Shown: one piece after another, positions 1-64,000 of the stretch
Position numbering within the stretch: the stretch's first letter is position 1
Layout of the letters: every line of letters begins with the position of its first letter
Assembly: GCF_001637325.1 (NCBI RefSeq)
Contig: NZ_LRXL01000012.1
Location: 1-64,000, forward strand
Source of the DNA: Cochleicola gelatinilyticus
GTDB lineage: Bacteria > Bacteroidota > Bacteroidia > Flavobacteriales > Flavobacteriaceae
Direction: 5' to 3'
DNA: 64,000 bases
Position numbers and translations under genes: made by a program
Notes under the pieces: generated by a model
Databases searched by the model: none
Seen by the model: the letters and a program-made list of their open reading frames with translations, nothing else
Told to the model about the DNA's origin: nothing

Positions 1-25
1 CTTATGCAAACCGTTGGCAATAATT
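1..25 (+). repeat. attC-like repeat 0, right arm only
   Basis: The window opens inside the right arm of an inverted repeat of the family described at 1014-1216. It shows the inner box (TTATGC, compare TTATAC elsewhere), a short spacer and the outer core CCGTTGGCAATAA. The outer core GTTGGCAAT is exactly complementary to ATTGCCAAC at 1015-1023, the far end of the same cassette. The left arm lies before the window. Confidence 0.55.
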
Positions 26-37
26 AAAAAAATTTTA

Positions 38-1006
38 ATGCTCGATATTAAGGTTGTTTTACCAACATTTGAAAAATCGCCTCTCCACGAAGCCTATTCT
101 ATATCGAAAGTACTTTCAGCTAAGCGAAGTAAAAAAGTGATCCTAGGGAAAAAAAAGGATAAAGTTTGCCGGTTTTGTAGTATGAATGAAAGTCAAACTT
201 CGTTCAAAAATTTAGCTCATCTAATTCCTGAGTTTATGGGAAACAAAACTTTGTTTTCAAATTATGAATGTGACAATTGTAATAACTATTTTGGTAATCT
301 CGAAACTTCACTCTCTGGTTTAGGTGGAGTGTTCAATTCTCTAGCAACACTCAAAGGAAAAAAGGGATTCCCCAAGTTTAAGGACAACTCTGATGAAATA
401 GAAATATTTGCAAGGTCTATTAAAGATATTGTAATTCGTTTTAATAATCCGGAAAAAAAATCCAGAAGTATTCAAAGAGATACAAATAATAAATTATATC
501 ATTTTAATATTCAGCAACCTTCCTATATACCGCAAAATGCATTTAAATCACTAATGAAAATCGGTGTCGGGATGATGCCAGAAACTGAATTCAATGATTA
601 CAAAAATACAATGGCTTGGCTATTAGATGGAAATAGTGTTGATCAAACCAATAATCCATTGTTTCAAGTATATCGAAAATTAGGAGGTGAAAGAAGATTT
701 CTTCAACCTTGGGCAATTTTGTTCAAGAAAAGAGAATTTAATAATAATTACTTATATCCAAAACATACATTGGTCATTTTTTATGGAATTCTAACATATC
801 AAATTTTTATACCAACTGTCGAGGACAAAGATTTATTATTCAATCAAAATGAAATGATACTGCCGATATCAAAATATCTCGTAGAGTTGAAAAGGAATGA
901 CAAAGTAAATAATACAGCTCATGTTGTCCCAATTAATCTTGGCTCAAATTTGAAATTTCGACCAAAACGGATAGAGTTTAGTTCACATTTTCGTACACAT
1001 GAATAA
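38..1006 (+). CDS. HNH-type zinc-finger nuclease-like protein
   Basis: I recognise only the N-terminal third. It has CRFC (about residue 44 from the ATG), then AHLIPEFMGN, then CDNCNNYFG. This C-x2-C, H, C-x2-C-N-N-x-F spacing is typical of HNH_5-type finger domains, with the histidine of AHLIPE as likely catalytic base. The rest (about 200 residues) has no motif I recognise. The ATG at 38 is preferred; a TTG at 14 would sit inside the repeat core. The gene is alone in its cassette, and its stop lies just before the next repeat. The codon use is AT-rich, as in the rest of the array. Nuclease activity is inference; a nucleic-acid-binding or toxin role is possible. Confidence 0.6.
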   Translation: MLDIKVVLPTFEKSPLHEAYSISKVLSAKRSKKVILGKKKDKVCRFCSMNESQTSFKNLAHLIPEFMGNKTLFSNYECDNCNNYFGNLETSLSGLGGVFNSLATLKGKKGFPKFKDNSDEIEIFARSIKDIVIRFNNPEKKSRSIQRDTNNKLYHFNIQQPSYIPQNAFKSLMKIGVGMMPETEFNDYKNTMAWLLDGNSVDQTNNPLFQVYRKLGGERRFLQPWAILFKKREFNNNYLYPKHTLVIFYGILTYQIFIPTVEDKDLLFNQNEMILPISKYLVELKRNDKVNNTAHVVPINLGSNLKFRPKRIEFSSHFRTHE

Positions 1007-1013
1007 AATTAAC

Positions 1014-1216
1014 TATTGCCAACAACGGGTATAAGTAATACGGGTGCTCTAGTTTATTCGAAAGTTTCGGTATATTTGGTACGACCGCCAAATCTTCTGA
1101 TTTGGCTTTTTGAGAAAATAAAATGTAAAAAGAAAAACACAAGATTTGGCTATAGGCTAGACAGAGAGCAAGGTAACTTCCCTCCCGCACTACTCATACC
1201 CAAACCGTTGTGCGCA
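1014..1216 (+). repeat. attC-like repeat 1
   Basis: Imperfect inverted repeat of about 200 bp between two unrelated genes. Left arm 1015-1049: outer box ATTGCCAAC, spacer, inner box GTATAAGTAAT, then ACGGG. Right arm 1183-1216: CCCGC, inner box ACTCATAC, a longer spacer (CCAAACC), outer box GTTGTGCGC. The mismatches in the paired arms are A opposite C on the top strand, so on the bottom strand they become T-G wobble pairs and the bottom strand folds better. An internal hairpin GCCAAAT (1087-1093) / ATTTGGC (1100-1106) recurs in repeat 2. The R-spacer-L, L-spacer-R layout with AAC/GTT cores matches integron attC sites. Confidence 0.65.
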
Positions 1217-1230
1217 AGCTAAAAAAAACA

Positions 1231-1794
1231 ATGAATATTAATAAAAAATGGTGGAAAGATTTTTATGCTCAACAAGCGCTTTGGTTCGGAATGGCTTGTA
1301 TTGGTTGTGCTTTCTATTTTTTTGCGCCAACTTTATTCACAACAGAAAAATCTCTGATTGAACGAAACGGCGAAATTGAATTCGTTGAGACTTATTACAA
1401 TCAAGTAAGTTCAAGAGGACATAAGAGCATAAAATCGGAATTAAGGTTTGCTATTAAAAATGATAATAAAAAATACGGTGTATTTAAAAATATCCAGCAA
1501 AGTAGAAGAAATGAAAATTATGAACGTATAAAAAACGAACTGAATAAATCAGGGAAAGTTGCGGTTTGGGTTAAAGAAAATGAACAATCATATGTCGAAC
1601 CAAAAGTATTCCGAATTGCAAATGGGCAAAACGAAATTTTATATGATATGGACGATGTGAAATCCGAATTAAAATTCCTTTTTCCATTTTTATTAATATT
1701 AGGTGTTTTTGGAATTGGACTTTACTTTAATCATAAATATCCAACTCGTATGAAAAGCCTGATTGGAAAAAAGCCAGCGCACAACAAAGTATAA
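1231..1794 (+). CDS. small membrane protein, function unknown
   Basis: About 187 residues from the ATG at 1231. A hydrophobic segment near residues 16-36 (ALWFGMACIGCAFYFF) and another near 145-167 (FLFPFLLILGVFGIGLYF) flank a soluble, probably extracytoplasmic domain. This layout resembles DUF3592-like membrane proteins, but I see no decisive motif. An upstream GTG at 1210 is inside the repeat core and is not favoured. The stop codon (1792-1794) lies inside the conserved GTATAA inner box of the next repeat, as is common for genes in integron cassettes. The only gene of its cassette. No function can be assigned. Confidence 0.7.
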   Translation: MNINKKWWKDFYAQQALWFGMACIGCAFYFFAPTLFTTEKSLIERNGEIEFVETYYNQVSSRGHKSIKSELRFAIKNDNKKYGVFKNIQQSRRNENYERIKNELNKSGKVAVWVKENEQSYVEPKVFRIANGQNEILYDMDDVKSELKFLFPFLLILGVFGIGLYFNHKYPTRMKSLIGKKPAHNKV

Positions 1795-1981
1795 AAACAA
1801 TAGGGCATTTAGCTGCTTAACCAAATGGTTCGGGTTTATTTGCAAAGTCGCCAAATTTTTAAATTTGGCTTATTGAGAGAAAAAAATAATAAGAAAAATT
1901 AAAAAATTCGGCTTGTGTTCAACCGAATGGTTTGCGCTCATTTTCAGCCCTACTGTTCTTATACAGAGCCGTTGCCCACAA
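1777..1981 (+). repeat. attC-like repeat 2
   Basis: About 205 bp. Left arm 1777-1806: outer GCGCACAAC, spacer AAA, inner GTATAAAAACAAT, AGGGC. Right arm 1947-1979: GCCCTACTGTTCTTATAC, spacer AGAGCC, outer GTTGCCCAC. Both inner mismatches are again A opposite C on top, T-G on the bottom strand. Internal hairpin GCCAAATTT (1850-1858) / AAATTTGGC (1861-1869). The left outer box GCGCACAAC is the exact complement of GTTGTGCGC at 1208-1216, the start of the same cassette, and fits its in-place partner GTTGCCCAC less well. Confidence 0.7.
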
Positions 1982-2056
1982 TTAAAAAAAGGGTCAATCT
2001 ATTTCAGTATAATACAAAACGTACAAATAATTATAATACAAAAATCGATCAACTTT

Positions 2057-2072
2057 TTTGCCATTTGACAAA
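2057..2072. promoter_or_regulatory. candidate operator of the Crp-like regulator (site 1)
   Basis: Imperfect inverted repeat TTTGCCA-TT-TGACAAA just upstream of the Crp/Fnr-family gene. It is nearly identical to a perfect copy at 2682-2697. The 7-2-7 layout is like Crp/Fnr sites, which suggests autoregulation. Inferred from sequence only. Confidence 0.5.
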
Positions 2073-2106
2073 TTCCGAATAAAATGCAATGACAACCTTT
2101 GTGACT

Positions 2107-2673
2107 ATGGACAAATTAATAAACTATCTGTTGGAATTTGGGCAGTTAAATCAACAGCAAATTGACTTGATAAAAAGAAAAGCACAGGTATTGGTGTTGA
2201 AAAAAGGGAATTACTTTTCCGAAGCAGGAAAAATTCCAAAACAAGTAGCTTTTATTGAAGAAGGTATTTTACGGGTATGTTACTATAACAGCAAAAGTGA
2301 TGAAATCACCAAATACTTTGTTGATGAAAACAATTTTGCAGTGGATATAAACAGCTTCAATCAAAAAATTCCCTCTTCAGAATATGTACAGGCTTTAACA
2401 GATTGTTCACTACTTGTATTTTCTACAGAATCACTCAACGATTTGTCAGCTACTATCATTCAGTGGGACAGCATTATCTATAAAATAACAGAAAAAGCAT
2501 TGGTTGAAAAGGTTAATAAACTAAGTCCAATGTTAGCCGAAGATGCTACAACAAGGTATCTTAGTTTTTTAGAAAAGTTTCCGAATTTAGCCAACAGAAT
2601 ACCGCTTTCCTATCTCGCCTCTTATTTAGGAATCACGCAATCATCGTTAAGCAGGATTCGAAAAAGCATCTGA
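2107..2673 (+). CDS. Crp/Fnr family transcriptional regulator
   Basis: About 188 residues: an N-terminal cyclic-nucleotide-binding-like beta roll (about residues 8-115, including LKKGNYFSEAGK and FIEEGILRVCYY) and a short C-terminal helix-turn-helix ending YLASYLGITQSSLSRIRKSI. This compact form, ending right after the recognition helix, is common in Bacteroidota and usually does not conserve cAMP-contact residues. A second ATG at 2089 is in frame; 2107 (MDKLINYLL) fits family starts better. It is followed by an SDR gene, and near-identical palindromes precede both genes, so it probably controls itself and the SDR. Together they form a regulator-target cassette. Confidence 0.8.
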   Translation: MDKLINYLLEFGQLNQQQIDLIKRKAQVLVLKKGNYFSEAGKIPKQVAFIEEGILRVCYYNSKSDEITKYFVDENNFAVDINSFNQKIPSSEYVQALTDCSLLVFSTESLNDLSATIIQWDSIIYKITEKALVEKVNKLSPMLAEDATTRYLSFLEKFPNLANRIPLSYLASYLGITQSSLSRIRKSI

Positions 2674-2681
2674 ATTCATTA

Positions 2682-2697
2682 TTTGCCAAATGGCAAA
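2682..2697. promoter_or_regulatory. candidate operator of the Crp-like regulator (site 2)
   Basis: Perfect inverted repeat TTTGCCA-AA-TGGCAAA in the gap between the regulator gene and the SDR gene. It shares 14 of 16 positions with the site at 2057-2072. Two such sites flanking one regulator gene are hard to explain by chance and mark the likely binding motif. Confidence 0.55.
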
Positions 2698-2756
2698 AGT
2701 TTTTGCTTTTGAAGTGCTGAACTTTGCTTCAGCATTTTAATAGAAAACAAAAAAGT

Positions 2757-3680
2757 ATGGATTCAATTATTATTACAGGAGCAACCAGTGGAATTGGTTT
2801 TGAGTGTGCTTTACAAATGGCTCAAATTGCCAAAAACGAACTAATTATCATTCCTGCCAGAAATATTGGAGCAGGAAAAGACATAATAGAAAAAATAAAA
2901 GATAAGACAGGTCATAAAAACCTAAAATGCTTGGAATTGGATTTGGCTTCTTTAGAATCTATACGAAAGTTTTCAGAATCATTTGCCAAAGAAAAAAACA
3001 ACTCCATTTCTATCTTGATAAATAATGCAGGAGTACAGAATATTGGCGAAACACAATATACGGCCGATGGATTTGAGCAAACATTTGGTGTAAATCATCT
3101 TGGTTCGTTTGCCTTGACTATTCAATTGCTACCCTTTATCAAAAATGAAGGCCACATAATATTCACATCTAGCGAAACACACGACCCAGCACTCAAAAAA
3201 CCAATAGAACCACCAGTTTATACCAGTGTTCAAGAGCTTGCTTTCCCAAAAGACACTTCCGAAAAACCTAACATAGTTGGACAAAGAAGGTATTCTACTT
3301 CAAAATTGTGTAACATAATGACTACTTATGAATTACAAGAGCGATTAAAAAAAACAAACATTAGGGTAAATGCCTATGACCCAGGAATGACACCAGGAAC
3401 AGGACTTGCCAAAACTTATTCACCTGTTATGCGATTTTTATGGAAAAATGTATTCCCTGTTTTGACCTTATTAAAAAGCAACATACACACACCAACTCAA
3501 GCAGGAAGAAATTTAGCAAACCTAGCGTATTCTGAAAATTACAAAGACTTGGAGGGAATTTATTTCTCGGATGGGAAAGTTGTTAAAACATCTATTGATT
3601 CTTATAACAAGGTTTTTCAAAAAAGTCTGTGGAATGATAGCCTGGAATTGACAAAAACCACATTTAACAAAATAACATAA
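2757..3680 (+). CDS. short-chain dehydrogenase/reductase (retinol-dehydrogenase-like)
   Basis: About 307 residues from the ATG at 2757 (MDSIIITGATSGIG). The Rossmann motif TGATSGIG, the NNAG motif (INNAGVQ), the catalytic serine (FTSSETH) and the YSTSK active site (Tyr and Lys) are all present, so it should be an active NAD(P)-dependent oxidoreductase. The insert between the serine and the YxxxK (about 45 residues with several prolines) is as in the retinol dehydrogenase/protochlorophyllide-reductase-like group. Substrate unknown. It is second in a two-gene cassette behind a Crp-like regulator, whose putative operator lies directly upstream. Confidence 0.85.
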   Translation: MDSIIITGATSGIGFECALQMAQIAKNELIIIPARNIGAGKDIIEKIKDKTGHKNLKCLELDLASLESIRKFSESFAKEKNNSISILINNAGVQNIGETQYTADGFEQTFGVNHLGSFALTIQLLPFIKNEGHIIFTSSETHDPALKKPIEPPVYTSVQELAFPKDTSEKPNIVGQRRYSTSKLCNIMTTYELQERLKKTNIRVNAYDPGMTPGTGLAKTYSPVMRFLWKNVFPVLTLLKSNIHTPTQAGRNLANLAYSENYKDLEGIYFSDGKVVKTSIDSYNKVFQKSLWNDSLELTKTTFNKIT

Positions 3681-3701
3681 AGGAACTTCTGAAAAAAATG
3701 G

Positions 3702-3836
3702 CAGCAGGTAACAATGTATAAAAATAATATCGGCTTTGGTGCTTAATCAAAGTCGCTTTTTTATATTTACTGTCGGTTCTACAGTAGAAGGTTAGCGATT
3801 CTAAATCCGCTACTATTCTTATACTAAACGTAAGTG
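3702..3836 (+). repeat. attC-like repeat 3
   Basis: About 135 bp, the shortest clear member. Left arm 3702-3734: outer GCAGGTAAC, spacer AAT, inner GTATAAAAATAAT, ATCGGC. Right arm 3806-3836: CCGCTACTATTCTTATAC, spacer TAAAC, outer GTAAGTGG. The right outer box departs from GTT (GTA). Two of the three inner mismatches are A opposite C. The left outer box matches the start of its own cassette (GTTGCCCAC at 1971-1979) at 6 of 9 positions. Confidence 0.6.
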
Positions 3837-3867
3837 GTGATTTTTAAAGATATCTAGAATTAAATAA

Positions 3868-4314
3868 ATGAATAAGAACGAATTAACAACTTTTTTTTGA
3901 AAGAGACTTGAACAAATTAATTACTGAAATAGAACTATACAAAAAAGAAGAAAATATTTGGCGAGTAGAAAAAGGTGTTTCTAATTCTGCAGGAAATTTA
4001 ACGCTACATTTAATTGGTAACTTACACACATTTATTGGAAAAGAAATTGGTAAAACAAACTATGTTAGAAATAGAGAACTTGAATTTACTCAAAAAAATG
4101 TTCCAAGAAAAGAGTTGATCGAAAGTATAAATGACACAATAGAAATGGTTAAAAATCACTTAATTCTATTACAAACGAAGAATTAAAAAAAGATTATCCA
4201 ATTTTAAAGTTTCCTAAAGTAGAAACAAATGAATATTTACTAGTTCATTTGATAAACCATTTAACTTATCATCTTGGACAAATAAATTATCATAGAAGGC
4301 TAATAGAGGAATAA
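3868..4314 (+). pseudogene. DinB-superfamily (DUF1572-like) gene with two frameshifts
   Basis: The reading starts at ATG 3868 (MNKNELTTFF) and runs into TGA after a run of eight T (3891-3898). With seven T it continues FERDLNKLITEIELYKKEENIW, GNLTLHLIGNLHTFIG and so on in the next frame. Near 4170 one base is missing and the original frame resumes as TNEELKKDYPILKFPKVETNEYLL and ends GQINYHRRLIEE. This full pattern, with His residues in LHLIGN and YHLGQINYH, is that of DUF1572/DinB-like four-helix metal-binding proteins of about 150 residues. The middle piece is open only from a TTG at 3908 to 4186. The two indels compensate each other. Either a decayed gene or sequence error in a homopolymer. 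Confidence 0.75.
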
Positions 4315-4318
4315 AAAC

Positions 4319-4536
4319 TTCCACTAACATGGTATAAAAATCATGGCTCTTGCAATAATAGTTTAATATTCTCTGCAAATAATTAACTATATTGGTATCT
4401 GACAATTTCGTGGAGGCTTGCCTTTCTGAGACTCACGCATCGTCGAATAATTTGGTGCCGAGGCAAAGGCTAAAGTTCAAGCTGCTTCAAGCCGCACGCT
4501 GCGCCAAGCACCACGATTGTTATACTTAACCGTTGT
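4319..4536 (+). repeat. attC-like repeat 4
   Basis: About 218 bp. Left arm 4321-4352: outer CCACTAAC, spacer ATG, inner GTATAAAAATCATGG, then CTCTTGC. Right arm 4503-4536: GCCAAGCACCACGATTGTTATAC, spacer TTAACC, outer GTTGT. The left outer box CCACTAAC pairs with GTAAGTGG at 3829-3836, the start of its own cassette, at 7 of 8 positions, but not with its in-place right arm (GTTGTATT). The centre is more GC-rich (4401-4510) than in repeats 1-3. Confidence 0.65.
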
Positions 4537-4565
4537 ATTTAATTTTACCGGCCTATCCAGAAATC

Positions 4566-5348
4566 ATGGAAATACAGTATAAAAAATGGTTTGAATTAAG
4601 AATATTTCATCAATACTATAATGATGGTAAGATTCCAATATCTTTAGTTCCTACACAAGAATCTACTATAATAATGCAAAAAAATAAAATTCTTATAAGT
4701 AAAAGCGAGGGGCTATTTGAATTTTATATTGGGTTGGATTCTGTCAATTTAGACCATGCTTCTCTAATTCAAAATATAGAAGATATCGAGTTCAAGATTA
4801 TAATAGATCATCATTCATTTTTCTATTACACAGATTTGTCAACAAAAAATTCAGAAGAATATTTCTTATTCCGAAATATAGTAAGCACACCTGATTTAAT
4901 AAAGGAAAAATATTCTTCTGAAACTCTAGTAGAACAACTTGAAGAGAACGTTATAGGGATGCTTCAAATTAATGTTAAAAATTTACAAACGGACTATCTA
5001 ACTTTATCATTTGAAGCACGGAAAGTCTTTTTCGAATATCAAGTTATAATTCCAACTCACCACAATTGGGAAATTATTGATTTAAAGGTATTGGGTTATC
5101 AGAATGAAAAATATTATGGCCCTATTGAAAAATTGATTGATGGTGTTCAAAAGGCCCATGTCTTTATAAGTACTGAAACGTTACCTCTTAGTCAAGACTA
5201 TCCTGTACCTGCTGAGTTAATTTTGCAATATAAACACGGTTCCTCTGATATAAAAGAATTGAACATGCAACTGCCAAATGCTTCATTCAACAACTTACAT
5301 TATAATGATGATGACCAACCAGTTTATTCTGCGATTATATACGTCTAG
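4566..5348 (+). CDS. hypothetical protein, cassette-borne
   Basis: 260 residues from ATG 4566; an in-frame TTG at 4533 lies within the repeat core. No signal peptide or membrane segment. Key stretches are YKKWFELRIFHQYY at the start, SLVPTQES, and FFYYTDLS around residue 90, followed by YFLFRN. From memory, this start and the FxxYTDL/YYFxN pattern resemble an uncharacterised protein encoded in contractile-injection-type (tail-like) loci of Bacteroidota, but I could not test this and no such locus is nearby. Alone in its cassette. Function unassigned. Confidence 0.6.
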   Translation: MEIQYKKWFELRIFHQYYNDGKIPISLVPTQESTIIMQKNKILISKSEGLFEFYIGLDSVNLDHASLIQNIEDIEFKIIIDHHSFFYYTDLSTKNSEEYFLFRNIVSTPDLIKEKYSSETLVEQLEENVIGMLQINVKNLQTDYLTLSFEARKVFFEYQVIIPTHHNWEIIDLKVLGYQNEKYYGPIEKLIDGVQKAHVFISTETLPLSQDYPVPAELILQYKHGSSDIKELNMQLPNASFNNLHYNDDDQPVYSAIIYV

Positions 5349-5573
5349 TAGTTACCTATAAAACAATCAAAGCAGTATTACATACACTTAACTATCATTA
5401 AGAACATATACAATTCATTCTGCAAAGCGTTTATCATAAAAATTAGATGACATTAATCTTGATCACTTACGATGATAAAGAAACTGTAGCTTCGCTCAAA
5501 AGACGGACGAACAACCCATATGGTTTCGCTGTCTGAGTAAAACAATTTTTATACAAACCCCTTCGCAATAATT
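5349..5573 (+). repeat. attC-like repeat 5 (degenerate)
   Basis: A gene-free stretch follows the stop codon. A possible left arm is at 5350-5371 (GTTAC, then CTATAAAACAAT). The right arm at 5545-5573 is clearer: ATTTTTATAC, spacer AAACCC, outer CTTCGCAATAATTT, like the core at 1-25. The right core lacks the usual GTT (CTT) and arm pairing is poor, so this may be an eroded site. Confidence 0.4.
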
Positions 5574-5629
5574 TAAACAGTGTACTTTCCTAAATTTGAG
5601 AGCCCTTTTGGAATTAATAAAGTTTTGTC

Positions 5630-5784
5630 CAAATTGTAACGAATATATTTTGGTACTGCTCTAGGGGTTGGGTATAATTTTGTAAATCAATTCAGAGTAA
5701 ATGCCCGATCATTTTGCAGAATTAATCTAAAAGTCCGTACCTGTTAACACGCTATGAGTCATATACAAACATGTTGGCAATAAA
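5630..5784 (+). repeat. attC-like repeat 6 (degenerate)
   Basis: The right arm at 5755-5784 is convincing: GAGTCATATAC, spacer AAACAT, outer GTTGGCAATAAATAAAG. A possible left arm at 5632-5667 contains ATTGTAAC and then CTGCTCTAG, the latter shared with repeat 1 (1045-1053). The sequence between repeats 5 and 6 (5574-5630) holds no gene, so this would be an empty or eroded cassette. Confidence 0.4.
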
Positions 5785-6416
5785 TAAAGTTAGGTTAAAT
5801 ATCGAAAAGTTTGTCTTTGGCACAGCAACCGTAGCTGGCATCGCATTTCCCTATCCTTAAATACGGAAATTCAGCACTAAAAAAAGCTACATCAAAAAAA
5901 GTAGAAGATTATACATTTGAAAGTGAGGTTTTAAATCCGCATATAATCAATTTCAAAAAACTTAAGGACAGCTTGTGGGTAATAAAGGTTAAGAGCTTTT
6001 TCTACCCAAGAAGCGCGTCTGGACAAACTATGACTACCTACGATTTTGATTTTACCATTGAAAATAATTTTCTTAATATTAAACTCTCAAATATTGAACA
6101 AGAATATATTTCCGTAAAAATTCATAGAAATTATAATTTTATTTTGAGCAATTTTAATATAACCATAAGTACATTAGTTAGGGAGCATTTGAAGGAAAAT
6201 GAAACTGTACAGGAAGAAAAAATGATAGATTTAGGAGCATCAACTATCAATATATATAATAGAAGTTTGCAAGCAAAAAAAGTAGAAGCAAAAAATGAAG
6301 CACAATTTTTTATACCGTCATTGACCAAAGAAGTTCAAAATATAAAAAGTCATTTCGTAAATAGTAAAATTAAAGGTACGACCAGCAGTATTTTAAATGA
6401 ATTCTTACAAACATAA
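5771..6416 (+). pseudogene. unknown gene, probably frameshifted
   Basis: An ORF of 147 codons is open from a TTG at 5973 with no ATG, but the same frame is open back to 5835 (KYGNSALKKATSKKVEDY then VLNPHIINFKKLKDSLWVIKV). In another frame an ATG at 5771, directly in the repeat core, gives KFVFGTATVAGIAFPYP and then stops at 5858. Removing one T at about 5857 joins the two into one protein of about 214 residues. No domain recognised; soluble, with a beta-rich middle and a Lys/Glu-rich C-terminus. It is the last cassette-like gene; no repeat follows it. Confidence 0.45.
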
Positions 6417-6514
6417 TCTGAAACAAACGAAAGTCTTTTAAACAAGATATTCATTAAAGAAAATAAGGCTGATGAAGAATAGCACTATCGCTATTTTAAT
6501 CTAAAAACCCAATT

Positions 6515-7816
6515 ATGAAAATTAAAAGCTTATTATTATTCTTATCATTAATTTCAGTTTCTGCTTTTTCACAAGACAAAACAATAGCATATCGCAACGC
6601 AGATAATGAGTTTATAGGTAAATTTTCCAGTAAAGAAAACACGGCACCACTTCCTCCACCAAGCGAGACATTTCACTTTCTTAAAAGCTATTCGTTAAAT
6701 ATTAGATGGCGTACGTATATGGGCGAACCACTAGAGCGATATAAATTTAATTGGGAGCGCAGTGACGGCTACACTATTAAGGTTGATGGAATTAAGAGGT
6801 CGATAAAAAGCGAAGATTTAAAAGAGTATCCAGATTTATTGAAACGTTTCGAAGAAATCAGGCCTACACGAGTAGATTTAAAATTGTATGGTACTGCTGG
6901 TGGTCGTACTAAAGATGAATTGGGAGCTTTTAGTGTAGGTAAAATAACGATCCCTAGCGAACAGACTGTTAATTTTGTATCATACACTTATATTGTTAAA
7001 GATGATGACCTACTTATTGGTCGTTCTGGGTATTCAAGATCGCAATGGGTAGATAGTGCTCCCGAAACTTGGAATGAATTTTTAAATTGGACAGGTGGTT
7101 TTAAATCCTTTAATATACCTACAAACGAATTTAAAAGGTTACCAAGTGAAGACCAATCCAAGCGAATTAAAGATATAAAGTCTATCTGGAAACAAATTAA
7201 TGCCATACAAATGCAGGGTGAGATTGAGAACATAGAATGGCCAGAGCTGGAAATGATAAATATCATTAAAACCTACGACCGCTATAAAAACAAAAAAAAA
7301 TCAAAAAAAACTGAAAGTGATGATGATTTTTGGAACGGAGAAGATGAGAAGGTCACAAAAAAAACTGAAAATGATGATTTTTGGAGTGGTGAATCTAAAA
7401 AAAATACGACAGTTGATTTTTGGAGTGGAAAAGGGTCTACAGAGGAAGAAGTCAATGTCCAAAAAAGTATAGCGACTGCAACAGGAAACCAGTACATAGG
7501 TCAAAAAGAAGTATTAACTAAAAGAATTACTATTTCGTACTATGACCACGGTGAAATAGATGGTGACAGAATAAATATAAAACATAATGGAAAAACGAAA
7601 GCTAATAATGTTACTCTCAGATCTTACGATGAAAATTTAAGTTTAGATTTAGAGGAAGGAGTAAATAGAATAAGTTTTGAAGCGTTAAATCAAGGAAGCG
7701 CAGGACAAAATACAGCTTCATTCACCGTTTATGATGCGAATAAAAACGTATTGTATACTAACGAATGGAAAATAAATACAGGATTCAAAGGCACATTATT
7801 ATTAATTAAACTATAA
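6515..7816 (+). CDS. secreted protein with acidic DFW repeats
   Basis: 433 residues. Signal peptide MKIKSLLLFLSLISVSAFSQ. The middle (about 30-250) is of unknown fold. A low-complexity linker (about 255-310) carries three repeats DDFWNGE, DDFWSGE and VDFWSGK separated by lysine-rich stretches. The C-terminal domain (about 330-433) has ITISYYDHGEIDGDRINI, then LEEGVNRISFEALNQGSAG and NTASFTVYD, a beta-sandwich-like module I know from the ends of various secreted Bacteroidota proteins. It ends 2 bases before the next gene, so the two are probably cotranscribed. Exported or surface location is inferred. Function unknown. Confidence 0.7.
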   Translation: MKIKSLLLFLSLISVSAFSQDKTIAYRNADNEFIGKFSSKENTAPLPPPSETFHFLKSYSLNIRWRTYMGEPLERYKFNWERSDGYTIKVDGIKRSIKSEDLKEYPDLLKRFEEIRPTRVDLKLYGTAGGRTKDELGAFSVGKITIPSEQTVNFVSYTYIVKDDDLLIGRSGYSRSQWVDSAPETWNEFLNWTGGFKSFNIPTNEFKRLPSEDQSKRIKDIKSIWKQINAIQMQGEIENIEWPELEMINIIKTYDRYKNKKKSKKTESDDDFWNGEDEKVTKKTENDDFWSGESKKNTTVDFWSGKGSTEEEVNVQKSIATATGNQYIGQKEVLTKRITISYYDHGEIDGDRINIKHNGKTKANNVTLRSYDENLSLDLEEGVNRISFEALNQGSAGQNTASFTVYDANKNVLYTNEWKINTGFKGTLLLIKL

Positions 7817-7818
7817 AG

Positions 7819-8769
7819 ATGAAAAGAATTATAATACTTATTACAGTAATGCTATTTTCTATGCTAAATCTTGCTGCTCAGAGCAAAAATGACCAAGCAA
7901 AAGCGTATTATATAGAGGCTGAAAAAAATTATGGATTAGAAAACTATCAATCTGCATTAAATAATTTAAGTAAGGTTGAAGAAATATTGGGCAGTACCAA
8001 CGCTCGTGTTATAGCTCTCAAAGTAAAATCTTACTTTGAGATGGGAGATTTTAATAACGCCAAGAAAAATCTCAATAAATTTTCTAATTACAGTTCTTCA
8101 GAAGCATTAAAAAATGAGATTTTGTCTTACATAGTAAAAATCGAAACTAAATTAGAAGAAGCTAAAATAAATGCTGAACGAGAAAGAAACGAAGATGAAA
8201 AAAACTACTTAAGGGCTAAGACTACGCATACTATAGAATCATACAATACGTACTTAAATAATCCTAAAAATTCCATTTATCGCTCTGAAGCAAAAAAAAT
8301 TCTAGATGAAGATGAAGGTTTTAAGCAAATTCGCTTGGCTAAAAAACAATTAGCAACACCCGAAGGTTTAACTGTTTTTTACTTTAAAGAAAAAACATAT
8401 CCATCGCCTACAGATTTTGAATTTTTAAAAACTTCTAATATTTTAAAATTAGGAAAATATGAAAATTACAGGCAAGGAAGAATATACGAAGTTCACCAAA
8501 TTCATTTGAGCGAATTAAACACAATAAAAATTTACAAGGAAGATAATTTTTTTGGTATAAAATTATATGGTGGGGTGGATAGAATAGGATATAAAATTAA
8601 GAAAAAAGGAAAGGTCTTCGATTTTAAATATCGCTTAAATTCAGATTCAGAAAAATATTATACTTTTTCTCTCAGCTTTAAAAGTTTAGAAAGTCTTAAT
8701 CAATTTATTGAAGGTTTCAAAGCGTATTTAAACAACCAAGGATATAAACCAAGGTTTACTAATGAATAA
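7819..8769 (+). CDS. secreted TPR-like protein
   Basis: 316 residues with a signal peptide (MKRIIILITVMLFSMLNLAAQ). Residues about 25-115 read as two to three TPR units (AKAYYIEAEKNYGLENYQSALNNL, then VIALKVKSYFEMGDFNNAKKNL), followed by a charged helical, possibly coiled-coil segment (about 115-180). The C-terminal part (about 190-316) is beta-rich and unrecognised. The start follows the previous stop by 2 bases, so they probably share a transcript and work together outside the cytoplasm. TPR points to protein-protein contact; no enzyme motif seen. Confidence 0.7.
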   Translation: MKRIIILITVMLFSMLNLAAQSKNDQAKAYYIEAEKNYGLENYQSALNNLSKVEEILGSTNARVIALKVKSYFEMGDFNNAKKNLNKFSNYSSSEALKNEILSYIVKIETKLEEAKINAERERNEDEKNYLRAKTTHTIESYNTYLNNPKNSIYRSEAKKILDEDEGFKQIRLAKKQLATPEGLTVFYFKEKTYPSPTDFEFLKTSNILKLGKYENYRQGRIYEVHQIHLSELNTIKIYKEDNFFGIKLYGGVDRIGYKIKKKGKVFDFKYRLNSDSEKYYTFSLSFKSLESLNQFIEGFKAYLNNQGYKPRFTNE

Positions 8770-8817
8770 GTGTTTATCCTAAGTATTTATGTCAATTTAA
8801 AAAAAATCAACGAATAA

Positions 8818-9057
8818 GTTAAAATCACTAAGGCATATAATTTAGATAAAACTAGAGAGATTTTTCAGAAAAAAATAAAAACCTCTTTTGTGGCAGACAG
8901 GATAATAAAGTCAAAAATCGTTTGCCAACAGCGACCACTTGAAGGAATAGACTCAAATAGTTTATTTGATGACGTGGAAGATTATATTAAAAACAATACT
9001 AAGAAGTATAAAAACTCTAAACTAAAAAAACCTTCAACAATAGGCGTTAAAGGGTGA
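8818..9057 (+). pseudogene. ORF remnant without start codon
   Basis: One frame is open for about 79 codons to TGA 9055-9057, with protein-like content (FVADRIIKSKIVCQQRPLEG, then LFDDVEDYIKNN and a lysine-rich end) but no ATG/GTG start near its beginning; it is preceded by an in-frame TAA. This looks like the C-terminal end of a lost gene between 7819-8769 and 9073-10170. Family not recognised. The rest of 8770-9072 shows nothing else. Confidence 0.35.
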
Positions 9058-9072
9058 ATTGTATTAATAACT

Positions 9073-10170
9073 ATGAAATTTTTAAACTTACTTGGAATAT
9101 TATTTATAACAATCACAACTCAGGCTCAACAGCTTAAAATAAATCCCGAACTTATTGCACAAAGCGTAGAAGAGGTTGTATTGCCAGTTTCAGAAGATGC
9201 GTATGTCCTTGTAAAAGATAGTATAGCCTATGCCTATAAGATAGATGCTGTATTGCCCTATAAAAAACAAAATCTTAAAAATAGTTACATTTTAGATGTT
9301 GTAAATAACAGGGTATACTCCTTAGCATTAGTTTCTAAGAAGGTCGATCAGGTAGATGAGTTTTTAAATACAACAACGCTTGTTTATTACAAATATGAAT
9401 TTAATTACTGCGAGATTGAAAGTGCTAAGACAACTACATTGATGAATACCTATGGTTATTTTATTCCAAAAATAGTTGTTTCAGAATTTGCTCCATTTAA
9501 CGGCACATTGAACGCAGATGATTTATATACGACAAGTATTTATGAATCATCAGATCATTTAGCACTACCTTCACATTACTTGAGAATTGATAAAAATAAT
9601 GTATTAGCAGTTCTTAACAATGGATATCTTGTACTGTCTGAAGCAAAGAACCACAAGGTAGCTCAAAAAAAATATTGGGGAAATTTTAATGGAACTCTAA
9701 GCTTACAACGTAGTGTGAAAATTGGGGATTTTGCACGTATTACATTTCAACGCTATAGGGAAGATATAGATGATTTGGAAACGTTTTGGAGTATATTAGA
9801 TCTTAAGAAACAAATCTTTGTACCTATAAATTTAGAGCAATTTTACAGTAATCTAGAAAATATTGAGGAGCAGGATATCAGCTTGCTAAATAGCACACCC
9901 TTATTTTATAAGGCTTTAAACAGTACAAATATTAGAATGTTTGTCCTGCCAGACAACAATTATGTTTGGGTAAACGACCAGTCTTATTATTACGGTTCCA
10001 AAGAGCTCTCTAAATATGCTATTTTAAAAAAAGATGTCATAAACTATAACCTTAACGTGCACACACACATTTACGACCATCCCGCTCGTATATTGAGAGC
10101 CATTGCACCACAAGAAACTGAAAAAATTAAAGCATTCTCTAAGTCTTATGAATTAAAAAAAAGACAGTAA
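9073..10170 (+). CDS. secreted protein, possibly related to WD40/caspase-associated regions
   Basis: 365 residues with signal peptide MKFLNLLGILFITITTQAQ. The body has repeated beta-rich blocks without a clear motif. The C-terminus carries LPDNNYVWVNDQSYYYGSKE, then a 25-residue spacer and YDHPARILRAI. That order is like the segment (DxNYYYAxK...NRPDIVL) found between WD40 repeats and the caspase domain in large Bacteroidota caspase proteins. Here the caspase domain is absent, so the protein may be a derived or truncated version. The resemblance is by eye only. Stands alone behind the remnant at 8818-9057. Confidence 0.55.
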   Translation: MKFLNLLGILFITITTQAQQLKINPELIAQSVEEVVLPVSEDAYVLVKDSIAYAYKIDAVLPYKKQNLKNSYILDVVNNRVYSLALVSKKVDQVDEFLNTTTLVYYKYEFNYCEIESAKTTTLMNTYGYFIPKIVVSEFAPFNGTLNADDLYTTSIYESSDHLALPSHYLRIDKNNVLAVLNNGYLVLSEAKNHKVAQKKYWGNFNGTLSLQRSVKIGDFARITFQRYREDIDDLETFWSILDLKKQIFVPINLEQFYSNLENIEEQDISLLNSTPLFYKALNSTNIRMFVLPDNNYVWVNDQSYYYGSKELSKYAILKKDVINYNLNVHTHIYDHPARILRAIAPQETEKIKAFSKSYELKKRQ

Positions 10171-10382
10171 AAATTAATCTATATATTACTATAAACCATT
10201 GAAGTGTAGATTCCAGAAATAGCTTAACTAAAAATTTAATCTTTTAGGACTATACGTGAATAAAGACAAAAAACAACTCTGCTGAAAAACTTTCTACAAT
10301 AAAGTAAGTTTCAATTAAAGATTTTAATGGAGGAAATGAACCTATAGTTGCGTATTTTGCTACCCTTTAAATTTAGAATTAT

Positions 10383-11183
10383 ATGATTACCAAAAAACAA
10401 TTAAAGAATAAGGTAAAGCAAATTCCTTTTGTTCAAAAAATATTGTTTCAAAGAAATAAAAAACGTTTCCAATTAAATTTCAAAAAAGAAGTATATAAAA
10501 ACCCGCCGGCATATATTTTTCAAATGGGAAAGGTGGGCTCTAGTTCTGCTTTTCATTCAATAAAAAACCAATATCATGGTATGTGCATACGCTCCCACTG
10601 GTTTTCAGATAAGGAATCCGATTTACATGTAAAGGCATTGTATAATTTGTATCAAAAAGAAAAGTTTCCAATTAAAATTATTTCAATGGTAAGAGAGCCA
10701 ATCTCAAGAAATATTTCTGCATTTTTCCAAAACTTTGAGCGCGATACTGGAACTAAATACAAAGATCATAATTTTTCATTACAGCAATTACAAGAATTAT
10801 TTTTGAAAAACTACAAACATGAAATGCCTTTAACCTGGCTCGATGATACTATAAAAGCGATCTTCGGAATCGATGTTTATGAAATGCCGTTCCCAGAATC
10901 TGGATATAAAACCTACCAAAATGGTCCTATCGAATTATTGCTTTATAAACATGATGTTGATGATGCAACCAAAGAAAAAATTATATCTGATTATCTTCAA
11001 ATTCCAAATTTTAAGCTGTCAAATATTAATATGGGAGCTGCTAAAGAATATGCTGTTACCTATAAAGAATTTATAAATTTAAAAATGCCTCACTCCTACT
11101 TAGATGCTATGTTAAATTCAAAATATACCAAACATTTCTATACCAGTGACATATATAAAATTCGGCAAAAGTGGTCGAGTTAA
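10383..11183 (+). CDS. NKWYS-type putative capsular polysaccharide / sulfotransferase-like protein
   Basis: 266 residues, no signal peptide. YIFQMGKVGSSSAFHSI (about residues 44-60) fits a PAPS 5'-phosphosulfate-binding loop, and ISMVREPISRNISAFFQNF (about 100-118) fits the 3'-phosphate-binding motif with the Arg-Glu-Pro core. This pairing is typical of the NKWYS family annotated as putative capsular polysaccharide synthesis proteins. The likely role is cytoplasmic sulfation of a surface glycan. No glycosyltransferase cluster surrounds it, so it is an orphan. Substrate unknown. Confidence 0.7.
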   Translation: MITKKQLKNKVKQIPFVQKILFQRNKKRFQLNFKKEVYKNPPAYIFQMGKVGSSSAFHSIKNQYHGMCIRSHWFSDKESDLHVKALYNLYQKEKFPIKIISMVREPISRNISAFFQNFERDTGTKYKDHNFSLQQLQELFLKNYKHEMPLTWLDDTIKAIFGIDVYEMPFPESGYKTYQNGPIELLLYKHDVDDATKEKIISDYLQIPNFKLSNINMGAAKEYAVTYKEFINLKMPHSYLDAMLNSKYTKHFYTSDIYKIRQKWSS

Positions 11184-11246
11184 TAGTAGGTAATAGTGTG
11201 TATATAGCTAAGCAAAAAAATATAACACGGAACTTAAATTCTGAAA

Positions 11247-11660
11247 CTAACTTATATTCCTTCGAAAAGATTCTACAATTTCTACAAGTTCCCCAGGTTC
11301 TATTGGTTTTATAATATAATCAGAAATTTCGGAAATCATTTCAGCTCTACGTATATCGCTCGGATCTACTGAAGAAGAAACCATATAAATTAATATCTTC
11401 TTTCCTACTCTAGGCTTCAGCTTTATGTATTCTTCCATAAATTGGAACCCATCCATGATTGGCATATTGATATCTAACAATATTATATCGGGAAGATCCT
11501 TAGTATTATCGATATTCTTAATGAAAAAATCTAATGCTTCTTCTCCATCTGAAAAAATTAAAATTTCATTCGCTAAGTCATACACTTTTATAGTTTTAGA
11601 AATAGTAAATTGATAAATCTTATCATCATCAATAACGCAAATGTTATAAAGGTTCTTCAT
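11247..11660 (-). CDS. response regulator receiver protein (single domain)
   Basis: About 137 residues, essentially one CheY-like receiver domain: acidic pocket VIDDD near the start, phospho-acceptor Asp in IILLDINMP, switch serine in YMVSSSVDP, and conserved Lys in YIIKPIE. The IYQFTI start is typical of the Rcp1-like regulators paired with PAS kinases in Bacteroidota. No output domain. The ATG at 11660 (MKNLYN) has an AGG just upstream; another ATG lies at 11672. It overlaps the end of the upstream kinase gene, so the two were cotranscribed and translationally coupled. The kinase is broken, so this regulator may be orphaned. Confidence 0.85.
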   Translation of the reverse strand: MKNLYNICVIDDDKIYQFTISKTIKVYDLANEILIFSDGEEALDFFIKNIDNTKDLPDIILLDINMPIMDGFQFMEEYIKLKPRVGKKILIYMVSSSVDPSDIRRAEMISEISDYIIKPIEPGELVEIVESFRRNIS

Positions 11661-12771
11661 GCCTATTTTCATTAAAAATTACTGTAAAGACACTCCCTTT
11701 GTTAACTTCACTCGTTGCGTAAATTTTTCCACCCATCGATTCGATCTGTACCTTTGTTAAATACAGCCCTACTCCTTTAGCCTCTGGGTGTCTATGGAAT
11801 GTTTTGTTTAAACCAAATAATTTATGACCATGCTTTTTTAAATCGATTCCCAATCCATTATCTTGAAATGTTAGTTTAATTTTACCATCGATAATTTCTG
11901 TCTTGATGTGTACTTCTGGGGCTCTATTTGGAGACCGATATTTAACAGCATTTGATACTAAGTTAAGAAAAATACTCTCTAAATATGTTTTATCATATTT
12001 AATTTTAGGTGTTTTTGAAAAATCACTAGTAATGATCGCATTTGTACCTGAAATTTTTTGTGAGATTATTTCTTTTGTTTTCCTTAGAATATGATCAAAT
12101 TCTAAAATTTCAAGCTCTTTCTCACATTCCTTCTTTGTTTTTAAAGCTTCAATTAATGTATTTAAAGTAGTTGTAAGGTGGCTAATAACAGTTTCAAACT
12201 TTTCGAATAATTCTTCCCTCTCTTCTTCCGTTTCAGAAATTCTATACAAATGAAGCAACGCATTTAGATTACTAACTGGTGAACGCAAATTATGAGAAGA
12301 TATATGAGCAAAATCTTCGAGCTGCTTGTTTTGTCCAGATAAATGCTGTGTTAGTACTATTAAATTTTCTTTAGCTTGAATGATTTTTTGCTCTGAAGCT
12401 TTTTGTTCTGTGATATCCTGACATGTACCTATTATATCAATTATATCACCAAATTCATTTACATTAATATTGGCTCTAACGCGAACAATTTTTACGGTTC
12501 CGTCTTGTAATTTAATACGGTGTACCAAATCTTCAAACTTATTATTTTTTAGGGTATTCTGCTGATGTAATTTTACTCTTTCAATATCTTCTGGATGAAC
12601 GTGCTCAAGGTAGGTATTAAACGTTACCTCAGTGTTTTCTTCAAGGCCCATGATGCGGTAAAAATTAGCAGACCATTTTACAGTTTTTGTAATAACATTG
12701 GTTTGCCAATTCCCAGTCATAGTAATCTTCTCCGCAAAATTTAATAAGTATTTTTTTTTGCAACAATTCAT
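11644..12771 (-). pseudogene. PAS sensor histidine kinase, C-terminal part of broken gene
   Basis: Open frame of 375 codons. It begins in the middle of a PAS domain (LLNFAEKITMTGNW, to about residue 130), continues with the H-box (SSHNLRSPV, about residue 160) and the ATPase boxes LVSNAVKYRS, DNGLGID and GVGLYLTK, so the catalytic core is intact. Its apparent ATG (MNCC...) is an accident of frame. In the frame of the upstream part, the codons just before read AAIRDITVQKLAKHELLQKK and run through a nine-A run (12751-12759) where eight A would keep frame. This is the same gene as 12857-15402. May still be translated as a cytosolic kinase, but more likely dead. Confidence 0.75.
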
Positions 12772-12856
12772 GCTTAGCTAATTTTTGGACTGTAATATCA
12801 CGAATCGCAGCTGAAACCAATATACCTTCTTCTGTTTGAAGGGGACTTAGACTTAT

Positions 12857-15402
12857 TTAAACCGGAATTTCCAATCCTTCTTTGCTTAATCCAAAGAGTT
12901 CCCTTTCAACACCTACGGCACTATACATAGGGCTGCCAAAATAATTATCTAAATACGAGTCGTATGCTTCAAAAAAACGTTCTGGAATCAACTTATTTGC
13001 TGGTTTGTCCATTAGTTCTTTAGTAGAATATCCAAACAGTTTTTCGGCCTGTTTATTAATAAGTTGAATTTTTCCTTCTTCATTCAAGATTATCATAGCA
13101 TCGGGAGCGGACTCTAACAATCCTCGAAATTTGTTCTCAGCCATTCGTTGCTGGGTAATATCTTGACAGGTCCCGATAATTTCTATTATTTCGCCATCTT
13201 TATTGGTAATGACTTCACCTAAAGATAAAATTGTTTTTATAGTGCCGTTCTTCAATATAATTCGATTCATTAAATCATCGAAGACTTTACTTTCATTTAA
13301 TTTTATTTGATGTTCATGCACTATTTTTAAATCTTCGGGATGCACAAAACTTAAAAACCTATCGAACGTAATTTCTTCCCGAATATCTAATTCGTATATT
13401 TTATAAAGATTATCAGACCATTTTACTTTTCTGGTTAGCATATTTAATTGCCAATTCCCCATCATAGTAATTTGTTCTGCAAAGTTTAGCAATTGATTTT
13501 TTTTCAGTAATTCATCTTTCGTGTTATTTCGTTCGGTAATGTCGACCGAGACACCTAGAAAACCAATATTTTCTCCTAATTCATTCTTAACACTCGATAG
13601 TGTTAGCTGAACGGGAAACGTAGAGCCATCTTTTCTAACATATGTCCATTCTCTGGTGTCGTATAGATCTCGTTTTGCTAAATATTCATAAAAATTAAAT
13701 TCATGTGGTACAGTACCATTTATTGCTGCTATGTCAATTATAAATCTTTGAATTTCACTTTTTAAATGAAAAATTTCAGCCGTTTCTATTCCAACTACTT
13801 CAGAAGAGGTATACCCTAATAAATGCTCCGCTCCATGATTAAAGTGATTTATTAAACCGTTATTGTCTATAGATACTATTCCGATAGGACCAGAATTTAA
13901 AACTGCTTTTAACTCAGAATTAGCCTTACTTAAAGCTAACTCTGACCGTTTTATATGATCAATATCCTGAAACATTCCGAAGAGTCGCACACACTTACCG
14001 TCTACCATTTGTGCTTGACCTATAGAACGTGTCCATCTGGTAGCACCTTTTGCAGTTGTAAGTTCTACCTCTAACTCGAAAGGAACACCATCTTCCATTG
14101 CAGCTTTAACAGCACTTTCTACTAAATCTCTATTTTTCCCTTTTTTATAAAAATTAATGCTTGTTTCAAGATCTGGTTCATATCCCTCTGGAACTTCGTG
14201 TATTTCACAGACCATTTTACTCCAATATACTTTCCCTTTTAGAAGGTCTAAATCCCAAGTACCAATTCGGGCGACTTCATTTGTCTTGTTTAATATTTTC
14301 TGAATACGAATATTTTCTTCTTCTTTTTCTTTTGCATGCGTGATATCACCTGTATGCATTAAGATCCCTCCAATTTTACCTTCTGCAATATACCATGGCC
14401 GAACATCCCAATAAATCCATTGCACGGTTCCATCGGCACGTACAAATGGTGCTTCATCACAAATATTTACAGCTCCGTTTAAACATTTTTTGTTAATTTC
14501 TTTCCAATCATCCCCTATTTCTGGAAAAACATCATAATGAGAGCGACCTATAACCTCTTGGCCTTCCATTTTATAATCTGTTATCCATCGTCGGGATACT
14601 GCCATGTAATGCATATTATTATCAAGCATTGCAATAGCTGTTGGTGCTTGTTCAATAAATATTTTGTTAATAGAATCTTTCACTTTTAGATCGGTTCTAA
14701 GTTTTGTTTGTTCCAACATACTTGTCTTCAATCTATTTTCAGAAATAGCTAATTCTTTATTAATTTGTGACAGCTCTCTATTCTTAGTGAACAATTGTTT
14801 TAACACTGGAATTAAAACAAAAACAAGTTCGCCTAACAAGATCAAAAAAGTTATAATGGCAAGGAGGTATACCGTGTTCTTTAACCTGTTAATAGTATTT
14901 GTAGAGGTATTAAAATAATGATTTGAAAGAGCGTTAAGGATTTTAAAATAGGAACTTTCTACAGCGTTTACCTTTTCTATAGCAGCTTTTGTTACAAGTA
15001 AGTTGGTACTTTGAACAATGGTTTTAGAAGAAGCAACAATTATATTTACATAACGTTCACTAGCCTGAAGTAAAGAATCTGCAGTTAAATCTGCTCTATT
15101 AGTATTATTGTGATTTTCACGAAGTTCAGTTTGTGAATGTTCGAAAAGGGAGATCGTTTCTTTTAATTCCTCAATTGCATTGCGATAATCTGTCCTGTCA
15201 TTTCTATCGTCTATAACAGAAATTAAATGCACAATGCGGTGACTAAGTAGGCTATGATGACCAGCTATTCTAATTGCATCTGCATTAGAATTTTGAAAAC
15301 TAATACTTCGCTGAAGTATAAATACAACACTTATTAGAACTATTAGTATAGTGATAATAAATATCTATTTTTAATAGACCGAGTAAGTTTCTGAATTACC
15401 AA
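12857..15402 (-). pseudogene. membrane PAS sensor kinase, N-terminal part of broken gene
   Basis: The long open part is 12857-15232 (791 codons). It encodes a PilJ/CHASE3-like helical extracytoplasmic region, a membrane segment (TVYLLAIITFLILLGELVFV), then about five PAS/PAC units, among them NSGPIGIVSIDNNG and ESAPDAMIILNEEG. It ends at TAA (12857-12859) in the middle of a PAS domain (GLEIPV-stop-ISLSPLQT), where GAA would restore Glu. Upstream of 15232 the frame continues as IAGHHSLLSHRIVHL and a first membrane segment (ITILIVLISVVFILQ), then shifts near 15365 to QKLTRSIKNRYLL from a TTG at 15402. With the A-run shift at 12751-12759, three lesions break the gene. Confidence 0.75.
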
Positions 15403-16356
15403 GTTATTAATTTTTTAATGTTTAATAAACAGAGAGAAACTTTTAAAATACACCATAAAGAAATAGAGTTAAGTTTCTTACTATTCATAAAACACTTTTT
15501 TACTAAGCTAAAATAAGTTTGTATTAAATATCGATATTGAACTCTACGACTTAAAAAAGATAAAAAATGTAAACTGGTACTTAAACACCAGTTTAAACTT
15601 GGGGATTTATGCTGAATCAATCAATTTAGAGGCGATATTTTTCAAATATAGTTTAATTAAATTTAAGAAAACTTTTTTATTTTTTTACCGAACTTAAAAC
15701 CTAAGTGCTGTATTTCAGTAGAAAGCCTTTCCATATTTTTAAAAATTTATAGTATTCTGCCCCTTCTCAAATAGAACCTTGGAAGTTCAAAAAAAATTAA
15801 GATTGCTCAAAAATTAATGATCGAAGGTTCTAGTGTTTACAGGAATTTCTTATTTCTTTAAAATAAATAAACACTAAGAATCTGTATATTCTAAAACATA
15901 TGAATGCCTAAAAAATAAGAACCAGCTATAAAGTAGCTAGCAATTTTTTTAGGAGTTTTAAACTGTAGTTAGAGGCGGTCTATTCAATGAAAACAGATTT
16001 CGAAAAAGAATAAATTTAATTAGAACGAACTATTATTGTTCGTTAATAATGAGTTTTGTGTCTCAAAATGCTAGTATCAAAATATTTTAATTGTGCTTAT
16101 GTAAGAATCTATACACCCACCATCAATAAATGATTATACATACTATCACAGGGTAATTTTTTAGTGTAAATATATTACTTCGGAAGTAGTTCTAAACATG
16201 TCGCTAGCCCATATATATTATATTTAAAGGGGTTTAAGTATAACTAAAGTTACTTCTGAAACTATTCAATTTTTTAAAGCATTTTCCGTCTTATTATGAA
16301 TGAACTTTGACAAAAAAATCACAAAGTAAATAATGAGATTCTAAACATTCTCATTT
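15403..16356. other. long gene-free AT-rich stretch
   Basis: About 950 bases between the broken kinase gene and the DUF2490 gene. Only short AT-rich open frames occur (for example 15396-15620 on the minus strand), none with protein-like content. No hairpin terminator, tRNA or repeat recognised. Possibly eroded coding sequence, in line with the decayed neighbour. Confidence 0.6.
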
Positions 16357-17064
16357 TTAATTAATTGAATATTTTAATGTAGTTTGTAATACGTGATTAC
16401 TTCTATATTGATTTGCTCCTAATGGTGCATAATCATTCATATATCCAAGTTCGAAAGCGGCATTATTAGAAATAGGATACGCCAGACCTATATAGAACCA
16501 ATTTTGATTTAACGACCTAGGTACAATCCCTTCATCTGCATTCAGCCAAATTTCATCAAATACCGAAATACTTATTTTCTTACCTTCTTGAACAGTTATT
16601 AAGGGCATAGACCACGTAAAGCGATACCTAAAGCGGTGTAAATAATCGGTTTCATCTTTTAAAAATTCACCCGTTGGTTGTTGTGTAAATTCATCGACAA
16701 ACCGTTGTTCGAATCTAAAACGATGCTTAAAACTTGATGTACCCGAGCTATGGGAAAGCATAACTTGTTCCCAGGCGTTATGCTCATTAAAATCAAATTC
16801 ATTTCTGTAATTTTTAGCATAGGTATAGCCTACCGAAAAAGATACAACTTCGTTTAATTTATAATTTACAGAGGGTCGAATTAATAATTGCTGCCAATCA
16901 CTTAAAAAATTAGTTCTCCTAAAATGAACTTCATTTTTTAAATAAAATTGATCGTTTAAATCGTAATCTAAAAGTAGTGTACTCCAAGAACCATAACTTT
17001 CCTCGGTACTTTGACTAAACATGTAAAAAGGTAAAATAAATAATAAAGATAAAAGGTATTTCAA
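16357..17064 (-). CDS. DUF2490 family outer-membrane beta-barrel protein
   Basis: 235 residues: signal peptide (MKYLLSLLFILPFYMFSQ), then alternating amphipathic strands, WSTLLLDYDLNDQFYLKNEVHFRR at the start, NEHNAWEQVMLSH and the arginine-rich FKHRFRFEQRF in the middle, ending LQTTLKYSIN with an aromatic-rich last strand. This is the DUF2490 pattern (about 220-240 residues), an outer-membrane barrel of unknown function. Monocistronic. The 430 bases upstream (17065-17497) show no gene or clear signal. Confidence 0.8.
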   Translation of the reverse strand: MKYLLSLLFILPFYMFSQSTEESYGSWSTLLLDYDLNDQFYLKNEVHFRRTNFLSDWQQLLIRPSVNYKLNEVVSFSVGYTYAKNYRNEFDFNEHNAWEQVMLSHSSGTSSFKHRFRFEQRFVDEFTQQPTGEFLKDETDYLHRFRYRFTWSMPLITVQEGKKISISVFDEIWLNADEGIVPRSLNQNWFYIGLAYPISNNAAFELGYMNDYAPLGANQYRSNHVLQTTLKYSIN

Positions 17065-17497
17065 AATAAGATATTTTTAGTGTGTCTGAAAAAGCTAACT
17101 AAATGTTAGAAATTTTTGAATTTTCAAATTTATCTAACCCTCTACGATATCACAACATTTTGTTTATAAAGAAAGGTTAAGAATTTCCTTTATCAACTGT
17201 AAAGGCTAAAGCTTACTTTTAACGTTAACAGAAGGACTATAGTTTTATACATGTAAGATAGTATATGCTCCATTGGACGCAGTGGAACCTTAAAACATCA
17301 TTTATTGACACTACATTTTGTTAACTGTAAAATATAAATCTTACTACGCGACCCAAATAATAAATATAACATTCACATTATGCATACCAATATATGCAGG
17401 TGTATGTTTAAAATGCTAAAGTTATCAGAAATCTAGAGAGCTATTTTCTTATAACTTTTCATATTCGTAAATTTATAGAAAACAGAAAATTCTCTCC
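17065..17497. other. intergenic region between divergent genes
   Basis: 433 bases between divergently transcribed DUF2490 and hydrolase genes. It must contain both promoters, but I see no convincing TTTG/TAnnTTTG pair, repeat or hairpin. Confidence 0.5.
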
Positions 17498-18499
17498 ATG
17501 AAAAAAATCGGAATACTTTTATTCGCTCTTCTATGCACGCATCAGACCATTAAAGCACAAACAGATTCGTTACAATGGCTCGATATTCAACTTTCTAATT
17601 ATACCTATCCTTATCCGGTATCTACTATCGAAATATCCGTCCAAGAACAAACACTAACCATGGCTTATATGGATGTTAAACCAGATAATTATAACGGAAA
17701 AAATGTGGTTTTACTTCATGGAAAGAATTTTAATGGTGCGTATTGGGAAACAACAATCGCCAGTTTAACCAAAGAAGGATTTCGGGTAATCGTCCCAGAC
17801 CAAATTGGTTTTGGAAAATCTGAAAAACCAAAACACTTCCATTACACCTTTCAACAACTTGCTCAAAACACCAAAAAAGTTCTTGATACGCTAAACATTA
17901 CAAAAACTGCTATTTTAGGACATTCAATGGGCGGAATGCTTGCTACTCGCTTTGCATTAATGTATCCAGAAGTGACCGAAAAACTCATACTTGAAAATCC
18001 TATCGGTCTCGAAGACTGGAAATTAAAAGTTCCTTATAAACCAGTAGAATGGTGGTACAAAAATGAACTTAAGAAAAATTATGAAAGCATTAAAAATTAC
18101 CAATTAGAGAATTATTACGACAACAGCTGGAAGCCCGAATACGATCAATGGGTAAATTTACTGGCGGGGTGGACACTCAACTCATCGTACGAAACCATCG
18201 CCTGGAATGCAGCACTTACTTACGACATGATCTTTACGCAACCCGTAGTATATGAATTTAAGAATATCACTTCGCCCACACTTCTCATTATAGGTACTAG
18301 GGATCGAACTGCCCTTGGAAAACCTTTAGTTTCAGAAGAAGTGAGAAAAACAATGGGACTTTACAGCCAATTAGGTAAAACAACAAAAGAACGAATTCCC
18401 AATGCAAAACTAGTAGAAATTGAAAACACCGGACATTTACCTCACATTGAAAGTTTTGATCAATTTATTAAACCGTTAATTCTGTTTTTAAAAGAATAA
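17498..18499 (+). CDS. secreted alpha/beta hydrolase
   Basis: 333 residues with signal peptide MKKIGILLFALLCTHQTIKAQ, so probably periplasmic. Alpha/beta-hydrolase core: oxyanion HG in VVLLHGKNF, PDQIGFGKSEKP, nucleophile elbow GHSMGG (Ser about residue 145), acid in IIGTRDRTA, and histidine in NTGHLPHIE. All triad positions are present. A cap of about 80 residues lies between nucleophile and acid. The sequence type is that of epoxide-hydrolase/haloalkane-dehalogenase-like esterases; the substrate cannot be read. Convergent with the regulator gene that follows, so not part of the glyoxylate operon. Confidence 0.8.
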   Translation: MKKIGILLFALLCTHQTIKAQTDSLQWLDIQLSNYTYPYPVSTIEISVQEQTLTMAYMDVKPDNYNGKNVVLLHGKNFNGAYWETTIASLTKEGFRVIVPDQIGFGKSEKPKHFHYTFQQLAQNTKKVLDTLNITKTAILGHSMGGMLATRFALMYPEVTEKLILENPIGLEDWKLKVPYKPVEWWYKNELKKNYESIKNYQLENYYDNSWKPEYDQWVNLLAGWTLNSSYETIAWNAALTYDMIFTQPVVYEFKNITSPTLLIIGTRDRTALGKPLVSEEVRKTMGLYSQLGKTTKERIPNAKLVEIENTGHLPHIESFDQFIKPLILFLKE

Positions 18500-18556
18500 T
18501 AATGCACATTAAATTAAATGTAGAAAACCCTTATTAAAGCTTCCATTAAAGATGGT

Positions 18557-20035
18557 TTAACCATTATATTTTTCATTTAATTCCGCTACGATTGTTTCAA
18601 TTTTTTTGTTCTTTGCGGCTTTGTTCAAAGCGATCGGAGGGGCTTGCCGTACTTCACAGTCCTCTATCGAACAACGTTCACACGTAACTCCAACATTTCG
18701 AACGGGAATGGTAGGGTCTTTTAAAAAAGCTATTTTACGCTGCAATTGCTTATTTATAAGTAGCCCTACGCTAATACTTCGATATTGACCTTCTTTAAAA
18801 GGGTCTTTAGTGGCAGAAGACAATACCAGATACTTCACTCCTTCATTTTTATAGTTTGAAATTTGAATATCAAACTCATGTTCTTTTTCACTTAAACTAA
18901 TATCCTCTAAAACCTGTAAAGAAACCCATCTTCTGCAATAATGCTCATTTGTTTCATTAGCATGAGGTGCATGTTGATGAGATAAATGAAGTTCTTTGTT
19001 AAGGTAAAATTTATTTGTATGTGACCTATGAGTGAATCGTAAAAAAAATAAATTCTGAATATTAAATTCCTTCGGAAGCACATTCGTTAACCGCTGATAA
19101 AATGACTCGGGTGAAGCATTAAACTTTTGGATCGCACTTAAAAATAGTGAGGAATCAAAGGTTTTATTTTCAAAAAAACGTGTCATTTCTGAAGTGATCT
19201 TTTTCTTCGGAAGAAGTAGTGCCCCCGCAAAATAAGAAGCATAGAAGTTGGTTAATACTTGATCGAAAGATTCAAATTTTATCCACGGAAATGTATAGAG
19301 TCGGTCCTTAAAATCTAAAAAATTACAAGCGAGTTCTTTCGCATATATAAATGTTCTTTGCGCTTCATCAATTTCTTCAGCGAGCAATAGTGTTTTGGTT
19401 TTGGGAACAAACATAGAGCGTAATGTTCCTAAAGCTTCGTATTTACTTAATTCATCATTTTTAATTTCATAGTTATATTCTTCGATAAGTATTTCTTCGA
19501 GATCCTTAGACGAAATTTTGTTCTTTAAATCAATTTGATATGCTTCAGAAAATTTTAAAACTTGCGCTTCTAAATCATCAAAATAATTATTGTTAGCCTC
19601 TTGAAAGGAACGCACCGATGCTAAGAAAAAGTTTTCTCTACTAAAATTATAATGCTGTGCAATTTCAATTATGGTGCTTATAAAAGCAGTTACTTTTGCT
19701 GGAGCATTCGCTACGATATCGATTAAAGTACTTTCTTTTATTCCGAAGAGCTCTAACGGAATTTCTTTTAAAACCTTCGAACGTAATAAATCCCCAATTG
19801 GTGCTAAGTTTTTATCAAGTTTCAAAGAAACCATCTGGTCGTAAGGAACATCAAGTTTTTCAGAAAGAATAGAAATTTTATCGGGTTTAGGATATTTTTT
19901 TCCATTCTCGATTTCATTTAAATACGACTTCGATAATCCCGAAAGTTTCGATAAACCAAACAACGATAAATTCTTCTCAGTTCGTATCTGCTTTAGCTTT
20001 AAGCCAAAAATAAGTTTAATATAATCTTCTTCCAT
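18557..20035 (-). CDS. XRE/ScfR-like regulator of short-chain fatty acid metabolism
   Basis: 492 residues: N-terminal Cro/CI helix-turn-helix (about 8-65, GLSKLSGLSKSYLNEIENG), a long middle region, an IrrE-like domain (about 215-300) and a C-terminal DUF2083-type domain with CERCSIEDCEVR near the end (three conserved cysteines). This is the architecture of RamB, PrpR and ScfR, which sense acyl-CoA or acetate status and control isocitrate lyase and malate synthase. The zinc-protease motif HExxH is replaced by YAKELACNF, so it is a sensor rather than a protease. Divergent from aceB with only 126 bases between, containing a palindrome; it probably controls aceBA and itself. Confidence 0.85.
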   Translation of the reverse strand: MEEDYIKLIFGLKLKQIRTEKNLSLFGLSKLSGLSKSYLNEIENGKKYPKPDKISILSEKLDVPYDQMVSLKLDKNLAPIGDLLRSKVLKEIPLELFGIKESTLIDIVANAPAKVTAFISTIIEIAQHYNFSRENFFLASVRSFQEANNNYFDDLEAQVLKFSEAYQIDLKNKISSKDLEEILIEEYNYEIKNDELSKYEALGTLRSMFVPKTKTLLLAEEIDEAQRTFIYAKELACNFLDFKDRLYTFPWIKFESFDQVLTNFYASYFAGALLLPKKKITSEMTRFFENKTFDSSLFLSAIQKFNASPESFYQRLTNVLPKEFNIQNLFFLRFTHRSHTNKFYLNKELHLSHQHAPHANETNEHYCRRWVSLQVLEDISLSEKEHEFDIQISNYKNEGVKYLVLSSATKDPFKEGQYRSISVGLLINKQLQRKIAFLKDPTIPVRNVGVTCERCSIEDCEVRQAPPIALNKAAKNKKIETIVAELNEKYNG

Positions 20036-20074
20036 AAAAACAAATATACGGCTTTTAGTGAACTTCTATATTTT

Positions 20075-20104
20075 GCGAATTTAATTTTTTAGCGAACGTT
20101 CGCT
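20075..20104. promoter_or_regulatory. candidate operator between regulator and aceB
   Basis: Perfect 14-bp palindrome AGCGAACGTTCGCT at 20091-20104, with another GCGAA half-site at 20075-20079, 17 bases upstream of the GCGAA in the palindrome. It lies next to the candidate aceB promoter. RamB of actinobacteria binds paired TTTGC-type half-sites, and GCGAA/TTCGC is similar in kind. The regulator binding it is inferred from the divergent layout. Confidence 0.55.
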
Positions 20105-20126
20105 TGTTTTTATAAAAAGTTTGTCC

Positions 20127-20134
20127 TAATATTG
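20127..20134 (+). promoter_or_regulatory. possible aceB promoter -7 box
   Basis: TAATATTG, one mismatch from the Bacteroidota -7 consensus TAnnTTTG, 28 bases before the aceB ATG. A CTTG about 20 bases upstream (20103-20106), touching the palindrome, could be the -33 element; repressor binding there would block the promoter. Confidence 0.4.
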
Positions 20135-20161
20135 CAGTGTATTATTTAACAACATCTCAAT

Positions 20162-21757
20162 ATGTCTTTATTATTAAATCAACACACCTTAAGTTTTAGC
20201 AATGATGTTACTAACTATCACAGCGATTTACTTACCGATGAAGCGCTAGATTTTATTACAGCACTCCACGAAAATTTTAATAAGTCCCGATTAAACCTAT
20301 TAGAAAACCGCGTACAACAACAATGTCTTTTCGATGCTGGTGAGAAACCAGAATTTCCAGAAGCAACAAAAACGATTAGAGATCAAGAATGGACAGCAGC
20401 AACAATCCCTCATGATCTATTGGACCGTCGTGTAGAAATTACAGGTCCGACCGACAGAAAAATGATGATCAATGCACTCAATTCTGGGGCAAAAACATTT
20501 ATGGCCGATTTAGAAGATAGCACGGCACCGACGTGGAAAAATGTTATTCAAGGACAAATTAACTTGAGAGATGCCGTAAATAGAACCATTTCTTTTACCC
20601 ATCCAATAAAAAAGAAAAAATACACGCTAAATAAACACATAGCTACTTTACTAGTTCGACCTAGAGGGTGGCATTTAAATGAAAAACATATTCTCGTTAA
20701 CAATGAAGAAGTATCTGCCTCTCTAGTAGATTTTGGTCTTTACTTCTTTACCAATGTTCAACAATTAATCGAAAATAAATCAGGTGCTTATTTCTACCTT
20801 CCTAAACTCGAGCACTATTTAGAAGCTAGACTATGGAATGAAGTATTTTTATTTGCCGAAGAGTATCTAAAGGTACCAAAGAACACTATTAAATGTACGG
20901 CGCTAGTAGAAACAATTACAGCGAGTCATCAATTAGATGAACTAATTTACGAGCTAAAAGATTATATCGTTGGTTTAAATTGTGGTCGCTGGGATTATAT
21001 CTTTTCCTACATAAAGAAATTCAGAAACCAGCCCGGATTTATTGTGCCAAACAGAGACCAGGTGACAATGACCTCCCCTTTTATGGATGCGTATTCGAAG
21101 CTGGTAATTCAACGTTGCCACAAACGCGGTATTCATGCAATTGGTGGAATGGCAGCACAAATTCCAATTAAGAATAATAAAACGGCAAACGATGCTGCAC
21201 TCGAAAAAGTAAGGGCAGATAAAGAGCGTGAAGTTAAAAACGGACATGACGGCACGTGGGTAGCACATCCAGATCTAGTAGCTATTGCACTATCTGAATT
21301 CGACAAACACATGCCCACTGCAAATCAAATAGAAAGAACTTGTGATAAAGTAGTTATTTCTGAAGCAGATCTAATAGAAATTCCTAATGGTACCGTAACC
21401 GAAGAAGGCATAAGAAAGAATATAAATGTTGGCGTATTATATACTGAAGCTTGGCTACGAGGACACGGCGCGGTCGCTCTATACAACCTTATGGAAGATG
21501 CAGCAACAGCAGAAATATCAAGAACACAACTGTGGCATTGGTTAAAAAATAAAGTATGCCTAGAAGATGGTCGCCTATTTACGATAGATTTATACAAGGA
21601 AATTTTCGATGATGAGATAGAAAAATTAATCATTGAATACGGGAAAGGTGGCATAAAAAACACGAAACTTAAACTCGCAACCGAACTTTTCGACACGCTT
21701 GTTACTTCAGAAAAATTTGAGGAGTTTCTAACCCTTCCTGCCTATAAACATATTTAA
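20162..21757 (+). CDS. aceB: malate synthase A
   Basis: 531 residues, the usual length of malate synthase A. It condenses glyoxylate with acetyl-CoA to malate, the second step of the glyoxylate shunt, in the cytoplasm. Family signatures: WTAATIPHDLLDRRVEITGP (about 80-100), FMADLEDSTAPTW, LLVRPRGWHL, GLNCGRWDYIFSYIKKF (acidic and Arg active-site region) and GTWVAHPDL, with a C-terminal helical domain. The ATG at 20162 is the only good start. First gene of the aceB-aceA pair, 127 bases before aceA. Confidence 0.97.
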   Translation: MSLLLNQHTLSFSNDVTNYHSDLLTDEALDFITALHENFNKSRLNLLENRVQQQCLFDAGEKPEFPEATKTIRDQEWTAATIPHDLLDRRVEITGPTDRKMMINALNSGAKTFMADLEDSTAPTWKNVIQGQINLRDAVNRTISFTHPIKKKKYTLNKHIATLLVRPRGWHLNEKHILVNNEEVSASLVDFGLYFFTNVQQLIENKSGAYFYLPKLEHYLEARLWNEVFLFAEEYLKVPKNTIKCTALVETITASHQLDELIYELKDYIVGLNCGRWDYIFSYIKKFRNQPGFIVPNRDQVTMTSPFMDAYSKLVIQRCHKRGIHAIGGMAAQIPIKNNKTANDAALEKVRADKEREVKNGHDGTWVAHPDLVAIALSEFDKHMPTANQIERTCDKVVISEADLIEIPNGTVTEEGIRKNINVGVLYTEAWLRGHGAVALYNLMEDAATAEISRTQLWHWLKNKVCLEDGRLFTIDLYKEIFDDEIEKLIIEYGKGGIKNTKLKLATELFDTLVTSEKFEEFLTLPAYKHI

Positions 21758-21884
21758 ATAATTCATTTAAAATACATCGATTATAAACCTCGGTTTTTTT
21801 CCGAAGCAGGCTCTTTATATCCAAATTCAAAACATTCATTCACACACGAATAATCTTAAATAACCATAATCTCAATTTAGTATC

Positions 21885-23492
21885 ATGACAAATTATAATT
21901 CAGCTTTAGACGTAGTTCGTAAATTAAAAGCCAAGCACGGTAGTACCTGGGCAACGATTAGCCCAGGAAACACAGCACGTATGGTAGTTCAAAACCGATT
22001 TAAAACGGGATTAGATATCGCCAAATATACTGCAGGTATCATGCGCAAAGACATGGCAGAGTATGACAAAGACCCTAAGAATTACACACAATCGTTAGGT
22101 TGTTGGCATGGGTTTGTCGCCCAGCAAAAAATGATCGCTGTAAAAAAACACCACGGCACTACAAACAAAAAGTATTTGTATCTATCGGGATGGATGGTTG
22201 CGGCCCTTCGCTCAGAATTAGGTCCCTTACCAGACCAGTCTATGCACGAAAAAACAGCGGTACCAAAACTCATTGAAGAAATCTATACCTTTTTACGTCA
22301 AGCAGATGCGGTTGAATTAAACGATCTTTTTCGTCGTTTGGATGCAGGAGAAGATGTACAAGCCGCAATAGACAACTTCGAAACACATGTAGTTCCAATT
22401 ATAGCAGACATCGATGCAGGCTTCGGTAACGAAGAAGCTACCTATTTACTCGCAAAAAAAATGATCGAAGCAGGTGCTTGTGCCCTTCAAATTGAAAATC
22501 AAGTATCCGATGCAAAACAATGCGGTCATCAAGATGGTAAAGTAACTGTTCCTCATGAAGATTACATCGCTAAATTAAATGCCTTACGGTACGCGTTTTT
22601 AGAATTGGGAATCGATGAAGGAATTATAGTTGCCAGAACAGACTCTGAAGGTGCTGGTCTCACTCAAAAATTACCCGTTAGTCAAGAACAGGGAGATCTT
22701 GCTTCAAAATACTTGGCCTTTATTGAAGCAGAAGAAATTACGGTCGAGGATGCTAAAGAAGATGATGTTTTATTAAAAAGAGATGGAAAATTAGTGCGCC
22801 CAGTACGTTTGGCTAATGGACTGTACAAATTCAAAGAGGGCTCTAATATAGATAGAGTAGTACTAGATTGTATTACCAGTCTTCAAAATGGAGCCGATCT
22901 TTTGTGGATCGAAACGCCTACACCTAATGTGCAACAAATAGCTCATATGGTAAACAGAGTAAGAGAAGTGGAGCCTAGTGCTAAATTAGTGTACAACAAT
23001 TCGCCTTCATTTAACTGGACTTTAAATTTCCGCAATCAGGCCTATCAGGAAATGTTAGTGTCGGGTAAAGATGTATCGATCTATAATGAAAATAGTTTAA
23101 TGGACGCCACCTACGACGGATCTGAACTTTGTAAACTGGCGGATCATAAAATTAAAACCTTCCAAATGGATGGGGCTATGGAAGCAGGAATTTTTCACCA
23201 CTTAATCACATTGCCTACCTATCATACCACCGCACTACATATGAATGACCTTACTGAAGGCTATTTTGGAGAAGATGGTATGTTGGCCTATGTAAAAGGA
23301 GTTCAAAGACAGGAGATTCGTAAAGGTGTCGCTTGTGTAAAGCACCAACGCATGGCAGGATCAGACCTTGGAGATGATCACAAAACTTTTTACGCAGGAG
23401 ATAAAGCTCTTAAAGCTGGAGGAGAAAATAATACGAGCAATCAGTTTGAAACGAACAAAAAAGTAACCAGTCCGGAACCAATGCTCAATTAA
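21885..23492 (+). CDS. aceA: isocitrate lyase
   Basis: 535 residues. It cleaves isocitrate to glyoxylate and succinate. The active-site loop reads KQCGHQDGK rather than the KKCGH of the Escherichia coli enzyme, and the chain is about 100 residues longer; both are traits of the subfamily best known from Pseudomonas aeruginosa (about 531 residues). Other signatures: IADIDAGFGN, CALQIENQVSD, IIVARTDSEGAGL, LLWIETPTPN, NNSPSFNW. Downstream of aceB and followed by a hairpin terminator, so the two form the shunt operon. Control by the adjacent ScfR-like regulator is inferred. Confidence 0.97.
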   Translation: MTNYNSALDVVRKLKAKHGSTWATISPGNTARMVVQNRFKTGLDIAKYTAGIMRKDMAEYDKDPKNYTQSLGCWHGFVAQQKMIAVKKHHGTTNKKYLYLSGWMVAALRSELGPLPDQSMHEKTAVPKLIEEIYTFLRQADAVELNDLFRRLDAGEDVQAAIDNFETHVVPIIADIDAGFGNEEATYLLAKKMIEAGACALQIENQVSDAKQCGHQDGKVTVPHEDYIAKLNALRYAFLELGIDEGIIVARTDSEGAGLTQKLPVSQEQGDLASKYLAFIEAEEITVEDAKEDDVLLKRDGKLVRPVRLANGLYKFKEGSNIDRVVLDCITSLQNGADLLWIETPTPNVQQIAHMVNRVREVEPSAKLVYNNSPSFNWTLNFRNQAYQEMLVSGKDVSIYNENSLMDATYDGSELCKLADHKIKTFQMDGAMEAGIFHHLITLPTYHTTALHMNDLTEGYFGEDGMLAYVKGVQRQEIRKGVACVKHQRMAGSDLGDDHKTFYAGDKALKAGGENNTSNQFETNKKVTSPEPMLN

Positions 23493-23514
23493 TACGGTAA
23501 ATTATTTTTTATGG

Positions 23515-23548
23515 AAAAAAGGCGGTCTTAAACAGTATCGCCTTTTTT
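23515..23548 (+). terminator. terminator after aceA
   Basis: Inverted repeat AAAAAAGGCG (23515-23524) / CGCCTTTTTT (23539-23548) with a 14-base loop and a T-run, directly behind the aceA stop codon. Confidence 0.85.
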
Positions 23549-23626
23549 AAGTAAAATAAACAATAAAGCGTTTCAGAAGTAATACTTTTGAATATAAAAT
23601 CCCAGAACATTAGAAACAGCACTCTT

Positions 23627-24802
23627 ATGAAGCGAAGAAAATTACTCATGATTCCTGGTCCTATCGAATTTGAACCAGACGTTTTACAAGCCATGGCAAC
23701 ACCTACTCCAAGCCACGTAGCTCCCAACTTTATTGAAGTTTTTGGAAACAGTCTTGAGCTAATGAAAAAAGTATGGATGGCCCCAACAGGGCAGCCCTTT
23801 ATCGTAGCAGGAAGTGGGACGTTGGCAATGGATATGGCAGCAGCCAATCTCATAGAAAAAGGGGATGACGCTTTGGTTATTTCTACCGGATATTTCGGAG
23901 ATCGATTTAAAGATATTTTAGAACGGTACGGAGCAAATACGACACTATTAAAAGCAACAATCGGAGATGTTGTTTCTCTGGAAACCATCGAACAGGAGCT
24001 TCAAAAAAAACAATACAAAGTAGTTGCATTTACACATGTTGACACCTCTACAGGGGTATTGGTAGCTCCAGAACCTATTTCAAAATTAGCTAAAAAATAC
24101 AATGCATTAAGCATTTTAGATGGGGTATGCTCCGTAGCTGGTGAAATAATTAAACAGGAAGATTGGGGAGTAGATGTCGTTTTAACAGGATCTCAAAAAG
24201 CCATTGGTGTACCACCCGGTTTGGCATTATTAGTAGCGTCTCAAAAAGCAATGAACGCGTGGAAGGATCGAAAATCTCCTGTTGGTAATTATTATGCAGA
24301 TTGGAATAACTGGCTTCCTATAATGACTGCGTACAAAAAAAGACAGCCTTCCTATTTTGGGACTCCCCCAGTTAATTTAATTGTAGCACTAGAAGCAAGT
24401 TTAAAAATTATTTGTACTGAAGGTATAACCATACGTGTAAAGAAACATAAAAAGCTAGCGAAAGCATTTCAAGCTGCTATTAATGCATTGAACCTAAAAA
24501 AAATACCTAAAACTGATGCAATTGCTGCCCATACGTTATCCGCAGTGTACTTTCCTGAAGGTATCGATGGGGCGGCAATGCGCGCAAAAATGATAGAGAG
24601 TGATGTGATTATTGCCGGCGGATTACTACCTGAAATAAAATCCACCTATTTTAGAGTTGGTCACATGGGATCGGTTTCGGCAAACGACCTTTTAGCTGTA
24701 CTAGGGGCTTTAGAGCGTGCTTTAGTAGAATTAGGGCATTCGTTCGAGCCCGGAAAAAGTCTACAAGCTTTTCAAAGCACCTATTTACAGCCCAATACTT
24801 AA
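23627..24802 (+). CDS. class V aminotransferase, likely alanine/serine-glyoxylate aminotransferase
   Basis: About 391 residues from the ATG at 23627 (MKRRKLLMIPGPIEF); a TTG at 23588 is less likely. Class V PLP-dependent fold: LMIPGPIEFEPDVL, VAGSGTLAMDMAAANL, THVDTSTGVL, SILDGVCSVAGE, and the PLP lysine in VLTGSQKAIGVPPG. The sequence fits serine- or alanine-glyoxylate aminotransferases, which turn glyoxylate into glycine. Its place right after the glyoxylate shunt genes supports glyoxylate as substrate and suggests removal of surplus glyoxylate. A terminator separates it from aceA, so it has its own transcript. Confidence 0.85.
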   Translation: MKRRKLLMIPGPIEFEPDVLQAMATPTPSHVAPNFIEVFGNSLELMKKVWMAPTGQPFIVAGSGTLAMDMAAANLIEKGDDALVISTGYFGDRFKDILERYGANTTLLKATIGDVVSLETIEQELQKKQYKVVAFTHVDTSTGVLVAPEPISKLAKKYNALSILDGVCSVAGEIIKQEDWGVDVVLTGSQKAIGVPPGLALLVASQKAMNAWKDRKSPVGNYYADWNNWLPIMTAYKKRQPSYFGTPPVNLIVALEASLKIICTEGITIRVKKHKKLAKAFQAAINALNLKKIPKTDAIAAHTLSAVYFPEGIDGAAMRAKMIESDVIIAGGLLPEIKSTYFRVGHMGSVSANDLLAVLGALERALVELGHSFEPGKSLQAFQSTYLQPNT

Positions 24803-24931
24803 AAGTAGTTAATTTCGTCTTTTAATGTATCTTTCTAAACTATCGCAAATTTCAACTACAACAAACTCGGATTTGGCTACATCAAATTTTAAGTTTATAA
24901 TGACCTTTGTAAGACATATAAAACTAACGTT

Positions 24932-25693
24932 ATGTCAAAAACAAAAATCGCATTAGTAACAGGTGGAAGCCGTGGTCTGGGAAGAGACATGGCGCTTTCA
25001 CTCGCTAAAAAAGGCATTGATGTCTTATTTACTTATCATTCTAACACCTCAGCAGCTGACAAGGTGGTCGCTGAAATTGAACAACTAGGGCAACAAGCTA
25101 AGGCCTTTCAATTAGATACTCGTTCTCTTAAAAACTTCGATCCTTTTTTTGAACAAGTCACTTCGTATTTAAACACGACCTACGGAAATCCAAATTTCGA
25201 TTTTCTTATTAACAATGCAGGAACCGGAATTTACCAACCGTTTTTAGAAACGACCGAAGCACAATTCGACGAAATGATGAATATTCATTATAAAGGAGTC
25301 TATTTTTTAACACAAAAAGCTGTTCCTTTTTTACGGGATGCAGGAAGAATTATTAATATTTCATCGGGTCTCGCAAGGTTTTCATTTCCTAATTCTTCTG
25401 CCTATGCTTCTGCAAAAGGAGCAATAGATGTGTTTACACGCTATCTTGCAAAAGAATTAGCCGGCAGAAAAATTACCGCAAATAGTGTGGCTCCCGGTGC
25501 CGTCGGGACCGATTTTGGAGGCGGGGAAAATAAAAACAACGAAACGAAACGAAAAAATGTGGCCAATGGTACTGCCTTAGGAAGAATGGGAGAACCGGAA
25601 GATATTGGAGGCGTAGTCGCTTTTCTATGTACTGCGGAAGCTGGCTGGATCAACGGACAACGTATTGAGATTTCTGGAGGAATTTTTCTTTAA
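24932..25693 (+). CDS. SDR family oxidoreductase
   Basis: 253 residues, a classical short-chain dehydrogenase: cofactor motif TGGSRGLG (about residues 10-17), NNAG at about 93, catalytic Ser in INISSGLARF, YASAK active site, and GPG-like APGAVGTDF. The end INGQRIEISGGIFL is typical of the family. The basic residue after the glycine motif (GGSRGLGR) hints at NADPH. Substrate unknown. The next gene, an AraC-type regulator, begins 13 bases downstream on the same strand, so the pair is likely one unit with self-control. Confidence 0.9.
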   Translation: MSKTKIALVTGGSRGLGRDMALSLAKKGIDVLFTYHSNTSAADKVVAEIEQLGQQAKAFQLDTRSLKNFDPFFEQVTSYLNTTYGNPNFDFLINNAGTGIYQPFLETTEAQFDEMMNIHYKGVYFLTQKAVPFLRDAGRIINISSGLARFSFPNSSAYASAKGAIDVFTRYLAKELAGRKITANSVAPGAVGTDFGGGENKNNETKRKNVANGTALGRMGEPEDIGGVVAFLCTAEAGWINGQRIEISGGIFL

Positions 25694-25705
25694 TGTATAA
25701 ATACC

Positions 25706-26620
25706 ATGACACAACATTCAATTCGTGCTGTAGAAACCATCACAGAGTTTCATCGAATAAGAGGCCTGTCTAGTCCCCTACACCCATTAGTGAGTTTAGT
25801 AGATTACGGGACCACAACCATACTTCCAGAATACATAGGCGAACACTGGAATTTTAGCTTTTATTCTATTGGAATTAAAAGAGATGTTGGAACACTGCGG
25901 TACGGACAACAAAAATATGATTTCGATGAAGGACTTATGTCATTCATTTCTCCCGGACAACTTCTTAGCATCGAACCAAGTCAAAAAGCCAATCGTACCC
26001 CTTCCGGTTGGCTTCTTTTAATTCATCCCGATTTTTTGTGGGGCACGTCACTTTCAAAAAAAATTGAACGATACGATTTCTTTAAATATGCCATTCATGA
26101 AGCCTTGTTCATGTCAGAAAAAGAAGAGCAAGTCATGGAAGGTATTATTCAAAATATTAAAATGGAGATCGAAAAAAACATCGATCATTTTAGTCAGAAT
26201 ATTATTATTGCACACATTGAATTATTACTAAATTATGCAGAACGTTTTTATGAAAGACAATTTATAACTCGTAAAAAAAGTAATCACGAAATACTAACAC
26301 GCCTAGAACAATTACTTACTGAATATTTTGATGGGGATCTCATTTCTGAAGGTGTTCCCACCGTACATGAGATAGCTGAAAAACTGCAACTTACTCCAGA
26401 TTACTTAAGTAGGTTGCTTAAAAATCTTACCGGACAAAACACCCAACAACACATTCACGACAAATTAATTGCAAAGGCAAAAGAGAAACTTTCCACTACC
26501 CACCTTTCTGTAAGTGAAATTGCTTACGAACTAGGATTCGAACATTCACAGTCTTTCAGTAAATTATTTAAAAACAAAGTAAAAGTTTCTCCCTTAAAAT
26601 TTAGAGCCTCTTTCCAATAA
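25706..26620 (+). CDS. AraC family transcriptional regulator
   Basis: 304 residues. N-terminal cupin-like sensing part (about 20-170) and C-terminal double HTH (about 205-300): HEIAEKLQLTPDYLSRLLKNLTGQ and SVSEIAYELGFEHSQSFSKLFKNKVKVSPLKFR, the standard AraC/XylS signature. Of the type often linked to SDR oxidoreductases in Bacteroidota, as here. Effector unknown; it probably controls the neighbouring SDR. Confidence 0.9.
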   Translation: MTQHSIRAVETITEFHRIRGLSSPLHPLVSLVDYGTTTILPEYIGEHWNFSFYSIGIKRDVGTLRYGQQKYDFDEGLMSFISPGQLLSIEPSQKANRTPSGWLLLIHPDFLWGTSLSKKIERYDFFKYAIHEALFMSEKEEQVMEGIIQNIKMEIEKNIDHFSQNIIIAHIELLLNYAERFYERQFITRKKSNHEILTRLEQLLTEYFDGDLISEGVPTVHEIAEKLQLTPDYLSRLLKNLTGQNTQQHIHDKLIAKAKEKLSTTHLSVSEIAYELGFEHSQSFSKLFKNKVKVSPLKFRASFQ

Positions 26621-26733
26621 AAAACCACATACTAAAATTAAGAGGTTTTCAATCAACTTCATTCCCTTTCATTACAAATAGAAATGTTCCTAATTTTACC
26701 ATGTGGTCATGTAATACATCTGTTGCAGAAAAC

Positions 26734-27108
26734 TTATTTCTCTGCTAATTCTAAATTTTTCAACCATGCCAGCGCTTTCTCACGTTCATTCTCTTGAAAA
26801 CCTTCCATTTTTAAGTTGGGGACAAGCGCTCCAAAAGCTTCCATCGCTTTTTCTATCCACTCTTTTTTGGTTACCAATGCAATTGCACTGATAGCTTCTA
26901 AATAATTAATACTAAATTTAAAATCTTCCCAAAAAGCCCCTGCTGTATATTCAAAATCTTTTAAATCTACAAACATCTTAATGGTCTCATTCTTCTCTTT
27001 ATGGGCTTTCATGATTGGATTAAGAAGATTGTAATCAGCCTTCGTCGTTTTTCCAAAGATGGTAATTCCTAAAATATCGTTTGGCAAATCATTAATATGG
27101 CTAAACAT
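26734..27108 (-). CDS. SpoIIAA-like/STAS-type small protein
   Basis: 124 residues, soluble. LPNDILGITIFGKTTKADY at the N-terminus, IKMFVDLKDFEYTAGAFWEDF in the middle, and the C-terminal AIALVTKKEWIEKAMEAFGAL are typical of the SpoIIAA-like (DUF3478-type) family, which has a STAS fold. Those proteins may bind lipids or act as anti-sigma-type partners, but the function of this group is not known. Alone and opposite to its neighbours. Confidence 0.8.
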   Translation of the reverse strand: MFSHINDLPNDILGITIFGKTTKADYNLLNPIMKAHKEKNETIKMFVDLKDFEYTAGAFWEDFKFSINYLEAISAIALVTKKEWIEKAMEAFGALVPNLKMEGFQENEREKALAWLKNLELAEK

Positions 27109-27436
27109 AACTCGTTTTTATAATTAAAATTTCAGTGTTTTTAGTTTAAGTTCATACTCAAAAACTACATATAAATTTACAAAGGAATAGGTACCTATAA
27201 AAAATAGCAATCTTAATTGATTGTTAATTAACGATTTGTTATAAATAGAGTGCTTTTGGTGAGTCTTTTTTAGTACTTCGGAAAAATACGCCTATCGGAA
27301 AATCCTTCAGAAGAAAAACAACCTCAACTGAAGCAAAAGAGGTTCTTTTAATTCCAACACTACTGAAGGTTTAAAATAAAAAACAATCCGTATCTTAGAT
27401 TCAAAATAAATCGTTTAAATAAATACCTAAAACAAC
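27109..27436. other. divergent intergenic region
   Basis: About 330 bases between the SpoIIAA-like gene and the VOC gene. A weak hairpin AACCTC (27320-27325) / GAGGTT (27339-27344) followed by CTTTT could be a terminator remnant. Nothing else recognised. Confidence 0.35.
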
Positions 27437-27808
27437 ATGAAATTAGGAGCTTTTTCCATTAGTCTAAACGTAAAAGACATTCACGCCTCTAAAGCGTTTT
27501 ATGAAGCTGTTGGCTTTACTATTTTCGCAGGAGATATTGAAAAAAACTACCTTATCATGAAAAATGAAAATACGCTTATCGGGTTATTTCAAGGCATGTT
27601 TCCAACCAATATTCTAACCTTTAATCCGGGATGGGATCAAGACGCTAACACGTTAAAAAACTTTGATGATATTCGTACTATTCAGAAAGAATTAAAACAA
27701 AAAGGAATTTCATTTCAGACCGAAGTAGCTGCAGATTCTTCGGGACCCGCACATTTTACGCTTGTCGATCCCGACGGAAATGCAATCTTATTCGATCAGC
27801 ATATATAA
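27437..27808 (+). CDS. VOC family protein (glyoxalase/bleomycin resistance-like)
   Basis: 123 residues, a single vicinal-oxygen-chelate domain with two beta-alpha-beta-beta-beta halves: GAFSISLNVKDIHASKAFYEAVGFTIF and the end AHFTLVDPDGNAILFDQHI. A Glu near the end, as in glyoxalase I, is replaced by Asp-Gln-His, so glyoxalase activity is uncertain. Role unknown. Ends 73 bases before the metal-resistance genes. Confidence 0.85.
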   Translation: MKLGAFSISLNVKDIHASKAFYEAVGFTIFAGDIEKNYLIMKNENTLIGLFQGMFPTNILTFNPGWDQDANTLKNFDDIRTIQKELKQKGISFQTEVAADSSGPAHFTLVDPDGNAILFDQHI

Positions 27809-27868
27809 CTATTAAAAGATAGCTTTTTGAATCTTAGTATTTGCAACCCGATTGCATCTTAATTCTTT

Positions 27869-27876
27869 TATATTTG
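27869..27876 (+). promoter_or_regulatory. -7 promoter box, possibly leaderless start
   Basis: TATATTTG fits the Bacteroidota -7 consensus TAnnTTTG exactly. A TTTG at 27840-27843 lies 25 bases upstream, slightly too far for a standard -33. The box ends only 4 bases before the GTG start of the DUF6660 gene, so transcription would begin at or next to the start codon. Confidence 0.4.
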
Positions 27877-27880
27877 TATC

Positions 27881-28198
27881 GTGAAACTATTTACAATCAT
27901 ATTCTCTCTTTATCTTCTGGCGCTCAACTTTTCGCCGTGTAGCGATATGGTCACAGCGGGTGAATCTGACACGGTTCAAATTGAGGTTTCACAAACTACA
28001 GATAGCGATCACAATCATACTTCGAGTGATCTTTGCTCCCCATTTTGTAACTGCCACTGCTGCCACGTTCATACTATCGATAGCGGCATAATGGCTTTCG
28101 AACTTATTCAACCAGCCATTTCTAACGAAGTCTTTTCGCGGTTTCAAAATGCCGGCAACGAATATTTCAATTCTATTCTACAACCGCCACGGGCATAA
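27881..28198 (+). CDS. DUF6660-type small secreted protein preceding metal efflux genes
   Basis: 105 residues from GTG 27881. Signal-like start MKLFTIIFSLYLLALNFSPC, then HNHTSSDLCSPFCNCHCCHVH, a dense Cys/His cluster suited to metal binding (six Cys and several His within about 30 residues), and the end NSILQPPRA. Such DUF6660 proteins sit just before CusA/CzcA-type pumps in Flavobacteria, as here (138 bases before). A role as metal sensor or chaperone in the periplasm is inference. No Shine-Dalgarno sequence; see the promoter entry. Confidence 0.8.
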   Translation: MKLFTIIFSLYLLALNFSPCSDMVTAGESDTVQIEVSQTTDSDHNHTSSDLCSPFCNCHCCHVHTIDSGIMAFELIQPAISNEVFSRFQNAGNEYFNSILQPPRA

Positions 28199-28336
28199 TT
28201 CAGTTTTCATAGGATAACTACATCCTTTTCTATGGTAGGAACTTTTAAGTAGCTTCATTTCGCTCAAATTTATAGGGAGCGGAGTCGCAACATAAAAGCA
28301 GATACCAATTTATTAACTGCATTAATGCCTTGATCT

Positions 28337-31300
28337 ATGATTAACAAAATCATTGATTTTTCAATCAATAACAAATTTATTATTGGGCTGCTCACCCTTG
28401 CACTTATAGGTGCCGGTATTTGGAGTTTGGCCCAAGTTCCCATCGATGCCGTTCCGGATATTACAAATAATCAGGTACAAATCATCACACAATCGCCCAA
28501 TTTAGGTACAGAAGATATCGAACAATTTGTCACCTATCCTGTCGAGCTAGCGATGAGCAATCTTCCTAAGGTTAAAGAAATTCGTTCGGTATCCCGTTTT
28601 GGCTTATCGGTTGTAACTGTGGTCTTTGATGATGCCATGGGAACTTATTTACCCCGACAACTCGTTTCTGAAAAGTTGAATGAAGTTCGACAAGAAATTC
28701 CCGATGGCTTTGGAGTCCCTTCAATGGGACCTATTTCAACAGGATTAGGAGAAGTATATCAATACACCCTAAAAGTAAGCCCCGAATTTAAAGACACTTA
28801 TTCCTTGTCAGATTTACGTACCATGCAGGACTGGATTGTACAACGACAAATGGCTATGGTTCCGGGTGTTGTAGAAATTAATGCCATTGGCGGAAAAATT
28901 AAACAGTACGAAGTTGCGATAGATCCCAATGAACTAAAGGCAATTGGTCTTACAATTACCGATGTTTTTGAAGCATTGGAAATGAACAACCAAAATACGG
29001 GTGGTGCTTACATTGAAAAAAATCATCAGGCCAACTTTATTCGCGGTGAAGGCTTGGTGAGAAATTTAGACGACATTAGAAAAATAGTCGTAAAAAACGA
29101 CGCCGGTGTTCCTATTACAATTAACGATGTTGCAACTGTGGGGTATGGATCTGCAGTTCGTTATGGAGCATTAACACAAGATGGGGAAGGCGAAGTCGTA
29201 GGGGGCTTGGTGATGATGCTTAAAGGAGCCAACTCGAATGATGTAATCGATCGTGTAAAAAAACGTATGGCTGAAATTCAAAAATCATTGCCGGAAGGTG
29301 TTGTTATAGAACCACTTTTAGACAGAAGTAAACTTATAGCAAAAACGACCGGAACTGTTCGTAACAATTTATTAGAAGGGGCGCTAATTGTAATTTTTGT
29401 ATTGGTCTTTCTTTTGGGTAATTGGCGTGGGGGGCTTATTGTAGCCTCCACTATTCCACTTTCGCTATTGTTTGCGTTTATATTAATGAACGTTTTCGAT
29501 GTATGGGCCAATCTAATGAGTTTAGGAGCGATCGATTTTGGAATTATTGTAGACGGTGCTGTGATTATAGTAGAAGCTTGTGTCTTTATGATGACAGGAT
29601 ATATGGTTAAGAAAAAGGTAGTCGACAAGAAAAAACGGAATGACATTTCAGCCAATGCTTCCAAAAAAATGATGAATGCCGCTTTCTTTGGTCAGCTTAT
29701 CATTCTTATTGTATTCTTACCCATTTTGGCATTGGAAGGTGTAGAAGGAAAAATGTTCCGGCCCATGGCACTTACGTTCATTTTCGCAATGATCGGCGCC
29801 ATGTTCTTATGTCTCACGTATGTGCCAATGATGTCTGCACTTTTTCTGAAACTCCCTAAAAAAGATAAAAAATCTTGGGGAGATCGTTTTGTATACTGGG
29901 TACAGTGTAAGTATGAACCACTATTGATAAAGACATTACAAAAAGGAAAATGGATCGTGGGTAGTGCCATAGCCATATTTGTATTGACGGCATGTATGTT
30001 TACGAGAATGGGAGGCGAATTCATCCCACAATTAGACGAAGGAGACATCGCCTTTCATGCTATTCTTACACCGGGAAGTTCTTTAACTGAAACTATAGAA
30101 ACTACGACTAAGATTGAACAAATTGTAAAAGCAGAATTTCCGGAGGTAGCTAAAGTAGTGAGTCGCATAGGGGTTGCTGAAGTTCCTACAGATCCTATGC
30201 CCTTCGATTTTGCAGATGTTATTGTGATTTTAAAACCAAGTGAAGAGTGGGTTTCTGCTGAATCTAAAGATGAACTCATTGAAAAAATGAAAGAAGCTTT
30301 AAGCATTGTGCCAGGTGTAAATTATGAATTTACACAGCCTATCGAAATGCGTTTTAATGAATTACTTGAAGGAATACGGGAAGACGTCGCAATTAAAATC
30401 TACGGAGAGGATATCAACGTACTTTCTGCGAAAGCTGAAGAAATCACTAAGATTATTGCAGATACTCCCGGAATAGGCGATATGAGAGCGGAAGCTACAA
30501 CAGGACTCCCGCAAATGACCATTAAATACAACCGAAACAAGCTGGCACAATATGGAGTAAGTATAAACCAACTTAATATGACAGTGCAATCCGCCTTTGC
30601 AGGTGGTTACGCTGGAGTTATTTTTGAAGGGGAAAAACGTTTCGATTTAGTGGTTCGATTAAACGAACAAAACCGGAAAGACATAAGTGATATTAAAAAC
30701 CTCTACATAAACCTACCCGGAGGATCACAAATTCCACTTCAGGAATTAGCACATATAGAATATGCACCCGGCCCTATGCAGATAAGCCGTGATAATACAA
30801 ATCGTAGAACCTACGTGGGGCTAAATGTGCGCGGTCGGGATGTTGAATCATTAGTAAATGAAATAAAAGAAAAACTGGAGGCAAATCTTAACCTTCCTTC
30901 CGGATACTTTATACGCTATGGTGGTGCCTTTGAGAATCTGGAACGAGCTAGCAGTAAATTACAAACGGTAGTTCCTATTGCCTTGTTACTCATATTTGTT
31001 CTAATTTATTTCGCGTTAAAATCATTCCCCCAAACCTTAATGATTTACCTCGCTATTCCAATGGCAACGATCGGTGGCGTGTTCGCCCTTTGGTTGCGGG
31101 ATATGCCCTTTAGTATATCGGCAGGTGTAGGATTTATTGTCTTGTTTGGTGTAGCCGTTTTAAATGGGTTGGTTATGATAAGTGGCTTGAATGAACTAAA
31201 AGAGGAAGGTGTAACAAATCTCAAGGATAGAATTATTCAAGGAACGAAAAGAAGAATACGGCCTATTATGCTTACCGCCTTAACAGATGTTTTAGGATTT

Positions 31301-32734
31301 TTACCAATGGCCATTTCAGCGTCTGCCGGTGCTGAAGTACAACGCCCCCTTGCAACTGTAGTTATCGGTGGGTTACTTACCTCAACATTCTTAACGCTTT
31401 TTATTCTCCCTATTTTTTATGAGTGGATGGAAAAGCGTTCTCAACGTAAACTGAAACTCAATCCTAACTATATTACGGCTACAGCTGTCGCTTGTTTATT
31501 TTTCATCCTTCCTGTTGGAGTGTTTGCTCAGGAACGTCCTGTACCTCCTAATAAAAATGAAGATTGGAAAACAGCAGTGCGACATTTGCAAATAGCTCGT
31601 GACAGCCTTCCTGTTATCCCATTGGAGCAAGCTATTACATTATCTCAGAAAAACTACCCTCTATTACAACAGAGTCAGCTTGAAATCAATCGACAGAATG
31701 CACTCACAGGAACAGCTTATGATTTTGGGAATACACAAGTCTTTACCGGCGGAGAAGAAATTTCAGATGGAAGAGGAGTTTACACTTTACTAGGAATCGG
31801 ACAGCAAAATATTGAAGTATTCGGTATAGGTGCTAAAAAACGCTTACAACAAAAACGAATTGCTATTGCTGAAACTGCTTATGACCTTTCGGAATTACAA
31901 GTAGAAAATGAGGTTAGGAATGCCTGGTCTGAAGCATTTCAGCAAAAACGAAAAATGAAGCTCTACAAGCAATTGGATTCAATTTATAATCAGTTCTCGA
32001 AAGCTGTTGAACTTAACTTTGAAGTAGAAGCAATTTCTAAACTGGAATTTGCATCCGCGAAGAATCAAGCATTACAGATTAGAAACAAATACCAACAATC
32101 GCAGCGTGATTATAACATCGCATTGCAAAAGCTCAACCTCTGGTTAGGTACAGACACGTTTTATACAGTCCCGGATGAATTTGAAGCAACGGTAATTGAT
32201 TTGAATATCGAGGGAAACACCAATGAACATCCAGAAGTTTTACTTTCACAAAAACGGACAGAAGAAGCGGAAGCCACGTATGATGCAGCACGCTCAAAGT
32301 TACTTCCTAAACTAAATGTGCAAGGTGGTTTGCAGCGCGTAAATGGTGATAGCGGCTTTTATAGTTATCAGGCAGGTTTTTCCATACCGTTGCTTTCAGG
32401 CTCAGCTCACAGCAAGGCAAAAGCGGCTAAAATTGAACGTGAGATCGCACGATCGAATGCCGATTTTAAAGAAAAACAACTTCAATCTGAATACCAACAG
32501 GCTATAGAATCTTTTCTAAAATGGCAGGAAGCCTGGCAGTTCTATAAAAAGGAATCATTACCACTTGCTGAAGAACAACGAAAAGGCGCCCTACTCGCCT
32601 ATCGTGAAGGTGCAGTAGACTATGCTGCGTTTACACAAATTATTCGTGATGCCATACAAATCGAAATGGATGCGCTGGACGCACTCGACAATTACTTAAC
32701 CGCATTATTTAAATTACACTATTATACCCTATAA
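28337..32734 (+). CDS. CusA/CzcA heavy-metal RND efflux pump fused to a TolC-like outer-membrane factor
   Basis: 1465 residues. Residues 1 to about 1040 are an RND transporter of the heavy-metal type: DAVPDITNNQVQI, then FGLSVVTVVFDD near the start, transmembrane blocks with LGAIDFGIIVDGAVIIVEA (the acidic proton-relay helix TM4), and the second set FGVAVLNGLVMISGLNEL. After a hydrophobic stretch with signal-like features (AVACLFFILPVGVFAQ, about 1050), residues about 1090-1465 form an outer-membrane efflux protein domain (long coiled-coil helices, LSQKNYPLLQQSQLEI). Such fusions occur in Bacteroidota and couple inner- and outer-membrane parts. Exports Cu, Zn, Co or Cd; metal not decided. The adaptor gene starts 1 base after the stop. 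Confidence 0.9.
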   Translation: MINKIIDFSINNKFIIGLLTLALIGAGIWSLAQVPIDAVPDITNNQVQIITQSPNLGTEDIEQFVTYPVELAMSNLPKVKEIRSVSRFGLSVVTVVFDDAMGTYLPRQLVSEKLNEVRQEIPDGFGVPSMGPISTGLGEVYQYTLKVSPEFKDTYSLSDLRTMQDWIVQRQMAMVPGVVEINAIGGKIKQYEVAIDPNELKAIGLTITDVFEALEMNNQNTGGAYIEKNHQANFIRGEGLVRNLDDIRKIVVKNDAGVPITINDVATVGYGSAVRYGALTQDGEGEVVGGLVMMLKGANSNDVIDRVKKRMAEIQKSLPEGVVIEPLLDRSKLIAKTTGTVRNNLLEGALIVIFVLVFLLGNWRGGLIVASTIPLSLLFAFILMNVFDVWANLMSLGAIDFGIIVDGAVIIVEACVFMMTGYMVKKKVVDKKKRNDISANASKKMMNAAFFGQLIILIVFLPILALEGVEGKMFRPMALTFIFAMIGAMFLCLTYVPMMSALFLKLPKKDKKSWGDRFVYWVQCKYEPLLIKTLQKGKWIVGSAIAIFVLTACMFTRMGGEFIPQLDEGDIAFHAILTPGSSLTETIETTTKIEQIVKAEFPEVAKVVSRIGVAEVPTDPMPFDFADVIVILKPSEEWVSAESKDELIEKMKEALSIVPGVNYEFTQPIEMRFNELLEGIREDVAIKIYGEDINVLSAKAEEITKIIADTPGIGDMRAEATTGLPQMTIKYNRNKLAQYGVSINQLNMTVQSAFAGGYAGVIFEGEKRFDLVVRLNEQNRKDISDIKNLYINLPGGSQIPLQELAHIEYAPGPMQISRDNTNRRTYVGLNVRGRDVESLVNEIKEKLEANLNLPSGYFIRYGGAFENLERASSKLQTVVPIALLLIFVLIYFALKSFPQTLMIYLAIPMATIGGVFALWLRDMPFSISAGVGFIVLFGVAVLNGLVMISGLNELKEEGVTNLKDRIIQGTKRRIRPIMLTALTDVLGFLPMAISASAGAEVQRPLATVVIGGLLTSTFLTLFILPIFYEWMEKRSQRKLKLNPNYITATAVACLFFILPVGVFAQERPVPPNKNEDWKTAVRHLQIARDSLPVIPLEQAITLSQKNYPLLQQSQLEINRQNALTGTAYDFGNTQVFTGGEEISDGRGVYTLLGIGQQNIEVFGIGAKKRLQQKRIAIAETAYDLSELQVENEVRNAWSEAFQQKRKMKLYKQLDSIYNQFSKAVELNFEVEAISKLEFASAKNQALQIRNKYQQSQRDYNIALQKLNLWLGTDTFYTVPDEFEATVIDLNIEGNTNEHPEVLLSQKRTEEAEATYDAARSKLLPKLNVQGGLQRVNGDSGFYSYQAGFSIPLLSGSAHSKAKAAKIEREIARSNADFKEKQLQSEYQQAIESFLKWQEAWQFYKKESLPLAEEQRKGALLAYREGAVDYAAFTQIIRDAIQIEMDALDALDNYLTALFKLHYYTL

Positions 32735-32735
32735 T

Positions 32736-33938
32736 ATGAGAACAATAAAAATATATAAATGGATGGGATTGATGCTGTTATTTTTCAGCCTCACGTCCTG
32801 TGGTGATTCAAAATCGGAGGACACCCACAAAACTGATGCAACTTCAGAAAAAAAAGACACCCATACTGAAGGAGAAACGGAAGAAGTTATGCTCACGCCC
32901 AGACAATACGAGGCGCTAAAAATTAAAATAGACACATTACAAACCCGTAACATGAGCGGGTATGTAGAAGCCAACGGACAACTTGAAGTACCTCCACAAA
33001 ATGAAGCTACTATTACTTCAGTAGTAGGCGCAAATGTGGTTGCAATCGAGGTAATAGAAGGCGATAAAGTGAGCAAGGGACAAACTGTTGCTTACCTCTC
33101 TCATCCCAATATAATCGAAAAACAGACATACTATCTAAACGCCTTCAGTAATAGTCAATTCTTAAAAAAATCATTCGATCGTCAAAAAACCTTATACGAT
33201 GCCGGTGTGGGAAGCGGTGCAAATTACCAAAAAGCGGAAGCAGAATATCAGGCATCTTTAGGTAGGGTAAATGGACTGGAAGCACAATTAAAACAGCTTA
33301 ATATAAATGCAGCAGGCGTTAGAAGTGGCACCATATATCAACGCGTTGCTTTACGAAGTCCCATAGAAGGTTTTGTACAGAAAGTGGAAGTAAAAACGGG
33401 TCAGTATGTAGAACCCCAGACAGATGTGATGGAAGTGGTAAATACGCACCACGTACACGCAGATCTTATGGTATTTGAGAAAGATGTTTATAAAATTGAA
33501 AAAGGACAAAAAGTAACTTTCAGTGTACAATCAATTCCAGGAAAAGAACTTACTGCGGAAATCTATTCCATAAGCAAAACGTTTGAACAAAATCCAAAGG
33601 CATTGCATGTTCATGCAGAGATCGAAAACAAGGAAGGCAATCTCATACCAGGCATGTACATTCAAGGTCGCATCCAAACCGAAGAAAATAGGACGCCTGC
33701 TTTTCCTGAAAGTGCTATCGCAAAAAACGGGGATCGTTCTTTTGTTTTTAAAGCCAAAAAGGAAGGTGATGACTGGAGTTTTACTCCTATAGAAATTACA
33801 ACTAGTACACAGGATGGAGAATGGGTTGCTGTTACCTTTTTGACAACTTATGATCCTACTACGAAATTCGCAATGAATAATGCCTATTATCTTATGGCAG
33901 AAATGAAAAAAGGAGAAGGTGGAGGACACGCACACTAA
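32736..33938 (+). CDS. RND efflux periplasmic adaptor (CusB/CzcB-like lipoprotein)
   Basis: 400 residues. Lipoprotein signal ending LTSCG (Cys about 22), then a His/Glu/Asp-rich stretch (about 25-50, DTHKTDATSEKKDTHTEGE). Membrane-fusion-protein core: barrel-sandwich half ATITSVVGANVVAIEVIEGDKVSKGQTVAYL, helical hairpin (about 120-190), second half LRSPIEGFVQKVEVKTGQYV, beta-barrel domain to the end, and His-rich tail GGGHAH. Bridges the inner and outer parts of the upstream fused pump. Starts 1 base after the pump stop codon. Confidence 0.92.
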   Translation: MRTIKIYKWMGLMLLFFSLTSCGDSKSEDTHKTDATSEKKDTHTEGETEEVMLTPRQYEALKIKIDTLQTRNMSGYVEANGQLEVPPQNEATITSVVGANVVAIEVIEGDKVSKGQTVAYLSHPNIIEKQTYYLNAFSNSQFLKKSFDRQKTLYDAGVGSGANYQKAEAEYQASLGRVNGLEAQLKQLNINAAGVRSGTIYQRVALRSPIEGFVQKVEVKTGQYVEPQTDVMEVVNTHHVHADLMVFEKDVYKIEKGQKVTFSVQSIPGKELTAEIYSISKTFEQNPKALHVHAEIENKEGNLIPGMYIQGRIQTEENRTPAFPESAIAKNGDRSFVFKAKKEGDDWSFTPIEITTSTQDGEWVAVTFLTTYDPTTKFAMNNAYYLMAEMKKGEGGGHAH

Positions 33939-33950
33939 TACTGTAATTAC

Positions 33951-34370
33951 ATGATGACTGAAATTGAAAAAACATTACAAGCCCACAAAGTACGTCCAAC
34001 GGCAATGCGTATCTTAATCTATAAGTATATGGCAGAAAGAACTAACGCATTGGCTTTAACAGATATTGAATATGCTTTCGCAAAAGCGGAACGCACAACA
34101 TTATATCGCACGCTTAAAACTTTTGAAGAAAAGGGAATCGTGCACCAAATAGACGATGGAACAGGCATTTCGAAATATGCTTTATGTGAGCCTGGTTGCA
34201 ATTGCGAGATCGATCAGGATTTACATTTACACTTTCATTGCAATAACTGCCATGAGACTGTTTGCATAACAGAACATAAAATACCCCACATCAATTTACC
34301 CAAAGGCTATATTGCTGAAGACGTAAACCTTGTCGTTAAAGGAATTTGCGACACGTGTAGCGGACAATAA
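33951..34370 (+). CDS. Fur family metalloregulator (Zur-like)
   Basis: 139 residues. Winged helix (about 1-85) with ERTTLYRTLKTFEEKGIVHQI, and a dimerisation domain with metal residues LHLHFHCNNCHETVC and a final ICDTCSG, giving the two CxxC pairs of a structural zinc. This pattern fits Zur-like members of the Fur family. It follows the adaptor by 12 bases and precedes a P-type ATPase, so it probably reports on zinc or a related metal and controls this cluster. Confidence 0.88.
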   Translation: MMTEIEKTLQAHKVRPTAMRILIYKYMAERTNALALTDIEYAFAKAERTTLYRTLKTFEEKGIVHQIDDGTGISKYALCEPGCNCEIDQDLHLHFHCNNCHETVCITEHKIPHINLPKGYIAEDVNLVVKGICDTCSGQ

Positions 34371-34505
34371 TTGCACTTCTGTTGCACTTCAATTTCTGGT
34401 ATATTGAATACGTAAAATTAAAAATTACGATGCCCTTGTGCATTTCAGAAGAAAAGAAAAAAAGTAAATTTCTATTCTGAAAAAAAACATAAATCTAATA
34501 CTTAA

Positions 34506-36470
34506 ATGAAGAAGAAAGTTAATCTTGAAGATATCGATACCAATACACATTCTGGAGTGCACAGTCACGACGATGGTCACAATCATAGCAGCCCGGAAAG
34601 TGTATCGAATTTTAAAACCTATATTCCTGCCATTTTTAGTTTTGTACTGCTCATCGTAGGTATTGCAATTGACTATTTTGAGGTCCTTCCTTTTTTTAAA
34701 AACGGGATACGTGTCGTTTGGTATACGATCGCTTACATTCCGGTGGGGCTACCCGTGATAAAAGAAGGATGGAACAGTATTAAAAATGGAGATTTCTTTA
34801 CGGAGTTTCTATTAATGTCCATAGCAACCCTAGGAGCATTTGCGATAGGTGAATACCCCGAAGGTGTGGCAGTAATGTTATTCTACGCGGTAGGTGAGCT
34901 TTTTCAAAGCGCAGCTGTAAATCGTGCTAAAAGAAATATTAAAGCCCTATTAGATGTACGCCCAAACGAAGCGTTAGTATATCGCAACGGGGACTTTGTT
35001 TCGCTTAATCCCGAACAAGTAAAAATAGGCGAAAAAATTCAAATTCGTGTGGGAGAAAAAGTTCCGTTGGATGGCACCTTACTTTCAGAAAAAGGATCGT
35101 TTAATACCGCTGCCTTAACAGGAGAAAGTAAACCAGACACCATACAAAAGGGTGCTTCGGTATTTGCAGGAAGCATAAATCTTGACGGGGTAGTAGAAAT
35201 TGAGACCCAAAAAAAATTTAAGGACAGCTCCATTGCCCGCATTCTCGATATGGTGCAGAATGCTACCGCTCGAAAGTCTAAAACCGAACTATTCATCCGC
35301 AAGTTTGCTAGAATCTATACTCCAATTGTTGTTTTTCTTGCTATTGGTGTAACGCTTTTACCCTACTTTTTTGTTACAGACTATGAGTTTAGAGACTGGC
35401 TTTACAGAGCATTGATATTTCTCGTAATTTCTTGTCCGTGTGCTTTGGTAATTTCTATTCCGCTCGGCTATTTTGGTGGATTAGGTGCTGCATCCCGTAA
35501 TGGAATTTTATTTAAAGGTGCCTCATTTCTGGATGCTATGACCAAGGTAAACACGGTTGTAATGGACAAAACTGGAACGGTTACAAAAGGTGTTTTCAAA
35601 ATCAAAGAAGTGGTTAGTAATGACGCTTTTGCAAACGTAGAATTTATGAAATATCTCATGGCGATGGAAGAACAATCCACGCATCCCATTGCGAAAGCAA
35701 TATTGGAATATAAAGCCGAAGGGGAAGATTTTAAAGCCACCGATGTTTTTGAAATTGCAGGAAAAGGGCTAAAAGGAACTGTCAACAACAAGGCGGTATT
35801 GGTAGGAAATAAAGCACTAATGACCAGTAATGGTATAGAAGTTACTTCGGACACTGAAACTATAGTTGAATCTATTGTTATGGTTGGTATCGATGGTATG
35901 TTTGCGGGATATGTAACCATTGCAGATGAATTGAAGGAGGATGCCCATGACGCTATTAAAGGAATTCGTGCATCGGGAATTTCAAAAATTATCATGTTAT
36001 CGGGAGATAAGGACTCTATCACACAGGAAGTGGCTAAAGAATTAGGGATCGATTGGGCAAAAGGGGGGTTATTACCAGAAGATAAACTTAATGAGGTAGA
36101 ACAACTAAAGAAACAACCTAACACAAAAGTTGCTTTTATTGGTGATGGTATCAACGATGCACCGGTTTTGGCGACCAGTGATGTGGGTATTGCCATGGGA
36201 GGCTTAGGAAGTGATGTCGCTATTGAAACCGCAGATATAATTATACAGACCGATCAGCCTTCAAAAATTTCTAGAGCTATTAAAATTGGCCGATCAACTC
36301 GTCGCATTGTATGGCAAAACATCGCACTTGCATTTGGAGTAAAAATAATTGTTCTAATTCTAGGCGCAGGAGGTTTAGCAACCATGTGGGAAGCGGTATT
36401 TGCAGATGTTGGTGTAGCTCTTTTGGCCATTTTAAATGCCGTTCGCCTTCAGAAAATGAAATGGAATTAA
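34506..36470 (+). CDS. P1B-type heavy-metal ATPase (Zn/Cd/Co exporter)
   Basis: 654 residues. N-terminal metal-binding stretch is His-rich (HSGVHSHDDGHNHSS) instead of an HMA domain. Then eight membrane helices, TGES actuator loop (LTGESKPD), the ion motif CPC in FLVISCPCALVISIP, phosphorylation site DKTGT, HP motif (STHPIAKA), and hinge GDGINDAP. The last membrane helix has FADVGVALLAILNAVR, whose DxG together with CPC marks P1B-2 zinc/cadmium pumps. Energised export from the cytoplasm, complementing the RND pump that clears the periplasm. Confidence 0.92.
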   Translation: MKKKVNLEDIDTNTHSGVHSHDDGHNHSSPESVSNFKTYIPAIFSFVLLIVGIAIDYFEVLPFFKNGIRVVWYTIAYIPVGLPVIKEGWNSIKNGDFFTEFLLMSIATLGAFAIGEYPEGVAVMLFYAVGELFQSAAVNRAKRNIKALLDVRPNEALVYRNGDFVSLNPEQVKIGEKIQIRVGEKVPLDGTLLSEKGSFNTAALTGESKPDTIQKGASVFAGSINLDGVVEIETQKKFKDSSIARILDMVQNATARKSKTELFIRKFARIYTPIVVFLAIGVTLLPYFFVTDYEFRDWLYRALIFLVISCPCALVISIPLGYFGGLGAASRNGILFKGASFLDAMTKVNTVVMDKTGTVTKGVFKIKEVVSNDAFANVEFMKYLMAMEEQSTHPIAKAILEYKAEGEDFKATDVFEIAGKGLKGTVNNKAVLVGNKALMTSNGIEVTSDTETIVESIVMVGIDGMFAGYVTIADELKEDAHDAIKGIRASGISKIIMLSGDKDSITQEVAKELGIDWAKGGLLPEDKLNEVEQLKKQPNTKVAFIGDGINDAPVLATSDVGIAMGGLGSDVAIETADIIIQTDQPSKISRAIKIGRSTRRIVWQNIALAFGVKIIVLILGAGGLATMWEAVFADVGVALLAILNAVRLQKMKWN

Positions 36471-36803
36471 TAAAAAAAGTAGTTTAAACAATTCTAAAGC
36501 ATCACCAAGAACTGTCCTAATACGAAAGCAATCTTATTTGCATAAGAGGACATGTTAACCAGAAACATTTTGTTGATATTGCGATAACAGGATATCCCAT
36601 TAACCTTCCGTGCTATTCATTTTTAATTATATTAAAAGACCAAAACACGATAAAAAACTTTCTTACTTATTTTTAAAAAGATTTAATATTTTAGAAGTGA
36701 TAAGACATAAAATTAAATTTGAATATATTATTTATGAAATTATGTTTTAAGTAGTATAATTCCGTGGTTTCTAAACACCTTTGTCAAATATAATTAACAC
36801 TCA
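36471..36803. other. intergenic region between metal and sulfur clusters
   Basis: 333 AT-rich bases. No gene, hairpin terminator or clear promoter consensus seen. Separates two functional clusters on the same strand. Confidence 0.5.
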
Positions 36804-37430
36804 ATGATCCAAGAACTTAAACAATATTACGGTTCACAATTTGAACCTCAGTTAATTGAGGAAATAATAAATGTTGCAAATTATATAGAAGTTCCGGAGG
36901 GAGAAGATCTTATGAAACCTGGTCAATACATTAAATCTATGCCCTTGTTGCTTTCAGGAAGTATAAAAATAATGCGTCCCGATAAAGAAGGGGACGAACT
37001 TTTGCTCTACTATCTTGAAAAGGGAGAAACATGTGCCATGACATTGACCTGTTGTCTAGGGACAACCAAAAGTGAAATACATGCGGTTGCAGAAACCGAC
37101 GCCAGATTGCTGCTCATTCCTATAGGAAAAATGGAAGAATGGTCGACGAATTACAAAACATGGCGGAATTTTGTTTTCTCAAACTACCACACACGAATGA
37201 TGGAGCTCTTGGAGAGTATGGATAACATCGTATTCAATAACATGGACGAACGATTGGAAAACTATATTACCGATAAGATCAAAATTTTGAATAGCAAGCA
37301 CATTTATAAAACCCATAAAGAAATTTCGGCAGACCTTCATACTAGCCGGGTTGTCATTTCCAGATTACTTAAAAAAATGGAAAACAATCATAAAATAAAA
37401 TTGCACCGCAATTTTATTGAAGTCCTGTAA
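36804..37430 (+). CDS. Crp/Fnr family regulator of the sulfur cluster
   Basis: 208 residues: beta-roll sensor domain (about 15-120) and C-terminal winged HTH (about 150-208, THKEISADLHTSRVVISRLLKKMENNHKI). The stretch ETCAMTLTCCLG carries three cysteines close together, a plausible sensor of persulfide or redox state. It heads a cluster of sulfide/persulfide genes, starting 60 bases before the TSUP gene. Autonomous promoter not identified. Control of the cluster is inferred from position. Confidence 0.85.
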   Translation: MIQELKQYYGSQFEPQLIEEIINVANYIEVPEGEDLMKPGQYIKSMPLLLSGSIKIMRPDKEGDELLLYYLEKGETCAMTLTCCLGTTKSEIHAVAETDARLLLIPIGKMEEWSTNYKTWRNFVFSNYHTRMMELLESMDNIVFNNMDERLENYITDKIKILNSKHIYKTHKEISADLHTSRVVISRLLKKMENNHKIKLHRNFIEVL

Positions 37431-37489
37431 CATTGGTTACCAAACTTCTCTAAGATACCCTTTACTTTTGCCCTATATAAAACTTATAA

Positions 37490-38290
37490 ATGGAAATTTT
37501 AGAGGTGTTTGGATATATGGGAGCATTGTTAATTGGCTTGGTACTCGGGCTAATTGGCGGTGGTGGTTCTATTCTTACTGTTCCTATTCTAGTATACACA
37601 CTCTCTCTCAGCCCCGTTACGGCAACAGCCTATTCCCTATTCGTCGTAGGTACTACATCCCTGATTGGGGCTCTGAAAAATATGAAGAAAAAAATGGTGG
37701 ACTTTAAAACAGCCATTATTTTTGCGATCCCTGCTTTCATTGCCGTTTATCTTACCAGAGCTTTTTTAATTACTGCGATTCCAAATCAACTTTTTCAGAT
37801 ATCTGGTTTTATAGTCAGTAAGAATTTAGCGATCATGCTTTTCTTTGCTGTAATTATGGTGCTCGCATCCATATCAATGATCCGAAATAAGGAAAATGAA
37901 AAAGAATTAGATGCAGTTATTAGGTATAATTATCCGCTAATAATTATTGAAGGTTTTGTAGTTGGAGTAATCACAGGACTTGTAGGTGCAGGTGGCGGAT
38001 TTTTAATTATTCCCGCATTGGTTTTATTGGCTAAATTACCCATGAAAAAGGCGGTCGCTACTTCCCTATTTATTATTGCGATCAAATCACTAATTGGTTT
38101 TATAGGCGATGTGCAAAATATTGAAATAGACTGGAGTTTCTTGCTCATTTTTACAGCAATTTCAGTCGTCGGAATATTTATAGGAATCTGGCTAAACAAG
38201 TTTATTGATGGAAAAAAACTTAAAAAAACATTCGGATGGTTCGTTTTAATCATGGGAATTTATATCATTTTTAAAGAACTTACCCTATAA
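37490..38290 (+). CDS. TSUP family (TauE/SafE) sulfur-compound transporter
   Basis: 266 residues with eight hydrophobic segments in two repeats. Each half begins with a glycine-rich motif: GLVLGLIGGGGSILTVPILVY and GVITGLVGAGGGFLIIPALVLL, the TSUP family signature. Inner-membrane export or uptake of sulfite, sulfonates or thiosulfate-like anions. Lies between the Crp-like regulator and the persulfide enzyme, which points to sulfite export. Confidence 0.88.
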   Translation: MEILEVFGYMGALLIGLVLGLIGGGGSILTVPILVYTLSLSPVTATAYSLFVVGTTSLIGALKNMKKKMVDFKTAIIFAIPAFIAVYLTRAFLITAIPNQLFQISGFIVSKNLAIMLFFAVIMVLASISMIRNKENEKELDAVIRYNYPLIIIEGFVVGVITGLVGAGGGFLIIPALVLLAKLPMKKAVATSLFIIAIKSLIGFIGDVQNIEIDWSFLLIFTAISVVGIFIGIWLNKFIDGKKLKKTFGWFVLIMGIYIIFKELTL

Positions 38291-38340
38291 TTATACATTC
38301 CGTATTAATAAAAACAGAATAGCTTTTAAATTAAGAAATT

Positions 38341-39672
38341 ATGAATATTAAACAATTTGAATACAAACCCCTCTCCCACTATTCGTACGCTATAATCAGT
38401 GACGGTAAAATGGCTGTAATAGATCCTGAAAGAAACCCCGAGCAGTATTATACATACGCGAAAGAAAACAGTGCAGAGATTGTTGCGGTCATCGAAACTC
38501 ATCCCCACGCCGACTTTGTAAGTTCTCATCTTGAAATTCATAAAAAAACGGGGGCAACTATTTACAATAGTGAAAAACTGGGAGCTGAGTATCCTTACAA
38601 ATCTTTTGATGAAGGAGATAACATCGTTCTGGGAAGTATTACCTTAAAAGCAATAAATACACCTGGGCATTCCCCCGATAGTATTACAATTATTGCTACT
38701 GAAAAAAATAAAACCGCTCTTTTTACAGGAGACACGCTATTTATTGGAGATATTGGCCGACCAGACTTACGTGAAAAAGCTGGTAATCTGAAAGCTAAAA
38801 GAGAAGAACTTGCCGAGATGATGTTCGATACAATTCAAAATAAGTTCAATGCATTACCAGATGATGCCGTAGTTTATCCTGCGCATGGAGCAGGCTCTTT
38901 ATGTGGCAAAAGCCTAAGTGACGCCAATAGCAGTACGCTTGGAAATGAACGAATGGGAAATTGGGCATTTAAAGATCAAACTAAAGAAGAATTTATAGAT
39001 ACTCTGCTCGAGGGTCAGCCGTTTATCCCTTCGTATTTTGGATTTGATGTTGCTATTAATAAACGAGGTGCAGACAATTTGAAATCGGCAGTCACAAATA
39101 TTCCATTTAGTGAAAATTCCACAGCCCAAGGACTTAGTATCGATATTCGTGATGAAAAAACATTTAAGAAAGGACACTTAAAAGGAAGTATTAATATTCA
39201 GGCCGTTTCCAATACAGCTAAATTTGAAACGTGGTTGGGATCTATTGTTAAACCTGAAGAGGCATTTACTCTTATTATTGACAGCAAAGAGAACAAAGAA
39301 AAACTAATACATCGGGTAGCGAAAATCGGGTATGAAAAACAACTCGAACAGGTAATCACCCTTTCTGAAGCGAATCTGGAAACTACGAAAAAACTGGACC
39401 TAAACGATTTCAAAGAAAATCCAGAAACGTATACCATTGTTGATATTCGAAATGAGAGCGAAGTAGCAGAAGGCAAGTTCTTTCAGAATGCCATAGCGCT
39501 TCCTTTACATGATTTACGCAACACCGCTAAAGATATACCCACCAATAAACCTATCGTAGTTCATTGTGCTGGAGGATATCGAAGCGCGGCGGGAAGTAGT
39601 ATTGTTCAGAAAAAATTAAATAATGTCGTCGTGTATGATCTGAGTGACGATGTAAAACAGTTTCAAAACTAG
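38341..39672 (+). CDS. MBL-fold persulfide dioxygenase-rhodanese (CstB/BlhA-like)
   Basis: 443 residues. Metallo-beta-lactamase domain (about 1-235) with THPHADFVSSH, FTGDTLFIGDIGRPDL and YPAHGAGSLCGKS, the pattern of persulfide dioxygenases. Two rhodanese domains follow: the first (about 255-340) lacks the catalytic Cys (LIIDSKENKE), the second (about 350-443) has it in VHCAGGYRSAAG. Oxidises persulfides to sulfite and handles the sulfane sulfur. Neighbours (TSUP exporter, YeeE/YedE proteins, regulator) fit sulfide detoxification. Confidence 0.9.
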   Translation: MNIKQFEYKPLSHYSYAIISDGKMAVIDPERNPEQYYTYAKENSAEIVAVIETHPHADFVSSHLEIHKKTGATIYNSEKLGAEYPYKSFDEGDNIVLGSITLKAINTPGHSPDSITIIATEKNKTALFTGDTLFIGDIGRPDLREKAGNLKAKREELAEMMFDTIQNKFNALPDDAVVYPAHGAGSLCGKSLSDANSSTLGNERMGNWAFKDQTKEEFIDTLLEGQPFIPSYFGFDVAINKRGADNLKSAVTNIPFSENSTAQGLSIDIRDEKTFKKGHLKGSINIQAVSNTAKFETWLGSIVKPEEAFTLIIDSKENKEKLIHRVAKIGYEKQLEQVITLSEANLETTKKLDLNDFKENPETYTIVDIRNESEVAEGKFFQNAIALPLHDLRNTAKDIPTNKPIVVHCAGGYRSAAGSSIVQKKLNNVVVYDLSDDVKQFQN

Positions 39673-39747
39673 AAGTAAAACGCAGCATTCTAAATCATTA
39701 ATCACTGCAGGGGCCAAAATGGCTTCTACTCCCTAAAAATTATCGTT

Positions 39748-40305
39748 ATGAATTGGATATATGATCCGTGGCCCTGGTATGTTGCCGGCCCCCTTATAGC
39801 ACTAATAATGTTTTTATTATTGTTCGTCGGAAAGCAATTCGGTATGTCATCTAACCTTCGAACTGCTTGTGCAGCAATAGGTGCCGGAAAAGCATCAGAT
39901 TTCTTCAATTTTGAATGGAAAGCTGAACGCTGGAATCTAATGGTCGTCTTAGGTGCTATCATCGGTGGATTTATTGCTTCCAACTATATGAGCGACAACA
40001 CCGTTGAGATCAATCCCGAAATTGCCCGGCAACTTGCAACAGATTACAACATCACCAGTGCAGGAACCAGTTATCTGCCCCCGGAACTATTCTCAACGGA
40101 AGCTATATCGCATCCGTTTATTGTGATCATTCTATTAATAGGTGGCGGCCTAGTAGGTTTTGGAGCCAGGTATGCCGGAGGTTGTACTTCAGGACATGCG
40201 ATTTCTGGATTAAGCAATTTACAACTCCCCTCACTCATTGCCGTAATCGGATTCTTTATTGGGGGACTAGTAATGGTTCATTTAGTATATCCTTTAATTT
40301 TTTAG
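39748..40305 (+). CDS. YeeE/YedE family protein, first half-transporter
   Basis: 185 residues, about four to five membrane segments. The family motif GARYAGGCTSGHAISGLSNLQLP with the conserved Cys in GGCTSGH is at about 148-172. These proteins pass thiosulfate or other sulfur species across the inner membrane through conserved cysteines. The gene is followed after 3 bases by a second half, as in split PmpA/PmpB-type pairs. Confidence 0.9.
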   Translation: MNWIYDPWPWYVAGPLIALIMFLLLFVGKQFGMSSNLRTACAAIGAGKASDFFNFEWKAERWNLMVVLGAIIGGFIASNYMSDNTVEINPEIARQLATDYNITSAGTSYLPPELFSTEAISHPFIVIILLIGGGLVGFGARYAGGCTSGHAISGLSNLQLPSLIAVIGFFIGGLVMVHLVYPLIF

Positions 40306-40308
40306 AGC

Positions 40309-40722
40309 ATGAAATACATCACATATTTAGCAATAGGTATTTTCTTCGGAATCGTAATGTTCAAATCGGAAGCTGCTTCTTGGTTTCGTATCTATGAAAT
40401 GTTTCAGTTTGGAAGCTTTCACATGTATGGAATTATTGGTTCAGCACTCGTACTGGGCATTATCGGAATTCAAATCATAAAACGAAAAAACATTCAACCC
40501 ATCGACGGAAGCAAAATGAGCTTGCAACCCAAAAGTAAAAGTGTTGCTCGGTATCTAATAGGTGGCATACTTTTCGGTCTAGGGTGGGCACTTACCGGCG
40601 CTTGTCCAGGTCCGTTGTATGTTCTTGCTGGTGCAGGCTACATCTCAATTTTAATTGTAATATTTGGAGCCCTTGCAGGTACATTTCTTTATGGACTGGT
40701 TAAGAAGTATTTACCACATTAG
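40309..40722 (+). CDS. YeeE/YedE (DUF6691-like) protein, second half-transporter
   Basis: 137 residues, four membrane segments. Motif GWALTGACPGPLYVLAGAGY with the conserved Cys in GACPGP near residue 102. Partner of the preceding half; the pair together equals a full-length YeeE/YedE transporter. Starts 3 bases after its partner. Last gene of the sulfur cluster, followed by a hairpin terminator. Confidence 0.9.
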   Translation: MKYITYLAIGIFFGIVMFKSEAASWFRIYEMFQFGSFHMYGIIGSALVLGIIGIQIIKRKNIQPIDGSKMSLQPKSKSVARYLIGGILFGLGWALTGACPGPLYVLAGAGYISILIVIFGALAGTFLYGLVKKYLPH

Positions 40723-40811
40723 CAATATTGAGGCATCTGTGTTATTAGCTAAGGTGAGATATTTAAAATTTACTTTTAAAGACGAGGATTACTGGTAATA
40801 TAGAAACAAAA

Positions 40812-40847
40812 AAAAACACTGAAAACCAATAGATTAACAGTGTTTTT
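40812..40847. terminator. bidirectional terminator
   Basis: Inverted repeat AAAAACACTG (40812-40821) / CAGTGTTTTT (40838-40847) between the end of the sulfur cluster and the 3' end of tRNA-Pro on the other strand. A-run and T-run on both sides suit termination from both directions. Confidence 0.8.
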
Positions 40848-40866
40848 ATTCATTTAAAATAGCTTG

Positions 40867-40940
40867 TCGGGATGACAGGATTTGAACCTGCGACCACTTG
40901 ACCCCCAGCCAAGTACGCTACCGGACTGCGCTACATCCCG
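40867..40940 (-). tRNA. tRNA-Pro(GGG)
   Basis: On the minus strand a cloverleaf is visible: acceptor CGGGATG/CATCCCG, T-arm with GGTTCAAATCC, anticodon stem CTTGG/TCAAG and loop CTGGGGG with anticodon GGG after U33. No encoded CCA. Confidence 0.92.
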
Positions 40941-41139
40941 ATGATAACATCATGCTCCTGTACAGTGCTACAGAGCGGCGACAAAAATAACTTAATTTAA
41001 AAACAACTAAAACAAAATACGGTTAAAATAGCCGCTTCGATTATAGATATTGAAAGCATAAAGTATTCCTAAAGGGTTCTCAAATGTTAAAATCCTTGCT
41101 TATTTTTATACCCAAATAAGATTTTAGCGACAATAACAT

Positions 41140-44100
41140 ATGAACTATTCTACTTCAAAGAAAATACTTTTTACCTCTTTTTCCCTTTCATTTATCCTTC
41201 TTATCTTTTCAGCCTGTGGTTCTTACGAACCTCAAACGCTTGCCAATGTTAAAACGGTAAGTAATGCTTCAAAAGATCCTATTCATACATTTTATATAGC
41301 AGGAGGTGCGGGAAATGCAATTACTTCAGAAGTGAAAACACAACAACTTTTACAATCCTACCTTGATAAAGCTAAAAAAGAAAGCACTTTATTATATGTA
41401 GGAGATTACACTTCCGAAGTAAACGAAAATGAAGCTATCAACAAAGCGTTACTTCAGAAACATCTCGACCTCACCAAAAATTTTAAAGGAAAAACCTATT
41501 TCACTCTAGGCGATAATGAATGGGCAAGTTTCGATGCAGAAACTATCGAATGGGTAGAAAATTATATTAAAGACAACGACATTAAACGTACCGAAGTGGA
41601 GCCCAATAATGTATGCCCACTTGAATATCGTGAAATTTCAGACAATCTCGATATGATCTTAGTAGACTCTCAATGGTATATTTCTAATTGGGATCGTGTA
41701 GAAGATATTAATAGAAAATGTACCGATATTACAACCCGTCGTAGATTCGTAGAAGAACTCGAAGGTGCCATTAAAGATGCGCGTGGAAAAAATTTAATTA
41801 TTGTAATGCATCACCCGTTATTCAGTAATGGAACCTACGCTAGTGCCATTGGAGGATTCTCTCCTAAATACGGTAATTTCGATCGCTATTACGATTTGCG
41901 TATACAAGTAAGTTCGTTAGCACAGGAATTAGACAATGTGACTGTTGTTTCTGGTCACGATGAAAGTTTACAATATTTAAAGGGAGGTGGCATCCACCAG
42001 ATTATTAGTGGTTCTATGGGAGGTACAAAAATTGCGAACCTCGGAAAAGGAGATATTACCGCAATGGGAGGACAAATAAAATTCGAAGGACAATACGCCC
42101 ACCCTAAAGAAGGATTTGCTGTATTAAATTATTTCGAAAATGGAACTTCTACAGTGACTTTTGTTACTTCTGAAGGTGAAAAAACTTTAGCAGTCACTCC
42201 TCCTCTTCCAAAGGATCCCGATCCCCTTACAACACCCAATAATATTCAAAATACCATAGTAACACCTGTTACTGCAAATGAAGATAAGACAAACAAAACA
42301 GGCTTCTATAACTTTATTTGGGGAAAAAGATACCGTTCTTATTTTGGTAAACCCGTTACAGCGAAAGTTGGAATTTTAGAAAACCTATACGAAGGTCTAG
42401 AGGTGGCTAAAGCAGGTGGTGGTCACCAGTCGTATTCTGCCCGCTTAAGAGATGCTGAAGGTAGAGATTATGCTTTACGTGGACTCGAGAAGAATGCACT
42501 AAAGTTCCTTAAGTTTAAAGTTAAAGGTATTGCCTATACCGACGATGATTATGAAGGTACGTTCGCCGAAGAAGTTGTATATGATTTTTTTAGTACTACC
42601 CATCCTTTTATGCAATTAGTGATTTATCCTCTCGCGCAGGCTGGACAGATCAATCATGCGAATACGCAATTATATTATGTGCCGAAGCAAAAAGGTTTCG
42701 AAATACTTGACGATGCATATGGCGACGGACTCTACTATATCGAGGAACGTCCCAATACCGAACAAAAAGATTTTGTAGGATATAACGCTGCACGACCAAA
42801 TGCAAAAGGAGAGGTTGTGAACGATGAAAGCACCACCGATGTGCTCGAAAAATTAAAAGAAGATGAAAAATACACCATCGATCAAAAAGCATATTTACGG
42901 GCACGTATTTTCGACATGTTAATTGGTGACTGGGATCGGCATGAAGATCAATGGCGATGGTTGGCATACGAACAAGATAATGAAGACATCGAATTTGTTC
43001 CCGTTCCAAGAGATCGTGATGCTGCGTTCTCAAAATTTGACGGAATTGCAATTCCTATTATTCAACTGTTTTTACCCGATGTTCGTTTTTGGCAATCGTA
43101 CGCCTCCGATATCAAAAATGTAAAATGGTTTAACGGAGAGGGGAATAACCTAGACCGCGCATTCATAAATAAATACGGAGTAGATACGTGGGTTGAAGAA
43201 GCTACTTTCTTAAAAAATAATATTACAGATGACATCGTAGAGGAAGCCTTCCTTAGATTACCTATTGAAGTGCAGGATGAAAATTCTGAAGCCATCAAGG
43301 AAAATTTTAAAGCAAGACTGCAGAATCTTCCAGAGATCGCAAAACGCTATGCTGAATATTTAAATCAGACCGTTTCGGTTCATGGAACTAACAAAGATGA
43401 TAAATTTACCATTACCCGTCTTCCGCAGGGAAAAACAAAGGTAGTGATCGAACGAAAACTGAAAGACGAAAAAAATGAAGTAATTTTCGACCGTACTTTT
43501 AATGCTTCGGAAACCGATGAGATCTGGCTGTATGGTTTAGACGATAAAGATGAGTTTGAAATACAAGGAGGTGCATCAGCAAAAACAATGATTCGCATTA
43601 TTGGTGGCTACGGAAAAGACACCTATACCGTAACAAACCGAAGCAAACTGAAGGTATACGACTGGAAACACGAAGAATCTACTTTTGATGAAAAAACTCC
43701 AGCAAAGCAACTCACTAACAAATACGAAACCAATACATTTCACTGGCGCTATTTTAAAGAAAATAACAATATTTTAGTCCCCAGTGTCGGTTTTAGAACC
43801 GATGACGGATTATTTATTGGCGCAAGTGACACCTACACTAATTACGGTTTTAACGGGAACCCATTCCGCTACCAGCATAGTTTAACTGCAAATTATTATT
43901 TCGATTTTCAAGCGATCGAACTTGATTATTTAGGGACATTCGCTAATGTATTTCCTAATGTAAATCTAGAAATAGGTGGTTATTTTACAAATAACGGGTA
44001 TGCAAAGAACTTCTTCGGATTTGGAAACGATACACAATACGATGATGATGCTGTAGAAAGAGACTTTAACCGTGCCCGCACTAAACAACTAAAAGGAAGT

Positions 44101-44787
44101 CTTGGAATTGCGGGGAAATACGCAAAGATAAAAGCTCTATTCGAATCGTATGAAGTAGACCGTGATACCACGCGTTTTCTAAGACCCGGAAATGTGAGTC
44201 CAGCCGTTTTTGAAAATCAGAATTATGCAGGGGCTGAAGCTAGTGTAGCATACAAAAATCAGGATGCTGCCGATTTTCCTACCAAAGCATTGTATTTAGG
44301 TGCTACTTTAGGGTATAAAGGAAATTTGGATTTGGAGGATAATACATTCGGATATGCTTCTGCGACTATCGGATTTCAACAAAAATTAATTCCGTCAGGA
44401 AACTTGGTTTTTGGAACTACTGTTGAAGGAAAAACAAATTTTGGAGATGATTATTTCTTCTATCACGCCCCTTCATTAGGAGGTAATAATGGATTGAGAG
44501 GATTTAGAGATGAGCGGTTTACAGGTAAAACGTATTTCTATCAGAGTTCCGATCTTAAAGTACGCCTAGCCCGAATAGTTACCGCAGTGGTACCTATTAC
44601 AATAGGAGCCTACGGTGGATTCGACTACGGAAGAGTATGGTTGGATAATGATACTTCTGACACTTGGCACACCTCAACTGGTGGTGGTGTTTGGGTGAGT
44701 GGATTAAATTCACTAGCATTGAATCTTGGTTACTTCGTTTCTGATGAAGACCAGATTATTCAAGTTGGATTCGGTTTCGGGTTTTAA
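41140..44787 (+). CDS. outer-membrane lipoprotein: metallophosphatase + kinase-like domain + Omp85-like barrel
   Basis: 1215 residues. Lipoprotein signal ending FSACG (Cys26). Residues about 45-350 are a calcineurin-like phosphoesterase (FTLGDNEW, VMHHPLFSNG, VSGHDES). Residues about 400-760 contain GGGHQSYSARLRD, IGDWDRHEDQWRW (about 595) and PVPRDRDAAFSKFDG (about 620), an order like the nucleotide and catalytic motifs of HipA/Fam20-type kinases. The last 380 residues are a beta-barrel with LRGFRDERFTGKTYF (about 1118), the conserved Omp85/BamA loop motif, and a final aromatic strand IIQVGFGFGF. It would face the periplasm with two opposing phosphotransfer domains. Kinase activity is inference. 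Monocistronic, ended by a strong terminator. Confidence 0.8.
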   Translation: MNYSTSKKILFTSFSLSFILLIFSACGSYEPQTLANVKTVSNASKDPIHTFYIAGGAGNAITSEVKTQQLLQSYLDKAKKESTLLYVGDYTSEVNENEAINKALLQKHLDLTKNFKGKTYFTLGDNEWASFDAETIEWVENYIKDNDIKRTEVEPNNVCPLEYREISDNLDMILVDSQWYISNWDRVEDINRKCTDITTRRRFVEELEGAIKDARGKNLIIVMHHPLFSNGTYASAIGGFSPKYGNFDRYYDLRIQVSSLAQELDNVTVVSGHDESLQYLKGGGIHQIISGSMGGTKIANLGKGDITAMGGQIKFEGQYAHPKEGFAVLNYFENGTSTVTFVTSEGEKTLAVTPPLPKDPDPLTTPNNIQNTIVTPVTANEDKTNKTGFYNFIWGKRYRSYFGKPVTAKVGILENLYEGLEVAKAGGGHQSYSARLRDAEGRDYALRGLEKNALKFLKFKVKGIAYTDDDYEGTFAEEVVYDFFSTTHPFMQLVIYPLAQAGQINHANTQLYYVPKQKGFEILDDAYGDGLYYIEERPNTEQKDFVGYNAARPNAKGEVVNDESTTDVLEKLKEDEKYTIDQKAYLRARIFDMLIGDWDRHEDQWRWLAYEQDNEDIEFVPVPRDRDAAFSKFDGIAIPIIQLFLPDVRFWQSYASDIKNVKWFNGEGNNLDRAFINKYGVDTWVEEATFLKNNITDDIVEEAFLRLPIEVQDENSEAIKENFKARLQNLPEIAKRYAEYLNQTVSVHGTNKDDKFTITRLPQGKTKVVIERKLKDEKNEVIFDRTFNASETDEIWLYGLDDKDEFEIQGGASAKTMIRIIGGYGKDTYTVTNRSKLKVYDWKHEESTFDEKTPAKQLTNKYETNTFHWRYFKENNNILVPSVGFRTDDGLFIGASDTYTNYGFNGNPFRYQHSLTANYYFDFQAIELDYLGTFANVFPNVNLEIGGYFTNNGYAKNFFGFGNDTQYDDDAVERDFNRARTKQLKGSLGIAGKYAKIKALFESYEVDRDTTRFLRPGNVSPAVFENQNYAGAEASVAYKNQDAADFPTKALYLGATLGYKGNLDLEDNTFGYASATIGFQQKLIPSGNLVFGTTVEGKTNFGDDYFFYHAPSLGGNNGLRGFRDERFTGKTYFYQSSDLKVRLARIVTAVVPITIGAYGGFDYGRVWLDNDTSDTWHTSTGGGVWVSGLNSLALNLGYFVSDEDQIIQVGFGFGF

Positions 44788-44805
44788 ACCAACACATCTA
44801 ATTGC

Positions 44806-44847
44806 AAAAAGAAAAAGCCGAAACGAATGTTTCGGCTTTTTCTTTTT
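44806..44847. terminator. bidirectional terminator between convergent genes
   Basis: Perfect 19-bp inverted repeat with a GAAT loop (44825-44828); core AAAAAGCCGAAAC / GTTTCGGCTTTTT. Lies between the end of the Omp85-like gene and the end of the carboxylase operon on the other strand. Confidence 0.93.
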
Positions 44848-44897
44848 ACAATCTCTTCAGTTCTTATCTGTTCTTACACGATAATTATCAATCATTC

Positions 44898-46439
44898 TTA
44901 TAATGGAATGTTTCCATGCTTTCTGTCGGGTCGAACTACTGTTTTATTTTCAAGCATCGAAAAAGCTTTTAATAATTTTCTACGAGTATCTTTCGGAAGG
45001 ATCACCTCATCGATAAACCCACGTTCAGCCGCTCTAAAGGGGTTGGCAAATTTTTCTGCGTATTCTGCTTCTTTCTCCGTTAATTTCAACTCTGGATCTT
45101 CAGCAGCCGCAATTTCTCTTCGGAAGATAATTTCACTGGCACCCTTCGCTCCCATTACTGCAATTTCAGCCGTAGGCCAAGCATAATTCATATCTGCTCC
45201 AATGTGTTTGCTATTCATTACATCGTAAGCACCTCCATACGCTTTACGAGTAATTACGGTAACTCTTGGCACAGTAGCTTCGCTCAAGGCGTATAATAAT
45301 TTGGCACCATTCAGAATAATTCCATTCCATTCCTGATCGGTTCCAGGCAAAAATCCAGGAACATCAACTAAAACAAGCAACGGAATATTAAATGCATCAC
45401 AAAAACGCGTAAAACGAGCTCCTTTAATAGAACTATCCACATCTAACACCCCAGCAAGGCTCATCGGTTGATTGGCGACAATACCAATGCTTCTTCCTCC
45501 CAATCTTGCAAAACCAACAATAATATTATCGGCATAGTCTTTATGAACTTCAAAAAAAGAATCGGTGTCGATAATTCCATTGATCACCGCATGCATATCG
45601 TAGGGTTTATTCGACGAATCGGGTACAATAGATTCCAATTCTTCCCGAATTTCATCTCCTAAAGTAAACGGTAGTTTTTCGGTAGTGGTCTTGTTGTTCT
45701 GAGGAAGATAGCTCAACAACGATTTTATTTGTTCTAGACACACAATATCATTACTCGCTGTAAAATGAGTTACCCCACTTTTTGTGGCATGCGTTCTTGC
45801 TCCCCCTAATTCTTCTGAAGTTACATTTTCGTTGGTCACGGTTTTTACCACATTAGGGCCCGTAACAAACATATAACTACTGTCTTGAACCATTAGCGTA
45901 AAGTCGGTCATCGCTGGAGAATACACAGCACCACCGGCACAAGGTCCCATAATTGCCGACAACTGCGGAATAACCCCAGATGCCTGTACATTTCGATAAA
46001 AGATATCGGCATATCCTCCCAGCGAACGTACACCTTCTTGTATACGGGCTCCTCCTGAATCGTTTAATCCGATTAAAGGTGCGCCTACTCGCAAGGCATG
46101 ATCCATTACTTTGCAGATTTTTTCGGCATGTGTTTCCGATAATGCTCCACCAAATACGGTGAAATCTTGTGCAAAAATATAGATGAGTCGGCCATTAATA
46201 GTACCATATCCTGTAACCACCCCGTCTCCGTAGAATTTTTGTTTTTCCATTCCGAAATCGGTGGTACGATGTGTTACCAAAATGCCCATTTCCTCGAACG
46301 ATCCTTCATCTAATAAATATTCAACACGTTCTCGTGCAGTAAGTTTATTCTTGGCATGTTGCTTTTTTATGCGTGCTTCTCCTCCACCTAATTTGGCTTC
46401 AGCGATTTTATCTTTTAATTTATTGGTAGTATCACTCAT
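44898..46439 (-). CDS. pccB: propionyl-CoA carboxylase beta chain (carboxyltransferase)
   Basis: 513 residues, the usual length for fused N/C carboxyltransferase subunits. [22 protein letters not shown] at the start, [29 protein letters not shown] (first oxyanion hole), [15 protein letters not shown] (second), and [14 protein letters not shown]. Transfers carboxyl from carboxybiotin to propionyl-CoA, making methylmalonyl-CoA. Last gene of a three-gene operon (carrier, biotin carboxylase, this). Methylmalonyl-CoA mutase genes in the window support propionyl-CoA as substrate over acetyl-CoA. Confidence 0.92.
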
Positions 46440-46449
46440 TGAATTTTCT

Positions 46450-47892
46450 TTATTTTGGCAACCTTAGTAATTCGGCGTCTTTCAAATACATGGCAAAGGC
46501 TACTTTGGCAGCTATCTCTGCTTCTGCTTTCATTTGATCTTTCAGTTTTTCTTCGGAATAATAATTCTTTACAAAATGCGTGTCGAAATTTCCACTTCGG
46601 AAGGCTTCATGCGCAAAGACAAACTTTCCGAAGGGCAATGTCGTACTCACTCCTAAAACTTCATAATTTGCTATAGCTTCTTCCATTTTCTGAAGCGCTG
46701 CATTTCGCGAAGTACCCCAAACGATTAGTTTAGACAGCATTGGGTCATATTGTATAGGAACTTCCATTCCTTCTTCAAAACCGTCATCTACTCGTATGTG
46801 TTCTCCCTTGGGCGGTTGATATATCTCCAAGGTTCCTACACTCGGCATAAAGTTCGCCAAAGAATCTTCAGCGTATACCCGGAGTTCAAATGCATGTCCG
46901 TTGATAGTGAGGTCATCTTGTTTAAAAGAAAGTGTTTCTCCCTGTGCCACTTTAATTTGCTGCTCCACCAGATCGATACCAGTAATAAGTTCGGTTACGG
47001 GGTGCTCCACTTGGAGGCGTGTATTCATTTCTAGGAAATAGAAATTGAGTGACTCATCTAAAAGAAATTCAACCGTACCAGCCCCCACATAATCACAGGC
47101 TTTGGCTACTTTTACAGCAGCGGCTCCCATTTCACTTCGCAATTTGGGAGTTAACACCGCCGAAGGAGCTTCTTCCACCACTTTCTGATGTCTTCGTTGT
47201 ACACTGCAGTCACGCTCAAAAAGATGAACGGTATTACCAAAACTATCTGCAAGCACTTGAATTTCAATATGGCGTGGTGAGGCGACATATTTTTCTATAA
47301 AAACAGAACCATCGCCGAAAGCAGATTCGGCCTCACTTATGGCGCGTTTCATTTGTTCAGCGAGTTCTTTTTCCTCTTCGACAATACGCATTCCCTTTCC
47401 ACCACCCCCAGCAGAGGCTTTAATTAGAATTGGGAATCCGATATCTTTTGCGATCTCTTTTGCTTTTTCAACATCGGTAATCGCTTCATCAATACCTGGC
47501 ACCATAGGAATGTCATAGGCTTTAACGGCATCTTTAGCGGCTAACTTACTTCCCATCACACGAATGGCGTGTGGTCTAGGACCAATAAATACAAGTCCGT
47601 TAGTGACCACCTGCTCTGCAAATTCTGCATTCTCGCTTAAAAAACCATAGCCGGGATGAATCGCATCAACGCCTAGTTCTTTCGCGACTTTAATAATATG
47701 TTTTCCTCTTAAATAAGATTCTGACGAAGGTGGTGGACCAATACATACGGCTTCGTCTGCGAAACGTACATGTGGCGCATTCCTATCAGCTTCAGAATAG
47801 ACTGCAACTGTTTGTATGCCCATTTTTCGGGCTGTTTTCATAACTCGGAGTGCAATTTCTCCTCGGTTGGCAACTAATATTTTTTGTATCAT
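46450..47892 (-). CDS. accC: biotin carboxylase subunit of acyl-CoA carboxylase
   Basis: 480 residues: [20 protein letters not shown] at the start, ATP-grasp motif [44 protein letters not shown] (active site) and a biotin-carboxylase C domain. It charges biotin on the carrier protein with bicarbonate at the cost of ATP. The start codon overlaps the stop of the carrier gene (ATGA), so translation is coupled. Separate from the carrier, unlike fused PccA chains. Confidence 0.93.
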
Positions 47893-48377
47893 TCTGCTTC
47901 CAATTCAATAAGTAAAATTCCTTTATCTACTGTCTGTCCTTGTTCTATTCGTACACTTCTTATTGTTCCCGATCTAGGAGCAGTGAGGGCATTTTCCATT
48001 TTCATAGCTTCAAGGACACAAAGATGATCTCCCGCTTCAACAACGTCTCCTTCAGAAACGCTTACTTCCAGAATAAGCCCTGGCATGGGTGCATGAATTT
48101 CGTTCTCTACAGACTCACTTCCGAGAAATAATCCCATTGCTGCGATACGCGCGTCAAGTTCATTTTCGATATGCACGTTGAAACGGTTTCCGTTAATTTT
48201 GATAGTATACGCTCGGTTTTGAAAGTCGCGATGAAGTACTTCAACATTTAAAGAGTGATCATTTATAATAAGGTGATTTGAATGGGAATTCGAAACAAGG
48301 TCAAGTGCTGCAGCATCTTTTTGAAATAATGAAAATTCGAACCCTTCATTTACGGTAGCTTTGTATTTAATTGACAT
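47889..48377 (-). CDS. biotin carboxyl carrier protein of acyl-CoA carboxylase
   Basis: About 162 residues from the ATG at 48377 (MSIKYKATV); a TTG at 48413 is possible but weaker. C-terminal biotinyl domain (about 95-162) with the biotin-accepting Lys in LEAMKMENAL and the partner motif HAPMPGLILEV. Its N-terminal part (about 1-90) is of the type found in propionyl-CoA carboxylase carriers and likely docks on the other subunits. First gene of the operon. Confidence 0.92.
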   Translation of the reverse strand: MSIKYKATVNEGFEFSLFQKDAAALDLVSNSHSNHLIINDHSLNVEVLHRDFQNRAYTIKINGNRFNVHIENELDARIAAMGLFLGSESVENEIHAPMPGLILEVSVSEGDVVEAGDHLCVLEAMKMENALTAPRSGTIRSVRIEQGQTVDKGILLIELEAE

Positions 48378-48553
48378 AAATTTGAATGTATCTGTTGCTG
48401 CTATATTTAACAAGCTATTTCAGCAACGTATTAACACCCTACTTACACGCATAGTTCTACTAAGAAATGTAAATAGTGATATTCAAAAATAAGAACTTTT
48501 ACAGAGATTCCTCACGATAGTGCTTATAATCCGACAACAAGAAAATGAAAGTA

Positions 48554-48570
48554 CTATATAAAATATAAAC
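48554..48570 (-). repeat. remnant of a second GIY-YIG gene start (inferred)
   Basis: The 18 bases ending at 48570 are identical to 48880-48897, which encode VYILYS at the start of the GIY-YIG gene. The copy lies behind the second terminator hairpin in the same order and orientation, so it looks like the first codons of another, lost copy. The following sequence (to about 48490) is no longer recognisable. Confidence 0.4.
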
Positions 48571-48635
48571 TAAAAAGACCATCTCGAAAGGAGATGGTCT
48601 TTTAGTCGGGGTAGCAAGATTCGAACTTGCGACCT
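48567..48635 (-). repeat. direct repeat: tRNA 3' end plus terminator, copy 2
   Basis: 69 bases identical to 48910-48978, covering a terminator hairpin (48573-48603, AAAAGACCATCTC / GAGATGGTCTTTT) and the tRNA T-arm and 3' acceptor strand. The copies are 343 bases apart and bracket the GIY-YIG gene. Confidence 0.9.
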
Positions 48636-48668
48636 TCCCGCCATAAAGCGGGACGCAATAACCGAACT
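48606..48668 (-). pseudogene. tRNA-Pro-derived fragment (pseudo-tRNA)
   Basis: Matches tRNA-Pro(TGG) from the D-arm (TTCGGTTATTGCG) through the T-arm and 3' acceptor strand (CTACCCCG). The 5' acceptor strand is missing; its place is taken by the end of the GIY-YIG gene. The anticodon region is altered (CCCGC-TTTATG-GCGGG, a six-base loop), so it cannot serve as a tRNA. Confidence 0.8.
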
Positions 48669-48909
48669 ATTCGGGATTAGCTTCTAGCCATCTCGAAATA
48701 CCTCGTTTTTTGATTCGGGATTCTAAAATTCTTGCGTCTGAACGATCTATGCAATCTATTGTTCTTATTAGAACCCAAGGGATACCGCGCTTAGTAGATT
48801 TTGACCTTCCTCCATTATGACGTAGAAGCCTATCCTCAATATTCGAGGTCTCCCCGCAATAATATTGTGAAATCGAACTACTATATAAAATATAAACCAA
48901 ATGTGACAT
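48667..48909 (-). CDS. GIY-YIG nuclease-like protein inserted next to tRNA-Pro
   Basis: 80 residues, one GIY-YIG domain of the UPF0213/YhbQ type: VYILYSS (GIY position), YYCGETS (YIG position), EDRLLRHNGG (Arg), TKRGIPWVLIRTI, and the metal-binding Glu in ARILESRIKKRGISRWL. The key positions are present. Its last codons (ANPE-stop) are built from sequence joined to a tRNA fragment. Directly upstream lie an intact tRNA-Pro(TGG) and its terminator; downstream a second 3' half of the same tRNA and terminator. This layout suggests a small selfish element that targets the tRNA gene and restores it. Nuclease activity is inferred from the family. Confidence 0.85.
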   Translation of the reverse strand: MSHLVYILYSSSISQYYCGETSNIEDRLLRHNGGRSKSTKRGIPWVLIRTIDCIDRSDARILESRIKKRGISRWLEANPE

Positions 48910-48978
48910 AAACTAAAAAGACCATCTCGAAAGGAGATGGTCTTTTAGTCGGGGTAGCAAGATTCGAACTTGCGACCT
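48910..48978 (-). repeat. direct repeat: tRNA 3' end plus terminator, copy 1
   Basis: 69 bases identical to 48567-48635. Holds the terminator hairpin of the intact tRNA-Pro (48916-48946) and its T-arm/acceptor 3' half. Confidence 0.9.
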
Positions 48979-49024
48979 CCTGCTCCCAAAGCAGGACGCA
49001 ATAACCGGGCTACGCTATACCCCG
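48949..49024 (-). tRNA. tRNA-Pro(TGG)
   Basis: Complete cloverleaf on the minus strand: acceptor CGGGGTA/TACCCCG, anticodon stem CCTGC/GCAGG with loop TTTGGGA (anticodon TGG), T-arm with AGTTCGAATCT. No encoded CCA. Its 3' half is duplicated at 48567-48635. Confidence 0.95.
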
Positions 49025-49126
49025 AAATTGGACTGCAAAAATAAGAAAATTCTATTGTCCTGCAAGAAACATTCATCTTTTTATAGCAGCCTATTATTAA
49101 AGCCTTGATAGGTATTGCTATAGCTA

Positions 49127-52100
49127 TTATTTTTTCTTGTTTTTTGTAGCTTTTTTTGGTTTAGTTGCTGGCTTTTTTTTCGTAATTGTGGTTGTAACTC
49201 GTTTCGATTTACTGGTCTTTTCAACAGATTCATCTTTTAATTGTTTTCTCACTTTGCTCAATGTATTTCTAAGAATATTAATTTGCTTTTCTAGATCTTT
49301 TACTGTTGGAGAATTGGTTAATTTAGCATTTTCGGAAAGGGGTTCATGGAGCGCATAATTTAAGGAACAATTTAAAAATTGAAGGTGCTCCATCTCTGCT
49401 TTCTTTTTAGCTTCAGATCCAACTTTTTTCCAAATCTTATTAAAATTTAATACAATATCTTTCCAACGGTCTTCCATTTTTGCTTCATTATTTTCTCCTG
49501 GGTCTAGATCATCTTCAATAATTAATAAAAGACAGAGATCGATATTTAAGAAAGCTACCATGTCCCAATAGTTTAAGTTATCGTACTCCGATCGCTCTGG
49601 TAATTTTTTCAATTCTTCTTTCAGTTTATCTTGTGCTTCTTCCACTAACTCAATATGACGCATCACCCCCTTTACCTCTTTTTTATTTATAGATTCGGAA
49701 GAATTAAATACCAGCAAACAAGCCAACTCGATTGCATTGACCAAAGAATAGACTTTATTTTTGTTATTCGGACTTTCATAAGCCATCTCGTATGTCTCCA
49801 TGGCAGTTCTATAGGCCTCCAATCGTTCATTTTTTGAAGGCGACAATAAGGCCAATCGCTTGTAAGAACTACCTAATAAGTTAAGTCTTTCGGCGGTTTT
49901 TCCAGCAATTAATAATACTTTTAGATCCCCTATAACCCTTTCTATTGCATTATGTGCTTCTTTTTTATCCTTAAGTGTTGGATTTGATTTTTCAAAATAA
50001 TTTTGAATGTAATATTTAGAACGTGTGTTGCAAAAACGTTCCATACAATTGAAAGAAAATCCTGCATCTTCCATATTAAGTAACTCTTCATATTTTTCGA
50101 TCGCTTCTTTATACATTGCAAGTTCCTGATAAATTTTAGCGATTCGTTCACTAATGTGTGGAGTCATAAAAACATCACGGTCTACCGCATCGATGATCGT
50201 TTGTAATTCCGACAGATAATCATTTTCGGTATCGGTAGCCATCTCTAATTGGTTGAGTAAATTATCTAAATGAATTTCAGCCTCTTGCGGAACAATATAA
50301 TTAGGTGACCATACACGTTTGCCAGAAGTAGCCCCTTTTAATTTAAAAAATGGATCACCATAACATTGGTACGCGCCCCAAGTATTGTTTTCCGGGTATT
50401 TTTCATAAAGAGTATGTCGTGCTTTTTTTACTGAATTCCCGAAAGTATCGCCACTAAACATGGCATCATAAAAAACGGATGAAAAGTCTAAGGCTGCTTC
50501 GTCGTTTACAGCCCAACCTGCTGCAATCACTGCTCTTACTCCAATCTTAATAAGTTGTGTTCCGATATTGGCTGCTAGCTTGTAACGATCTAGATAGAAT
50601 TTTTCGTCCTCTGCATTAGTAGCTCCTAGATGACAGCAATTAACAAAAACCAATTCGGGTACCACTGGCATCTGCTCTATCTCAAAGACAGATAAAAAGC
50701 TCTCTTTACCTATAACCATTCCTGACTTGTTAGGATACTTCGGATTATAAATACCGTGACCTGCCATGTGTATAATTGTATAATCTTGACAGAAAAAACT
50801 TTTTATAATACTCGCCGCACTTTTTCCTATAAGTGAATTAACAGGATAACCAACATTCTCCATGACCTCTTTTACTAAAGTTCCTTCTCTTTTGGCTCCA
50901 GGTAGCTGAGAAATATAACCCTCTAAGATTGGATCTGCTATGACAAGCGCACCTCTTTCTGCTACCCGTTTTATATTAACGCGATACTCTTTGGTTGAAA
51001 GTTGACGAATCATACCAGCGTTTATACATAAAGGCTTTGCATTAGTTGTACTATCCTGCAACAATTCCCATGGATAGGATGCTGTTTTGGTATCTAAGAT
51101 CCATGAAATGTTGCCTTTTCGTTTAAGTTTTTCTTTTAATGCATTGGGAATTAACAACTCAAATAAAGTTTTGGCTGTACACGGGTTCCATTGATTATTT
51201 GTGGACACTTCAGAAATAAAAAGATCTATCAAGGTAGTGCTACTAAACAATTGATTTTCCTCTTCTCTAGAATCGTTCGTAGATGCTCCAAAGATTAGGC
51301 TAGCAGGTTCGTTGGTTTCTTTGTTTTCGGGTTTGTGCTTCACATTAATTCTATTCCACCAGTCTTCAGAAGTATCTAACGGAGTTCTTTTACGAATTCC
51401 CAATAAGTTCTTAATACGTTTATTCCCAATAATGACATTTAATGTTGCATTTTCATTTTGTACAATCTTATTAAGCACATACATACAATTTAGAGCTCGG
51501 TTTGCGTAAAGCTCAACAAATTCAAGATTTTGAACGGTTCGATACCCTTCATTAAACAGCATTTTTATTTTCTCGTTCGCTGCATTCACCCCTTCTATAA
51601 CTGCTTTAATAGATCCTTCTACTGAAAGACCTCCATATCCAGAACCAATTATGAGCGACGATACCCCTATCGTTTTTTTAGATGGTTGTGAATTACGTAT
51701 ACTTAATAAATAATTAAGTACACCCTGCTCAACCGTTTTAGCTAGTTGATGTGAAGTTAATTGATCGGGTTCTCCCAACCCTACGATAATTGCTCCTGCA
51801 AAATCGGTTCCTTGCATTTGATTAAAAAAAGCATTACTACCTATTTCTCCAGGATACAAGCCTAGTCTATGTTTAGAGACAAGGCTTCCTTGAAGATAAT
51901 TGTTAATCGCTTGTTCTGCATGCAATACCCCATCATTCATAAAATGTCCTGCAAGTATGGGGTGGGCTGCATAACGCAAATCACCATTACTCACAGTAAT
52001 GGTTAATGGAATTTGACTTCCTACAGGGTTTTCTTTATTACTTAATCCAAGTACGGTTCTTTCGAGTCCACTTTCAGAAAGATCGAAATCGATATCTGGT

Positions 52101-54712
52101 TCTGCTCTAAATACTTGTTCTTCTCCTCGTAATAGCGGTTTATTATTGGAAAGTAATTTTGTTGTTCCTGTTAAAAGAATCTCTTCAATTGCATCGAAAA
52201 GTTCGGGGTCATTAGCTAAAGCACCATGCGTGACGCGACTATAATAAACCGATTCTTTCGCCATTTCTTTAGGTATGCCTAACTCCCAAGTTACACTTTG
52301 ATCTCCCTCCCCAGTGTATAGAAACTGAAGCTTCTTTTTTGTTTTTCTTTTATCCTTTCCAGTTGGAAAGTCTTCTGTATAATATCCAGTTGGTGTCATT
52401 TTATCTTTCCCTGCGATATAAACCATTTTTGAATAATCGATATGTACTCTTTTCTTCAAAATATTATCTCGATATATTCTAAATTCATTAAGGAGTGCCT
52501 TTGAAGGAAGTGGCCAATCTGAAGTACCGTGATAAGTCCTCATTTTTTGCCAAGTGTTTATATCCGCAAAATCATTTTCAGAATCGGTCGTAAGTGGTAA
52601 TAAGCTCAAAATTCCTGGAAATTTGCTAAACATCTTCAACAAACCTTTTTTAGTATGAAACAAATCGAGCTTGCTTAATTTATTTATAATCGCATCTTCC
52701 CCGAATAATACTGCTGGAATTCTATGTGAGCCTCCTAATGGTGATCCTAAAAAGACCATTCTAAAATCTTTCGAATTATTTAATTCCCTCCAAGTATCCG
52801 GGTGATTAATCAAAAAATCTCTTACCAATACACCACCCATAGAATGTCCGATAATTTTTATAGGCTGTTTAAATGTGAGTAGTTCCTTTACCTTTAAATT
52901 AAATTTTGCAGCACTTACTGGTAATGGTTCGCGCCAATCAAACGGATAAATCACCACGTCGTATTTAGTTGACAACCATTTATACATTTTATAATAAGAA
53001 GTTTTTACTACAGATTCTGCACTAATTCTATTTACATTACTATACCCTAATTTTGTTAAACCACCTGTTAGAATGCGTCCGTAATGCAACCAGATTTCTT
53101 TCTTTTTTTCATTTAAATTAGACCCCATAATTCCTGGAAGCAGTATTACGATGGGTTTATTTCCAGAAGGAATCGTATCGTCTGGATACAATTCTCCGTG
53201 CTCGATACCACGATCACTCCCCGGAATTTCATATTGAGCAATCATTTTGAAACCAGGAACTGGTTCACCCGAAGCTGTTAATAACACTAATTCTATGGCT
53301 TCACGAGTCGTTTCGTTTTCAAAATAATTTACGTGATTCACCTCTGCACTTTGGTCGAAAAAGTATTGGATTTTTCCATTGCGTAGGGCTCCTAAATACA
53401 TTGAGTCGGTATTTACTACCAAATCGTTTCTTTGGGAAAAGAATAATTTTCCTAATATTACGAGTAGTCCGTGGCAAGAAAAATTAACTCTACCATTACC
53501 TGATATAACTAGTAATGGAGCGCCTTGTATTGCAACAGTAGGTGTTGGATCGTTTAAAATTTTAATGAAAGGAGAATCGGGTCTCATGGCTTCAATCCCT
53601 GGTAATACCTTCGTATTATCTTTACTCTCGATAGCTGCCGAAAGTAGTTCTTTTAGAACATCTCCAAAAACACCTGGAATTAAATTAAAAAAAACATTAA
53701 GAACTTGATCCAGCCTTTTTGAAGCTAACTTAGTACCCGCTGCAGGAGAAGCCACCCTAATGAACTTTGTAACTTTGATTTTCTTTTCTTTAAAAATCTT
53801 ATTCAGTTGTTCAATCGCCACAATATCATCTTCTCTTCCCTCTTTTTCCAATAACTCAATATGGTTTTCTGTAAATCCAGTCGGGGTTTCTTCATTGTTA
53901 CAATATTTGTTCAGGATGTCTCCTATAATCCCCCCACGCGAATGGCTGAGAATATGAAGTTCACTATTATTAGGTAACAATTCTGCTAACTTTACCGTGT
54001 TTTGCAAAGGACTTTCGGTAAGTGTTCTATGTTGAAAAGCAATTACATTCGTTTTATAAATATCGTGTAAAGTACTCCAAGTTCGTGAATTCATCAAGGA
54101 TTCGAACGCTCCTTTGGTATCCGAATTAGTTCCATGAATGAAAAGAAAATAAGGTGAATTAGACGTTTTTTCGTTAAATACTTCAAAATTAAAATGAGAG
54201 TCAATTTTTAATAAACCAGCTCCAAATTCAAGGAATTTTGTTTTTTCCAATTCATTTGCTACCGCACTATTTTCTAGAATTCCGTTTAATAAATGTTTGT
54301 CCTCTAGTTTTCTTGCAACGGTAACAATTCCCCTATCCAGAGCTTTTTTTGCAAATAACTTTAAAACCTTAACTACGAACTTTCCTATTATTCCTCGCTC
54401 TGTAATAGGGGCATCAATAGTTCCAGGTAGTACAAATTCTTCAGGGGTATTACTACGAGTTGCTTTAGGTTTTAAAGCAGGGTCGAGTTCAGGGTAAATT
54501 TCGTGCAAGGTTGATGCATCACACATCCAGACAGTTCCGTCTTCCAGTACAAGTTCAATTATTTTGTTCTCAAGAGACACTTTATGTTGGTTGGAGCTAT
54601 CCCGATTGCTTGATTCAAGATTATAAACTAGGACTTCCTCATTCTCATCTCCTATTTTTTCTTCAACAAGTACTTTTTTGCCATATACAACAAGCGTATT
54701 AATTGGTTTCAT
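49127..54712 (-). CDS. giant protein with two lipase-like domains, CHAT protease and helical repeats
   Basis: 1861 residues, no signal peptide. First alpha/beta-hydrolase domain (about 180-330): oxyanion FIHGTNSDTKG and elbow SHSRGG (Ser about 257). Second, LCAT/lipase-like (about 515-780): LLPGIMGSNL and elbow GHSMGG (about 622). A region with YGGLSVEGS (about 1035) follows. CHAT caspase-like protease (about 1190-1465): catalytic His in IHMAGHGIY (about 1315) and Cys in VFVNCCHLG (about 1357). Then helical, TPR-like repeats (about 1480-1790) and a lysine-rich tail. This mix recalls effectors of cell death or immunity in bacteria. Substrate and trigger unknown. Next to a tRNA locus carrying a mobile element; monocistronic. 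Confidence 0.8.
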   Translation of the reverse strand: MKPINTLVVYGKKVLVEEKIGDENEEVLVYNLESSNRDSSNQHKVSLENKIIELVLEDGTVWMCDASTLHEIYPELDPALKPKATRSNTPEEFVLPGTIDAPITERGIIGKFVVKVLKLFAKKALDRGIVTVARKLEDKHLLNGILENSAVANELEKTKFLEFGAGLLKIDSHFNFEVFNEKTSNSPYFLFIHGTNSDTKGAFESLMNSRTWSTLHDIYKTNVIAFQHRTLTESPLQNTVKLAELLPNNSELHILSHSRGGIIGDILNKYCNNEETPTGFTENHIELLEKEGREDDIVAIEQLNKIFKEKKIKVTKFIRVASPAAGTKLASKRLDQVLNVFFNLIPGVFGDVLKELLSAAIESKDNTKVLPGIEAMRPDSPFIKILNDPTPTVAIQGAPLLVISGNGRVNFSCHGLLVILGKLFFSQRNDLVVNTDSMYLGALRNGKIQYFFDQSAEVNHVNYFENETTREAIELVLLTASGEPVPGFKMIAQYEIPGSDRGIEHGELYPDDTIPSGNKPIVILLPGIMGSNLNEKKKEIWLHYGRILTGGLTKLGYSNVNRISAESVVKTSYYKMYKWLSTKYDVVIYPFDWREPLPVSAAKFNLKVKELLTFKQPIKIIGHSMGGVLVRDFLINHPDTWRELNNSKDFRMVFLGSPLGGSHRIPAVLFGEDAIINKLSKLDLFHTKKGLLKMFSKFPGILSLLPLTTDSENDFADINTWQKMRTYHGTSDWPLPSKALLNEFRIYRDNILKKRVHIDYSKMVYIAGKDKMTPTGYYTEDFPTGKDKRKTKKKLQFLYTGEGDQSVTWELGIPKEMAKESVYYSRVTHGALANDPELFDAIEEILLTGTTKLLSNNKPLLRGEEQVFRAEPDIDFDLSESGLERTVLGLSNKENPVGSQIPLTITVSNGDLRYAAHPILAGHFMNDGVLHAEQAINNYLQGSLVSKHRLGLYPGEIGSNAFFNQMQGTDFAGAIIVGLGEPDQLTSHQLAKTVEQGVLNYLLSIRNSQPSKKTIGVSSLIIGSGYGGLSVEGSIKAVIEGVNAANEKIKMLFNEGYRTVQNLEFVELYANRALNCMYVLNKIVQNENATLNVIIGNKRIKNLLGIRKRTPLDTSEDWWNRINVKHKPENKETNEPASLIFGASTNDSREEENQLFSSTTLIDLFISEVSTNNQWNPCTAKTLFELLIPNALKEKLKRKGNISWILDTKTASYPWELLQDSTTNAKPLCINAGMIRQLSTKEYRVNIKRVAERGALVIADPILEGYISQLPGAKREGTLVKEVMENVGYPVNSLIGKSAASIIKSFFCQDYTIIHMAGHGIYNPKYPNKSGMVIGKESFLSVFEIEQMPVVPELVFVNCCHLGATNAEDEKFYLDRYKLAANIGTQLIKIGVRAVIAAGWAVNDEAALDFSSVFYDAMFSGDTFGNSVKKARHTLYEKYPENNTWGAYQCYGDPFFKLKGATSGKRVWSPNYIVPQEAEIHLDNLLNQLEMATDTENDYLSELQTIIDAVDRDVFMTPHISERIAKIYQELAMYKEAIEKYEELLNMEDAGFSFNCMERFCNTRSKYYIQNYFEKSNPTLKDKKEAHNAIERVIGDLKVLLIAGKTAERLNLLGSSYKRLALLSPSKNERLEAYRTAMETYEMAYESPNNKNKVYSLVNAIELACLLVFNSSESINKKEVKGVMRHIELVEEAQDKLKEELKKLPERSEYDNLNYWDMVAFLNIDLCLLLIIEDDLDPGENNEAKMEDRWKDIVLNFNKIWKKVGSEAKKKAEMEHLQFLNCSLNYALHEPLSENAKLTNSPTVKDLEKQINILRNTLSKVRKQLKDESVEKTSKSKRVTTTITKKKPATKPKKATKNKKK

Positions 54713-55092
54713 ATAATTTCATTATTTGGTTGGTATCAATTAAAATTTGTCGCAGGTTGTCTTTCAAATCTTTTATGTCAATTTTAACAGTAACATTAGA
54801 TTCAAACGCAATTAAATCTTTTATGCATTATAGCAACAAACTCACTATAAGAATAAAAAGACAAAAAAAGGGGCTTAACTATAAGGAGATGAAAAAGATA
54901 CGACAATTTATTAAAAGGTAACTAACCAAAAAAAAATATTGCCGTTTCAAAGTTTTTCTAATGAGTGGATAATCATAAATGCACTGAAAAGCAGCACAAC
55001 ATACTGTTTATAAGGTTTTTAAAAAATAATTAATGTTTAAGCAAACCATCCCTAACAATTTATCGTACATAATTATAAGTCAGAGACCCACG
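54713..55092. other. intergenic region upstream of the giant CHAT gene
   Basis: About 380 AT-rich bases. It should contain the promoter of the CHAT gene (minus strand) and of the candidate RNA (plus strand), but no convincing consensus was seen. An open frame at 54703-54921 is not protein-like. Confidence 0.45.
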
Positions 55093-55169
55093 GCGGTAGT
55101 AAGTTAGTGGATAGACTTCAACTAATTACCCCGCAAAGCCTCACTTACAATTTGTTTGTGGGGCTTTTT
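55093..55169 (+). ncRNA. candidate structured small RNA with terminator
   Basis: Stem-loop 55093-55134: GCGG/CCGC at the base, then GTAA-(bulged G)-TTAGT paired with ACTAATTAC around a 12-base loop. One base on, a terminator hairpin AAGCCTCAC (55136-55144) / GTGGGGCTT (55158-55166) with T-tail. Together they look like the 3' part of a small noncoding transcript, as no gene ends just upstream on this strand. The 5' end is unclear and may reach back toward 55020. No known family assigned. Confidence 0.5.
55136..55169 (+). terminator. rho-independent terminator
   Basis: Stem of nine pairs (one T-G) AAGCCTCAC / GTGGGGCTT with a 13-base loop, followed by TTTTT. Ends 43 bases before the sugar dehydrogenase gene. 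Confidence 0.85.
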
Positions 55170-55212
55170 ATTATCTTTCCATTTTCAGTACCTTTCAGAA
55201 TAAATAAATATT

Positions 55213-56331
55213 ATGCTCAAATTCATATCACTTACTCTTATTTTTTCATTTTTAACCACCTGCGGACAACCTGTAAAAGAAAATGATATAGCGATAGATA
55301 TTGAAGAACGCACCTACTCGATCGAGGATGTAGTAAATAACATTTCTAACCCTTGGGGTATGGTTTGGTTGCCCGACAATAGCATGCTTATTACTGAAAA
55401 AAGCGGAACTATTATTCATTTTAAAGACGGAATTAAAACGAATATTACCAATGTTCCAGAAGTATATAATCGTGGACAAGGTGGGTTGTTAGATATTGAA
55501 ATACACCCAAATTATAGTAAGAATGGCTGGATTTATATAACCTATGCTTCTTCTGAAGGCACTAAAGAAGGAGGTAACACCGCATTAATTCGATGCAAAC
55601 TCGAAAATAATTCACTTACCAATATTGAAAAACTTTATAAAGCAACTCCCAATACAACTAGAGGGCAACATTTTGGTTCTCGAATAGAATTTGATAATGA
55701 AGGGTACTTGTATTTTACGATTGGGGAACGTGGAAATCGAGATGTAAATCCGCAGGACATTACGCGAGATGGAGGAAAAGTCTACCGACTCAATGACGAT
55801 GGAAGTATTCCTAGTGACAACCCTTTTATTAACGAAGCAGCTGCAAAAAAAGCTATTTATACCTACGGAAACAGGAATCCACAAGGAATGGCGAAACACC
55901 CCGTAACAGGAGCGATCTGGATTCACGAACACGGACCAAAAGGTGGTGACGAGGTAAACATTCTAAAATCTGGTGCTAATTATGGCTGGCCCGTTATTTC
56001 TTACGGAATTAATTACAGCGGAACAAAATTCACAGAAAAAACCGAACATCCCGACATGGAACAACCTATATATTATTGGGTTCCTTCAATTGCGCCCAGT
56101 GGAATGACTTTTGTTACTGGTAATAAATATCCAGATTGGAAAGGAAGTTTACTCGTTGGCTCTCTTAAATTTAATTATGTTGAGATGTTAACATTAGATG
56201 ATAATAAGGTAATTGCACGAGAAAAAATAGCAGTAGATGTTGGTCGCGTTAGAAACGTAAAAATGGGACCCGACGGCTATATTTACATTGGCGTTGAAGG
56301 CAGAGGTATTGTAAAAATAATTCCTAACTAA
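55213..56331 (+). CDS. PQQ-dependent sugar dehydrogenase (GSDH-like)
   Basis: 372 residues, lipoprotein signal with Cys in LTTCGQ (about 17). Six-bladed propeller of the glucose/sorbosone dehydrogenase type: NPWGMVWLPDNSMLITEKSG, GQGGLLDIEIHP with the base His, HFGSRIEFD, GNRNPQGMAKHP, WIHEHGPKGGDEVN, and PSIAPSGMTFVTG. Oxidises aldose-type sugars in the periplasm and hands electrons on. The next gene, 29 bases downstream, is a cytochrome c, a natural electron acceptor. Confidence 0.9.
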   Translation: MLKFISLTLIFSFLTTCGQPVKENDIAIDIEERTYSIEDVVNNISNPWGMVWLPDNSMLITEKSGTIIHFKDGIKTNITNVPEVYNRGQGGLLDIEIHPNYSKNGWIYITYASSEGTKEGGNTALIRCKLENNSLTNIEKLYKATPNTTRGQHFGSRIEFDNEGYLYFTIGERGNRDVNPQDITRDGGKVYRLNDDGSIPSDNPFINEAAAKKAIYTYGNRNPQGMAKHPVTGAIWIHEHGPKGGDEVNILKSGANYGWPVISYGINYSGTKFTEKTEHPDMEQPIYYWVPSIAPSGMTFVTGNKYPDWKGSLLVGSLKFNYVEMLTLDDNKVIAREKIAVDVGRVRNVKMGPDGYIYIGVEGRGIVKIIPN

Positions 56332-56360
56332 TTTTCAAAACAAAAAAACGGTAACTAAAT

Positions 56361-56810
56361 ATGTATAAAATCAGCTTTTTATTATTTGTAATTTTTATGG
56401 GTTGTACTAATGCAACAAAAAAAACTCAAGCAAAAGAATCCGTTAAAATTGGACAAGATAAAAACATTATGCAGTCCGATCTTGAAAAAAGTATGGAACG
56501 GGGAGCTACGGTTTATTCAGATTTTTGTGTACAGTGCCACCTACCAAACGGAAAAGGAATTCCAAATAACTTTCCTCCCTTAGCAGGATCGAATTGGCTT
56601 ACCGAAAAACGAACCGAAAGTATTCATGCAGTGAAATACGGTCAAACCGGCAAAATTGAAGTGAATGGAATTACCTACAACGGAGTTATGACACCAATGG
56701 GACTAAGCGAACAGGAAGTTGCAGATGTACTTAATTATGTAATGAATTCTTGGGGCAACACTCAAAAAGAAATGGTCACAAAAGACGAGGTAAACGCAGT
56801 GTCTAAATAA
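56361..56810 (+). CDS. c-type cytochrome lipoprotein
   Basis: 149 residues. Signal with lipobox GCTN (Cys about 15). Single heme site CVQCH (about residue 57) and distal Met in TPMGLSEQEV (about 114), both in place for a class I cytochrome c. Anchored in the periplasm; likely the electron acceptor of the sugar dehydrogenase upstream. Confidence 0.92.
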   Translation: MYKISFLLFVIFMGCTNATKKTQAKESVKIGQDKNIMQSDLEKSMERGATVYSDFCVQCHLPNGKGIPNNFPPLAGSNWLTEKRTESIHAVKYGQTGKIEVNGITYNGVMTPMGLSEQEVADVLNYVMNSWGNTQKEMVTKDEVNAVSK

Positions 56811-56931
56811 CCTGTCGCAACACAACTATCTTAAAATTCTGTAAGGGTGTAGAATTATTTCTCGAGCTATTTTGAGTAATAAATTTGAACAATACTCAAT
56901 TCACAATTCTGAATTCTCAATTTTAAATACC

Positions 56932-56939
56932 TATTTTTG
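56932..56939 (+). promoter_or_regulatory. -7 promoter box of the udk-mutB operon
   Basis: TATTTTTG, an exact fit to the Bacteroidota -7 consensus TAnnTTTG, 17 bases before the udk start codon. A clear -33 TTTG is not visible at the proper spacing. Confidence 0.5.
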
Positions 56940-56956
56940 CAGTAAACAGTTACAAC

Positions 56957-57577
56957 ATGCTTATTATTGGTATCGCCGGAGGTACGGGAAGTGGTAAAAC
57001 CACCGTCGTAGATCAGATCGTTGCAGAATTACCGGCCGACGAGGTCTGTGTAATTTCTCAAGACTCATATTATAAAGATACGAGTCATTTAGATTTTTCG
57101 CAGCGAGTAAAAATCAATTTCGACCATCCCAATTCCATCGATTTCGAATTACTTGTTTCGCATTTAGAACTACTTCGAAAAGACCGTTCTTTCGAACAAC
57201 CCGTCTACTCATTTGTAGATCATAATCGTACTGGAGAAACAGTTACCACACACCCAAGAAAGGTAATTATCGTAGAAGGAATTTTAATTCTTACGCACCC
57301 AGAAATACGCGAAATGTTCGATATTAAAGTGTATGTTCATGCCGATAGTGACGAACGATTAATACGTAGGTTAAAACGCGATATCGCAGAACGTGGTAGA
57401 GATCTAGAAGAAGTACTAAACAGATATCAAACTACGTTAAAACCAATGCATCAGCAATTTATAGAACCCACGAAAGAGTTTGCAGATATTATCATACCAA
57501 CGAACCGATATAACACCGTGGCAGTAAATGTTATTAGAAGTATCATCAATCAGAAATTAGCACACACAGAAGAGTGA
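56957..57577 (+). CDS. udk: uridine kinase
   Basis: 206 residues, the standard length. Walker A GIAGGTGSGKTT at the N-terminus, SQDSYYKDTSHL (substrate binding), FDHPNSIDFELL, VIIVEGILIL (Walker B), and the lid RRLKRDIAERGRDLEEVLNRY. Phosphorylates uridine and cytidine in pyrimidine salvage. First gene of a coupled operon: its stop overlaps the GTG of the next gene. Its presence with mutase genes is a genomic arrangement rather than a pathway link. Confidence 0.95.
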   Translation: MLIIGIAGGTGSGKTTVVDQIVAELPADEVCVISQDSYYKDTSHLDFSQRVKINFDHPNSIDFELLVSHLELLRKDRSFEQPVYSFVDHNRTGETVTTHPRKVIIVEGILILTHPEIREMFDIKVYVHADSDERLIRRLKRDIAERGRDLEEVLNRYQTTLKPMHQQFIEPTKEFADIIIPTNRYNTVAVNVIRSIINQKLAHTEE

Positions 57578-57900
57578 AGTTTTCAGAAATAAAAAAGCAG
57601 CGATGGTTTAAGATTGTAAGCAATACGTATGTGCTTATCTTACTACTTTTTCTAATCTGGATGTTTTTTTTCGACACCAATTCGTTTCTTATTCATAAGG
57701 AGCTAAGTGATGACATTGATGCTTTAGAGAACAACAAAGAATTTTATTCCGAAGAAATAAAAAAAGACAAAACGTTCATCGATAAAATGAAAGATAGTAA
57801 CGAAGTCGAGAAATTTGCCCGAGAAAAATACTACCTTAAAAAAGAAAACGAAGATATTTATATTATTGAACACGAGGATAGTTTAAAAAAACCAAAATGA
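57574..57900 (+). CDS. septum formation initiator (FtsB/DivIC-like)
   Basis: 108 residues from GTG 57574, overlapping the udk stop (GTGA). One N-terminal membrane helix (YVLILLLFLIWMFFFD, about 15-30), a coiled-coil (about 40-75), and the family end KFAREKYYLKKENEDIYII. Part of the cell-division complex in the inner membrane. The stop overlaps the mutA start (ATGA). Confidence 0.88.
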   Translation: MKFSEIKKQRWFKIVSNTYVLILLLFLIWMFFFDTNSFLIHKELSDDIDALENNKEFYSEEIKKDKTFIDKMKDSNEVEKFAREKYYLKKENEDIYIIEHEDSLKKPK

Positions 57901-59279
57901 AGATGAGTAATTCCTTGTTTAAAGATTTCGATGCCGTTTCCGCCAAACAATGGAAACAAAAAATACAAGTCGACCTTAAAGGTGCCGATTACAATGACAC
58001 CTTGATTTGGCAAAGTCCAGAAGGCATTCACGTTAAGCCTTTTTACCATCAAGACGAACTTAAATCTCCCTTCCCACCTATTCCTGGTCATCCCGAATCG
58101 TGGCGAATAGCACAATCAATTTTTATTGATGATGAAACTATCGCTAACAAACTGGCTTTAGATGCCATAGATAGAGGTGCAGAAGCCATTTGGTTTACTT
58201 CGGAAAAAGAATTCGATATGAAAGTATTTTCTAATTTTCCTTTCGAAACTACTCCAATTTACATCGACTTACAGTTTCTTTCTGAAGCATTTAACCAACA
58301 ACTGAAGCACTTTCTTGAAACCAAAAAAGCAACATTCTTTTGGGCGCCCGATCCTATTGCTCATCTAGCTTCAGACGGAAATTGGTTTCATTCGTTACAA
58401 GAAGATCATGCCCAGTTAAATGCCTTTCATTCTTCTACAACGAGACCGCTTCAAATAAGTATCGACACTACAACGTATCAAAATTCGGGTGCTAACATGG
58501 TACAACAACTCGCATATGCACTTGCACATGCTAACGAATACCTAAATCATTTTGCTTCCGAAGAAAAAAACAAGACCATACAAACAACCTTTAAAGTAGC
58601 GATAGGAGGAAATTATTTTTTTGAAATTGCAAAAATTCGTGCCCTAAGAAGGATCTATGCTATACTTGCTGCCGAATATAACTGTGTAGAAACATGTCAT
58701 ATTCTGGCGACTCCGTCTAAACGGAATAAAACACTGTACGATTATAATGTAAATATGTTGCGTACAACCACCGAATGTATGAGTGCAGTATTGGGAGGAG
58801 CCGACACCGTTTGCAACATACCATACGACGCCCTTTACCATAAAAGTAACGAATTTGGAGAACGTATTTCGAGGAATCAATTGCTTATTCTAAAAAAAGA
58901 AAGTTATTTCGACACCGTTTCAAACCCTTCCGATGGATCGTATTATATTGAGAGCATCACAGAGGAACTTGCCGAAAAAGCGTTAGAACTCTTTAAAGAT
59001 ATCGAGAAAAACGGCGGATTTCTTTCTCAATTAAAAGAAGGAACGATTCAACGAAAAATAAAAGATTCTGCGGAAAAAGAACAGGAACTTTTCGATGCTG
59101 GAGAAGTAAAATTGTTGGGGACAAATTATCACCCTAATCCACAAGATAGTATGAACAATGATCTTGAACTGTATCCATTTGTAAAAACAAAACCACGGAA
59201 AACACTTTTAGAACCCATCATCGAAAAACGCCTATCTGAGAAACTGGAACAAGAACGATTAAAAGCTGAAACCTTATGA
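57897..59279 (+). CDS. mutA: methylmalonyl-CoA mutase small subunit
   Basis: 460 residues. TIM-barrel half related to the large chain: FDAVSAKQWKQKIQVDLKGADYNDTLIW at the start, IRALRRIYAILAAEY and ADTVCNIPYDALYHKSNEFGERISRNQ. It lacks the C-terminal cobalamin-binding domain, so it is a structural, non-catalytic subunit, shorter than the roughly 610-residue small chain of Bacteroides. Pairs with the large subunit encoded two genes downstream. Confidence 0.9.
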   Translation: MKMSNSLFKDFDAVSAKQWKQKIQVDLKGADYNDTLIWQSPEGIHVKPFYHQDELKSPFPPIPGHPESWRIAQSIFIDDETIANKLALDAIDRGAEAIWFTSEKEFDMKVFSNFPFETTPIYIDLQFLSEAFNQQLKHFLETKKATFFWAPDPIAHLASDGNWFHSLQEDHAQLNAFHSSTTRPLQISIDTTTYQNSGANMVQQLAYALAHANEYLNHFASEEKNKTIQTTFKVAIGGNYFFEIAKIRALRRIYAILAAEYNCVETCHILATPSKRNKTLYDYNVNMLRTTTECMSAVLGGADTVCNIPYDALYHKSNEFGERISRNQLLILKKESYFDTVSNPSDGSYYIESITEELAEKALELFKDIEKNGGFLSQLKEGTIQRKIKDSAEKEQELFDAGEVKLLGTNYHPNPQDSMNNDLELYPFVKTKPRKTLLEPIIEKRLSEKLEQERLKAETL

Positions 59280-59458
59280 GTGAAGAAGCATTACAAATTA
59301 TCTTAGGGATTGTATTTGCAATTTTAGGTCTGGCAATACTATTCCGATTAAAGAAACTCACAACGTCGAAGTATTTTAAAATTTTGTTTGCTTTCGTTGC
59401 ATTATTATTAATAGGTTTTGGCGTGTATTTAGCTATATTAAGTGTGCAAACGAGTTAA
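59276..59458 (+). CDS. small membrane protein within the mutase operon
   Basis: 60 residues with two hydrophobic helices (ALQIILGIVFAILGLAILF and ILFAFVALLLIGFGVYLAIL) joined by a basic loop (RLKKLTTSKYFK). The start overlaps the mutA stop (ATGA), strong evidence that it is translated. Function unknown. Confidence 0.75.
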   Translation: MSEEALQIILGIVFAILGLAILFRLKKLTTSKYFKILFAFVALLLIGFGVYLAILSVQTS

Positions 59459-59468
59459 TTTAAAATAT

Positions 59469-59930
59469 ATGAAATTTAGTCTATTATTTATCATTTTCTT
59501 AGTATTTGGAGCAACTTCTATGCTAGCTCAAAATGATTACTTAGAGCTAATCAAAACCAAGAACGGAAAAGTAAAAACTATAAAAGAAGGTAAAAGAGTC
59601 CGAGTAGTGCTCCTTGACGGAACTGCTTATAAAGGAATCTTAAACATTTCAGACCCTAATGGAATTTACATCAACGAAGATTATGCCGCTTTCGAAACCA
59701 TTGCAAGCATTCAACGCAATCAATTATTCGAAAGAATTGCGGGTATATTCCTCATTTCTGCAGGAGGGTTAACTTTAGGAATTGCAGGTATAGTTGCGCT
59801 CGTAGACACCTCAGTAGCAGGGACTCTTGCGCTCTCATCGGCAGGACTTATTGGAGGTGGTTTTTTTGCCCTTCTATTACAACCCAAGCATAAAAATTCA
59901 CGGTGGACCTATCAAAACATACTAGAATGA
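59469..59930 (+). CDS. small exported membrane protein within the mutase operon
   Basis: About 153 residues from ATG 59469 with signal peptide [21 protein letters not shown], a beta-rich stretch ([18 protein letters not shown], about 40-60, SH3-like by eye) and two hydrophobic segments near the C-terminus (about 85-135). The stop overlaps the mutB start (ATGA). Function unknown; its position inside a tightly coupled operon is the main clue. Confidence 0.75.
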
Positions 59931-62074
59931 ACCGAAAAAACGTACAACATCTCACATTAAATACTTCGGAAACCATTAGTGCAACTAAAAAGACTTTTTC
60001 TTCTGAAACTAAAACGCATGCAACGGCAGAAAATATCGACGTTAAAAATCGCTATTCTGAAGCAGATATAGCATCATTAAAACATCTCGACTTTATTGCA
60101 GGCATAGCGCCTAATCTTCGGGGCCCCTATTCTACCATGTACGTTCGTAGACCTTGGACCATTCGCCAATATGCTGGTTTCTCCACCGCTGAAGAAAGCA
60201 ACGCCTTCTACCGTCGTAATCTAGCGGCCGGACAAAAAGGGCTTTCGGTAGCTTTCGATCTTGCCACCCATCGTGGATACGATAGCGATCACGATCGAGT
60301 ACAAGGTGATGTAGGTAAAGCTGGAGTAGCTATCGATAGTGTGGAAGATATGAAGATTCTGTTCGACCAGATCCCACTCGATAAAATGAGTGTTTCAATG
60401 ACCATGAACGGGGCTGTTTTACCCATTATGGCATTTTACATTGTAGCCGCTGAAGAACAAGGCGTTGCGCTTGAAGCATTAGCGGGAACCATTCAGAATG
60501 ATATTTTAAAAGAATTCATGGTGCGAAATACCTACATCTATCCTCCAAAGCCTTCCATGAAGATCATTAGTGACATTTTTGAATTTACTTCTCGAAAAAT
60601 GCCGAAATTTAATTCCATTTCGATCTCCGGATACCACATGCAGGAAGCCGGAGCGACCTGCGATATTGAACTTGCTTATACGCTAGCCGATGGCCTTGAA
60701 TACATCCGCACGGGAATTGCCGCTGGAATGGACATCGATACCTTTGCTCCTAGGCTTTCGTTCTTTTGGGCAATTGGAATGAATCATTTTATGGAGATTG
60801 CAAAAATGCGGGCAGCACGAATGCTTTGGGCGAAATTAGTAAAACAATTTAATCCTAAAAACACGAAATCACTCTCCTTACGAACCCACTGTCAAACCAG
60901 CGGATGGAGCCTTACCGCGCAAGATCCTTTTAATAATGTCGCACGAACCTGCATTGAGGCTTCTGCAGCAGCATTTGGAGGAACACAGTCGTTACACACC
61001 AATGCGCTCGACGAGGCCATTGCACTACCCACCGATTTTTCAGCCCGTATTGCTCGTAACACACAAATTTATTTACAACAGGAAACAAGGATTACCAAAA
61101 CAGTAGACCCTTGGGCAGGAAGCTACTACGTTGAAAAGCTAACCCACGACATAGCAGAAAGTGCTTGGAAACTAATTGAAGAAGTTGAAGAACTGGGAGG
61201 AATGACCAAAGCGATTGAAGCTGGAATTCCAAAATTAAGAATCGAGGAAGCCGCTGCACGAAAGCAAGCCCGTATCGATAGCGGACAAGATATTATTGTT
61301 GGAGTAAATAAATACCAACTCGAAAAAGAAGATCCGCTTCAAATATTAGATGTTGACAATCAAAAAGTACGTGCTGGCCAGATTGAATTACTCACAAAGA
61401 TTAAGGCAGAACGAAATGCCAAAAAAGTTTCCGAAGCTCTTTCAGAATTAACACGCTGCGCAAAGACAGGTGAGGGAAATTTATTAGCTTTAGCTGTAGA
61501 AGCTGCCAGAGAAAGAGCTACATTGGGTGAGATAAGTGATGCAATGGAGAGCGTCTTTGGAAGGTACAAAGCACAAATTAAATCATTTAGCGGAGTGTAT
61601 AGCAAAGAAATTAAAAAAGATCCGTCGTTTGCGAAAGCACGGGAAATGGCCGATACCTTTTCAGAAATGGAAGGCCGTCGACCACGAATTATGATCGCAA
61701 AAATGGGACAGGATGGTCATGACCGAGGCGCCAAAGTAGTTGCGACCGGATATGCCGATGTAGGATTCGATGTGGATATTGGTCCGTTGTTTCAAACCCC
61801 GGCAGAAGCGGCAAAACAAGCTGTTGAGAACGACGTTCATATTTTAGGGATCTCGTCGCTGGCTGCTGGACACAAAACCTTGGTACCTCAAGTAATTTCA
61901 GAAATGAAAAAACTGGGACGTGAAGACATTATGGTGATCGTAGGAGGTGTAATTCCGCCGCAGGATTATCAATTTCTTTTTGATGCCGGTGCGGTTGCAG
62001 TCTATGGGCCTGGAACCCGAATTAGTGATGCGGCCATTGAAATGCTTCAAATATTGATGGATTCGGTTGCGTGA
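59927..62074 (+). CDS. mutB: methylmalonyl-CoA mutase large subunit
   Basis: About 715 residues from ATG 59927 (overlapping the previous stop; a TTG at 59903 is less likely). Substrate barrel: [50 protein letters not shown], and the catalytic region with [13 protein letters not shown]-terminal cobalamin domain with the B12-histidine motif [15 protein letters not shown] and GVIPPQDY. Isomerises methylmalonyl-CoA to succinyl-CoA. With the carboxylase operon it completes the propionyl-CoA route except for the epimerase, not seen here. Confidence 0.96.
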
Positions 62075-62149
62075 TATTAAAAATGTTATGCATGCATACT
62101 AAATCGATTTCTTTCCTTATTTTTACTGCATTAACTAAACTAAAGAAAA

Positions 62150-63028
62150 ATGGATCTTAAAGCAAAAATGTTACGCGACGACGCACTAAAAGGAAAAACA
62201 ATTGTAGTAACCGGTGGTGGTAGTGGATTGGGAAAATCGATGACCACCTACTTTCTGGAATTAGGTGCTAACGTGGTTATCACATCCCGTAACATGGAAA
62301 AGCTTCAAAATGTCAAGACAGAATTAGAAGCACAGACCGGGGGTAATGTACTTCCCGTTCAATGTGATGTACGAAACTATGATGAAGTGGAAGCGATGGT
62401 TGCGGCTTCGGTTGCAGAATTTGGTACCGTAGATGTGCTGTTAAATAATGCTGCTGGAAATTTCATCTCCCCTACCGAACGCCTTTCCGCAAATGCCTTC
62501 GATACCATTATCGATATTGTATTAAAGGGTACAAAAAATTGCACGTTGGCTTTTGGGAAACACTGGATCGATAAAAAAGAAACGAATAAATCGATTGTAA
62601 ATATCGTAACCACATACGCTTTTACAGGATCTGCCTATGTAGTGCCAAGTGCTACAGCGAAAGCAGGTGTATTAGCTTTAACAAGATCGTTAGCAGTAGA
62701 ATGGGCAAAATACGGAATGCGATTTAACGCAATTGCTCCAGGACCATTCCCAACCAAAGGAGCGTGGGATCGTTTACTTCCAGGTGACTTAAAAGAAAAA
62801 TTTAATCCGGCGAAAAAAGTTCCAGTAAAACGTGTGGGAGATCATCAAGAACTAGCAAATCTAGCTGCGTATTTAGTGTCTGATTTTTCAGGATATGTAA
62901 ACGGAGAAGTGATCGTGATCGACGGTGGAGAATGGCTGCAAGGTGCCGGGCAAATGAATCAGCTTCAGCAAGTCCCTAAAGAAATGTGGGATATGATGGA
63001 AGCAATGATTCGTTCGAAGAAAAAGTAA
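62150..63028 (+). CDS. SDR, 2,4-dienoyl-CoA reductase-like
   Basis: 292 residues. Cofactor site VVTGGGSGLGKS, NNAAGNFISPTERLS (the pattern of DECR1-type enzymes), and ATTYAFTGSAYVVPSATAKAG, where the usual YxxxK Tyr position is Ser but a Tyr and Lys fitting DECR-type enzymes are present (SAYVVPSxTAK), and GPFPTKGAWDRLLPG. Reduces trans-2,4-dienoyl-CoA with NADPH in unsaturated fatty acid breakdown. Own transcript, 75 bases after mutB. Confidence 0.85.
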   Translation: MDLKAKMLRDDALKGKTIVVTGGGSGLGKSMTTYFLELGANVVITSRNMEKLQNVKTELEAQTGGNVLPVQCDVRNYDEVEAMVAASVAEFGTVDVLLNNAAGNFISPTERLSANAFDTIIDIVLKGTKNCTLAFGKHWIDKKETNKSIVNIVTTYAFTGSAYVVPSATAKAGVLALTRSLAVEWAKYGMRFNAIAPGPFPTKGAWDRLLPGDLKEKFNPAKKVPVKRVGDHQELANLAAYLVSDFSGYVNGEVIVIDGGEWLQGAGQMNQLQQVPKEMWDMMEAMIRSKKK

Positions 63029-63162
63029 TAACCCGCTTAGTATCATTTTAAAACCAAATTTTTCAATTTTATTTTAAATATTTGTTCACTTCCTGTTAAC
63101 AAAAATCATTTTCATTCCGCATAATTAATCGTAATTTTAGCATCCTAATCTATCTGAAATTA

Positions 63163-63924
63163 ATGGGTAAAATAATCGCTATTGCTAATCAAAAAGGAGG
63201 TGTTGGGAAAACCACTACGTCTGTTAACTTAGCCGCTTCTTTGGGCGTTTTAGAAAAGAAAGTTTTGTTAATTGACGCTGATCCCCAAGCAAATGCTACT
63301 TCGGGTTTAGGAATCGATGTGGAAACCGTTGAATATGGTACATATCAACTACTTGAGCACACTATAAATGCTAAAGAAGCGATTGTTACTACGACGTCTC
63401 CAAATGTCGATGTTATTCCCTCGCATATTGACCTTGTAGCCATTGAGATTGAACTTGTAGATAAGGAGTCACGAGAATACATGTTAAAAAAAGCAATCGA
63501 ACCTCTTAAAAAAGAGTACGATTATATTTTAATAGACTGTGCTCCTTCCCTTGGTCTATTAACTCTTAATGCACTTACGGCTGCAGATTCGGTGATTATT
63601 CCTATTCAATGCGAATATTTTGCGTTAGAAGGATTGGGAAAATTACTTAATACAGTAAAAAGCGTTCAAAAGATACATAACAGCAATCTTGATATTGAAG
63701 GATTACTGCTTACTATGTACGATTCTAGATTACGTTTAAGCAATCAAGTAGTAGATGAAGTAAAGAAACATTTCGATGCAATGGTCTTTAAAACAATCAT
63801 TCAAAGAAATGTACGTTTAAGTGAAGCACCAAGTTACGGAGAAAGTATTATTAGTTACGATGCAGGAAGCAAAGGTGCCAATAATTATTTAAGTTTGGCG
63901 CAGGAATTAATTGAGAAAAATTAG
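63163..63924 (+). CDS. parA: chromosome partitioning ATPase ParA
   Basis: 253 residues. Deviant Walker A KGGVGKTTTSVNLAA, Walker A' LLIDADPQANATSGLG, Walker B ILIDCAPSLGLLTLNAL, and EAPSYGESII near the end. Chromosomal Soj-type size without an HTH extension. Followed at 9 bases by parB. Drives origin segregation together with ParB and parS sites (no parS seen in the window). Confidence 0.95.
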   Translation: MGKIIAIANQKGGVGKTTTSVNLAASLGVLEKKVLLIDADPQANATSGLGIDVETVEYGTYQLLEHTINAKEAIVTTTSPNVDVIPSHIDLVAIEIELVDKESREYMLKKAIEPLKKEYDYILIDCAPSLGLLTLNALTAADSVIIPIQCEYFALEGLGKLLNTVKSVQKIHNSNLDIEGLLLTMYDSRLRLSNQVVDEVKKHFDAMVFKTIIQRNVRLSEAPSYGESIISYDAGSKGANNYLSLAQELIEKN

Positions 63925-63932
63925 AAGTGAAC

Positions 63933-64000
63933 ATGGCGAAAGCAACTAAAAAACAAGCATTAGGCCGCGGTCTTTCTGCTTTACTGAAAGACCCTTCGAA
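63933..64000 (+). CDS. parB: ParB, N-terminal start (cut by window end)
   Basis: Only 22 codons are in the window: MAKATKKQALGRGLSALLKDPS. The LGRGLSALL box is the ParA-stimulating N-terminus of ParB/Spo0J proteins. Starts 8 bases after the parA stop; an in-frame GTG lies at 63927. Confidence 0.85.
   Translation, partial: MAKATKKQALGRGLSALLKDPS

Follow-up and report, generated by a model that had tools for sequence, protein, structure and literature searches.

Integrons are defined by the integrase IntI, which carries an extra domain (PMC9668308). By IntegronFinder 2.0, a complete integron was found in one species of Bacteroidetes sensu stricto, i.e., Salinibacter ruber (PMC9024848). In canonical attC sites, the asymmetry of the two strands is made by extrahelical bases (PMC2727003). 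Integrons have so far been thought to be nearly absent from Bacteroidetes sensu stricto, and the searches relied on IntI and on the canonical model of attC. In classical integrons, the intI gene diverges from its array. Treponema integrons have the integrase, a true IntI, in line with the cassettes.

The window analyzed here is the first 64 kb (64,000 nucleotides) of contig C12 (188 kb) in the Cochleicola gelatinilyticus genome, which consists of 3.39 Mb in 53 contigs. At its start, the window very probably holds the distal end of a gene-capture system of the integron type, served by an integrase on another contig, C48. With an integrase lineage, an attI, and an attC of its own, it appears from sequence to be a real integron-type system. 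It can be said with high confidence that the system behaves like an integron, and we infer that its sites recombine. Two features that define integrons, i.e., the IntI domain and the RYYYAAC/GTTRRRY boxes, are absent from it. No description of the system was found in the literature searched; most subscription journals and preprints lay outside this search.

At positions 1 to 5,790 of the window, four complete attC-like hairpins were identified, together with a half site cut off by the contig edge and two sites that have decayed. Six to seven inverted repeats with AAC/GTT cores and GTATAA-type boxes had been described here in the earlier note; the cores and boxes were confirmed, but only four of the repeats are complete. 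A covariance model of the sites, as suggested in that note, was built from 52 attC-like sites, none of them inside the window. This model, R1, recovered the four complete sites with E values of 1e-16 to 4e-12.

All features of the window described below are on the + strand. The contig edge cuts the first site, of which the right half is left at 1-25 (R1 positions 120-145, E=0.046, 5' end missing). Cassette 1 (13-1206) starts with the GTT at 13-15 and carries an HNH_5 endonuclease-domain gene at 38-1006 (Pfam HNH_5, E=2.5e-10) with its own site. This site 1 (1011-1219; R1 59.6 bits, E=4e-12; fold z -3.53) runs from the AAC at 1021-1023 through the inner stem to the GTT at 1207-1209. In cassette 2 (1207-1970), a gene at 1231-1794 encodes a hypothetical protein of 187 aa without Pfam match. 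Site 2 (1773-1983; R1 65.1 bits, E=1.7e-13) contains GTATAAAAACAATA, further on TTATAC, and the GTT at 1971-1973. Two genes were predicted in cassette 3 (1971-3829), i.e., a cyclic-nucleotide-binding (Crp-type) regulator (2089-2673, PF00027) and a short-chain dehydrogenase (2757-3680, PF00106). Site 3 (3700-3842; R1 77.7 bits, E=1.1e-16) is of a short class, and its right core is GTA, not GTT. Cassette 4 (3830-4531) has a DUF1572-like gene at 3908-4186 (PF07609, 19.7 bits, under the cut-off). The gene is apparently frameshifted, and the reading goes on in another frame to approximately 4314. Site 4 was assigned to 4316-4544, with its GTT at 4532-4534 (R1 60.1 bits, E=3e-12). The gene of cassette 5 (4532-5559) at 4566-5348 encodes a hypothetical protein of 260 aa, again without Pfam match. 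Site 5 (5390-5573; R1 18.4 bits, E=0.11), read directly, is decayed and its core GTT is lost. The seventh site, also read directly, is a right half only (AAAAGTCCGTACC...CATATACAAACATGTT) at 5728-5785 with GTT at 5773-5775, and it forms the distal end of the array. Its right arm is of the same class as the sites of two other loci, L032 and L060.

Over 13 nt, the start of a cassette matched its own end at 12/13 positions in cassette 1, 11/13 in cassette 2, and 9/13 in cassette 4. The chance of a 9-nt match is 5e-4 when a GTT and an AAC of the window are paired at random. These three self-matches had been quoted in the earlier note and are present, although their start coordinates were one base off (the true starts are 13, 1207, and 3830). 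The note had also claimed that each cassette start fits its own end and not the adjacent site. This holds for the three quoted cassettes, but not for those starting at 1971 (6/13) and 4532 (4/13). Loss of the self-match in two of the five window cassettes is as expected for old cassettes.

A search of the whole genome for a recombinase and more repeats, also proposed earlier, yielded both, i.e., the C48 integrase and 44 R1 sites at E<=0.001. The same attC-like sites fill the small contigs C5, C10, C13, C17, C18, C35, and C39 and the end of C48. Besides C12, eight contigs thus carry sites, with uniform orientation within each contig. In the sampled ends of large contigs, no R1 sites were found except at the C48 end and in the window. 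C48, C5, and C10 each end in near-identical sites of the GCATAA/TTATGC class. Because several contig breaks fall inside near-identical sites, the simplest reading is a single array of approximately 45 cassettes and 56 kb, broken up by the assembler. As the array is spread over nine contigs, its continuity from C48 to C12 is read from the repeats at contig ends. At window position 1 the array runs into the contig edge, and therefore no integrase is visible in the window.

The integrase is a tyrosine recombinase of 290 aa, encoded at C48:120811-121683 in the same genome as the window. The catalytic residues R148, K173, H237, R240, H263, and Y272 are present. The gene reads toward its array, which differs from classical integrons and resembles Treponema; the Treponema integrons belong to another phylum and have other sites. 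The first cassette begins 97 bp after the gene, at GTTAGCACAC. This sequence pairs with GTGTGCTAAC, the end of the first cassette on C48, and further sites lie beyond. In 32 relatives the distance from the integrase stop to the first cassette is 87-137 bp, and an attI-like sequence is conserved in all 33 loci. It is a stretch of approximately 70 bp, roughly AAAAC.T..GCATA.CC..CC.AATTGG...TATA.GGA...AA.TT..GCATATAAACAA followed by GTT. Across the 33 loci, the consensus terminates in ATATAAACAA directly before GTT. The site of C. gelatinilyticus fits this consensus, with TTTTTCTATAAACAA as the final letters before GTT. The letters 5' of GTT belong to attI or to the preceding site, and those 3' of it to the cassette. 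The exchange point would consequently be in the GTT core or beside it, and its placement is no finer than that. A distinct Bacteroidota cassette system had been raised as a possibility in the earlier note; the C48 integrase, the attI-like site, and the first cassettes, all in the same genome, speak for it.

Sites outside the window were searched by a stem-based structural finder, then by R1. Loose pattern pairing of boxes was dropped for these two tools, as it returned many pairs by chance in ordinary contigs. A simple pattern search was also rejected as evidence, as the reversed pattern gave as many matches as the forward one. The 80 closest relatives of the integrase in GTDB came nearly all from Flavobacteriaceae genera, with a few broader or different MAG labels. 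Around these 80 integrases, the density of finder sites was 0.595/kb downstream in sense, versus 0.090, 0.059, and 0.071 in the other quadrants. A contig end was located 3 kb or less from the 3' end of the integrase in 43/80 loci and from the 5' end in 4/80. In 249 cassettes, 4.81 of 7 start positions fitted the cassette's own end, compared with 2.57 when the start was set against the adjacent site and 2.27 (sd 0.08) when ends were shuffled; in bulk, the rule of own-end fit is sound. The fit extends over approximately 13 nt, and position 11 is a fixed mismatch, with A at the cassette start in 143/145 and, in the complement of the cassette end, G in 122/145.

The two-box hairpin is conserved by structure, with 95.9% of cells paired. 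Compensatory changes were found in 11 of 14 inner-stem pairs, and the covariation score was 0.457 against 0.109 (sd 0.011) for shuffled and at most 0.114 for slid alignments. Structurally unrelated repeats would have spoken against a cassette array, according to the earlier note; the compensatory changes in the stems show related ones. Inner-stem mismatches were A/G in 389 of 502 cases, mostly at positions 7 and 12. Such a mismatch puts A opposite C on the top strand but G opposite T on the bottom one, which therefore folds better. The bottom strand was the more stable one in 137 of 150 short sites, through these mismatches and unequal spacers; in most cases the left spacer has 3 nt and the right one 5-6 nt. 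The strand asymmetry would come from A-C/G-T mismatches here, whereas canonical attC sites use extrahelical bases.

In the mechanism proposed by analogy, the integrase would recombine two sites at the GTT core and thereby release the cassette between them as a circle, and the attC-like site would take part as a folded bottom strand. The circle would then be inserted at the attI-like site, after ATATAAACAA at GTT. Strand choice would probably depend on two features, the A-C mismatches fixed in the top strand, which turn into G-T pairs in the bottom strand, and the uneven spacers of 3 versus 5-6 nt. Insertion at attI would put new cassettes beside the integrase, so that old ones move outward and decay, as in the window.

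Of the longest ORFs in the cassettes, 182 were in sense and 5 in antisense, and the median cassette was 750 bp. Most cargo had no recognized function. In 86 sampled cassette proteins and in C. gelatinilyticus, the recognized genes included type I, II, and IIG restriction-modification (R-M) genes, an LmuB-like protein, AAA ATPases, GNAT, cation efflux, and a CdiI-type immunity protein. A 3.9-kb R-M cassette, composed of a cytosine methyltransferase and an MvaI/BcnI enzyme, is common to four genomes, i.e., C. gelatinilyticus, G087, Polaribacter aquimarinus, and a Tenacibaculum, with 80-90% nucleotide identity. The alignments start 12-24 nt before GTT, in the shared site arm, and the best case stops at the next GTT. 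The flanks are unrelated among the four genomes, and the integrases share 49-62% of residues. This R-M cassette, which was not found in phage records, gives direct evidence that whole cassettes have been transferred between genera. Genes and repeats conserved in order among distant relatives had been named as evidence against the cassette reading; the opposite was seen, since the shared cassette has different neighbors. The earlier idea of circular cassettes inserted at the GTT core, as in integrons, agrees with integrase-linked arrays in many genera and with transfer between genera at GTT boundaries.

The likeness to sedentary chromosomal integrons, such as the Vibrio superintegron, is broad. 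It covers a tyrosine recombinase, an adjoining attI, an array of small cassettes, hairpin attC sites, the AAC/GTT core, the bottom-strand bias, and tens to more than 100 cassettes. The locus could therefore be an ordinary sedentary chromosomal integron, with canonical IntI and canonical attC merely divergent in sequence. The architecture of integrase, attI, and attC, the cores, the two-box hairpin, the sense genes, and the strand bias would all suit this explanation, and yet we consider it improbable. On the integron integrase model TIGR02249, the C48 integrase scored 177 bits against a cut-off of 265. The spacing from KGxxDR to HxxRH is 64-65 in the C48-type integrase versus 88-106 in IntI, which means that the IntI-specific insertion is absent. 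In an unrooted tree of 102 proteins, IntI formed one clade (SH-aLRT 100), XerC/XerD another (100), and the C48 group a third (88). In the R box, AAC/GTT is kept, but the rest is variable, with the own-end complementarity of approximately 13 nt in place of the RYYYAAC/GTTRRRY of IntI integrons. GTTRRRY was present in 11/145 starts, where 9 are expected by chance, and the deviation from the textbook boxes remarked on earlier is thereby quantified. Around 20 canonical IntI genes, R1 gave no match and matches of the structural finder were at background. The canonical IntI integron of Salinibacter ruber belongs to the same phylum in the broad sense.

Another point for a canonical integron comes from the Polaribacter lytic phage P12002L. 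In the report on this phage, attC sites were predicted, and one of them was recombined with attI1 by IntI1 through its bottom strand, whereas the top strand gave no recombinants (PMC9892861). In the passages considered here, the phage sites are linked neither to a Flavobacteriaceae integrase nor to host arrays. We found at least ten R1-type sites in P12002L, several of them with own-end fit, and the phage genes are oriented opposite to these sites. The published IntI1 assay is thus the best hint that sites of this family are live, the assayed attC2 being matched to no R1-site coordinate.

The distribution of sites also separates them from IntI. In a survey of 297 genomes of the phylum Bacteroidota, with a threshold of E<=1e-55 for the C48-type integrase, sites were found in 117 genomes, the C48-type integrase in 82, and canonical IntI over its cut-off in 84. 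Sites were present in 65/82 genomes with the C48-type integrase versus 52/215 others (p=4e-18; odds ratio 12-14), and 17 genomes with this integrase had no site under the strict filter. Sites showed no association with canonical IntI in the 297 genomes (p=0.29), and arrays of at least three sites were underrepresented in IntI-only genomes. In 15/297 genomes, at least three sites were detected with neither IntI nor a C48-type integrase above threshold; these genomes and the 17 without sites speak against the integron-type reading. No Flavobacteriaceae genome in the survey had canonical IntI over the cut-off. More distant families showed the same layout with different inner boxes, e.g., CGGTTTGGCAAAAG. 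Judged by these genomes, an integron-like system is widespread in Flavobacteriaceae and related Bacteroidota. The complete chromosome G370 has several clusters of sites, with at least 144 sites in all. A parallel system of this size in one chromosome would redraw where gene cassettes live. It would also change the view of how restriction and other defense genes spread in the Flavobacteriaceae, which form a large family of marine and freshwater bacteria.

It is even less probable that the array is moved by XerC/XerD, as dif-like modules are, or by another integrase, with the C48 recombinase as a bystander. The genome does encode five Phage_integrase proteins, i.e., XerC (C1), XerD (C44), two distant ones, and the C48 integrase. 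However, in tens of species it is a C48-type integrase that adjoins attI and the first cassette; this integrase co-occurs with the sites (p about 1e-17), and the sites do not seem to be of dif form. Xer proteins act in chromosome dimer resolution, whereas the C48 integrase adjoins attI and cassettes and XerC/XerD are encoded separately. The explanation by intergenic hairpins (terminators or REP-like palindromes) or RNA elements can practically be dismissed: the sites are intergenic and some fold better than shuffled sequence, but the A-C mismatches break the RNA strand and favor the opposite one, and the own-end fit, the adjoining integrase and attI, whole-cassette transfer with unrelated flanks, and an Rfam search of the sites that gave chance matches only all oppose it.

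The integron-type system served by the C48 integrase remains the preferred reading. The C48 integrase is neither XerC nor XerD, and it has no IntI insertion. It fell under all NCBIfam cut-offs, the best model being archaeal XerA_Arch (NF040815) with 209 bits against 220. It scored 186 bits for XerD (cut-off 330) and 169 for XerC (cut-off 335), whereas the likely true XerD and XerC encoded elsewhere in the genome scored 336 and 309. Its best matches among solved structures were also archaeal XerA and other simple Xer recombinases. As a tentative view, integrons may have had a second, independent origin. An XerA-like recombinase without the IntI domain would have gained folded bottom-strand cassette recombination, with fixed A-C mismatches, and not extrahelical bases, setting the strand, and become the main gene-capture system of Flavobacteriaceae and relatives, with phages carrying cassettes. 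The system, for which integrase, attI, and attC are defined, would be a natural test of which IntI parts are needed for single-strand cassette recombination.

Most relatives of the C48 integrase have an additional N-terminal domain of approximately 80 aa, which is missing from the C. gelatinilyticus protein; this absence speaks against the integron-type reading. The domain matched no Pfam family. A HARP-like DNA-junction domain was considered and is unsupported, as the SMARCAL1 HARP match was only at E about 0.4. The domain has a confident predicted fold, bb-a-b-b-a-b, and its best match among solved structures, a weak one, was the YciH/eIF1 fold (E=0.003).

Sites of the attC-like family were found in viral genomes. 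Polaribacter phage P12002L (NC_028924) carries at least 10 of them, lying among small phage genes (L316:3400-13120 and L315:14493-14634). Some are just 65-77 nt long, and the fit between a cassette's start and its own end reaches 7/7. The phage genes run antiparallel to the site orientation, whereas those of the bacterial arrays do not. A second viral contig, IMGVR_UViG_3300020412_000001 (70 kb), has six such sites at E<1e-7, all inside 4 kb (L317:4747-8297), which suggests that cassettes are carried by phages.

Most integrases of the C48 type, the tyrosine recombinase of Cochleicola gelatinilyticus, have an extra N-terminal domain of ~80 aa (L190:9698-9931 and relatives); the C. gelatinilyticus integrase itself has none. 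The fold of this domain was predicted with confidence and weakly resembles eIF1/YciH, and no match was found in a Pfam search.

Fifteen genomes (G119, G227, G235, G253, G258, G262, G285, G303, G307, G308, G325, G378, G388, G413, and G425) encode at least three attC-like sites, yet neither IntI nor a C48-type integrase, counted as present at E<=1e-55. These may be orphan arrays or arrays served by a more divergent integrase.

A mobile 3.9-kb cassette whose cargo is a Type II restriction-modification system (L030:2426-6303) is common to four genera. Downstream of the integrase in L190, L194, and L137, near-identical cassettes of 340-365 bp occur several per single array, possibly as recent duplications. 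In the window, a DUF1572-like cassette gene (3908-4314) seems to carry a frameshift near 4186, which is consistent with the array decaying at its distal end.

Follow-up and report, generated by a model that had tools for sequence, protein, structure and literature searches.

The regulator gene that faces aceB, the gene for malate synthase, in Cochleicola gelatinilyticus most probably encodes a member of the ScfR/IsaR acyl-CoA regulators, in their Bacteroidota branch, with the palindrome AGCGAA-N2-TTCGCT as its predicted operator; from comparative sequence evidence we give this explanation as a whole a probability of about 0.8. Its parts are held with unequal firmness. That the regulator protein would bind AGCGAA-N2-TTCGCT is close to certain from the distribution of the two, that its ligand would be an acyl-CoA is likely by analogy with characterized relatives, and that it would act mainly as a repressor at aceB is favored by a smaller degree, confidence falling in the order of operator binding, acyl-CoA sensing via a PrpR-type pocket, and repression. 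Comparison of genomes establishes the palindrome as the conserved partner of the regulator, often with a further half-site 17-19 bp away, and makes the identity of the operator as firm as such comparison can. The sequence-only reading of this DNA had offered the palindrome, with a third GCGAA half-site, as an operator of the glyoxylate shunt in Flavobacteria. By its distribution, the operator is specific neither to that pathway nor to those bacteria, and is older than that reading supposed.

Within the window (the whole 64,000-nt stretch of C. gelatinilyticus DNA that was analyzed), the regulator gene and aceB are divergent, with start codons 126 bases apart, and aceA lies downstream of aceB (Table 1). 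The arrangement claimed in the sequence-only reading, a regulator facing aceB across a perfect palindrome with an additional GCGAA, was found as described. Half-site H1, which is degenerate in the window, half-site H2 and the palindrome stand in an exact 17-bp register.

Table 1. Features of the regulator-aceB divergon in the window; operator and promoter elements are predicted.
Feature	Position	Strand	Basis
ScfR/IsaR-type regulator, 492 aa	18557..20035	-	ORF, Pfam domains, predicted fold, cysteines
aceB, malate synthase A, 531 aa	20162..21757	+	over NCBIfam cut-off
aceA, isocitrate lyase of PRK06498 type, 535 aa	21885..23492	+	975.2 bits vs cut-off 446
Predicted operator palindrome AGCGAACGTTCGCT, perfect, 14 bp	20091..20104	.	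sequence and conservation
Half-site H2, GCGAA (third half-site of the sequence-only reading)	20075..20079	+	exact in 68/79 loci, one mismatch in 9, worse in 2
Half-site H1, degenerate in the window (GTGAA)	20058..20062	+	exact GCGAA in 75/79 loci, one mismatch in 4/79 including the window
Predicted -7 box of the regulator, TATATTTG (TAnnTTTG)	20041..20048	-	perfect TAnnTTTG <=45 bp from regulator start in 81/81 loci
Predicted -33 TTG of the aceB promoter	20104..20106	+	1-bp overlap with the 14-bp palindrome; TTG there in 71/79 loci
Predicted -7 box of the aceB promoter, TAATATTG	20127..20134	+	TAnn[AT]TTG in 76/79 loci

The 14-mer AGCGAACGTTCGCT has one exact copy in the 3.39-Mb genome of its host, where no copy with one mismatch was listed and the single copy listed with two mismatches lies within an ORF; at up to three mismatches, about 71 genomic places matched vs 73 for a reversed control. 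Nine loci with two or three mismatches, from about 70 such places, were examined as further regulon members in this genome and set aside. Eight of the nine are within ORFs, and the other (L090) is outside any listed ORF with no known gene adjoining.

The regulator comprises an XRE helix-turn-helix (HTH) domain (residues about 10-69), an IrrE-like dead protease domain, a GAF-like region and a C-terminal CX2CX4C motif. HTH_3 matched the window protein with 42.6 bits vs 23 and was found in 41/41 members of set A2. Among 50 sequences from the phylum, the cysteines of the C-X2-C-X4-C motif (C452, C455, and C460) are each kept in 49 and C367 in all; by analogy, these four conserved cysteines are putative [4Fe4S] ligands of the ScfR/IsaR type. 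The stretch FIYAKELACNF at residues 229-239 has K233 and C237 where HExxH would have its two His residues, and across the same 50 sequences the first slot is always R or K, the Glu is always retained and the second slot is never His. The dead protease motif that the sequence-only reading had picked out (K233-E-L-A-C237) is thus present, but it is a trait that by alignment this family has in common, shared by Mycobacterium tuberculosis PrpR (MtPrpR) and 49 aligned relatives, and nothing special to this protein. Recognition-region residues S35, S37, Y38, E41, I42, E43, K47, and P49 of the HTH are kept in 48-50 of the 50 sequences, in keeping with an operator that appears almost unchanged.

A structure model of the regulator (mean pLDDT 76.6, pTM 0.74) matched MtPrpR (6cyj) best (Foldseek E 1.6e-11; VIA Z 24.1, rmsd 4.5, 301 residues aligned, 18% identity), and the next long matches include IrrE/PprI/CapP at Z 13-14; the VIA list consisted mostly of HTH rows and was used for the PrpR and IrrE rows only. 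Searches of solved structures with the single sequence or with a Flavobacteriaceae profile matched HTH domains and not PrpR, so that PrpR was reached only by the predicted fold and by a phylum-wide profile, which extends over its long C-terminal part (E 9.5e-5). PF09856 (ScfRs) scored 22.0 in the window protein, just below the gathering score of 24, and matched 5/41 members at E <=0.001, while PF06114 (Peptidase_M78) matched 32/41, a sequence similarity at the level of the fold despite the absent HExxH. The RamB equivalog NF038139 gave 49.7 bits vs a cut-off of 700, with a match spanning residues 11-286, and for this reason the regulator is, on sequence, RamB-like and not RamB. Of the suggested ScfR/RamB-like identity, then, kinship stands by fold, cysteines and gene context, but RamB proper does not. 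A PrpR-type fold, an IrrE-like domain lacking HExxH and a context of acyl-CoA assimilation genes (aceB in 78/80 loci; beta-oxidation, aceA, aconitase, and PEP carboxykinase [PEPCK] genes elsewhere) mark ScfR/IsaR regulators, and all were found.

Conservation of the operator was followed within Flavobacteriaceae through a genome scan of 134 stretches, leading to 102 relatives and 80 kept loci, 78 of which have aceB divergent from and adjoining the regulator. This phylogenetic footprint had been set beforehand by the sequence-only reading as a possible refutation, which did not come about: the exact 12-bp core GCGAACGTTCGC was present in 78/78 named Flavobacteriaceae loci with aceB beside the regulator, and the two loci of the 80 that lack it are the two that lack aceB. 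In the 79 aligned divergons (these 78 and the window) the core and the T that follows it are invariant and most spacer bases around the core vary. Where both half-sites are exact (66 sequences), 41 have H1-H2 and H2-palindrome spacings of 17/17, 13 of 18/17, 11 of 18/18 and one of 17/18. A second draw took one genome per genus from 199 genera of the family, partly the same genomes as the first, and gave counts of 28 genera for aceB, 30 for the regulator and 31 for the exact core. Each of the 28 genera with aceB has the other two as well, the core lying <=120 bp from the regulator; co-occurrence of aceB and regulator over the 199 genera gave a Fisher value of 4e-32, relatedness ignored. The core occurred without the regulator in three of the 199 genera, each time within an ORF. 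These ORFs were assigned by eye as two purL genes and one aminotransferase gene.

Beyond the family, the regulator was found in 70/395 Bacteroidota genomes (profile A1), and the 400-bp upstream regions of 69 regulators in 68 genomes were compared, two genomes with a partial regulator being left out. The best match to AGCGAA-N2-TTCGCT had 0 mismatches in 49 regions, 1 in 12, 2 in 2, 3 in 1, 4 in 4, and 5 in 1, whereas 0.2% of Markov shuffles reached one mismatch and none reached zero; the free centre N2 was chosen after the same distant loci had been viewed, and this phylum test was not blind. A site with at most one mismatch therefore stands upstream of 61/69 regulators, down to 31% identity. 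Among 49 regulators less than 57% identical to the window protein, 36 have a site with no mismatch and 41 one with at most one. Eight of the 69 have no such site within 400 bp, one of which (G349) has one further out. The central dinucleotide is CG in 20 sites of the window's family and, in the other 41, AT (18), AA (6), CG (5), TA (4), TT (4), AC (3) or AG (1). In 40/69 there is a divergent aceB no more than 800 bp away (31 with 0, 8 with 1, and 1 with 2 mismatches), and loci in which the neighbor of the regulator is another gene likewise have the palindrome. The proposal of a glyoxylate-shunt operator in Flavobacteria therefore holds for the core in the family, but the restriction to that pathway and group does not, the site being phylum-wide.

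A third half-site is also found far from the window's family. Among the 42 distant loci that have the core, 10 have GCGAA at -17 to -19, 13 its mirror image TTCGC at +24 to +26 and 21 one or the other, compared with a mean of 0.23 and a maximum of 2 when flanks were shuffled. Extra half-sites are present in 9/16 families and, compared by eye, are common where the neighbor is aceB or aceA and rarer elsewhere; family f2, with aceB neighbors, has them in 0/4 and family f48, with no adjoining aceB, in 3/3. Their tie to glyoxylate genes is, on these sequences, only a tendency.

aceB itself occurs in 56/395 genomes, 50 of which have the regulator (Fisher 4e-40, relatedness ignored). Upstream of aceB in the six genomes without the regulator no site was found (6/6, best 4-5 mismatches); only G579 and G364 of these are over the malate synthase A cut-off, and the stretch from G395 was short. 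Five non-adjacent aceB genes in regulator-bearing genomes likewise had no site, G240 and G287 being left out.

The genes next to the regulator and the sites lying elsewhere point to a wider regulon. Next to the regulator are a fatty acid-CoA ligase gene backed by one for 3-hydroxyacyl-CoA dehydrogenase at seven loci, aceA alone at four and aceA then aceB at two, and the regulator neighbors PEPCK at one locus, aconitase at one and adenylate kinase at four; one member each of the ligase, aceA, PEPCK, aconitase and adenylate kinase neighbors was named by family search and the rest by eye. An exact-pattern scan of 80 genomes yielded 87 sites in the 53 with the regulator (43 beside it and 44 elsewhere; reversed-pattern control 13) and four in the 27 without it (control 7), these 27 all coming from the window's family so that the groups are unmatched for taxon. 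No gene start lies beside two of the sites in regulator-lacking genomes (L340 and L341). Locus L318 holds a piece of the regulator and no site.

Thirty-eight of the 44 distal sites were examined, the other six being in G359 and G406. Eight are at beta-oxidation genes, two at pckA (G390 and G606), three at aconitase (G339, G253, and G349), two at glutamate synthase and two at dihydroxy-acid dehydratase, while two lie 298 bp before sdhC yet only 27 bp before another divergent gene (G339 and G253), so that sdhC is perhaps a target but another gene is closer. Four fall inside the main ORF, and for the remainder the gene behind the site is porin-like, helicase-like, FabK-like or unknown, or none is clear. 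Only about 15/38 are thus at genes belonging to beta-oxidation, gluconeogenesis or the TCA cycle, with two ambiguous cases; many distal genes were named from a best match that scored below the NCBIfam cut-off, often on an ORF cut at the end of the fetched stretch, and repeats in sister genomes were judged by eye. The sites at glutamate synthase and dihydroxy-acid dehydratase are left unexplained by the proposed regulon. G402 has sites at genes for enoyl-CoA hydratase, an EtfB-like protein, acyl-CoA dehydrogenases and 3-hydroxyacyl-CoA dehydrogenase. Those in G267 stand before 3-hydroxyacyl-CoA dehydrogenase and FadE-like genes, and its two beta-oxidation sites lie 2 and 3 bases past TAAATTTG and TATATTTG, and in G390 and G606 the pckA site begins 64 bases upstream of the -7-like box TATTTTTG.

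Two Xanthomarina genomes, G001 and G002, in which aceB was not found, retain the regulator with a near-identical palindrome, GCGAACGTTCGT, at the H1 position upstream of it. Both also carry AGCGAACATTCGCT, which begins 41 bases before the ATG of the pyruvate carboxylase gene (pyc), one base past the -7 box TACATTTG. Among 12 pyc genes in 34 further genomes these two alone have the site; Xanthomarina genomes with aceB (G003 and G004) have 7 mismatches there, and the remaining eight have 5-6. The idea of a pyc operator in general was rejected, 43/44 pyc upstreams in the family scan having no site better than 4 mismatches. G048 and G002 are seemingly the same assembly (same contig coordinates), leaving two genomes and probably one evolutionary event. 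In another genus, G023 has no aceB and only a 270-aa C-terminal piece of the regulator; no site better than 3 mismatches was found in 5.5 kb around this piece, and no exact core genome-wide. We read these cases, on the basis of two related genomes, as the apparent loss of a target, after which the regulator either decayed or was put to use on another anaplerotic enzyme.

Promoters of Bacteroidota have a consensus of -33 and -7 elements, and the TTG and TAnn[AT]TTG on the aceB side fit it. The latter box is present in 76/79 loci, in 72 of these at offset 35 (shuffled expectation 3.7%). With the boxes so placed, aceB transcription would start at about 20138, the center of the palindrome would be at about -40 and its end would overlap the -33 element; the suggestion that the palindrome sits on a possible aceB promoter is borne out to this extent, with the predicted -33 TTG overlapped in 71/79 loci. 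A position of about -40 is the usual one for a class II activator. On the other side, a perfect TAnnTTTG lies 4-11 bases before the regulator ATG in 81/81 loci, suggesting that the transcript is nearly leaderless and that H1 falls between its -33 and -7 elements, so that binding at H1/H2 should repress the regulator itself. By these predictions the Flavobacteriaceae array spans from the aceB -33 element to the regulator's own promoter.

The family of the regulator is already known. ScfR proteins were reportedly defined by Carter and Alber in 2015. RamB of Corynebacterium glutamicum (NF038139), named for acetate metabolism regulation, shares the XRE HTH and the long C-terminal part; its site is AA/GAACTTTGCAAA. 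Deinococcus IrrE/PprI, an M78 metalloprotease, has a similar fold in the middle domain (Z about 13-14), with HExxH absent in all 50 sequences compared here. MtPrpR (6cyj, 6cyy, 6cz6, and 6d2s) shares the predicted fold, the dead IrrE-like domain, CX2CX4C with a fourth Cys and an acyl-CoA context; it differs as an activator of the methylcitrate cycle, and its sequence similarity to the regulator over the C-terminal part needs the phylum-wide profile. Its description gives a homotetramer with bound CoA and a [4Fe4S] cluster on CX2CX4C and Cys363, in which the HExxH residues are not conserved, and which activates the methylcitrate cycle (PMC6765138). In a report on Paracoccus denitrificans RamB, a class 2 ScfR with a likewise divergent ramB-ms-icl arrangement, tetramers become dimers with CoA esters and the glyoxylate operon is activated via two boxes, a section heading calling the protein activator and repressor (PMC10370305). 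Those boxes, which were mutated there and which we read as TGACAAACCTTACAG and TGACAATACTGACTG from its oligos 46 and 48, form direct repeats that lack GCGAA, unlike the present operator (PMC10370305). A phylum-wide operator and regulon of this kind are apparently undescribed, no description having been found in the literature searched, which was mostly non-subscription; Carter and Alber 2015 may already predict this motif. Six written forms of the site matched 13 papers, and among the ten matches listed none is about a bacterial operator as judged by title and abstract.

Together these observations suggest that the regulator is probably a tetrameric acyl-CoA-responsive protein that acts as a repressor at sites overlapping starts. 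The tetramer would hold a [4Fe4S] cluster and a CoA pocket, and its four HTH domains could cover the palindrome and the direct half-sites. With no inducing acyl-CoA present, it would keep both its own promoter and the -33 element of aceB blocked; a CoA ester arising from acetate or fatty-acid use would bind, alter the oligomer and release both promoters. The same switch may govern beta-oxidation, aconitase and PEPCK in other lineages.

The sign of control at aceB is where a competing account comes closest. Repression is suggested by the -33 overlap, by sites at starts elsewhere (pyc in Xanthomarina and the two G267 beta-oxidation genes) and by H1 in the regulator's own predicted promoter. The same protein and operator might instead activate aceBA from a class II position, where the protein would recruit RNA polymerase, with only the regulator's own gene repressed. 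This is the less likely arrangement, though one to be taken seriously: the palindrome center lies about 40 bp before the inferred aceB start, the pckA sites of G390 and G606 lie upstream of the promoter, a non-consensus A in the aceB -7 box is conserved (72/79) as in activator-dependent promoters, and P. denitrificans RamB activates its own glyoxylate operon (PMC10370305). Against activation, the end of the palindrome and the -33 TTG overlap in 71/79 loci, and sites just past a -7 box, as at pyc and the beta-oxidation genes, cannot easily activate.

Other explanations are far less probable. Since the link of protein to palindrome comes from sequence, a different, unlinked regulator could bind the palindrome and the ScfR-type protein be a mere neighbor; this is very unlikely in view of the co-occurrence of operator and regulator over 199 genera and the phylum, the lack of a site at aceB in 6/6 regulator-lacking genomes, the near-identical palindrome that the two Xanthomarina genomes without aceB keep before the regulator and its retention in loci with a neighbor other than aceB. 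That the IrrE-like domain is a protease using other residues, or that a partner protease cleaves the regulator in the way known for DdrO, draws on the Glu of the motif being kept in 50/50, but an R or K in the first His slot of all 50, a second slot that is never His, and the binding of CoA by MtPrpR, the closest solved fold, which lacks these residues (PMC6765138), make it still harder to sustain. A perfect dyad in AT-rich DNA may arise by chance or be structural, such as an RNA hairpin or a restriction-avoidance relic, and this we consider the most improbable account of all: by the predicted promoter the palindrome is upstream of the aceB transcript, and a free central dinucleotide, a third half-site placed symmetrically on either side and a unique genomic placement fit a protein-DNA operator.

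If the preferred reading of an acyl-CoA-responsive ScfR/IsaR-type regulator is correct, its operator would allow control of central carbon metabolism to be tested to the single base, in a phylum for which no such regulon was found described in the literature searched. Glyoxylate shunt expression in the marine flavobacterium Dokdonia MED134 is reportedly light-dependent, as cited in PMC9040609, and the regulator becomes a direct candidate for this control, as an uncultured Dokdonia genome (L050, not MED134) has the regulator-aceB divergon. The Xanthomarina case would be a natural record of rewiring between two anaplerotic routes. In the broadest view, to which we give even odds, the phylum has an ancestral acyl-CoA regulon, the functional counterpart of FadR plus IclR, with AGCGAA-N2-TTCGCT and a half-site 17-19 bp away as its signature. 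Simple palindromes at starts would repress beta-oxidation, and arrays of three or four half-sites, suited to a tetramer with its four HTHs, would control the glyoxylate shunt; Flavobacteriaceae would have cut the regulon down to one operator, and part of Xanthomarina, having lost aceBA, would have redirected it to the competing anaplerotic route of pyruvate carboxylase.

The enzyme placed behind the regulator is not constant. Among the 77 aceA-bearing loci with the same ScfR/IsaR-type regulator and predicted operator (AGCGAA-N2-TTCGCT), 68 carry an isocitrate lyase of the PRK06498 type, 80–87% identical to that of the window; the other nine carry a distant isocitrate lyase with 27–31% identity to it. 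From sequence comparison, the isocitrate lyase has been exchanged in these nine loci with retention of the predicted control, that is, of both regulator and operator.

Palindrome and half-sites vary near aceB in some loci. Six genomes of one genus (g127; L208, L210-L213, L215) have in common AGCGTACGTTCGCT upstream of aceB, which is the palindrome with a single base change in its left half, and in one locus (L035) an additional 17-bp half-site unit upstream of 4001 brings to three the direct half-sites ahead of the palindrome.

Predicted operators also occur at genes of other pathways. Perfect copies lie 16–22 bases ahead of dihydroxy-acid dehydratase in genomes G590 and G471, and 102 bases ahead of glutamate synthase in G505 and G561. 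In family f30 (L264, L269, L270, L271), the gene opposite the regulator and palindrome is that of adenylate kinase, with a further ORF behind it that was read by eye as a zinc protease; a connection of the neighboring genes in these four loci to acyl-CoA is not evident. Genome G590 encodes two regulator paralogs (L242, L251); in the 400 bp upstream, the palindrome is present for the paralog that faces PEP carboxykinase and absent for the other. The regulator of genome G023 is reduced to a 270-aa C-terminal piece from which the HTH is absent, in the same gene neighborhood as the intact regulator of Xanthomarina that lack aceB (L191).

Features and loci discussed in the text
Feature	Locus	Position	Remark
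Alanine-glyoxylate aminotransferase-like gene	window	23588-24802	read by eye; after aceA
Regulator C-terminal piece	L190 (G023)	1836-2648	
Distant isocitrate lyase	L002, L037, L049, L057, L060, L065, L066, L075, L077		
Operator copies at dihydroxy-acid dehydratase and glutamate synthase	L314, L315, L333, L339		

Relatives of the aminotransferase-like gene were found in at least 12 of 81 loci, the flanks being mostly too short to show it, and this gene may belong to the operon and serve in glyoxylate disposal.

Follow-up and report, generated by a model that had tools for sequence, protein, structure and literature searches.

A tRNA-Pro-associated GIY-YIG nuclease gene of Cochleicola gelatinilyticus as a probable member of a family of target-restoring mobile elements in Bacteroidota

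The stretch of DNA analyzed here (the window) comprises the first 64,000 nucleotides of contig NZ_LRXL01000012.1 of Cochleicola gelatinilyticus, family Flavobacteriaceae (assembly GCF_001637325.1). Its minus strand carries, in this order, an intact tRNA-Pro(TGG), a terminator, an ORF for a GIY-YIG nuclease, a pseudo-tRNA-Pro, an identical terminator and the remnant of a further GIY-YIG gene. The first-pass annotation, made from the letters alone, had named these pieces, and all of them were recovered in their places on the minus strand:

48948..49024, minus strand: intact tRNA-Pro(TGG) (ARAGORN; Rfam, 54.8 bits)
48916..48946, minus strand: hairpin terminator of the intact tRNA-Pro, with a 13-bp perfect stem and a T run (inverted repeat I8)
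48667..48909, minus strand: ORF of 80 aa for a single-domain GIY-YIG nuclease (PF01541, 45 bits)
about 48605..48669, minus strand: degenerate tRNA-Pro copy, approximately positions 8–77 (Rfam, 21.8 bits; BLAST to positions 18–37 and 47–77)
48636..48653, minus strand: palindrome TCCCGC-TTTATG-GCGGGA in the place of the anticodon arm, from a palindrome family common to related Pro elements
48573..48603, minus strand: second, identical copy of the terminator (inverted repeat I7)
48528..48567, minus strand: 5' remnant of a decayed second GIY-YIG gene with its start codon deleted (repeat D1; sequence comparison)
48565..48635, minus strand: 71-bp exact direct repeat, element-distal copy
48908..48978, minus strand: 71-bp exact direct repeat, copy at the intact tRNA-Pro

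The 71-bp repeat is the longest exact direct repeat and consists of tRNA positions 47–77, the terminator and TAGTTTAT; the identity of the two copies had been recognized earlier, but their length had been given as 69 bases. Since the second tRNA copy reaches only 21.8 bits in Rfam, under the gathering score of 29 bits, vs. 54.8 bits for the intact gene, it is regarded as a pseudo-tRNA. It had been described as the 3' part of tRNA-Pro only; positions 47–77 (the T-arm/acceptor side) do align, but so does the D-arm side (18–37), and it is the 5' acceptor strand that has been lost. Only the anticodon arm, which lies between these two matching parts, differs; there, CCTGC-TTTGGGA-GCAGG has been swapped for TCCCGC-TTTATG-GCGGGA. 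The GIY-YIG ORF, which was thought to end at the junction with the tRNA fragment, has its TAG stop codon inside the pseudo-tRNA, most likely at T8-A9-G10. As for the second GIY-YIG gene, the first-pass annotation had seen 18 bases of its start; a remnant is indeed present, but about 40 of its bases align to the start of the ORF, and the start codon is missing; it seems to have been removed with a 16-bp deletion that had short repeats at its ends.

The window protein belongs to PF01541 by its score (45 bits against a cut-off of 22.6), by the presence of all highly conserved family columns and by its fold. In the structural model (pLDDT 94), the protein consists of the GIY-YIG domain alone, and a DNA-binding domain is not evident; among solved folds, UPF0213 and Slx1, a nuclease of branched DNA, come closest, and I-TevI is more distant. 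No group I intron or other intron family was detected in the Rfam scan of 48400–49200, and the intact tRNA-Pro is uninterrupted. An integrase was likewise not found: the GIY-YIG ORF is the sole ORF of the window unit, and other units of 300–370 bp hold one GIY-YIG ORF each.

The genome of C. gelatinilyticus (G000) contains six genes with a GIY-YIG domain, namely, three for long proteins, one for a 104-aa protein and two small ones at tRNA genes. The second complete element (L003/L039, C51:126981–127270) lies at tRNA-Arg(TCG) and has the same layout as the window unit (type A, see below): its GIY-YIG gene is followed by the tRNA-Arg 3' part with CCTGCCTGCCGGCAGGCAGG inserted into the anticodon arm. 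Because the repeat in the window is exact over 71 bp and this architecture recurs at tRNA-Arg in the same genome, the arrangement is not due to chance. The genome also has a tandem array of 127-bp units lacking a GIY-YIG gene (L037, C44:86–496, and L038, at the end of C36), in which each unit consists of the tRNA-Pro 5' half and an anticodon-arm palindrome; the array apparently spans an assembly break and lies near the other tRNA-Pro(TGG) of the genome. The gene for the 104-aa protein (L001, C25:922349–922567) is UPF0213-like and is located, with no tRNA, between long palindromic repeats of the GTCAGTCTGAGCTTGTCGAAGACT...CTTCGACAGGCTCAGCGTGAC type; the gene and these repeats are possibly another nuclease–palindrome pairing.

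Using the two small tRNA-linked GIY-YIG proteins of this genome as queries against 301 Flavobacteriaceae genomes, matches were obtained in 207 of them, many in tandem at 300–370 bp. A set of 110 loci was then picked by protein score only, with the context ignored. An intact tRNA was located within 250 bp in 97 of these loci, in all 97 on the strand of the GIY-YIG gene, whereas none of 34 other PF01541 (GIY-YIG) genes taken as a control had a tRNA within that distance (Fisher P about 1e-22). Among the 13 loci with no nearby tRNA, five are situated at the end of a contig, and three or more open with a displaced tRNA 3' half. In a sample of the phylum Bacteroidota, the protein family was present in 191 of 297 genomes, with up to 18 matches per genome, and 25 of the 30 best loci were at a tRNA, all co-stranded. 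The GIY-YIG genes bordered by tRNA remnants, which the first-pass annotation had proposed to seek across Bacteroidota, are recurrent. One example comes from Patescibacteria (L079, at tRNA-Cys). No tblastn match to the family was obtained in 50,697 phage records, and no carrier plasmid was found. The few GIY-YIG arrays with no nearby tRNA were also considered as possible insertions into some other structural RNA, but the Rfam scan gave only tRNA-like matches, and displaced tRNA 3' halves were seen on inspection. Four GIY-YIG arrays (L165, L129, L084, and L169) open with a severed tRNA 3' half, the cut lying at the anticodon loop, and the 5' half is absent; judging by their sequences, they look like tRNA genes that were already occupied and were later split by an integrase island.

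Two types of units were distinguished. In type A, as in the window, the intact tRNA is followed by a terminator, the GIY-YIG gene, a pseudo-tRNA lacking its 5' end and another terminator. In type B, the commoner one in the family, a pseudo-tRNA lacking its 3' end and provided with a palindrome precedes the GIY-YIG gene, and the intact tRNA follows it. In both types, the missing part of the pseudo-tRNA lies on the side facing the GIY-YIG gene. A tRNA remnant on the side of the GIY-YIG gene opposite to the intact tRNA, counted when its score exceeded 99% of the null, was found in 73 of 78 type B and 14 of 25 type A loci (1% expected); in the other 11 type A loci, none was detected. In nearly every well-preserved pseudo-tRNA inspected, one arm holds a palindrome. 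In type B units of Arg, Ala, Met and Asp, the palindrome enters the D-loop after tRNA position 22 (28 cases), and in the Leu units the breakpoint is after position 24 (seven cases); beyond this D-loop palindrome the tRNA sequence resumes for roughly 7–14 nt. In Pro(TGG) units of type B, the palindrome replaces the T arm, and in the Pro(GGG), Val and Arg(TCT) elements, as in the window, it replaces the anticodon arm. Examples of isotype/palindrome pairs are Arg/CCTGCC, Ala/CCCGCC, Leu/CTGTCTGCC and Pro/TCCCGC. Arrays of pseudo-tRNAs with palindromes but lacking a GIY-YIG gene are known for Pro, Met, Val and Thr. We also considered CCTGCCTGCCGGCAGGCAGG as a strictly tRNA-linked repeat, and this was ruled out, the majority of the sampled copies being located elsewhere. 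Of 80 type B ORFs at the intact tRNA, 50 extend into it, and 46 of the 80 stop on a TAG of the tRNA (31 at positions 8–10 and 15 at positions 21–23). As these ORFs stop within the tRNA, tRNA 5' maturation should strip the stop codon from the GIY-YIG ORF.

Empty sites, which had been suggested as a check on the mobility of the unit, were found for homologous elements in relatives. Within the genus of G272, one species has a filled tRNA-Met site and six others have an empty one, with the upstream gene and promoter region common to all. The filled site reads tRNA positions 1–22, palindrome, GIY-YIG gene and full tRNA; the insertion measures roughly 313 bp. The intact tRNA of the filled site is identical to that at four of the six empty sites, and no means by which the filled allele would resist cleavage is apparent. 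In the genus of G091, one species carries an element at a type A site, where G328 has a decayed copy and G324 and other species have none. Furthermore, a Ser-Pro-Arg tRNA cluster that is compact in L018 and L033–L035 is enlarged by a Pro pseudo-copy and a GIY-YIG gene in L054. These differences between filled and empty sites may reflect gain or loss. In this respect, the homologous elements resemble free-standing homing endonuclease genes: the gene may be present or absent at a conserved position, and relatives have the empty allele. In relatives of C. gelatinilyticus, 29 accB loci have no tRNA upstream of accB, and a clean empty counterpart to the window site was not found among these neighborhoods. 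Tandem arrays, decayed copies and arrays lacking the GIY-YIG gene all occur in the family, and in a small sample of four arrays that combine intact and damaged copies, the undamaged nuclease gene adjoins the intact tRNA in all four, likewise in the window. As far as can be seen from genomes, the units enter tRNA genes with one intact tRNA left, are repeated in tandem and keep a conserved nuclease site. The idea that a mobile unit splits a tRNA gene and brings along the missing part, with an older insertion behind it, had been put forward in the first-pass annotation; its outline is supported by the empty sites of the homologs, while the palindrome-swapped arm had been overlooked.

The phylogenetic tree was built from 106 domains and 82 columns; 11 branches were starred and support was modest. 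The tRNA isotype changes 21 times on it, compared to a mean of 69.9 after shuffling, and the palindrome family changes 16 times, compared to 50.9 after shuffling and 27.0 after shuffling within isotype; none of 200 shuffles was as low in any of these tests. They show clustering of isotype and palindrome by nuclease clade rather than a resolved history. The palindrome families were labeled by motif, because automated hairpin calls picked terminators and mislabeled many loci. The Arg elements fall into two nuclease clades with two palindrome families. The window protein is placed within the Pro group, and some of its nearest neighbors, judged by path length on the tree, come from Pro(GGG) elements, whose TCCCGC palindromes resemble that of the window. 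The median dN/dS was 0.18 and dN was lower than dS in 200 of 200 pairs, indicating that the GIY-YIG ORFs evolve under purifying selection; the columns of the catalytic Tyr, Tyr, Gly, Arg and Glu are 99–100% conserved.

Several known systems resemble these elements in part. SegB is a free-standing GIY-YIG homing endonuclease of the T4/T6 tRNA cluster (PMC13096335, PMC2988022); in phage T6, its cleavage drives the tandem amplification of a tRNA-plus-segB unit, and homology of the tRNA 5' end with the segB 3' end has been proposed as the recombination site (PMC13096335). The elements share with SegB an intron-less GIY-YIG gene adjoining tRNA genes, tandem amplification of tRNA and nuclease, and microhomology between the tRNA 5' end and the nuclease 3' end; by our comparison, the reverse complement GTTCSAWTY of the reported SegB motif RAWTSGAAC is also close to the tRNA T-loop. 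However, SegB is phage-borne, whereas the elements of Bacteroidota are chromosomal and have no close phage relatives among the 50,697 records. The SegB reports describe neither a palindrome-swapped pseudo-tRNA nor the rebuilding of a split tRNA gene, and they mention no preference for an isotype; SegB also needs a C-terminal region beyond the nuclease domain for its toxicity, whereas here the domain is bare. The truncated extra copies of atp6 and atp9 beside the intact gene in fungal mitochondrial genomes rich in homing nucleases are a further parallel, but these are organellar protein genes with no palindromes and are not known to be tied to nuclease insertion (PMC4162613). The group I intron enzyme I-TevI has the same catalytic fold with the conserved Tyr, Tyr, Arg and Glu; unlike it, the elements have no intron, possess the catalytic domain only and restore the target by a copy of its sequence instead of splicing. 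In the REP/RAYT (TnpA-REP) systems, the type of small palindromes follows the clade of the linked nuclease-type gene, and non-autonomous palindrome units exist. The palindromes of the GIY-YIG elements also track the clade of the linked enzyme, although RAYTs are HUH/Y1 enzymes with no tRNA fragments and the enzyme here is of the GIY-YIG type. UPF0213/YhbQ and Slx1 share the fold and are the best structural matches (UPF0213 is also of the same size class), but they have no link to tRNAs in the sampled genomes (no tRNA near L001, L315, and L323).

We consider it likely that the window locus is a small mobile GIY-YIG element that parasitizes tRNA genes, restores its target and spreads in the manner of homing endonucleases. 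Several features documented by comparison of sequences are consistent with this, namely, the proximity to tRNA genes, the remnants on the opposite side, the filled and empty sites, the tandem arrays, the specificity of nuclease clades for isotype and palindrome, and the purifying selection on an intact catalytic site. The unit would comprise a single-domain GIY-YIG gene and a tRNA copy, one arm of which holds or is replaced by a strong palindrome. On entering a tRNA gene, it would bring along the displaced part, so that one intact tRNA stays and the displaced part persists across the nuclease gene as a pseudo-tRNA. The nuclease may break DNA at the tRNA arm or at the palindrome; repair from the filled copy through host recombination over the tRNA repeats would then copy the unit into empty alleles, and the same recombination could enlarge arrays by a SegB-like tandem amplification. 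Because the tRNA target is restored, entry could recur, which would build up tandem arrays whose most recent unit lies beside the intact tRNA. As the tRNA-Met at the filled site is identical to that at four empty sites, an enzyme that cuts tRNA genes should also attack the chromosome that encodes it. This conflict could be avoided by tight limits on its expression; alternatively, the enzyme may act not on the plain duplex tRNA gene but on the palindrome or on a hairpin/cruciform, in keeping with a single-domain enzyme like Slx1 and with the co-variation with palindromes. We assign the elements to the free-standing GIY-YIG homing-type class, with a mechanism inferred from their anatomy.

Among other explanations, a plain tandem duplication of the tRNA with an unrelated small ORF and one copy decaying, raised in the first-pass annotation as a possible refutation, agrees with the exact 71-bp repeats of the window and the frequency of tandem arrays. 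However, the ORF codes for a conserved nuclease on which purifying selection acts, the missing tRNA part faces the GIY-YIG gene, and there are empty sites in relatives. A duplication does not account for the same breakpoint recurring across many isotypes, the palindromes in the pseudo-copies, the opposite-side remnants or the isotype-specific nuclease clades, and we rejected it as very improbable. tRNA 3' ends are classic attachment sites, and the tRNA fragment could accordingly be an attachment-site duplication left by an integrase-borne genomic island, with the GIY-YIG gene as cargo. The four arrays opening with a displaced 3' half from the anticodon loop would fit such a remnant, but the 300–370-bp units hold no integrase, 5' fragments predominate (type B), palindromes occupy the arms and units are in tandem; as the insertion of roughly 313 bp is defined against six empty sites, this explanation was also rejected, and we find it scarcely credible. 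A module beneficial to the host, in which a domesticated nuclease acts on tRNA or tRNA genes (defense or dosage control) and the pseudo-tRNA is a regulator or guide, seems unlikely to us: patchy presence within genera, decayed copies and some arrays with no intact tRNA argue against it, even though the ORF is under purifying selection and overlaps the tRNA 5' end, which would make GIY-YIG translation and 5' tRNA maturation mutually exclusive, and the tRNA dosage of T6 is raised by SegB amplification (PMC13096335).

A more serious alternative, which we hold to be possible although not the favored one, puts the palindrome first in a RAYT-like manner: the nuclease would read the palindrome as a hairpin or cruciform, the tRNA fragments would be a landing platform and recombination homology, and the arrays of palindrome-bearing pseudo-tRNAs with no GIY-YIG gene would be non-autonomous partners. 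Such arrays exist, including that of C44/C36 in C. gelatinilyticus, the palindrome family follows the nuclease clade beyond isotype, and in structure the enzyme comes closest to UPF0213 and to Slx1, which acts on branched DNA. Moreover, CCTGCCTGCCGGCAGGCAGG occurs in 52 of 207 genomes with the GIY-YIG family vs. four of 94 without it (P = 4e-6 in a test that ignores kinship). Against this stand the isotype-specific tRNA sequence strictly kept by the units, the variation of the palindrome sequence by clade and the distance of most sampled interspersed CCTGCCTGCCGGCAGGCAGG copies from GIY-YIG genes and tRNAs. Palindromes like CCTGCCTGCCGGCAGGCAGG are found far from tRNAs too, and they may be repeats of separate origin that came to lie in tRNA copies already dead, a point against the favored reading as well. 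We put forward only tentatively a specific, phylum-wide form of the hairpin mechanism, in which the bare GIY-YIG domain acts on DNA hairpins, recognizes its cognate palindrome in the place of one arm of a decoy tRNA, enters the corresponding arm in tRNA genes of a single isotype and rebuilds the gene, the satellites with no GIY-YIG gene being non-autonomous.

Returning to the tRNA-parasitizing, target-restoring element as the preferred reading, hundreds of like units throughout Bacteroidota show the behavior of mobile elements, inserting into tRNA genes and sparing one working copy. Essential tRNA genes have hitherto been known chiefly as the places where genomic islands attach; nuclease elements, too, seem to reside there in large numbers, tolerable through rebuilding of the target. 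If true, these would be a largely unrecognized class of bacterial genome parasite, and target-restoring mobility of the homing type would extend to chromosomal tRNA genes of bacteria. They could also explain where puzzling tRNA fragments and tandemly arrayed tRNAs come from, and they would connect bacterial palindromes with a family of nucleases. No description of chromosomal tRNA–GIY-YIG elements was found in open-access full texts, and on this basis the novelty is provisional.

Some single loci have further peculiarities. In L246 (about 1179–1986), a tRNA-Ser pseudo-copy occurs in consecutive pieces, with positions 1–35 upstream and 36–58, 58–74 and 74–91 downstream of the GIY-YIG gene. In L130 (about 1427 and 1534) and L204 (about 1763), tRNA 3' fragments (58–75) are located downstream of an intact tRNA with no GIY-YIG gene and are preceded by another repeat, GAGAAGTTTATCC...GTCGAAGG. 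In the window, the tRNA-Pro(TGG) at 48948–49024 is an extra copy beside accB; it matches a copy from another family of the order (L008) at 95% and the second copy of its own genome at 91%, and it may have arrived together with its element. The neighboring gene (49127–54712) is an ORF of 1,861 aa on the same strand as the tRNA-Pro.
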